Shown one piece after another: positions 1 to 21,162 of a DNA stretch of 21,162 bases. Numbering within the stretch: position 1 is the first letter of the stretch; every line of letters begins with the position of its first letter. The position numbers and the translations under genes are program-made. Under the pieces are notes generated by a model. That model was not told the DNA's origin and did not search any database. It saw nothing but the letters and a program-made list of their open reading frames with translations. The DNA comes from a virus. The stretch is taken from IMG/VR virus record IMGVR_UViG_3300021197_001212, positions 1 to 21,162 of that record. One strand, 5' to 3'.

Positions 1-1673
1 CCTTTCAATAACCCCCCAAACGCATCGAATATAGGCTGCGTTGCTTGTTGTAGAGCAATGCGTTCTAATTGACGGATCATGTTTTCAGCAAAATCAGTGA
101 ATGATCCTGATGACGACATCATCGCATCAGCGAATGACGCGCCCCAGCCATCAACTGCACTGGTTAATGCGTCAAATTCGCTCGTTGTTTTTTGCAATGA
201 AGCGTCGAGCGTGTCCTGTGCTTCCTTAACGCCTCGGATATAGTTTTCCTCAGATAACAACGCTTGTTCAGTGCCTGTTATGCGCGTGTTTTTAAGTTCG
301 TTGAGTAATGCTATTTCATCTTGATATATTTCCAATGGTGTCCTAAGCGATTGATTTAAACGCTCTGATGCCGTTATTAAATCGTCATAATGAGCGATTT
401 GATCGTTGCCTTTTGCTAACGAGGCATCAAGTGTTTCTTTGGCCGCTATTAATCCTCGGTTGTAGGTCTCTTGTGAAATAAGTGCCGCGTTTGAACCTTC
501 TATTCTTGTGTTTCTTAATTCCTTCAATACGGCTATTTCTTCGTTGTATATTTCAATCGGCGTGCGCAATGATTTATTAAGCTTATCAGATGCTTTAACT
601 AACTCCTCGTAGCGGTCTTTTAATGCTTCTGCTGCATTTTTATCGGCTGATACTTTATTAAGCGATTCGGCTATTTCATCGAACGATTTTTTGCTCTTTG
701 CTGAAAATGCGACGACCTCTGCATCTAATGAATCAAGCAACTCCTTTAATCCCTTGCGGTTTTTTTCTAGGTTTCTGACGTAGTCGTTATCTTCGCCAAA
801 AGCTTCCGTCATTTCTTTTATTTTTTCGTCTAAAAGAAAAATTTGATCCCTAGTGTCATTTGCTTGTTTTAAAAGAACATCATGCGCCGAACTGTTTAAT
901 AAATTATTAATGAAGTCAATACCCTCGCCGACAAATCTAATCGCGCTCGTTACCTTAGAGCTGTTTTTATCGTTCATTAAATTGTCAACGAAACTGTCCC
1001 ACGAGTCACCTAAGTTAGAAATAGCACCGTTCAACGTTGATGCTTGTCGCTCCATGCCACCGGCAAACTCTGTTTCACCTAAGTTAACTAAAAAGTCTTG
1101 AATCTCACCAGCATTTTTGCCAATCTCAGTCGTCATGCCCCTAAAGGTAAACGAAATTCGATCTCCTTCTGTTTTTGTTTTTATACCAAATTCTTTTAGC
1201 CGTTCAAACTCGCCAGTCGTAGCGTCGGCAACTGCCTCAATCATTTGATTAAGCGATTTACCCATTGCGCCAGCGGTGTTACCGTAACTGGTTAAAGCCT
1301 TTTCAGATGGCGCTAGACCTAAGTTGCCCAGTTTAATAAATGCGTTTGTTACTTCGGCAACCGCGAATGGCGTTGTCGCCGCAAACTCTTTAATGCCCTC
1401 AAAAGCTATATTGGCATCTTCAACGCTTCCGGTTGTGGTGATTAAGGACGTTTTAAGGGATTCGAACTCTCTATTAACCGCGAGTATGTTAGCTGCTAAC
1501 GCTGATGTTGCTAACGCTGCTAAAGCACCACCCAACAACTTAGTGGAAGCGCCTAATTTCTTAGTGGTTTTTTCTGTTTTAGCGCCTTGCTGCTCAAGTT
1601 TTTTAAGGCTCTGCGTTCCGGTAACAACGCCTTTGCTGTCAACTTGAATGGCAAGTGTTGCATATTCAGCCAT
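1..1673 (-). CDS. Tail tape measure protein (C-terminal part beyond window)
   Basis: The first 557 codons are in the window and the gene runs off its left edge. The start is ATG at 1673 (MAEYATLAIQVDSKG), overlapping the end of the upstream chaperone frame by 8 bases. The N-terminal 200 residues have the usual tape measure look: an amphipathic start, an Ala/Leu-rich stretch near residues 45-65, then the conserved region TTGSVEDANIAFEGIKEFA and a segment rich in FERLKEFG and ISFTFRG. The rest is mostly charged helix and likely coiled coil, with a 74-residue internal duplication. In this family the protein fills the tail tube and its length sets tail length. Position directly after a G/GT-type pair and the tail tube gene supports the call. 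Whether the unseen part carries a lysozyme or peptidase domain cannot be told. Confidence 0.93.
   Translation of the reverse strand, partial: MAEYATLAIQVDSKGVVTGTQSLKKLEQQGAKTEKTTKKLGASTKLLGGALAALATSALAANILAVNREFESLKTSLITTTGSVEDANIAFEGIKEFAATTPFAVAEVTNAFIKLGNLGLAPSEKALTSYGNTAGAMGKSLNQMIEAVADATTGEFERLKEFGIKTKTEGDRISFTFRGMTTEIGKNAGEIQDFLVNLGETEFAGGMERQASTLNGAISNLGDSWDSFVDNLMNDKNSSKVTSAIRFVGEGIDFINNLLNSSAHDVLLKQANDTRDQIFLLDEKIKEMTEAFGEDNDYVRNLEKNRKGLKELLDSLDAEVVAFSAKSKKSFDEIAESLNKVSADKNAAEALKDRYEELVKASDKLNKSLRTPIEIYNEEIAVLKELRNTRIEGSNAALISQETYNRGLIAAKETLDASLAKGNDQIAHYDDLITASERLNQSLRTPLEIYQDEIALLNELKNTRITGTEQALLSEENYIRGVKEAQDTLDASLQKTTSEFDALTSAVDGWGASFADAMMSSSGSFTDFAENMIRQLERIALQQATQPIFDAFGGLLK
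168..611 (-). repeat. Two tandem 74-codon repeats inside the tape measure gene
   Basis: Codons starting at 611 and at 389 begin two adjacent units with an exact 222-base offset. Both contain the landmarks SLRTP, EIY, NTRI, a Tyr-x-Arg-Gly and TLDASL in the same order. By eye about half of the 74 residues are identical and most others are conservative changes. Weak similarity continues on both sides. The pattern suits an extended helical repeat that lengthens the ruler. Confidence 0.85.
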
Positions 1674-1998
1674 GATTATTCCTCTTTGCGCTGTTTATTC
1701 TCATAATAGCCCTTGTCTCAAATGCTGTTAATCGTCCGTTAATTTCTGAATACGCTTTTATCTCACTGTACGTTATAACTCCGTTTGTCGCATTAAACAA
1801 ATCAACAAAAATTAACCAAATATACTTTAGATCACTGTCAAGCTCGATCATATTATCAAGCGTTGCTTTGGCTTTATCGCTCTGTTTAGCCGCTTGCCTT
1901 TGCAATTCTATCCGACTGACCTTTGAGCCTTCTGCGTACCCATTCCAGTAAAACTCCTGTTCAGCATACGCGACTAACTCATTAATCAGCCCTTGATA
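1666..1998 (-). CDS. Tail assembly chaperone, T-type extension made by -1 frameshift
   Basis: This frame is open from 2010 to a stop at 1666 but has no ATG. The only common start codon is a TTG at 1905 with a poor ribosome site, which would lose the first third of the conserved-looking frame (QGLINELVAYAEQEFYWNGY). It overlaps the 3' end of the upstream chaperone gene in the -1 frame, and a slippery heptamer sits in the overlap. In lambda and most siphophages the second chaperone domain is made only as a G-T fusion by -1 frameshifting. The fusion here would be 230 residues: 120 from the upstream gene, then 110 from this frame beginning YQGL. The fused chaperone coats the tape measure protein and recruits tail tube subunits during assembly. 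The 3' end overlaps the tape measure start by 8 bases. Confidence 0.8.
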   Translation of the reverse strand, partial: YQGLINELVAYAEQEFYWNGYAEGSKVSRIELQRQAAKQSDKAKATLDNMIELDSDLKYIWLIFVDLFNATNGVITYSEIKAYSEINGRLTAFETRAIMRINSAKRNNHG

Positions 1999-2357
1999 AA
2001 ATTTGCGCGCTTACCTATAAACTCGTCAACTTGTTCTGCAATTAATGGCGAATTAATAAAGACATCTTTAACGAATTCTCTGTCAAATTCTTTTTTATCA
2101 AATCCCTTCCAGCCAATAACAGCTTGCGATAACACATCGGCAACAATCGCCCGGTGCGCTTTTTTATCGCCCTGCTCTGCTTTTGACATCGCCATTATCT
2201 TACGCTTACCGTCAAGTTCAGCATCACGCCACCTGTTAGAATCAACACCGACAATCGTTAAATAGAAATCAGTAGGCTTGTTGGTAATGGGGCTGATTAG
2301 TCTTAGCTCAGCCCCTGCCTCGTGCGCTTCTAACGTGTATAAGTCCTCAATTTTCAT
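1986..2357 (-). CDS. Tail assembly chaperone, G-type protein
   Basis: A 123-residue acidic, helix-rich soluble protein with no signal peptide. The N-terminus has a beta-rich stretch (LRLISPITNKPTDFYLTIVG), followed by a helical C-terminal half containing WKGFDKKEF, a pattern common in siphophage tail chaperones. It lies between the tail tube gene (its ATG directly abuts the tube stop region) and the tape measure gene, the position of lambda gpG. The alternative product is the G-T fusion made at 1998-2004. In lambda both forms are needed for tail assembly and are absent from the finished virion. Family assignment rests on synteny, size and the frameshift overlap more than on residue motifs. 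Confidence 0.85.
   Translation of the reverse strand: MKIEDLYTLEAHEAGAELRLISPITNKPTDFYLTIVGVDSNRWRDAELDGKRKIMAMSKAEQGDKKAHRAIVADVLSQAVIGWKGFDKKEFDREFVKDVFINSPLIAEQVDEFIGKRANFIKG
1998..2004 (-). promoter_or_regulatory. Programmed -1 frameshift slippery heptamer A AAT TTT
   Basis: On the coding strand the sequence reads A AAT TTT in the frame of the upstream chaperone gene, fitting X XXY YYZ with X=A, Y=T, Z=T. After slippage both tRNAs re-pair on AAA and TTT. It lies 9 bases ahead of the zero-frame TGA (1986-1988), and the -1 frame is open from there to 1666. Position and geometry match the lambda G-T site. I did not identify a convincing stimulatory structure downstream. Confidence 0.8.
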
Positions 2358-3517
2358 TAAACAGGTACTCGCTGAATCACTAACGTTTTACCAATAACAG
2401 AATCCTTAACGCCAGTGAATGACATTGATAGTGTAACCGAACCATCATCTGAAACATCTGGATTGCCGGAGTTATATTTAATGTTAGGCATATAAAACCA
2501 GTATGTGTTCCCATCCGGATCAGTTAGCTCAAACTGTAAGTTGCTGGCTGTTTCGCTAATGAATTTATTGTACAAAGTGATCGAATCAAAATAAGCTGAT
2601 ACCGTACCGCTTAACATAAAGCGACCAGTTCCAGGAAGCAACGACGTATCATCAAATACAACGAATCGACGATCCATGCTGTTGTCACACGTAAAGTCTA
2701 TTGACTGAATAACGGCTATTGTCGCTCCGCCGTCTCTAATCACGCCCGTGAATGAATCATAAGGTTCAGTAGTCGTGGCAGTTGGATAGGTAGAGCTAGC
2801 CTTTGGTGATGCAGTAGCGGGTTCGATGTCTTTGCCCACCAGCGCAAGAGTTCCGCTAACGACTGAATCAGGTGCAATACTTAACTGTAATGAAGAAGCA
2901 TTTAAACCAGTCATAAATACATAAGTACCCTGATCTGCAAAATAACGTTCAAAGGTCGCGTATCTGCGCGTTGTGCCGTTTTCTAAGGTCGCGTCAACTA
3001 TAAATTGCTCGTCACCACCGCCAGCCTCCGTTCCTTGCGTTTGCCCTTCTAGTGCCGTTACAGTCAATACTAAAGCTGCAACGTTGGTAATTAAAAAACG
3101 GCCGTTATTTTCTGATGATGCATAACCGGAAGATGTTACAACCGTATTAGCGACAAACCCATCTGTTATGAATGAACCGGATGCGCGTGTAAATGTGCCA
3201 GCGGCAGAATCCGCGCTAATAGCGCCACTATCAATCTTAGTTGACCAAGTGCCGCCAAGTGCTGCCTCAAGCCAATCATCTTGTGCGCCATACGCCAGCT
3301 CAAAATTGACATTGTTGCCCACTGATTTATTGCCATGTCTAACAAAACCATATTGCCTGTCTGACGAAATCTCCTGTGATTTTAACTCGGTTTTCTCCAC
3401 GCCAAGATCAGTTCCAGTATGACGAAACGGCTCAAAAGTTGGCGTTGATGGCGTAGTCCCATAAGTGGACTCGAAAATATATGATAGTCTGTGTTGTGAC
3501 CCGTCTGCTATGCTCAT
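2357..3517 (-). CDS. Major tail tube protein
   Basis: A 386-residue beta-rich protein. The N-terminus (LSYIFESTYGTTP, then FRHTGTDLGVEK) and the motif VRHGNKSVGNNV are typical of the siphophage tail tube protein family that includes TTP_3-type members. The C-terminal part (SVTLSMSFTGVKDS, then a final beta strand) fits the same fold. Residues about 90-170 are Ser/Thr/Ala-rich and look like an inserted surface domain, making the protein somewhat long for the family. Hexameric rings of this protein would stack around the tape measure to form the non-contractile tube. ATG at 3517 overlaps the upstream stop by one base (TAATG), suggesting coupled translation. Confidence 0.85.
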   Translation of the reverse strand: MSIADGSQHRLSYIFESTYGTTPSTPTFEPFRHTGTDLGVEKTELKSQEISSDRQYGFVRHGNKSVGNNVNFELAYGAQDDWLEAALGGTWSTKIDSGAISADSAAGTFTRASGSFITDGFVANTVVTSSGYASSENNGRFLITNVAALVLTVTALEGQTQGTEAGGGDEQFIVDATLENGTTRRYATFERYFADQGTYVFMTGLNASSLQLSIAPDSVVSGTLALVGKDIEPATASPKASSTYPTATTTEPYDSFTGVIRDGGATIAVIQSIDFTCDNSMDRRFVVFDDTSLLPGTGRFMLSGTVSAYFDSITLYNKFISETASNLQFELTDPDGNTYWFYMPNIKYNSGNPDVSDDGSVTLSMSFTGVKDSVIGKTLVIQRVPV

Positions 3518-3942
3518 TATGCTGTCCTCGCTGTGGTGTAAGATAAGTAGTCAATAAATACAGGTATAACAAACCAAGCGCCGTCACGATTTGCGCGACC
3601 TTGTGAGGCTGTATTAACCCTCACGTTTACTGCATTATACGTCAATGTTAATCCCCTCGTAAAATAGTTAGCTATTGCGTCTGCCTCAGTAAGCGCAACG
3701 ACTAAAGGCTTGTTGCTGGGGGCGAATACGTCTATCTGATAAATGCCCTCATGACGTTCTTGTCCTGCTGTGCCTAGTCCAGCTTGTGATGATTTCGCTG
3801 GTAATAAAGTCGGTCGTAAGTACATCGTACCAACGATAGGCTCGTACTCGATATTTTCATAAGCAACCGGTCGAGTATTAGCTACTGAATAAGCCTGTAT
3901 CTTTTTATTCAATGCGACGCTTATGTCTTTAAATGCGCTCAT
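3517..3942 (-). CDS. Tail terminator-like protein (DUF4128 type)
   Basis: A 141-residue protein of the DUF4128 type, the functional counterpart of lambda gpU. The pattern is an N-terminal helix (FKDISVALNKKI), a strand pair around YLRPTLLPA, the segment HEGIYQIDVFAPSNKP and a C-terminal strand (GAWFVIPVFIDYLSYT), all typical of tail terminator or tail-completion folds. Such proteins cap the tail tube and join it to the connector. It sits directly between the gp10-like gene (4-base ATGA overlap) and the tail tube gene, the standard place for a terminator. Confidence 0.78.
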   Translation of the reverse strand: MSAFKDISVALNKKIQAYSVANTRPVAYENIEYEPIVGTMYLRPTLLPAKSSQAGLGTAGQERHEGIYQIDVFAPSNKPLVVALTEADAIANYFTRGLTLTYNAVNVRVNTASQGRANRDGAWFVIPVFIDYLSYTTARTA

Positions 3943-4379
3943 TTGTTAACCTTTCGTGCGTTTGCTGTCATCGCTCTTTTCCACCTTTTCAAGTTAACCT
4001 TAACCATGCCATGCGGCCTTTGCTTAGACCAGCCTTCCTCAACTGCTTGGGCATAAGGTAAACTATTGCTTAGGTAGATTGTATCACCGTTTTTGTAAAA
4101 ACCTAATGTCGTTAATAAATCGCTTTCTGATCCACTGCCGCTGCTGTCTGGCGGTCTATCTGCTGATTCGTTAATGCTGTTTAAATTAGTGTTCCAGTTG
4201 TTTCTTAATCTGCCGCCGACATAATCTTTAACATTTGGGCTCTTCCATATAGACGTATTACCTACCGGAGTGTCTTTTATGATCGCGCCAAAGACTTGAA
4301 CAACCGAAGATCGAACCGTTTTGTTCAAATTCTTGTCTGCCTTTTTAACGAACTTTTTAAGATCGGAGCTGAACGTCAT
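3939..4379 (-). CDS. HK97 gp10-like head-tail / tail completion protein
   Basis: A 146-residue basic protein. It has an N-terminal charged helix, the segment TPVGNTSIWKSPNVKDYVGGRLRNNW split by a Ser/Gly-rich loop (residues about 74-88), then SNSLPYAQAVEEGWSKQRP. The combination of a DTPVxTG/RNNW-like region followed by YAxxxExGxSxQxPxGMV is characteristic of the HK97 gp10 / minor tail Z-like family, which acts at the neck. It overlaps the upstream connector gene by 23 bases and the downstream gene by 4. Confidence 0.8.
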   Translation of the reverse strand: MTFSSDLKKFVKKADKNLNKTVRSSVVQVFGAIIKDTPVGNTSIWKSPNVKDYVGGRLRNNWNTNLNSINESADRPPDSSGSGSESDLLTTLGFYKNGDTIYLSNSLPYAQAVEEGWSKQRPHGMVKVNLKRWKRAMTANARKVNK

Positions 4380-4722
4380 ATTTCACCACCGTTCCTGCTG
4401 GGGTTAAAGGATCAACGCTGACGATATGAAAATCACCGTCTGCCGTTGTGACTACATCGTTAATCATTGGCTCATTGCCTGATTGCATTAAACACTTTTT
4501 ATCTGTTGATAGAACCTGCACGCCATCGACCAGGTTTTTTCTATAATTAAATATCGCGGCGTATGCTGTAAACGTTGTCGAAGTGCCTGGCGTTCCCGTA
4601 CCATCTACCGGGTCGACTGTACCTACAACAGCCCTTGTTACTGTCACGTTTTGCCCAAACTTAGTTAAAAGGCTAATCGTTGTGTTAGCAAGGCCTGTGT
4701 AAAATTCAGCCACGTTCTGCAC
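4357..4722 (-). CDS. Head closure / head-tail joining protein
   Basis: A 121-residue beta-rich protein. The order is a short N-terminal helix, strands around NVTVTRAVVGTVDP, a Thr/Gly loop, then TTFTAYAAIFNYRKNLVDG and a final DGDFHIVSVDPLTPAGTV segment. This size and strand pattern, with a C-terminal xxVxPxxPAGxxVxYxV ending, is common for stopper proteins of the SPP1 gp16 / lambda FII class, which close the portal channel after packaging. Synteny agrees: it lies after the adaptor and before the gp10-like gene. It overlaps the adaptor gene by 17 bases. The exact family is uncertain but the connector role is well supported. Confidence 0.72.
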   Translation of the reverse strand: MQNVAEFYTGLANTTISLLTKFGQNVTVTRAVVGTVDPVDGTGTPGTSTTFTAYAAIFNYRKNLVDGVQVLSTDKKCLMQSGNEPMINDVVTTADGDFHIVSVDPLTPAGTVVKYDVQLRS

Positions 4723-5182
4723 CTACACTCAAGCCACCGCCGCGTGTTAGTTTCTTTTCTAACGCGCCAATCTTCCTATTGAAATCATAAGGCATCGAGC
4801 TGTCCATGTATTCAACTTCAACAACATCAACCTTTTCACGCTTAACAGCGCGTGCAATCGTTAGTAAAGGGCTTTCACCATCACCAATAGCAATAGCAAC
4901 CTCGCATTGAAGGTCTTTTAATAGCTGCGGTATTTCATCAAGATCCATGTAAAAGCCATCAATCATAAGGCTTGTGCGCGGAAATTGTAGCGGCTGCGCT
5001 TTGGTGAGCTTATCGCCCTTAAATCTAAGGCTTTCAATGTACGTCATGGCTTGCGTCAATAGCACTTCTTTATCGCCGGTAAACGTAATCCCTCGCGCTG
5101 TGCCGTATGTCGCAAGCTCAGTTCCGGTAACGTATGAATTAGCACCTGCTACTTGTGTCCCGTCTTCTATTGTTAGTGGCAT
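4706..5182 (-). CDS. Head-tail adaptor, DnaT-like family protein
   Basis: A 158-residue protein. It starts with LTIEDGTQVAGANSYVTGTE, then an Ala/Leu-rich helical part containing IESLRFKGDKL and QPLQFPRTSL, and ends in a basic linker. This is the pattern of the family often labelled putative DnaT-like single-strand DNA binding protein. In phages that family sits at the portal-connector position and is best read as a neck adaptor rather than a replication protein. The label should therefore not be taken as evidence for DNA binding. It follows the repeat-rich gene by 9 bases and overlaps the head closure gene. Confidence 0.75.
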   Translation of the reverse strand: MPLTIEDGTQVAGANSYVTGTELATYGTARGITFTGDKEVLLTQAMTYIESLRFKGDKLTKAQPLQFPRTSLMIDGFYMDLDEIPQLLKDLQCEVAIAIGDGESPLLTIARAVKREKVDVVEVEYMDSSMPYDFNRKIGALEKKLTRGGGLSVGAERG

Positions 5183-5191
5183 GATAGTTCC

Positions 5192-6139
5192 TTAATTAAT
5201 TGATCTTCCAACAATGTCTATTATTCTACCGCTTTCGGCTATCGTTCTGCCAGGATTGTCAATAATTCTAAAATCTGAGATTGCAGTTTTCTGCAACGTT
5301 GCAGCCATTGTTATTGTGATTGTCTGTGTTCCGACAATAGACGTATGTTGCGTGTAGTTTAAAGTAGCCGCTGGTGATAAGTTAATTGGTACAGCGCCAA
5401 CAATGAAAGCGCCGCTAGTATAACTAAGTGTAGAAGCTGGCGATAGCGTGATCGTTTGGCTGACAACAATGGCATGATGCTGATTGTAACCAAGCGTTGA
5501 TCCGATTGATGCTGTGATCGTTTGCGTGCCGACAATATTGTGATGTTGATTGTAATCAAGCGTTGCGCCAATATTAGCTGTAATTGTTTGACTGCCGACG
5601 ATTGCAGCGTTTCGCGTATAGTCTAGCGTGGCGGCTGGCGATACTGATATTGTTATATCGCCTACAATATTAGCCGACCCTGTATAGTCTAAAGTAGCTG
5701 CTGGCGTAAAGCTAATCGTCTGCGAACCTACAATCGAGGCGTTGCTCGTATAATCTAACGCAGCGCCAACCGATAACGTGATTGATTGACTACCTACAAT
5801 AGACGAGTGTTGCTGGTAATCTAGCGTTGCAGTTGGTAAAGCTGTTACCGTTACCGCGCCTACAATAGCTGAGTTTTTACGATAGTCTAAAGTAGCCGCC
5901 GGTGTAACTGATACCGACTGACTGCCTATAATTGATGGGTTTTGCGTATAGTCTAAAACTGAACCAATCGAAGCCGTTATTGTTTGGCTGCCAACAATAT
6001 CGTGATTAGCCGCGTAAGCCATTGTAGCGGTTGGCGATACTGATACTGTCTGCGTACCAACGATTGAATAACTGGAAGCTCCGGTCGCTTCCTTCGCACC
6101 AATCGCAACGGCGCCAAGAGAGCTAGCACCTAATGACAT
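5192..6139 (-). CDS. Repeat-rich virion protein of twelve 22-residue units, unknown function
   Basis: A 315-residue protein I cannot assign to a named family. Residues 1-25 are a small-residue leader (MSLGASSLGAVAIGAKE). Residues 26-289 are twelve tandem 22-residue units with the consensus IVGSQTITxSPAATLDYTxN, the last one degenerate. The C-terminus is a charged tail containing two similar segments, RIIDNPGRTIAES and RIIDIVGRSI. Alternating hydrophobic and Thr/Ser residues suggest two short beta strands per unit, as in a beta-solenoid or stacked fibre. It starts with a good ribosome site (AAAGAGG) and lies within the late structural operon between fibre-like and connector genes, so a virion surface role is likely. 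No signal peptide or membrane segment is seen. Confidence 0.7.
   Translation of the reverse strand: MSLGASSLGAVAIGAKEATGASSYSIVGTQTVSVSPTATMAYAANHDIVGSQTITASIGSVLDYTQNPSIIGSQSVSVTPAATLDYRKNSAIVGAVTVTALPTATLDYQQHSSIVGSQSITLSVGAALDYTSNASIVGSQTISFTPAATLDYTGSANIVGDITISVSPAATLDYTRNAAIVGSQTITANIGATLDYNQHHNIVGTQTITASIGSTLGYNQHHAIVVSQTITLSPASTLSYTSGAFIVGAVPINLSPAATLNYTQHTSIVGTQTITITMAATLQKTAISDFRIIDNPGRTIAESGRIIDIVGRSIN
5273..6064 (-). repeat. Twelve tandem 66-bp coding repeats
   Basis: Each unit encodes 22 residues beginning IVG (or IIG/IVV) and spaced exactly 66 bases with no indels. The unit boundaries are set by the start of the IVG triad at codon 26 of the gene. Units fall into two flavours at the mid-strand, SPAATL-like and SIGxTL-like, mixed along the array. 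The last unit loses the LDYT part. Confidence 0.93.
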
Positions 6140-6186
6140 TTAGATGACCTCTTTATCTTTTATGGCTTTATTTTTATTTGCCACTG

Positions 6187-6636
6187 TTACCCCCAAGCTA
6201 CATCGGTGACAACGTCAAATGCTGTTATGGCTGCCTCTGTGGATAGTCCATTAATACTGTCGATACCAACTTTGCCTGCTTGATAAAGGTCAATCACCTG
6301 CTGAAACGTAGCGGTGGGCGTTCTTGCTGCTGGCGCAATGGATAAGAACTGTTCGCATACCAACTCTAATTCATCAAGGCTATTTATAGCAGGTAAAACA
6401 GCATTAATGCGCGATAACGCCTCTTGCTTTAGTTCGGCTATCTTTTCATTTTTTGCATCAGGCAATGGGTCGTAAGCATCAACAATAGCTTGAACTGCTG
6501 CGTCTATCGTTGCGTTTTGATTGCCCTGTGAGTCAAAGGCGTGCAGTTCAAAAACACCGCTCACTTGCTCATTCAATAAGCGATAACCATGCGGAATTAA
6601 CAAATCATCTGGTATGTTTTTATTTAAGGTAATCAT
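6187..6636 (-). CDS. Hypothetical phage protein, possible fibre-associated or assembly protein
   Basis: A 149-residue acidic protein with no confident family. The N-terminus (LNKNIPDDLLIPHGYRLLNE) is followed by a central helix (EKIAELKQEALSRINAVLPAI) and a helical C-terminus ending VVTDVAWG. The KxEALxRINAVLPAINSLDEL type of helix is often seen in small proteins encoded beside phage fibres. Its ATG overlaps the stop of the fibre-like gene upstream by 4 bases, so the two are probably co-translated. A chaperone or linker for that fibre is a reasonable guess only. Confidence 0.65.
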   Translation of the reverse strand: MITLNKNIPDDLLIPHGYRLLNEQVSGVFELHAFDSQGNQNATIDAAVQAIVDAYDPLPDAKNEKIAELKQEALSRINAVLPAINSLDELELVCEQFLSIAPAARTPTATFQQVIDLYQAGKVGIDSINGLSTEAAITAFDVVTDVAWG

Positions 6637-7508
6637 GGTTTCATTACCCCCTTAAAGACTTTCGTGGAAATTGCGCCTCCTGTTGTTAAATCAATAGACG
6701 CTGGTAAAGAGCTCCATCCTGCGGTAATAGCGTATTCGTTGTTAAACTTTCTATCTATATTCGACGTTAGACCTTGAGAACCAAAAACGCCTGAATTTGT
6801 TTGATGTGTACTTTGACCTTTTATTCTGAACGTTGAGGCATCATCTGTTATTGCTGCTAATGCGTATATCTTTCCGTATTCAAGCGTATAAGCCGATAAT
6901 GTTACGTTAGTTTCCGCTGTGTTGGCTACTACCGTTGATGATGTCGATTGTAATAACGTTGCTGTGGTTAAGTCTTGCGATATTTCATAAATTCCAAGTA
7001 TCAGTGTTTCGGTCCCTGCGCCTGACGTTGTTAATTGATATGCAATCTTTGTGAACCCACGGACTGCTTTAGTCTCACAAATAAAGAAGTCCAGCGAAAT
7101 GGAATTATCCACCATCGTTACCGCAACAGGCGAGCCAGGCCATTCATGCGGCACATAGCCATCCGACCCAGCCGCTAAAGCCGTAGGAAACCTTACTAGG
7201 TTATTTCTCGTCACATCACAACGAATCGTATGCGTGCCGCCGCTTAATGTAATGTTAGTAGATGGGTTGGTATTAACCGTCGTGCCATTCCAGCTCCAGT
7301 CATCATCCCGCGTTATCGTGTCGCCTGTGCTGTTATACGTGCCAATGCCGGTAATTTTAATAACACCCGCGCTATCTTCTACGCTGTAGCTTACAGGCTG
7401 ACCATCGGCAAAGGATTGGGCAAACGGCACTGATCCGGCTGTTGCGCCGGATAGCGTTAAGGTGTTGCCCGTACCTGTGCAGGTTTCTTCGGTAAAATTA
7501 GCGTACAT
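6633..7508 (-). CDS. Fibre- or decoration-like structural protein
   Basis: A 291-residue beta-rich protein. Residues 1-95 match a domain I know from many phage fibre and receptor-binding proteins: TCTGTGNTLTLSGATAG, then FADGQPVSYSVEDSAG, GIGTYNSTGDTITRD, and ending ITLSGGTHTIRC. Residues about 110-291 resemble a separate jelly-roll-like domain (FRIKGQ, Thr/Ser-rich strands). It lies two genes after the coat gene, not at the tail tip, so it may be a capsid fibre or decoration protein rather than a tail fibre. Start ATG at 7508 follows the upstream stop by 4 bases with AAGAAG as a weak ribosome site. Confidence 0.72.
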   Translation of the reverse strand: MYANFTEETCTGTGNTLTLSGATAGSVPFAQSFADGQPVSYSVEDSAGVIKITGIGTYNSTGDTITRDDDWSWNGTTVNTNPSTNITLSGGTHTIRCDVTRNNLVRFPTALAAGSDGYVPHEWPGSPVAVTMVDNSISLDFFICETKAVRGFTKIAYQLTTSGAGTETLILGIYEISQDLTTATLLQSTSSTVVANTAETNVTLSAYTLEYGKIYALAAITDDASTFRIKGQSTHQTNSGVFGSQGLTSNIDRKFNNEYAITAGWSSLPASIDLTTGGAISTKVFKGVMKP

Positions 7509-7512
7509 CTTC

Positions 7513-7914
7513 TTACGCTATAGTAATATTCGGCGTAATGTCGTAGGTGTCGTTCTCGGCGATTGTATATGGCCCAGCCGCATCAACTTCAATAGCAACG
7601 ATACGAGGCGCTGTGCCCTTGGTCAAAACCGCATAGCCATAAATTGAGCCTGTCCAGCCACCAGCACCGCCTGTAAATGTTTGCAAAGCATAACTCGCAG
7701 TGTCACCCGTCACTGTCCAAGACGCATCGGTCAACACTTTAGCAGCGTAACCCGTACCTGACGGTTGGGTAAGCGTTGCGGCTGTTATCGTCTCCGGCGC
7801 AGTAGTATTAGTAAATAGCACTAAGTCTAAGTTAGTACCCCTATCAACGTCAGCATTCTTAAACACTAAGTTAGCTACAAGTGTTTCGCCCTCATTCGGT
7901 AATAATCCAGCCAT
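7513..7914 (-). CDS. Small virion-associated protein, unknown function
   Basis: A 133-residue beta-rich protein. It starts MAGLLPNEGETLVANLVFKN, then has Thr/Gly-rich strands (TLTQPSGTGYAAKVL) and the aromatic segment GGWTGSIYGYAVLTKG. The N-terminal GLLPNEGE...L pattern recurs in small phage structural proteins of unassigned role. It overlaps the upstream small gene by one base and lies in the fibre-like cluster between coat and connector genes, so a decoration or fibre-base protein is possible. No catalytic motif is visible. Confidence 0.68.
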   Translation of the reverse strand: MAGLLPNEGETLVANLVFKNADVDRGTNLDLVLFTNTTAPETITAATLTQPSGTGYAAKVLTDASWTVTGDTASYALQTFTGGAGGWTGSIYGYAVLTKGTAPRIVAIEVDAAGPYTIAENDTYDITPNITIA

Positions 7915-8063
7915 TATTTAACTCCCTTTTTAGTGGTTTTAGGCTCGGCTTTTTTAGTAGCCGGTTTATCTGAGTACAGTTTGTCGGTCTTTTGAAGATC
8001 AGATTTATTTATTGTGACAGGTTGACCGTCTCGATCAATTACCACTGTTTCGCATCTTGACAT
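7914..8063 (-). CDS. Small basic protein of 49 residues, unknown
   Basis: The ATG at 8063 has an excellent ribosome site (AGGAG with 7 bases to the start), so it is preferred over an earlier in-frame start at 8123 that would run the coding region through a stable hairpin. The product has a compact N-terminal part (MSRCETVVIDRDGQPVTINK) and a Lys/Thr/Pro-rich tail ending KTTKKGVK. Small proteins of this shape often follow the coat gene in phage late operons. The function is unknown, and binding to DNA or to the capsid is only a guess. Confidence 0.65.
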   Translation of the reverse strand: MSRCETVVIDRDGQPVTINKSDLQKTDKLYSDKPATKKAEPKTTKKGVK

Positions 8064-8096
8064 GGTTTTATCTCCTATGGTTAACAAGGCTGAACA

Positions 8097-8120
8097 TTGC
8101 ACCCTCGTGAGAAGGTGCAA
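8097..8120 (-). terminator. Stable hairpin just after the coat gene, without a U-run
   Basis: TTGCACC pairs with GGTGCAA over 7 bases, and CTC with GAG extends the stem past a 2-base bulge. It begins 12 bases after the coat stop codon. No run of T follows on either strand, so it is more likely an mRNA-stabilising or processing hairpin, or a weak terminator, than a full intrinsic terminator. Confidence 0.55.
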
Positions 8121-8131
8121 CATTCAATCAA

Positions 8132-9292
8132 CTACCCAAGAAGTAAGGCTGAATGCTCGGGCTTAATATTCTTCACGCCCCAAGCTAATGCCACTTCATA
8201 ACGAACCTTTCTGTAACCTTGATAGAGACTAAATTCAAGGCTAAGCCCTGAGCGATCATCTGTTACCACGATAACATCTGATGCGTTATCCCCTTCCGTT
8301 GGGCGTGCTGGTGCGCGTGCTGCTAATACTAAAGCGCTACGAGCAAAAGCCATGTTACGAGCTGATGCTGCAACACCTGATACCGCTGTAGTAGCTGCAA
8401 CCGCAAGCTGTAAACCCGGTGCTGCAATAACAACATCACCAGTCGTTGATGCACCAATAGTTACATCGGATGCAATAACGTACTTGTTAGTATCACCTGC
8501 AAAGGTAATAATGTCGCCCGCTAATGCAGTAACACCTGAGGCTCCTGCTGTGGTCATGTTGATGGTCGTTTGACCCACCGCTTCTAATGCTGTAACAGTA
8601 ACCGTACCAGTAATCACGTTCGTTCCAGTCGTTTCAATCTGACCAGATTCACGCAACGGCATACCAGCTAGATCAAGTAAAACACCTTGACGTAACATTG
8701 AATCAGTACCAGCACTATTAACCGCTGATTGCTTACCGATAAAGTTAGCACCTGCGGTTGTGTCAATAACCAGATTAATATCGCTTTGTGGTGCGCCGTT
8801 ATCCTTTAAGATTTTAAGCACCTGAGACGCATCTGTATAGTCGTTGGCAGTGCCGAAAGGCGTAGTGCCTGCTGTGCCGTAAGCGCGACTGAAAGTCGAT
8901 TGTAAACCGGCAAGATCAGACTCAACCTCATTCACAATGCTGCGTATCGCCTGTGAGATTTTACCGGCCCTGCTGTTTAAATAACCGCTGCCGTTGTTTA
9001 AGCCCATTTGATCTTCACCAATAAACCCAAACTCTGCGGCACGTGACTTAGTAATAACAACGTCTGAATAACCAGTCGTTTGCCCTGTTGGATCAGGAAC
9101 GGTCATTGCAGGCGTAATATCACTAACGTTACCTGTTGGTTCTGCTGATACTCGAATTGCTTCGTTTAATGCTGCGCGGTTAGCACTGGCGTTCATTGTG
9201 ACTGATGGGATTAGACCCGTCATTTCACGCGATACAACGTCCATTGCTTCGTAAATGTCTGGAATTAATCCAGTAAGTGTGTTTTCTGCCAT
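8132..9292 (-). CDS. Major capsid protein, P22 coat-like
   Basis: A 386-residue protein of the P22-type coat family, an HK97-fold shell protein. Seen are the N-terminal helix with DVVSREMTGLIPSV, the SRAAEFGFIGEDQM segment, a helix with IVNEVESDLAGL, the region SDINLVIDTTAG, and a C-terminus ending RYEVALAWGVKNIKPEH, all familiar from coat proteins of this group. Residues about 225-310 form a Thr/Val-rich insert (GDIITFAGDTNKYVI) that corresponds to the beta insertion domain of P22 coat. The ribosome site is GAGG, 8 bases ahead of ATG. The scaffold gene lies immediately upstream, as expected. Confidence 0.88.
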   Translation of the reverse strand: MAENTLTGLIPDIYEAMDVVSREMTGLIPSVTMNASANRAALNEAIRVSAEPTGNVSDITPAMTVPDPTGQTTGYSDVVITKSRAAEFGFIGEDQMGLNNGSGYLNSRAGKISQAIRSIVNEVESDLAGLQSTFSRAYGTAGTTPFGTANDYTDASQVLKILKDNGAPQSDINLVIDTTAGANFIGKQSAVNSAGTDSMLRQGVLLDLAGMPLRESGQIETTGTNVITGTVTVTALEAVGQTTINMTTAGASGVTALAGDIITFAGDTNKYVIASDVTIGASTTGDVVIAAPGLQLAVAATTAVSGVAASARNMAFARSALVLAARAPARPTEGDNASDVIVVTDDRSGLSLEFSLYQGYRKVRYEVALAWGVKNIKPEHSALLLG

Positions 9293-9307
9293 TTTTCAAT
9301 CCTCTGT

Positions 9308-9967
9308 TTATATAACTTTAGCGCCTCGCTTTATAGTCGCTTGACGCTGTGCCGGGTTAAGTGCTTCAAAATCTGCACGTTTGATAGTATCACCAGAAGC
9401 ACCGCTTCCATTTGATCCACCGTTGGCACTGCCACCTGAGGATTGATTGCCTTTGAGCATATAAGAATAATCGGCACTGCCTTTTAATTCTTCGGTTAAC
9501 TGCTCAATAGTCGATATTGTTAAATTGCCTTTCTTGTCGGTGACCTTAACACCGTCTTCCGAGTATTTCAAGCGCGATGCAATTTTACTCTTTAAATCAC
9601 TCACCGCCGCCTCGATTGGGTTTAATTTTAACGCAATAGTACCAGCAATGTCATTAATATTTTGCTGCTCGAATAATTGGTTAATTTTATCCCTTGCTTC
9701 TTCTGCTTCTAATCGTGCTGCTTCGCTCGATTCATATAACTGTTTAAAGTTTCCTTCTGCCGCTGCTTTCTCGCGGGCTTCTTTAGCTGCCTGTGCTTCT
9801 GCTGCCTTTGTGTGTTTGTTGGCTTCTGCTATCTTAGCGTTTAACCGTTCGTTATCTGCTGCCATCGCTTCCATCTTCTCTTTCCATACAGCGTCGGCTG
9901 CTGCTACTGCTTCGGCTGCAATTTCTTCGGCTGTTTTTTCTACTGGTTTGTTTTCTTCTTCGCTCAT
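9308..9967 (-). CDS. Scaffold protein
   Basis: A 219-residue protein from ATG 9967, which has AGGAG 8 bases upstream and is preferred over an in-frame GTG at 9985. Residues about 10-120 are almost continuous Ala/Glu/Lys helix and a likely coiled coil (AADNERLNAKIAEANK). A short folded segment follows (SRLKYSEDGVKVTDKKGN). A Ser/Gly-rich linker (about 180-198) leads to the C-terminal ALNPAQRQATIKRG, a short basic helix often used to bind coat. It lies between the gp7-like gene and the coat gene. The protein should direct procapsid assembly and leave before or during packaging. No protease motif is seen. Confidence 0.83.
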   Translation of the reverse strand: MSEEENKPVEKTAEEIAAEAVAAADAVWKEKMEAMAADNERLNAKIAEANKHTKAAEAQAAKEAREKAAAEGNFKQLYESSEAARLEAEEARDKINQLFEQQNINDIAGTIALKLNPIEAAVSDLKSKIASRLKYSEDGVKVTDKKGNLTISTIEQLTEELKGSADYSYMLKGNQSSGGSANGGSNGSGASGDTIKRADFEALNPAQRQATIKRGAKVI

Positions 9968-9979
9968 TTTAATACTCCT

Positions 9980-10009
9980 GGTCACTGACCGTTGTTGCGC
10001 TACTAGCGC
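9980..10009. other. Two adjacent short palindromes before the scaffold gene
   Basis: The 44-base gap between the gp7-like and scaffold genes holds GGTCACTGACC (9980-9990) and GCGCTACTAGCGC (9997-10009), both near-perfect inverted repeats. Neither has a T-run. They could act as mRNA processing or expression-tuning elements between a low-copy and a high-copy virion protein. Confidence 0.5.
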
Positions 10010-10011
10010 GG

Positions 10012-11019
10012 TTAAAGAGACATCGCCTCTAGTTCTAATAAAGATAAAGTCCGTCCTGTTGGGTCTGTAAATTTGTCCATTGATATTTTGCCACTCCTAA
10101 ACAGTTTAGATCGTTCCTCGCCCAATGCTTCATCGACAAACTCTTTCGGTTGTGTTCTAAGCCAGCTCCCATAACTCTTGTTGGCTGATACGCTCTCAAC
10201 GCCACCCGCACCAATAGCGGGTCGCTCACCCTCAAAACCAGCCAGCTTATATTCATCTTTTACTTTCGGTATTGTCGTTGAACGGCACGAAAAATGGGCT
10301 GGCGGTCGCGGGTCTGTTGGGTTCGTGTAGATAATTCCGTCCCTGCCACCACAAATTAATGACGTTTTGGAATCTAGAGTCGACACCCACTCATAGCCCT
10401 GTAAAATATCACTGTTGGCCTCGTACATTGATGACCTAGCCATTGACGACGCATGATTGATCGCCGTTCTAACTACCGTATTAACGTCGCGTCTTTGTAC
10501 TGTATTAACGATTGAGCTAACCGACCGCGCTATGTCTGCTGTCGTATCGCCTAGCGTTACACCGTCCATTATCGTTTGTCTCACTGTCGATGCGTGTTTA
10601 GCCGACATCATGCGAATAGCGGTATTAATATTAACGCCCGTCCTTCCCACTGACATCATACTGTTATCTACTGCTGCTATTAACATAGCGTCTGCTGGCA
10701 ATACCCAGTCAACATTAGTCACTGTTCCGTATAACTTGGCTGAATGGGCTGCTTCCTGAACCACCAAAGCATTAGTTGACTGCTTAACCGACTCACGCAA
10801 CGCACCTGATAAACCGGCGTAAAGTTGATCTATGTCGGCAAGCACTAATGATAATCGCTGAACTTGGAACTGTGTGGGTTCAGCCATTAGCCTGACTGTT
10901 ATCTCATGTCGTAATCTACTGAGCATAGCTAATGCTTTTTTAGACTCACCGCCAGCATAGCGTTGTAGAAACACTTGATGCCGTGTTGCTGCGTCGATTA
11001 TGTATTGCTGTGCGCTCAT
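10012..11019 (-). CDS. Head morphogenesis protein, SPP1 gp7 / Mu gpF-like
   Basis: A 335-residue protein. The N-terminal 130 residues are helical. The C-terminal domain has the family signature: helix RRDVNTVVRTAINHASSMAR, then WVSTLDSKTSLIC (Asp216, Cys223), and PPAHFSCRSTTIP (His242, Cys245). This Asp/Cys/His set defines the minor head protein family of SPP1 gp7 and Mu gpF, carried in the capsid in few copies and linked to DNA handling at the portal. ATG at 11019 overlaps the portal stop (ATGA), and the gene lies between portal and scaffold as usual. Confidence 0.9.
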   Translation of the reverse strand: MSAQQYIIDAATRHQVFLQRYAGGESKKALAMLSRLRHEITVRLMAEPTQFQVQRLSLVLADIDQLYAGLSGALRESVKQSTNALVVQEAAHSAKLYGTVTNVDWVLPADAMLIAAVDNSMMSVGRTGVNINTAIRMMSAKHASTVRQTIMDGVTLGDTTADIARSVSSIVNTVQRRDVNTVVRTAINHASSMARSSMYEANSDILQGYEWVSTLDSKTSLICGGRDGIIYTNPTDPRPPAHFSCRSTTIPKVKDEYKLAGFEGERPAIGAGGVESVSANKSYGSWLRTQPKEFVDEALGEERSKLFRSGKISMDKFTDPTGRTLSLLELEAMSL

Positions 11020-12410
11020 AAAATATCTGCTATTTCTGCCTCGCCGTCTATATCATCATCTGTTCTGTCGCCATCAATAAGCCGCCCACTTCTTAGATTA
11101 TCGCGCAAGTCGCTTTTAGCAATCACGCCACGATCTAATAGCTGGATTTGAGCAATGACTAATTGTGGATCAATCGAACGATCATAAAATTCCTTATTAA
11201 TATCAATCTCGATTAAGTCTTCACTACCGCCCATAAATAAGGCCGCGTGTTTAAAGAAATCGATCATGCCTGCCTCGATATTACCAACGATAGCTGATAG
11301 TTTAGAATTCTGACCGGCGAATCTTATCTTAGCGCCCTCGGCTGTTTCGTTGCCGCCTGCATCTGTGATAAGCCTTGCACCTAGCCGGATCATCTGCATT
11401 TCTTTATCTTGCATACCCTCACGCGGCATGATGTTCGGCGTTACTTGTAATAAACCGGCACTTGCACCTTCTGGTAAGAGTAAAAACTCGCGTGATCCAA
11501 TTCTAACAGGTTCGTCTTTAAGAACGTCCTTAACCCATGATGCGGAAAAGCCAGAAGCCCATGGCGTAGGCTGCCCGACCATGTAACACGAATCTTCATA
11601 ATCTGCGCTGTTGATATAATGCGCGATATTGACGTTTGCAATATCAGATAGCGGCGCTTTATCGACCACTTCATCATTGTTAGTTGAGCCAATAAATGAG
11701 AAGGGAATTTTATCCCATGTCGTGCCGTCTGACTTACGCGGAACTATATCCTCACCCACTTGCTCGTTGTCCTCGTTGTATAACCGTTGGATATAAACGC
11801 CGTCCTCAATGGTTAAAACGCGGTGATAAACCTTTACTTGAACATCGAAACCATCAATGCCGATAAAATTGGTAGGCTCTTTTAACACGACAAGCGTTAA
11901 CTGCTTTCCTGACGGCGTAGGACTTACCCGCCAATTAATAATATCCTCAGCACGATAGATCAATAACTTTGCGCGTGGGTTCATTGCCTCAACGCTCTGC
12001 TTGCTCTGCCCTGCTTCTACAACGGGATAATCAGCTAATAAACCAATGCGCCCTGTCATTAGCACGTTGCTGGTTACAGTCCTGACTAATTGATCTATCG
12101 TTAGCCCCATCCCGTCGATATTGTCGGTTAAATACAGCAGTTCATTCGGCAACACCACTTGGATGGGCTTACGAAACACCATGCCCAACATTCCTTCCTC
12201 TGTCGCGCCGGTGAAGTTCACATAATTGGCCCGCTCAACATAGGCTTTATATCTATCAAGGTTTACCTTTGACTTGTCGTCTGGCATGGGCATAGGCAGA
12301 TAATCAGTGCCAGCTTCTTTGACTGTCCTTGCACCCGCTACGCATTTCCTGTTTCTTTCCCAGTCTTCAACGTGGGCGCTGTATGAGCTGTGCTTTGTAT
12401 TAACTGGCAT
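11016..12410 (-). CDS. Portal protein (DUF4055 type)
   Basis: A 464-residue protein of the DUF4055 portal family. Features include the N-terminal HVEDWERNRKCVAGARTVK with TDYLPMP, then YVERANYVNFTGATEEGMLGMVFRKP. A central beta region follows (RAEDIINWRVSP), then SDIANVNIAHYINSADYED, and a long helix with TDAGGNETAEGAKIRFAGQNSKL. These are typical of the clip, wing and stem order in portals. Twelve copies form the ring at one capsid vertex through which DNA is packaged. It begins directly after the large terminase stop with GAGG as ribosome site. Length is normal for the family. Confidence 0.92.
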   Translation of the reverse strand: MPVNTKHSSYSAHVEDWERNRKCVAGARTVKEAGTDYLPMPMPDDKSKVNLDRYKAYVERANYVNFTGATEEGMLGMVFRKPIQVVLPNELLYLTDNIDGMGLTIDQLVRTVTSNVLMTGRIGLLADYPVVEAGQSKQSVEAMNPRAKLLIYRAEDIINWRVSPTPSGKQLTLVVLKEPTNFIGIDGFDVQVKVYHRVLTIEDGVYIQRLYNEDNEQVGEDIVPRKSDGTTWDKIPFSFIGSTNNDEVVDKAPLSDIANVNIAHYINSADYEDSCYMVGQPTPWASGFSASWVKDVLKDEPVRIGSREFLLLPEGASAGLLQVTPNIMPREGMQDKEMQMIRLGARLITDAGGNETAEGAKIRFAGQNSKLSAIVGNIEAGMIDFFKHAALFMGGSEDLIEIDINKEFYDRSIDPQLVIAQIQLLDRGVIAKSDLRDNLRSGRLIDGDRTDDDIDGEAEIADIL

Positions 12411-13649
12411 TTAGAACCTCATTGTGAATTTGGTTGACGGCTTGTTAATCGGCATTTCATACGCGATTGGGTACGTACCAGCGTCCGGTAAATGGTCAAT
12501 ATTGCTCTTTTTATCAGGCTCGCCGTTAGCATCATAAGTTAATTGCTCCATGCACCGCGCATATTCTGGACACATTTTATCATTAATCATTAACCTTTTA
12601 TCAATAAATGCTTTATTAGCACTTAGAACCCGGTCTTTAACCGCTGGGTTTTTTTTGTTCTTATACACCGAAAAACCTGCGGCTTCAAGTAAGGATATGT
12701 CGGACACCGAAGCGTCAACTGATTTGCGGCTTGATCCCGATGCGTCTGGGTAAATCCTTATCGAGTGTTCTTTATACCGCTCTTGGATAGTTTTAACCAT
12801 TGCTGGCGTGTCATATATGCCCTTTAATTCATCTACCGCGTGCCAATCTTTATCTCGGTGTACATAAACAACCGCGCTCATGTTAGTAACGTTGAAATCC
12901 ATGCCGATACATAATAACTCTTTTTCTTGGATCATTTCTTTGCTGTTATTCAACGCCCTGTCATAAGAATTATATACTGTGCCGCTGGTTAAGTTAACAA
13001 ACTGCCCGCCCAAGTACGCGCTAATCAACTCCGGCGGATAGGTTTCGATCATCGAAGATATATAGTCAGGCGGCAAATGTTCTTCATTCTCATACGTAGA
13101 TGCCTGAACCATCGAATATGACGGAGAAGGATCAAGCGCGAATTGATCGTACACGAACATAAAACCCTCTGGTGTTGTCGTTACAGTCACCACGTTTTCA
13201 GTGCCAGGAATAACTAATCTCAATCGAGCAATGATTTTATTCCATGCGTTTTTTGCTTTATTCTTCGGTAGCGTGTCTATTTCATCCACCAGTGCGCGGG
13301 CTATTTTAAAACCAATGATGCTTCCAGGATTGTCCATTGATCGACAAATGATCGTGCCGTAATACCCGCCGTTGCGATAGACATGGACTTCCTTATTGGC
13401 TTCACGAATGATTGCATTAAAGCCCATCATGTGCGCTGCTTCGTCAAACGTTGGATAATAAATATCTCTAATCGCTGGGTATGACGGTGCAAAGTAACCT
13501 TGAAGTGTTTTTGGATATTGACCTGCAAAGATAAGCTGATCTATGCAGCCGATGAAAGTCTTGCCCGAACCATATCCTCCCACGTACCCACGATACTTGG
13601 TGTTTAGGTTATTAAGGAATATTGATTGCGGCGCGCTAAGGCTTAGCAT
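12411..13649 (-). CDS. Terminase large subunit
   Basis: A 412-residue packaging motor with both activities visible. The ATPase part has Walker A GGYGSGKT (24-31), Walker B ALVDEID (119-125, with Asp122 and Glu123) and a TTTPEG coupling motif (157-162). The RNase H-like nuclease part has Asp251 in GMDFNV, Asp302 in YPDASG and Asp389 in HLPDAGTYP, the expected metal-binding acids. It cuts concatemeric phage DNA and pumps it through the portal. It overlaps the small subunit gene by 14 bases. All key residues are present, so it looks functional. Whether it packages by cos cutting or headful is not visible from this alone. Confidence 0.95.
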   Translation of the reverse strand: MLSLSAPQSIFLNNLNTKYRGYVGGYGSGKTFIGCIDQLIFAGQYPKTLQGYFAPSYPAIRDIYYPTFDEAAHMMGFNAIIREANKEVHVYRNGGYYGTIICRSMDNPGSIIGFKIARALVDEIDTLPKNKAKNAWNKIIARLRLVIPGTENVVTVTTTPEGFMFVYDQFALDPSPSYSMVQASTYENEEHLPPDYISSMIETYPPELISAYLGGQFVNLTSGTVYNSYDRALNNSKEMIQEKELLCIGMDFNVTNMSAVVYVHRDKDWHAVDELKGIYDTPAMVKTIQERYKEHSIRIYPDASGSSRKSVDASVSDISLLEAAGFSVYKNKKNPAVKDRVLSANKAFIDKRLMINDKMCPEYARCMEQLTYDANGEPDKKSNIDHLPDAGTYPIAYEMPINKPSTKFTMRF

Positions 13650-14007
13650 TAGTCACTTTTATTTCACCCACTGGCTCTTTTACATTAAAGCTAATACTCA
13701 GCGGTTGTACTTCTCTATCCTGATCTTCTGCGCTCGATGTTTCGCGCCATCTAGCACGAGTCTTTAGCCAAAATATAGCTGCGACTGTGCTTTTACCATT
13801 GACTGCTTGGTTATACAATGATTTAGCCACTGCTGCATTGGCTTTAATCACGCCTTGATCTAATTCATCTCGATAGTATTTCCTAAGCGTCTTGGCGTTA
13901 ATCCCTATATATTTAGCTATGTCTTCCTGTTGTATGCCAAAACCTACTAACGCCAACACTTCTGCGCGGCTAGCTTTAGTTGGTTCGTGTGCCGGAGTTC
14001 CTGCCAT
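13636..14007 (-). CDS. Terminase small subunit
   Basis: A 123-residue protein. Its N-terminal third is a helix-turn-helix: VLALVGFGIQQEDIAKYIGINAKTLRKYY, split across residues about 16-45. A helical oligomerisation region follows (VAKSLYNQAVNGKSTVAAIFWLKTRARW), a segment shared by many phage small terminases. The C-terminal 30 residues are variable and probably contact the large subunit. It recognises phage DNA for packaging. ATG at 14007 has AAAGGG 7 bases upstream and the gene follows a strong promoter. It overlaps the large subunit gene by 14 bases in another frame. Confidence 0.88.
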   Translation of the reverse strand: MAGTPAHEPTKASRAEVLALVGFGIQQEDIAKYIGINAKTLRKYYRDELDQGVIKANAAVAKSLYNQAVNGKSTVAAIFWLKTRARWRETSSAEDQDREVQPLSISFNVKEPVGEIKVTNAKP

Positions 14008-14034
14008 AAATCGCCCTTTCGAAATAGTGTTTCC

Positions 14035-14043
14035 ATTATATCA
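14035..14043 (-). promoter_or_regulatory. Extended -10 promoter for the late operon
   Basis: The coding strand has TGA TATAAT: a perfect -10 hexamer (14035-14040) with the extended TGn element (14041-14043). At the usual -35 distance only a poor hexamer is found, as is common for extended -10 promoters. Transcription would start near 14028 and give a short leader before the small terminase ATG at 14007. The gap 14008-14081 is also the natural place for a packaging site, but none could be recognised. Confidence 0.6.
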
Positions 14044-14081
14044 TAAGTTATTAATGCCTTTTATAGACGGTATCTTAGTCA

Positions 14082-14294
14082 TTATTGGAATGTTTCATCT
14101 ATATTAGTAAACCCTAATCCGGTGCTTGATAATGCTTTTTGCATTAACTTTTGCTGCGGTGTCCATGCTGCCCATGCGTGCTTAATGCTTTTGTAGCTGT
14201 TCACATTCGATTTGCCTTTCTTCTCGCATTTCTTTGAGCAAAACTTCTTTTGTGTTTTTGATAGTACATTAATGCCGCATTCTTTACACTTCAT
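14082..14294 (-). CDS. Small zinc-ribbon protein, unknown
   Basis: A 70-residue protein with four cysteines spaced as a zinc ribbon: Cys3-x2-Cys6 and Cys19-x3-Cys23. A linker (SNVNSYKSIKHAWAAWTPQQK) and a helical tail follow. The cysteine layout is the same as in the N-terminus of the NinG protein encoded at 16769-17383. Its ATG overlaps the TGA of the upstream ninG fragment and its ribosome site AAGGAG lies in that fragment's 3' end, so it may once have been translated together with an intact ninG. Function unknown; nucleic-acid binding is plausible. Confidence 0.65.
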   Translation of the reverse strand: MKCKECGINVLSKTQKKFCSKKCEKKGKSNVNSYKSIKHAWAAWTPQQKLMQKALSSTGLGFTNIDETFQ

Positions 14295-14593
14295 TTTAAC
14301 TCCTTTAGCTTGGTTTTATAGTAATTTTCGATCTCTTTATAATCATCTGCTGTGCGTTTTAATACATTGCCGTTGCTGTCCTTGCCGCTCCCCTTGTTAG
14401 CTAATAAATAATCAACCCTGGCATTGCCTATTTTCTTGCGTAAATTCCGCTCATAGTCGCCAGAATCGCCGCCTTTGTGTTTATTACAGTAAACCGATTG
14501 CGAATGAATATTATCCTCGTGATACCTTAGAAACGAGTTATTCCCGCTTTCTAAGAAATGACCTGAGTCATAATTCTTGCCCCGTTGACCAAC
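14291..14593 (-). pseudogene. Headless ninG copy (C-terminal half only)
   Basis: An open frame of 100 codons with no usable start codon. It encodes GKNYDSGHFLESGNNSFLRYHED, then NIHSQSVYCNKHKGG and a helical end YYKTKLKELK. This is the C-terminal half of a NinG-type HNH-like protein, corresponding to the part after the CxxC pair. The first cysteine of the second metal pair is replaced by Ser (QSVYCN instead of QCxxCN). A TGA lies just upstream at 14594-14596, and the N-terminal zinc-binding half is missing from all frames. It is unlike the full ninG at 16769, so it is not a recent duplicate. It most likely remains from recombination, though expression by frameshift from the overlapping gene cannot be excluded. 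Confidence 0.7.
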
Positions 14594-14862
14594 TCATAAC
14601 TGGCAAAAACACAGGCATACCATTTATGGTATTTCTTTCTGAGTTGTAGCATCGCGCTATCTACCTTTGCTATCACTATTAACTTGCTTAAGTCTGTAAA
14701 TTCAACGCCTTTGGGTATCGAAGAACAAAACTCGCCCCGTGATGCCCCCCCGTCTTTAATCATGCCGTTAGTTGGATTAGCAATCGGCACGGGCCTACGC
14801 TTACGCTCTAACGCCTCGAAGTATTCATGTAGCATCCACTCTAGCCGTTTATTATTATTCAT
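14551..14862 (-). CDS. Hypothetical protein of 103 residues
   Basis: I do not recognise the family. The N-terminus is a charged helix (NNNKRLEWMLHEYFEALERK), then RPVPIANPTNGMIKDGGASRG, then a helical half with LSKLIVIAKVDSAMLQL and RKKYHKWYACVFASYEL. Placement just ahead of the late promoter, in the region where lambdoid phages encode ninG, RusA and the late antiterminator Q, makes an antitermination-type regulator worth testing, but no motif proves it. The last 14 codons overlap the headless ninG frame, and the final residues may be an artefact of a recombination junction. Confidence 0.55.
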   Translation of the reverse strand: MNNNKRLEWMLHEYFEALERKRRPVPIANPTNGMIKDGGASRGEFCSSIPKGVEFTDLSKLIVIAKVDSAMLQLRKKYHKWYACVFASYELVNGARIMTQVIS

Positions 14863-14965
14863 GCTGGCCTTCTGCTTGATTTTATTTTTTAAATCGCTTT
14901 ACGGATAACGTCCGTATCACCACCGCCGCATATAGTATGTTTGCGTTCATACCAGCCTCTGTTGT

Positions 14966-15277
14966 TTATAACCTTTCTTCAACAAGTCTCGCGTACCCTA
15001 TGATGTCATGCCATGAGTCCACATAGTCGGGGTCGCCGTTCAGTATCCGCCCTACCTTATGGGCCACCATCTCTAGCGACTCTCTTTTATCGTCCGATAA
15101 CTTATCCCAATTAGGGCTGTCAATCATTGCCCTCTTGATATTCTGGGTGATTCGAGCGTGTTCAACAAACTCGCCGTATCTATTGCCCCGTTCTCGAAGT
15201 GTCTTGTCTATCCCCGTCGAAATGGTGTCCAGATTCTCCGACTGGCGCTGTGATCTTTCATCTGTTGGTGCCATCAT
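14966..15277 (-). CDS. DUF6378 family phage protein
   Basis: A 103-residue protein. It carries the family signature almost in full: RERGNRYGEFVEHARITQNIK, split by a helix, then SPNWDKLSDDKRESLEMVAHKVGRILNGDP and DSWHDIIGYARLVEERL. The conserved acidic and His residues in this helical fold suggest an all-alpha nucleotide-handling or regulatory protein, but no biochemical role is established to my knowledge. The start ATG at 15277 is followed at once by a second ATG, with AAGGAG as a strong ribosome site 4 to 7 bases away. Neighbours are a phosphoesterase upstream and an unknown gene downstream. Confidence 0.82.
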   Translation of the reverse strand: MMAPTDERSQRQSENLDTISTGIDKTLRERGNRYGEFVEHARITQNIKRAMIDSPNWDKLSDDKRESLEMVAHKVGRILNGDPDYVDSWHDIIGYARLVEERL

Positions 15278-15336
15278 ACTTCTCCTTATTGAAGACCCTT
15301 ATTAGGTCTGTTCATCCCCTTACTGGGGTTTACAAT

Positions 15337-16536
15337 TCATCCTATTGTTATGTCCACATCAATATCAGGTTTCTCTATCTCAAACATATAGCTTGAATGT
15401 CTGCCGCCTTTTTTCTTAAATGTAATCATTTCCATACCAGCCTGTGAATTATAACCCATCGAAGCGTGCCATGAGTCAGGTGGCGGAAGTGCTGCGAATT
15501 TCTTAACGATAACCCCGCTGTCGGTTTCAAGTACGTCCTGATGATGAAAGTGTCCGACTGCCCACATTTTGTGTGTCGTTCTGCCCCATGCTTTATTCAT
15601 GTCCCTTGCCATCACCGCGGCTAGTTTAGCTGGCTTAATTTTATCACCGTGATTAACACCGATCAGCCACTTGCCAAATTCCAGATAGTGAAAGAAGCCA
15701 TCAGTCTGTAAAACATTTACACGCGGCTCATCTTCGTAGAAGAAGGAAAGCATTAATTGTACCGCTGGTGCAACGTCATTATTGTGGTTGCCCCTTGCGA
15801 CTACCACCACCACTTTTTTAAACTTCAATAACATAGCGTCAATAGCGTATCTCATTAACATAGCTGCTTCGCGCATGATTACATGGTGGCGAGTATCTAC
15901 ATCGACCTTAGTGCCTTTGTACGTTGTGTCTAAAGAACTATTAGCGTGCATAAAATCGCCCACGTCAACTAAAAGCCCTGTTTCTGAGCTAGGTGCAATG
16001 CTAATCAGGTTATCTACTGCGTCCCGCGTGTTTTTGATACAAATATCCATATCAAAATTACCACCGCGAGTTTCTTTGCCGTAGGCTTTCATGCCTAAAT
16101 GCGTGTCACCCATAAATATCGCTGATAATAGTTCTGGGTCGTGTTTGATTGCTTTTGCTAATTTTACTGGCTTCGCTTTGTCCATTTCCTCGCATAATCC
16201 TTGAGCGAACTCGGTTAGCTTTTCCTGTTCTGTGATTGCCTTGTCCGCTTCTGTCTTTACCCACTGGATTTTTAAATTACCAGCTTCATCATATAGGGTA
16301 GACACGCCTTTAATATGTAAACCTTCTGGTGCTGGCTTAGTCATGTCGTGTTCTGGTGAATAGCCACGTCGTGCAGCATTTTTTTGAACTTTTTGTAACA
16401 ACCGCTGGTTATTTCTGTGAGTTGTGCCTAAATATCTTGAAGCCGCCGACAAATTGCCGTTTGAAATAATTATTGCTTCTAAATATGCTTCTTGTGCTTT
16501 TGTTGCATATTGCTTTAAATCCTCGTAATACTTCAT
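15337..16536 (-). CDS. HTH-calcineurin-like metallophosphoesterase
   Basis: A 399-residue protein from ATG 16536, chosen over an in-frame ATG 15 bases earlier because GAGGGG lies at the right distance and the start then forms an ATGA overlap with the upstream stop. Residues about 14-57 look like a helix-turn-helix (NGNLSAASRYLGTTHRNNQR). The C-terminal phosphoesterase domain has all its metal motifs in order: GDTHLG (143-148), GDF (193-195), GNHNND (249-254), NHGDK (295-299) and GHFHH (328-332). Such enzymes cut phosphodiester or phosphomonoester bonds using two metals. Fusion to a DNA-binding-like domain, and neighbours such as ninG, suggest a DNA repair or recombination nuclease. Confidence 0.83.
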   Translation of the reverse strand: MKYYEDLKQYATKAQEAYLEAIIISNGNLSAASRYLGTTHRNNQRLLQKVQKNAARRGYSPEHDMTKPAPEGLHIKGVSTLYDEAGNLKIQWVKTEADKAITEQEKLTEFAQGLCEEMDKAKPVKLAKAIKHDPELLSAIFMGDTHLGMKAYGKETRGGNFDMDICIKNTRDAVDNLISIAPSSETGLLVDVGDFMHANSSLDTTYKGTKVDVDTRHHVIMREAAMLMRYAIDAMLLKFKKVVVVVARGNHNNDVAPAVQLMLSFFYEDEPRVNVLQTDGFFHYLEFGKWLIGVNHGDKIKPAKLAAVMARDMNKAWGRTTHKMWAVGHFHHQDVLETDSGVIVKKFAALPPPDSWHASMGYNSQAGMEMITFKKKGGRHSSYMFEIEKPDIDVDITIG

Positions 16537-16772
16537 TCGCACCCCTCGCAACTTAATGCGTAATTAGCATGATAAGCATCGACAAAACCTTTTTTATAAG
16601 CAGGTGGCGTTGGCGATGACCCGTCGTGCAGGTCTGTCAAAGAACCACCCGACTCAAACATTTGTTTGCCCGATTGGTAAAAGAATCCTTCCCATAACTC
16701 ATCAGTCAGAACACCTTTCAGGTTAGAAGTTAATTTAGCAATCTCTTTGCCCAGCTCATAATCATCAATCAT
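16533..16772 (-). CDS. Hypothetical protein of 79 residues
   Basis: No family recognised. It is acidic, with an N-terminal helix (DDYELGKEIAKLTSNLK), an aromatic segment (LWEGFFYQSGKQMFESGG) and the end HANYALSCEGCE, whose two close cysteines might bind metal or form a disulphide. It is linked by ATGA overlaps to ninG upstream and to the phosphoesterase downstream, so all three are probably made together. A small partner of one of these enzymes is a possible role. Confidence 0.68.
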   Translation of the reverse strand: MIDDYELGKEIAKLTSNLKGVLTDELWEGFFYQSGKQMFESGGSLTDLHDGSSPTPPAYKKGFVDAYHANYALSCEGCE

Positions 16773-17383
16773 ATCAATTCCTTTATCTCTTTGTTGAAAA
16801 GTTTACGCATTGATATTAGTTCTTCACCAGTCCATTTCTTAGTTCTGTCTATCTCGCAGTAGTCAATTATCTCTTGCGCCTTATTCTTTCCGAACCTAAT
16901 CTCCAGACCCTTTATATAACCATGTGTGGTTTTATTTCCGTTAATATTAGCTGATAAACCTGAATTACAATACCTATTACACTGAAGATAAGTGTTCATC
17001 TCGTCAAATCTTAACGCGCCCTGACTGCCGACTGTTTTAAAATGACCGCAACACCAGTCCATATCCTCTTTGCCGCACGATATACAGTACGGCTTTAGCC
17101 CTCGATCAGCAAACCATTTATATTCTTGTAGTTTCCTTAGTCTATTAAATACTGCCTGAGTTACTTTTAACTGATAAGATACGTCGTGTGTGACCACTTT
17201 CTTTTTAAACGCCTTGTCTCTAGCAACCTTTTCTTTATGAGCCTTTTGGCAAAGTTTGTCATGGTCTTTTTGCCATTGTTGTTTGATTAAAATATCTCGA
17301 CATTTATCTGAGCAAAGCCAGCCGATAGGATATTGCCTGCCCTCTGCCGATCTAACCCCGCATTGCTTACACTTTTTAGCCAC
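16769..17383 (-). CDS. ninG: NinG-like recombination protein
   Basis: A 204-residue, very basic protein matching lambda NinG (Rap) in length and layout. It has an N-terminal zinc ribbon (Cys5, Cys8, Cys24, Cys28), a long basic helix (about 35-95), then the core CISCGKED (Cys100, Cys103), CCGHF (His114), LRFDEMN and QCNRYCN (Cys135, Cys139), ending in a helix with WTGEELISMRKLF. Lambda Rap is a structure-specific endonuclease acting on recombination intermediates. Here Asn/His in the GHF...LRF...N order is kept, so activity is likely. Its stop overlaps the next start (ATGA). Confidence 0.9.
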   Translation of the reverse strand: MAKKCKQCGVRSAEGRQYPIGWLCSDKCRDILIKQQWQKDHDKLCQKAHKEKVARDKAFKKKVVTHDVSYQLKVTQAVFNRLRKLQEYKWFADRGLKPYCISCGKEDMDWCCGHFKTVGSQGALRFDEMNTYLQCNRYCNSGLSANINGNKTTHGYIKGLEIRFGKNKAQEIIDYCEIDRTKKWTGEELISMRKLFNKEIKELI

Positions 17384-17411
17384 TTATTCCCCTTAATGCC
17401 TTGTTATGGGC

Positions 17412-17606
17412 CTACTTTACTTTGCAAACAATCGCTCTTGTTTCACTTGTAAAGCCGTTAAACAATTGAACGGGCTGCATCCCTGCATCCTCACATTCCT
17501 TAACAGCCTCAACAACTTCTGATGTAGTCATGTCGCTGCAACCGGCACATAACAAGGCAATCAAAAGGATGCCCAACCTGTAGTTTGTTTTCTGAAATTT
17601 CATCAT
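17412..17606 (-). CDS. Small predicted lipoprotein
   Basis: A 64-residue protein with a signal peptide for lipid attachment: basic start (KFQKTNYR), hydrophobic stretch LGILLIALL, and a lipobox-like LCAGC with Cys23 as the lipidated residue. Cys at position -3 is unusual for the lipobox but the rest fits. Ser at +2 would favour outer-membrane sorting in a gammaproteobacterium. The mature part has two more cysteines (38 and 61) that could form a disulphide in the periplasm. It has two adjacent ATG starts with AAGGTGG upstream. It lies far from any lysis gene, so it is less likely an Rz1 spanin and more likely an exclusion or conversion factor. Confidence 0.68.
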   Translation of the reverse strand: MMKFQKTNYRLGILLIALLCAGCSDMTTSEVVEAVKECEDAGMQPVQLFNGFTSETRAIVCKVK

Positions 17607-17626
17607 GCCACCTTTTATTTAATACG

Positions 17627-17797
17627 TTATGCACGAAGTTTAGCTTTACACCCTAGCAGCACAATTTTAAATAATTCCGGCTTATTCTTTGCCCAGTTGC
17701 CGAGTGTTTGCAAACTTTGACCGGTCATCTCTGCAACATGGGATAGGCTTTTAAGACCCTCCGCTTTTGCTTGTGCTGCTGGTGTCTTGTCATTCAT
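17627..17797 (-). CDS. Small HTH-like protein
   Basis: A 56-residue protein starting at ATG 17797, which overlaps the upstream stop region, in preference to an earlier in-frame start at 17824 that would overlap the preceding gene by 35 bases. The sequence GLKSLSHVAEMTGQSLQTLGNW reads as a helix-turn-helix, followed by KNKPELFKIVLLGCKAKL. Proteins with an SLxxVAxxTGQSxQTLxNWxKNKPxLF pattern are common small phage HTH proteins. It may be a transcriptional or DNA-adaptor factor for this operon; no target can be named. Confidence 0.65.
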   Translation of the reverse strand: MNDKTPAAQAKAEGLKSLSHVAEMTGQSLQTLGNWAKNKPELFKIVLLGCKAKLRA

Positions 17798-18002
17798 AAC
17801 GGAATCCGTTCGCAATCGGCGCATTGAAAGTGACTTTAACTATCCCATTTCTGTGGGTATCTCCTTTATAACTATACCCCATAAACCCGCGCGTCAAGTG
17901 AGTGCTAGATACGGTTTCTAATTCCCCGCTTATCTCCACGGTGTCACCATTTTTTAAGTCAGCGATAGGTACTATTTTTCTAGCCAAATTGGAGGCACCC
18001 AC
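17790..18002 (-). CDS. Small hypothetical protein of 70 residues
   Basis: Starts at a GTG (18000-18002) that overlaps the upstream TAG by one base, with GGTGG as ribosome site. The product is a small beta-rich protein: IVPIADLKNGDTVEISGELE, then a variable loop (SSTHLTRGFMGYSYKGD) and IVKVTFNAPIANG. The KNGDTVxISGxLExV part resembles an OB-like barrel, which could bind single strands, but this is inferred from pattern only. Its end overlaps the HTH-like gene by 8 bases. Confidence 0.62.
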   Translation of the reverse strand: MGASNLARKIVPIADLKNGDTVEISGELETVSSTHLTRGFMGYSYKGDTHRNGIVKVTFNAPIANGFRYE

Positions 18003-18154
18003 TAGAGCGCCACCAATGTAATAACAACCTCTTCACCGTAGAAAGCTTCGTTTGCCAATTTCTTGCCAAATGAACGAGCGCCTTTTTCTGTTTTATAAAC
18101 GTCATAGCTAATAGTTCCGGTTTCGCCTGTTACTGTAACTTTAAAATCTTTCAT
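18002..18154 (-). CDS. Small hypothetical protein of 50 residues, first gene of the 18.2 kb operon
   Basis: An open frame with ATG at 18154, GGAG 8 bases upstream, and a stop at 18002-18004 overlapping the next GTG start. The product reads MKDFKVTVTGETGTISYDVY, then KTEKGARSFGKKLANEAFYG and EEVVITLVAL. The order beta hairpin, helix, strand is plausible for a small folded domain, and the motif GARSFGKKLANEAF is seen in small phage proteins of unknown role. It lies directly downstream of a strong promoter, so it should be abundant early or mid infection. Confidence 0.68.
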   Translation of the reverse strand: MKDFKVTVTGETGTISYDVYKTEKGARSFGKKLANEAFYGEEVVITLVAL

Positions 18155-18193
18155 TGCTTTGTCTCCGCTGTTGTTTGCCTTAACTTGTAAACA

Positions 18194-18221
18194 ATTATAG
18201 CAAACTATTTTAAGGATGCAA
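18194..18221 (-). promoter_or_regulatory. Strong promoter for the 18.2 kb operon with operator at the start site
   Basis: TTGCAT (18216-18221), a 16-base spacer and a perfect TATAAT (18194-18199) with extended TGC in front. The sequence TGTTTACAAGTTAA follows the -10 directly and matches the operator at the right-end switch. Twelve-base direct repeats AAACTATTTTAA lie at 18202-18213 and 18232-18243, 30 bases apart. The remaining intergenic part (18155-18297) also holds a 6-bp hairpin after the upstream gene and nothing else I can see. Confidence 0.7.
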
Positions 18222-18297
18222 GGATTATTTTAAACTATTTTAAACAAAAGCACACAACCAAGCAACTCAGACCCTCAACCGCTGCGCGGCTAAAGAA

Positions 18298-18657
18298 TTA
18301 TTTATATTTATCTGGATTAATATCATATTCATTCAACAACTGTGTTTCTCGTGAGTGCCATTCCTGGGTGACGCCTGTTAGCTTTGCGATGTGGTCGTGG
18401 AATACTTTCCAACAATCTTGCATTTCTACCGTTGTTAGCTCCGATGATGTTTTGCCGTACAGTGCCTCAGTCACTAGATCGAAAGTTAGTTTAATATTAT
18501 GCTCAGTCCACGGAAGCGGCACTCCCTTTTTTAATGCTTCTTCGATAAACTGCCGATAGTCATACCCAGCGTCATTCAGCTTAGCGGCATACTCGCGCAA
18601 GGTCGGATGCAGTGCATTATTTTGAGCTTCGGTTCTAGGCTTTTTCTCTTTAATCAT
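18298..18657 (-). CDS. Conserved phage protein, NinB-like in start pattern, unknown
   Basis: A 119-residue protein. The beginning RTEAQNNALHPTLREYAAKLNDAGYD and the later VPLPWTEHNIKLTFDLVTEALYGKTSSELT belong to a pattern I recall from many phage early regions: Q-N-x-x-LH, LNxAG, PWT, then a helix and GKxSxxEL. The role of that family is not known to me. The QN motif near the start is also found in lambda NinB (Orf), a recombination mediator, but the rest does not match NinB, so the name is not applied. It overlaps a small upstream gene by 4 bases and ends before the 18.2 kb promoter. Confidence 0.72.
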   Translation of the reverse strand: MIKEKKPRTEAQNNALHPTLREYAAKLNDAGYDYRQFIEEALKKGVPLPWTEHNIKLTFDLVTEALYGKTSSELTTVEMQDCWKVFHDHIAKLTGVTQEWHSRETQLLNEYDINPDKYK

Positions 18658-18737
18658 CGTTTATCCTTCAATTCATTTAATGCCGCCCTCAAATGCTCGT
18701 CAGGCGACGATTTAAGCATACCCCTTATCTCGGGCAT
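18654..18737 (-). CDS. Very small open frame of 27 codons between two early genes
   Basis: ATG at 18737, stop at 18654 forming an ATGA overlap with the following gene. The product (MPEIRGMLKSSPDEHLRAAL, then NELKDKR) is a plausible amphipathic helix and fills the only gap in this tightly packed stretch. The second Met (codon 7) lies very close to an AAGGGG. There is no strong ribosome site for the first Met. The evidence is position and composition only. Confidence 0.4.
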   Translation of the reverse strand: MPEIRGMLKSSPDEHLRAALNELKDKR

Positions 18738-18888
18738 AGGTTTTTGTTTTTAACAGCGTAGCGGCTGTCTTACGAGCTTCAAACCGCAGATAGCATGATA
18801 ATTTATGATCTATTATCGTCTGCATCTCTTCTTTTGTGAGTTTAGCTAGGTTAATGAATTTCACCTTCCCTCTCTTTGCTAGGTTCAT
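18712..18888 (-). CDS. Small hypothetical protein of 58 residues
   Basis: ATG at 18888 shares one base with the stop of the upstream zinc-ribbon gene (TGATG), a typical coupling. The product is basic and helical: MNLAKRGKVKFINLAKLTKE, then EMQTIIDHKLSCYLRFEARK and TAATLLKTKTYARDKGYA. No family is recognised. It may bind DNA or a partner protein by charge. The 3' end overlaps the next small frame by 26 bases. Confidence 0.58.
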   Translation of the reverse strand: MNLAKRGKVKFINLAKLTKEEMQTIIDHKLSCYLRFEARKTAATLLKTKTYARDKGYA

Positions 18889-19115
18889 CAATGACTCCCC
18901 GAATATTCTTCAGGAGTTTTAAAGTCATCGTTTAAGTATTGTTTCTTTGCCTTTCTTGCTTTTTTTGCAGTTTCTAAAACTCCAGCTCTACTTGAGTGCT
19001 TTGCCGCTTTCTCACCACATGTTATACACTGAGGACGCTTCTTAATTCTGCCAGTTACGAATAACTCATTTTTCTTGTAGCGACCACAGCCGCCGCAGTA
19101 TTTTTCGTTTCTCAT
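18888..19115 (-). CDS. Small zinc-finger protein, unknown
   Basis: A 75-residue basic protein with two CxxC pairs (Cys7-Cys10 in YCGGCG and Cys30-Cys33 in QCITCG) separated by 19 residues, which fits a treble-clef or zinc-ribbon knuckle of the HNH-associated type. After the finger comes a strongly basic helix (AAKHSSRAGVLETAKKARKAK). No HNH catalytic residues follow, so it is probably a DNA- or RNA-binding accessory protein. It begins 2 bases after the preceding stop and has AACGAG-like sequence in front. Confidence 0.66.
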   Translation of the reverse strand: MRNEKYCGGCGRYKKNELFVTGRIKKRPQCITCGEKAAKHSSRAGVLETAKKARKAKKQYLNDDFKTPEEYSGSH

Positions 19116-19117
19116 AA

Positions 19118-19675
19118 CTAACTCGCTTGCCAGTGATTAGCGCAATACCAAGTATATGAACCTTTTTGGCTCGAAGTCATAGCACCAGCTTTATGACAAT
19201 GACCTACCGCGCACTTGCTGTTGTGTCCGTGAGCAATAGATCGTATGCGACCTAAACGTTTATCTTGTGCTATTAACGCATCGTGCTTGGCTATTAATTC
19301 CTGCATTTCTTCGCTTGTTCTGCCTTCGGCTTTCTTAGCTTTTGCCAGTTCTGATATTGGGTTAATGTTATGCGTTGGAGCTGGTAGAGCGGCTTGACGT
19401 TCTTTCTCCGATAGTTCTTGCTGTTCACGATTAGCTTTCATTTTCATTGCGTGAATTGCTTTTAGCGCGTCAACAATATCGGCGGGCTTGGGTGTGAACT
19501 TACATTCTATGGCGTGCTTACCGAACGCAGCCTTAATGTCGTTTAATTCAAATCCTCTTAACAGTTTCCACCATATTTCCTTTACTTCCCGCGATGGCTT
19601 GTCTTTGCCAAATAATGCAAAGTTAGTATCGAGCAACTTAACAAACTCTTGACCTGTTTCTGCTGAATTATCCAT
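19118..19675 (-). CDS. Probable helicase-loader / replication accessory protein
   Basis: A 185-residue protein placed right after the replication protein, the position of lambda P or of phage helicase loaders. Residues 1-70 form a small helical domain (EFVKLLDTNFALFGKDKPSR, then IWWKLLRGFELNDIKAAFGK, then CKFTPKPADIVDAL) of the type found at the N-terminus of G39P-like loader-inhibitors. A charged helix follows. The C-terminus has Cys155, His159, Cys160, His161, Cys178 and His181, able to bind zinc. The role, bringing the host DnaB helicase to the origin, is inferred from position and the N-terminal pattern. It overlaps the upstream gene by 8 bases. Confidence 0.68.
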   Translation of the reverse strand: MDNSAETGQEFVKLLDTNFALFGKDKPSREVKEIWWKLLRGFELNDIKAAFGKHAIECKFTPKPADIVDALKAIHAMKMKANREQQELSEKERQAALPAPTHNINPISELAKAKKAEGRTSEEMQELIAKHDALIAQDKRLGRIRSIAHGHNSKCAVGHCHKAGAMTSSQKGSYTWYCANHWQAS

Positions 19676-20444
19676 TTAACTTCTCCTGTTTAATATCTAA
19701 GATTGAGCCGTTCATGAAAGACAAATCAGTTTCAAGCCCTGTTTCTGTCTCGATAAAGCCTTCTAGCTTTTCACCTGTCCGGCAAATTAACTCAATATCA
19801 TTGAACGCTTTATTCCTGTCGTTTTGACCCATCGAAAAAGCGTCTTTACTGCATCCGTTGATCGCTGATTTTATTTGTTCTGGCGTATAGCCGTCCTTCA
19901 ATCGGTTTTTGATGGCTGTTGCTCGCTTAGGTGTGAGTTTAGTTAATGCGCTTGGTTTACTCATAACGTTTAGCCAGTAATTAAATATCAATGTCACATT
20001 ATCGGGATTGGCTTTAGCCAATGGTTTTGACTTATCTTTGTTCTTTATTGGTTTATGGTTATTGGTTAATGGTTTATGGTTAGGTGACGGCTCGTTCACG
20101 TCCTGTACACGCTTCGTGCTTTTTTCTTTACGCTTCGTTTCTCTTTCTATTGCTATTCGCTTATTTGTAACTGCGGTTTTATGATAATTGGCAAGCTCTT
20201 CTCGTATTCGGTCTTGCACATAAGCACCATCTTTAAAGGTAAAAAACTTAGTTAGCACAAATTTAACCGCCTCAATTTCCTCAGTGCTTGAAGCCCATGA
20301 CCAATCAATCGCTTCATCAGCCGTTGGGAATCTTTCTCGGTCATAACACGCGTCAATTAATAGCGTGTACGCTCCGTGCTGAAGCATGGATAATCGCCCT
20401 GCTTTCTTTGCGTAGTCGCCTATATTCTTTTTGTAGTAATGCAT
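19668..20444 (-). CDS. DUF1376 (YdaU-like) replication protein
   Basis: A 258-residue protein. Residues 1-95 are a DUF1376 domain: HYYKKNIGDYAKKAGRLSML, then GAYTLLIDACYDRERFPTAD and EIEAVKFVLTKFFT, ending YVQDRIREELANY. A basic linker (about 100-145) holds PNHKPLTNNHKPIKNK, encoded by heptamer repeats. The C-terminal domain (NYWLNVMSKPSALTKLTPKRA, then IKSAINGCSKDAFSMGQND and FNDIELICRTGEKLEGFI) is typical of phage replisome proteins. This layout matches lambda O: origin-binding N-terminus, linker with origin DNA, helicase-contact C-terminus. The start ATG 20444 follows GGGGG by 6 bases, just below an intrinsic terminator. Confidence 0.82.
   Translation of the reverse strand: MHYYKKNIGDYAKKAGRLSMLQHGAYTLLIDACYDRERFPTADEAIDWSWASSTEEIEAVKFVLTKFFTFKDGAYVQDRIREELANYHKTAVTNKRIAIERETKRKEKSTKRVQDVNEPSPNHKPLTNNHKPIKNKDKSKPLAKANPDNVTLIFNYWLNVMSKPSALTKLTPKRATAIKNRLKDGYTPEQIKSAINGCSKDAFSMGQNDRNKAFNDIELICRTGEKLEGFIETETGLETDLSFMNGSILDIKQEKLNG
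20047..20081. repeat. Five tandem 7-bp repeats inside the replication gene, candidate origin
   Basis: On the plus strand ATTGGTT, TATGGTT, ATTGGTT, AATGGTT and TATGGTT follow each other without gaps, consensus WWTGGTT. They lie in the linker part of the DUF1376 gene, as the lambda iterons lie inside O. The flanks are AT-rich upstream on the plus strand (TTTATTG) and mixed downstream. Confidence 0.75.
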
Positions 20445-20457
20445 TTACTGCCCCCAT

Positions 20458-20527
20458 AAAAAAAGCCCCTTGAATCTAAGTGTTCGCACGGGACAACAAA
20501 ATAAATCCCCACTTAGACTCAAAGAGC
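20458..20527 (-). terminator. Intrinsic terminator before the replication gene
   Basis: An 18-base arm at 20510-20527 pairs fully, counting G-U, with the arm at 20465-20482, and a run of seven T (20458-20464) follows on the minus strand. The 27-base loop contains a second small stem (GGGA with TCCC). It stands 14 bases ahead of the replication gene start, so read-through or antitermination is needed to express the operon from upstream. Confidence 0.85.
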
Positions 20528-20547
20528 CGTTTAACATTTTGTTTATT

Positions 20548-20580
20548 ATCTCAACAGGTGCGAAACTGGTTACTTGAGAT
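20548..20580 (-). ncRNA. Leader stem-loop upstream of the terminator
   Basis: ATCTCAA (20574-20580) pairs with TTGAGAT (20548-20554), and CAG with CTG extends it past a bulge. The apical loop TTTCGCAC is complementary over 7 bases to GTGCGAA (20483-20489) in the terminator loop. With the promoter at 20587-20615 this gives a transcript of roughly 120 bases made of two interacting hairpins. Confidence 0.6.
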
Positions 20581-20586
20581 ATAATC

Positions 20587-20615
20587 ATTATACTACAAAT
20601 TATTTATTTTGCCAA
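20587..20615 (-). promoter_or_regulatory. Strong sigma-70 promoter ahead of the leader RNA
   Basis: TTGGCA (20610-20615), exactly 17 bases, then perfect TATAAT (20587-20592) on the minus strand. The -35 overlaps the last codons of the HTH_39 gene. Transcription would start near 20580, at the base of the first leader hairpin. Confidence 0.75.
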
Positions 20616-20804
20616 ACTATACTTAGCTACGCGGGTATGTTTGCCGACCTGTACCATCTCTTTATTAATAGCTATACACTCTATATGCTTTAAATCTGCT
20701 ATTCGTTGAGCAAGTGACAAACAACCGAACATAGATAAGGCTTGCTTTGGCGTTATAGTCTTACCCCGCTTTAAATAGTTTAATATTTCAGATCGTTGGC
20801 TCAT
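20604..20804 (-). CDS. Small helix-turn-helix protein, HTH_39 type
   Basis: A 66-residue protein with the pattern SQRSEILNYLKRGKTITPKQ, then ALSMFGCLSLAQRIADLK and a C-terminal beta hairpin VQVGKHTRVAKYSLAK. This is the winged-helix family HTH_39 that is common in early regions of temperate phages. The recognition helix would be LAQRIADLKH. It follows the Cro-like gene by 9 bases with AAGGGG as ribosome site, in the position of lambda cII, so a regulator of the early operon or lysogeny decision is plausible. Confidence 0.8.
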   Translation of the reverse strand: MSQRSEILNYLKRGKTITPKQALSMFGCLSLAQRIADLKHIECIAINKEMVQVGKHTRVAKYSLAK

Positions 20805-20813
20805 TTAAACCCC

Positions 20814-20987
20814 TTATTTAGTAGTTATCAGATAGTCGCTAATTTTCTTGACCATTTCCCAACTTATATTTGGATGCTGACCGTTGGCTATGTGTGACAA
20901 ATAAACCCTGGTCACAGGAATGTTTCTAGCGACTTCACTTAAATTGCGCGTTTTTAATTCTTTAACCATTTCATCTCTTGTTAACAT
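20814..20987 (-). CDS. Cro-like repressor (XRE-type HTH)
   Basis: A 57-residue protein starting at ATG 20987 with AAGGG 7 bases upstream. The sequence MLTRDEMVKELKTRNLSEVA leads into a clear helix-turn-helix: SEVARNIPVTRVYLSHIANGQ, followed by PNISWEMVKKISDYL, the usual third and fourth helices of XRE regulators. It is the first gene of the leftward transcript, faces an operator-rich divergent region, and has the size of Cro proteins. It should bind the GTTTACA sites and repress the divergent lysogeny promoter. Confidence 0.82.
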   Translation of the reverse strand: MLTRDEMVKELKTRNLSEVARNIPVTRVYLSHIANGQHPNISWEMVKKISDYLITTK

Positions 20988-21018
20988 TTTTAGCCCTTAT
21001 TCGTATTTAGAAGTTTAC

Positions 21019-21046
21019 ATTATAACCATAACTGTTTACAATTCAA
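21019..21046 (-). promoter_or_regulatory. Early leftward promoter for the Cro-like operon
   Basis: TTGAAT (21041-21046), 16-base spacer, perfect TATAAT (21019-21024) on the minus strand. One GTTTACA site lies in the spacer and one overlaps the -10 end, so repressor binding would block it. Confidence 0.65.
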
Positions 21047-21090
21047 GTATCAATTTAAATAAAACATTTTAAAAATAAATGAAATAATTG

Positions 21091-21118
21091 TTTACATTCC
21101 CTGTAATGCGTGTATATT
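21091..21118 (+). promoter_or_regulatory. Rightward promoter for the truncated plus-strand gene
   Basis: TTTACA (21091-21096), 16-base spacer, TATATT (21113-21118). Both elements overlap operator-like sites. The start would fall near 21125, about 24 bases before the ATG at 21149. Confidence 0.5.
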
Positions 21119-21148
21119 TGTTTACAAGATAAACGAAAAGAAACTAAT

Positions 21149-21162
21149 ATGAATTCAGCATA
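21149..21162 (+). CDS. Start of a plus-strand gene, presumably the lysogeny repressor
   Basis: Only four codons (Met-Asn-Ser-Ala) are in the window. The call rests on the divergent promoter and operators in front and on the Cro-like gene on the other side. The ribosome site is weak (AAAAGAAA). The product cannot be judged from sequence here. Confidence 0.4.

Follow-up and report, generated by a model that had tools for sequence, protein, structure and literature searches.

The locus studied here raises two questions: whether a short cassette of promoter, stem-loops and terminator, placed immediately before a phage replication gene, forms a genuine RNA device and, if so, what this device does to the gene behind it. 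The cassette lies on the minus strand, between positions 20615 and 20458, of a 21-kb phage contig from IMG/VR (the window, by which we mean the whole stretch of 21,162 nucleotides analysed). A first-pass annotation had offered three readings for it, namely a discrete regulatory RNA of about 120 bases, an attenuator with a tertiary switch, and an RNA acting on polymerase in the manner of the HK022 put RNAs. Judged by sequence comparison, the cassette is a real and uncatalogued RNA device, because its layout recurs in about a hundred environmental phages with the letters changed in matching pairs, and the leader that it encodes is probably a switch on the phage replication genes. These distinct sequences, many of which precede replication initiators of unrelated families, are absent from Rfam. 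If the pairings described below control termination, the cassette would be a compact RNA switch that governs whether these phages commit themselves to replication. Being written in swappable loop pairs, such a switch would be readily tested with compensatory mutants and could serve as an orthogonal part for attenuation.

Anatomy of the leader

All the features of the leader are found on the minus strand. The promoter, TTGGCA-17-TATAAT (20587-20615), agrees with the consensus at 11 of 12 positions, overlaps the 3' end of an HTH_39 gene and is the top one of ten promoter-like sites in the 1.5-kb stretch scanned. The first stem-loop, P0 (20548-20580), stands at the expected 5' end of the transcript and exposes the loop segment L0, UUCGCAC (20558-20564). 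A linker of 19 nt, which holds a segment that we call s (AACAAAAU, 20536-20543), leads from P0 to the 5' arm of the terminator stem P1 (20510-20528). Within the terminator, the minimum free energy (MFE) fold places a hairpin, P2 (20490-20509), part of whose loop is the segment L2 (AUUUUGUU, 20495-20502), followed by the bulge GUGCGAA (20483-20489), which is flush against the 3' arm of P1 (20464-20482). The transcript would end, about 123 nt after its start, in a tract of seven U (20458-20464), the first of which doubles as the final base of P1. Directly 3' of this tract, GGGGG (20451-20455) is likely to be the Shine-Dalgarno sequence of the gene behind the leader, a DUF1376 primosomal/replication initiation gene (19668-20444, minus strand, start codon at 20444), identified by its matches to PF07120 (E 1.7e-24) and to a PHROG primosomal protein (E 1.6e-32).

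The promoter, the first stem-loop and its loop are as the first-pass annotation had described them, and so is the perfect complementarity between L0 and the bases beside the 3' arm (bulge 20489-20483, 7/7 Watson-Crick), which takes up seven of the eight bases of the P0 loop. The terminator and its seven U are likewise present, with a stem slightly longer than the 18 bp reported there (19 pairs in total, about four of them G-U). A 131-nt stretch containing these elements has an MFE of -39 kcal/mol (z = -3.1), and equal stability was reached by one in 200 shuffled sequences. The L0:bulge match has a chance probability of about 0.002 with the loop letters shuffled, rising to about 0.02 if any position of the 5' region may supply the best match. 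Additionally, we found a second candidate pairing which had gone unnoticed, between s in the linker and the inner loop segment L2 (8/8 complementary). Taken alone, this match is not significant in the window (p about 0.06-0.14, both strands being AT-rich); it is, nevertheless, predicted by the comparative family described in the next section, and the two pairings together have a joint shuffle p of 0.004.

A family of leaders with the same layout

The regions upstream of the gene were compared in 40 IMG/VR relatives of the DUF1376 protein of the window. One of them (L028) has the same architecture written in other letters, with the P0 loop UUGGUCG and the bulge CGACCAA. A subsequent scan, which looked for the DUF1376 start MHYY[K/N] behind a run of T and in which complementarity was not a criterion, yielded many further leaders, which we named class A. 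Their order is P0 - s - P1 - P2 - bulge - P1' - U-tract, with a further inner hairpin, P3, and with the bulge pairing with the P0 loop, whose form is UUGGNNG. P1 has 19 positions, the 11th of which is mismatched; s runs straight up to the base of this terminator stem, and its partner is the P2 loop at the far end. The strongly conserved positions include the UUGG of L0 and the U following P2. Two further scans, with patterns that fix part of the inner loop and the bulge and leave the P0 loop and s free, gave 98 unique sequence hits. A covariance model (R1), built without the long-range pairs and run on the scan loci and the earlier members, returned 89 matches, with 84 distinct complete sequences among them; true class-A members score 75-117 bits. 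At gathering score, no Rfam family was matched by the window leader or by the class-A and class-B representatives, and the Rfam matches at low threshold were judged to be due to chance.

The window follows the class-A order (P0 - s - P1 - P2 - bulge - P1' - U-tract), with its L0:bulge and s:L2 pairings complete over seven and eight bases, respectively. Both stems have 19 positions, and the window has a G-U pair at the 11th, where class A is mismatched. The best R1 match in the window is the leader itself, in the correct register, although the score is weak (15.1 bits, E 0.032). The window lacks P3 and has UUCGCAC instead of UUGGNNG as L0, and is therefore not a class-A member proper. When 88 long-stem terminators from all loci were scanned for topology, 72 were class-A cases, and outside that class only the window and one other leader, L162, stood out, with joint p values of 0.004 and 0.0006, respectively. 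The window is thus a divergent example of the class-A layout, and the two are likely to share descent. Searching by exact pattern for the loop and arm of the window returned only chance matches in the coding DNA of other phages, and the upstream HTH_39 protein, used as a query, led to no relatives.

Covariation of the long-range pairings

In order to judge the pairings, 17 class-A members were aligned over 43 pairs, both long-range helices included; these members came from a descriptor that demands complementarity, and 93.4% of the cells in their alignment are paired. The covariation score is 0.57, against 0.19 for shuffled alignments (reached in 0 of 500) and 0.07-0.10 for slid ones. Changes on both sides of a pair were seen at three of six loop:bulge pairs and at all six of s:L2, as well as at 14 of 18 pairs in P1, four of four in P2 and four of five in P3.

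The same picture emerges from the 84 members that were collected with no condition on L0 or s. L0:bulge is paired at 7/7 in 80 of them, in 11 distinct combinations, and s:L2 at 6/6 in 73, in 27 distinct combinations. When only distinct combinations are counted, the mean pairing is 6.64 of 7 for L0:bulge and 5.56 of 6 for s:L2, both of which exceed all 500 re-pairings (maxima 6.27 and 4.85). The first-pass annotation had suggested a covariance search of related phages, and the uncompensated loop changes that would have spoken against its proposal did not occur. This covariation belongs to the class-A relatives rather than to the window's own subtype, for which no close leader was found.

Promoter placement, gene context and distribution

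Of 85 distinct class-A members, 60 have a -10 hexamer (at least 5/6) at 4-10 nt ahead of P0, while dinucleotide shuffles gave a mean of 5.8 and a maximum of 12. Matches to the -35 box are also in excess, and the window promoter is placed likewise. Given this sigma-70 -10 box 4-10 nt before P0, transcription probably starts at P0. The idea of a discrete RNA of about 120 nt is thus supported as anatomy, with the -10 box of the relatives fixed before P0 and a terminator following.

In class A, the gene downstream usually begins 8-14 nt after the U-tract. Behind the 98 hits, DUF1376 genes account for 26 cases and a replication protein with the motif MKIKNWxKFQHF for 23, and further PHROG replication initiators (O-like, DnaD-like and others) turn up in single cases. 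At least five profile families of initiators are represented. An endonuclease-like or short unknown gene sometimes intervenes before the initiator, and in 17 of the 98 hits no gene was called within the allowed distance. The genes upstream vary (P22_Cro/YdaS, RusA, MazG, HTH_39); the proposed location in a cro-replication gap is thus right for many relatives, those with P22_Cro/YdaS upstream, but not for the others.

The element was matched in 33 of 40 viral records, in 32 of which it is single copy. The notion that the element is invariably paired, with a copy for each early operon in the manner of put, was rejected, L365 alone having two. In that record, two divergent class-A elements (L365:2847-2957, minus strand, and L365:3623-3729, plus strand) stand ahead of both early operons.

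Among bacterial genomes the family is rare, the covariance-model search having found it in one of 399 genomes of one order (L299, in a prophage-like region) and in none of 369 of a broader class. In the cultured phages whose DUF1376 genes are closest (Shewanella phage X14, Vibrio phages FGH, 1.178.O and others, and Acinetobacter phages), there is no room for such a leader, as the DUF1376 gene abuts the preceding gene or sits within a few dozen bases of it. Among host prophages searched at order level, the DUF1376 gene of the window had one weak, distant match, and a search of the open-access literature found no description of such a leader.

A proposed conditional terminator and its alternatives

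The reading that we favour, on the strength of the sequence comparisons and with about an even chance of being right, is that the element acts in cis as a promoter-proximal conditional terminator (an attenuator) of the phage replication operon. According to this model, polymerase would start near 20580 and make, in order, P0, s, the 5' arm of the terminator, P2 and the bulge. While the 3' arm is still missing, two helices could form, one between the P0 loop and the bulge and one between s and the loop of P2; being nested, they would keep the 5' arm of the terminator in a loop. If this fold persists, the base of the terminator would close late and polymerase would go on to transcribe the replication gene; should the stem prevail, synthesis would end at the U-tract and an RNA of about 120 nt would be released. 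Candidates for tipping the balance are a phage protein, a host factor, the speed of polymerase or the released RNA itself. What the comparison shows is the anatomy and how it recurs, that both pairings covary in relatives, where the promoter stands and which genes lie around the element; the competition between folds, the direction of regulation and the effector are what we infer from this arrangement.

Several observations bear on the model. The window has an intrinsic terminator near the promoter and upstream of the gene to be regulated, as an attenuator should, and a nested alternative pairing which covaries in the relatives. All four partners precede the 3' arm in the order of transcription, so both pairings can form first. 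When the window RNA is folded stepwise by MFE, the L0:bulge helix is preferred at lengths of 100-104 nt, at which the 3' arm has not yet been made, and the full terminator takes over once that arm is present (-39 vs -19.4 kcal/mol). As the complete terminator is far more stable, the default read-through might be small. In class A, s abuts the base of P1 and L2 lies beyond its far end, and on A-form geometry, from which alone exclusivity is deduced, a complete P1 and s:L2 should therefore not coexist in one molecule; in the window, s sits 7 nt from the stem, so that s:L2 need not exclude the terminator there. Stepwise folding and nested pairings together point to a kinetic or factor-controlled attenuator. 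The attenuator with a tertiary switch is the best supported of the three readings originally proposed, on account of the covarying loop:bulge helix and of the second, nested pairing.

The main alternative, less probable but serious, is that the locus is mainly a small RNA gene, whose released RNA of about 120 nt acts in trans. For example, the exposed L2 loop and the bulge of this RNA could bind to s and the P0 loop in freshly made transcripts, resulting in self-limiting replication or in superinfection immunity (as with the P4 CI and P1 C4 RNAs), or the released RNA could pair with its own read-through mRNA, as IsrK does. Its own promoter and terminator make the cassette a self-contained unit with varied genes upstream, and the class-A s:L2 helix, which a single finished molecule can hardly accommodate, could arise between two of them; a precedent exists in IsrK of Gifsy-1 (PMC4825925). 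Nevertheless, loop and partner share one transcript and covary, the fixed 8-14 nt to the replication gene suggests control in cis, and there is no match to Rfam C4 or to another sRNA. Pairing in cis is also favoured by L365, where the loops of the two copies are different and each is matched within its own copy. The same incompatibility of s:L2 with the finished terminator in one class-A molecule raises a further idea, RNA-RNA pairing between molecules in loop-swapped dimers. The leaders could then be a widespread phage RNA class not described before, with the terminator as one state of an RNA-only switch, in which released RNAs pair mutually or with nascent leaders and the RNA senses its own copy number; we regard this as rather unlikely, but if true it would amount to an RNA-coded control of copy number or superinfection in phage replication, from a single sense-strand transcript.

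The cassette could also be a plain intrinsic terminator for constitutive insulation between early operons, with the pairings stabilising it or guarding the RNA from nucleases. This agrees with the very stable stem and with an L0:bulge helix which, in class A, is sterically compatible with the full stem; two covarying long-range pairings and a promoter fixed at the hairpin, however, exceed what insulation needs, and a constitutive block before an essential replication gene would require another promoter beyond it, which makes this reading unlikely. It is very improbable that the element is a binding site by which a phage or host protein (e.g. a Cro-like or HTH_39 protein, or a replication protein regulating itself) locks one fold: the RNA is defined and conserved and lies beside regulators, with the UUGG of L0 and the U after P2 strongly conserved, but the upstream and downstream proteins differ in family and no single phage protein tracks the RNA. 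Equally improbable is a put-like RNA that binds RNA polymerase and causes read-through of later terminators, in spite of the two stem-loops that open an early transcript and of the divergent copies in both early operons of L365, which recall putL and putR. The second stem-loop has a U-tract of its own, put RNAs are about 70 nt long with a different fold (PMC9378689), and nearly all the genomes are single copy (32 of 33 matched records). The earlier interpretation is thus supported in part, as regards the RNA anatomy and the attenuator, but not as regards the put-like action.

Comparison with known systems

In the plasmids pT181 and pIP501, replication initiators are under attenuators governed by RNA-RNA pairing. 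As in the conditional terminator proposed here, a promoter-proximal intrinsic terminator lies in the leader of a replication gene and the pairing of RNA loops decides; the partner there is an antisense RNA from the opposite strand, whereas here all the partners are in one transcript. The CI RNA of P4 and the C4 RNA of P1 are processed, trans-acting immunity RNAs from phage leader regions, in which loops are complementary to segments elsewhere in that region. Our leaders share with them the loops that match other segments of their own leader, but have no Rfam C4 match, and the partners here lie inside a terminator stem. To our knowledge, IsrK has no such loop-to-terminator complementarity. IsrK, from prophage Gifsy-1, is a short terminated RNA that activates its own read-through mRNA in trans (PMC4825925); a phage promoter, a short terminated RNA, a leaky terminator and then a phage mRNA recall the present arrangement, but the locus controlled by IsrK is an antirepressor/antiterminator one (PMC4825925). 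The put RNA of HK022 has about 70 nt and a triplex-containing fold, binds the beta-prime zinc domain of RNA polymerase and antiterminates downstream (PMC9378689). It resembles the window in having two stem-loops early in a phage early transcript, but put has no terminator of its own and the second stem-loop of the window is one, with seven U. Finally, the int-alpA RNA (RF02996) occupies the same slot before DUF1376 genes (in L013) and has pseudoknot-like complementarity, but with another fold and consensus, and the window does not match the RF02996 model.

Other leaders

Additional leaders with complementary segments were seen in the course of this work. RNAs resembling int-alpA stand just upstream of the DUF1376 gene in L013, L012, L014, L017, L023, L037, L059, L061, L087 and others, with a single Rfam match to RF02996 among them (L013). 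Their loop is complementary to a segment past the U-rich stretch, near the Shine-Dalgarno sequence, in about eight different matched pairs; this is likely to be an unannotated pseudoknot of the int-alpA family. A further set of leaders (L047, L102, L120 and L127) reaches the same result by means of two hairpins with complementary 7-nt apical loops, the loop pairs of this set being GUACCAG/CUGGUAC, GGACUAG/CUAGUCC, GUACGAG/CUCGUAC and GGACAAG/CUUGUCC. The divergent leader of L162, upstream of a gene at about 1245, has the class-A topology, with TCAGACCC/GGGTCTGA and CGCAGAGG/CCTCTGCG paired round a long terminator. L035 has a leader with a different fold, located about 110-30 nt before its DUF1376 gene, in which the hairpin loop CTACCAA is complementary to a TTGGTAG that lies further downstream inside one and the same outer stem. 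Elsewhere in the window, in the structural gene region, positions 5192-6139 (minus strand) encode a 315-aa protein with about a dozen repeats resembling IVGSQTITxxxxATLDY, which is probably a repetitive virion or tail protein.
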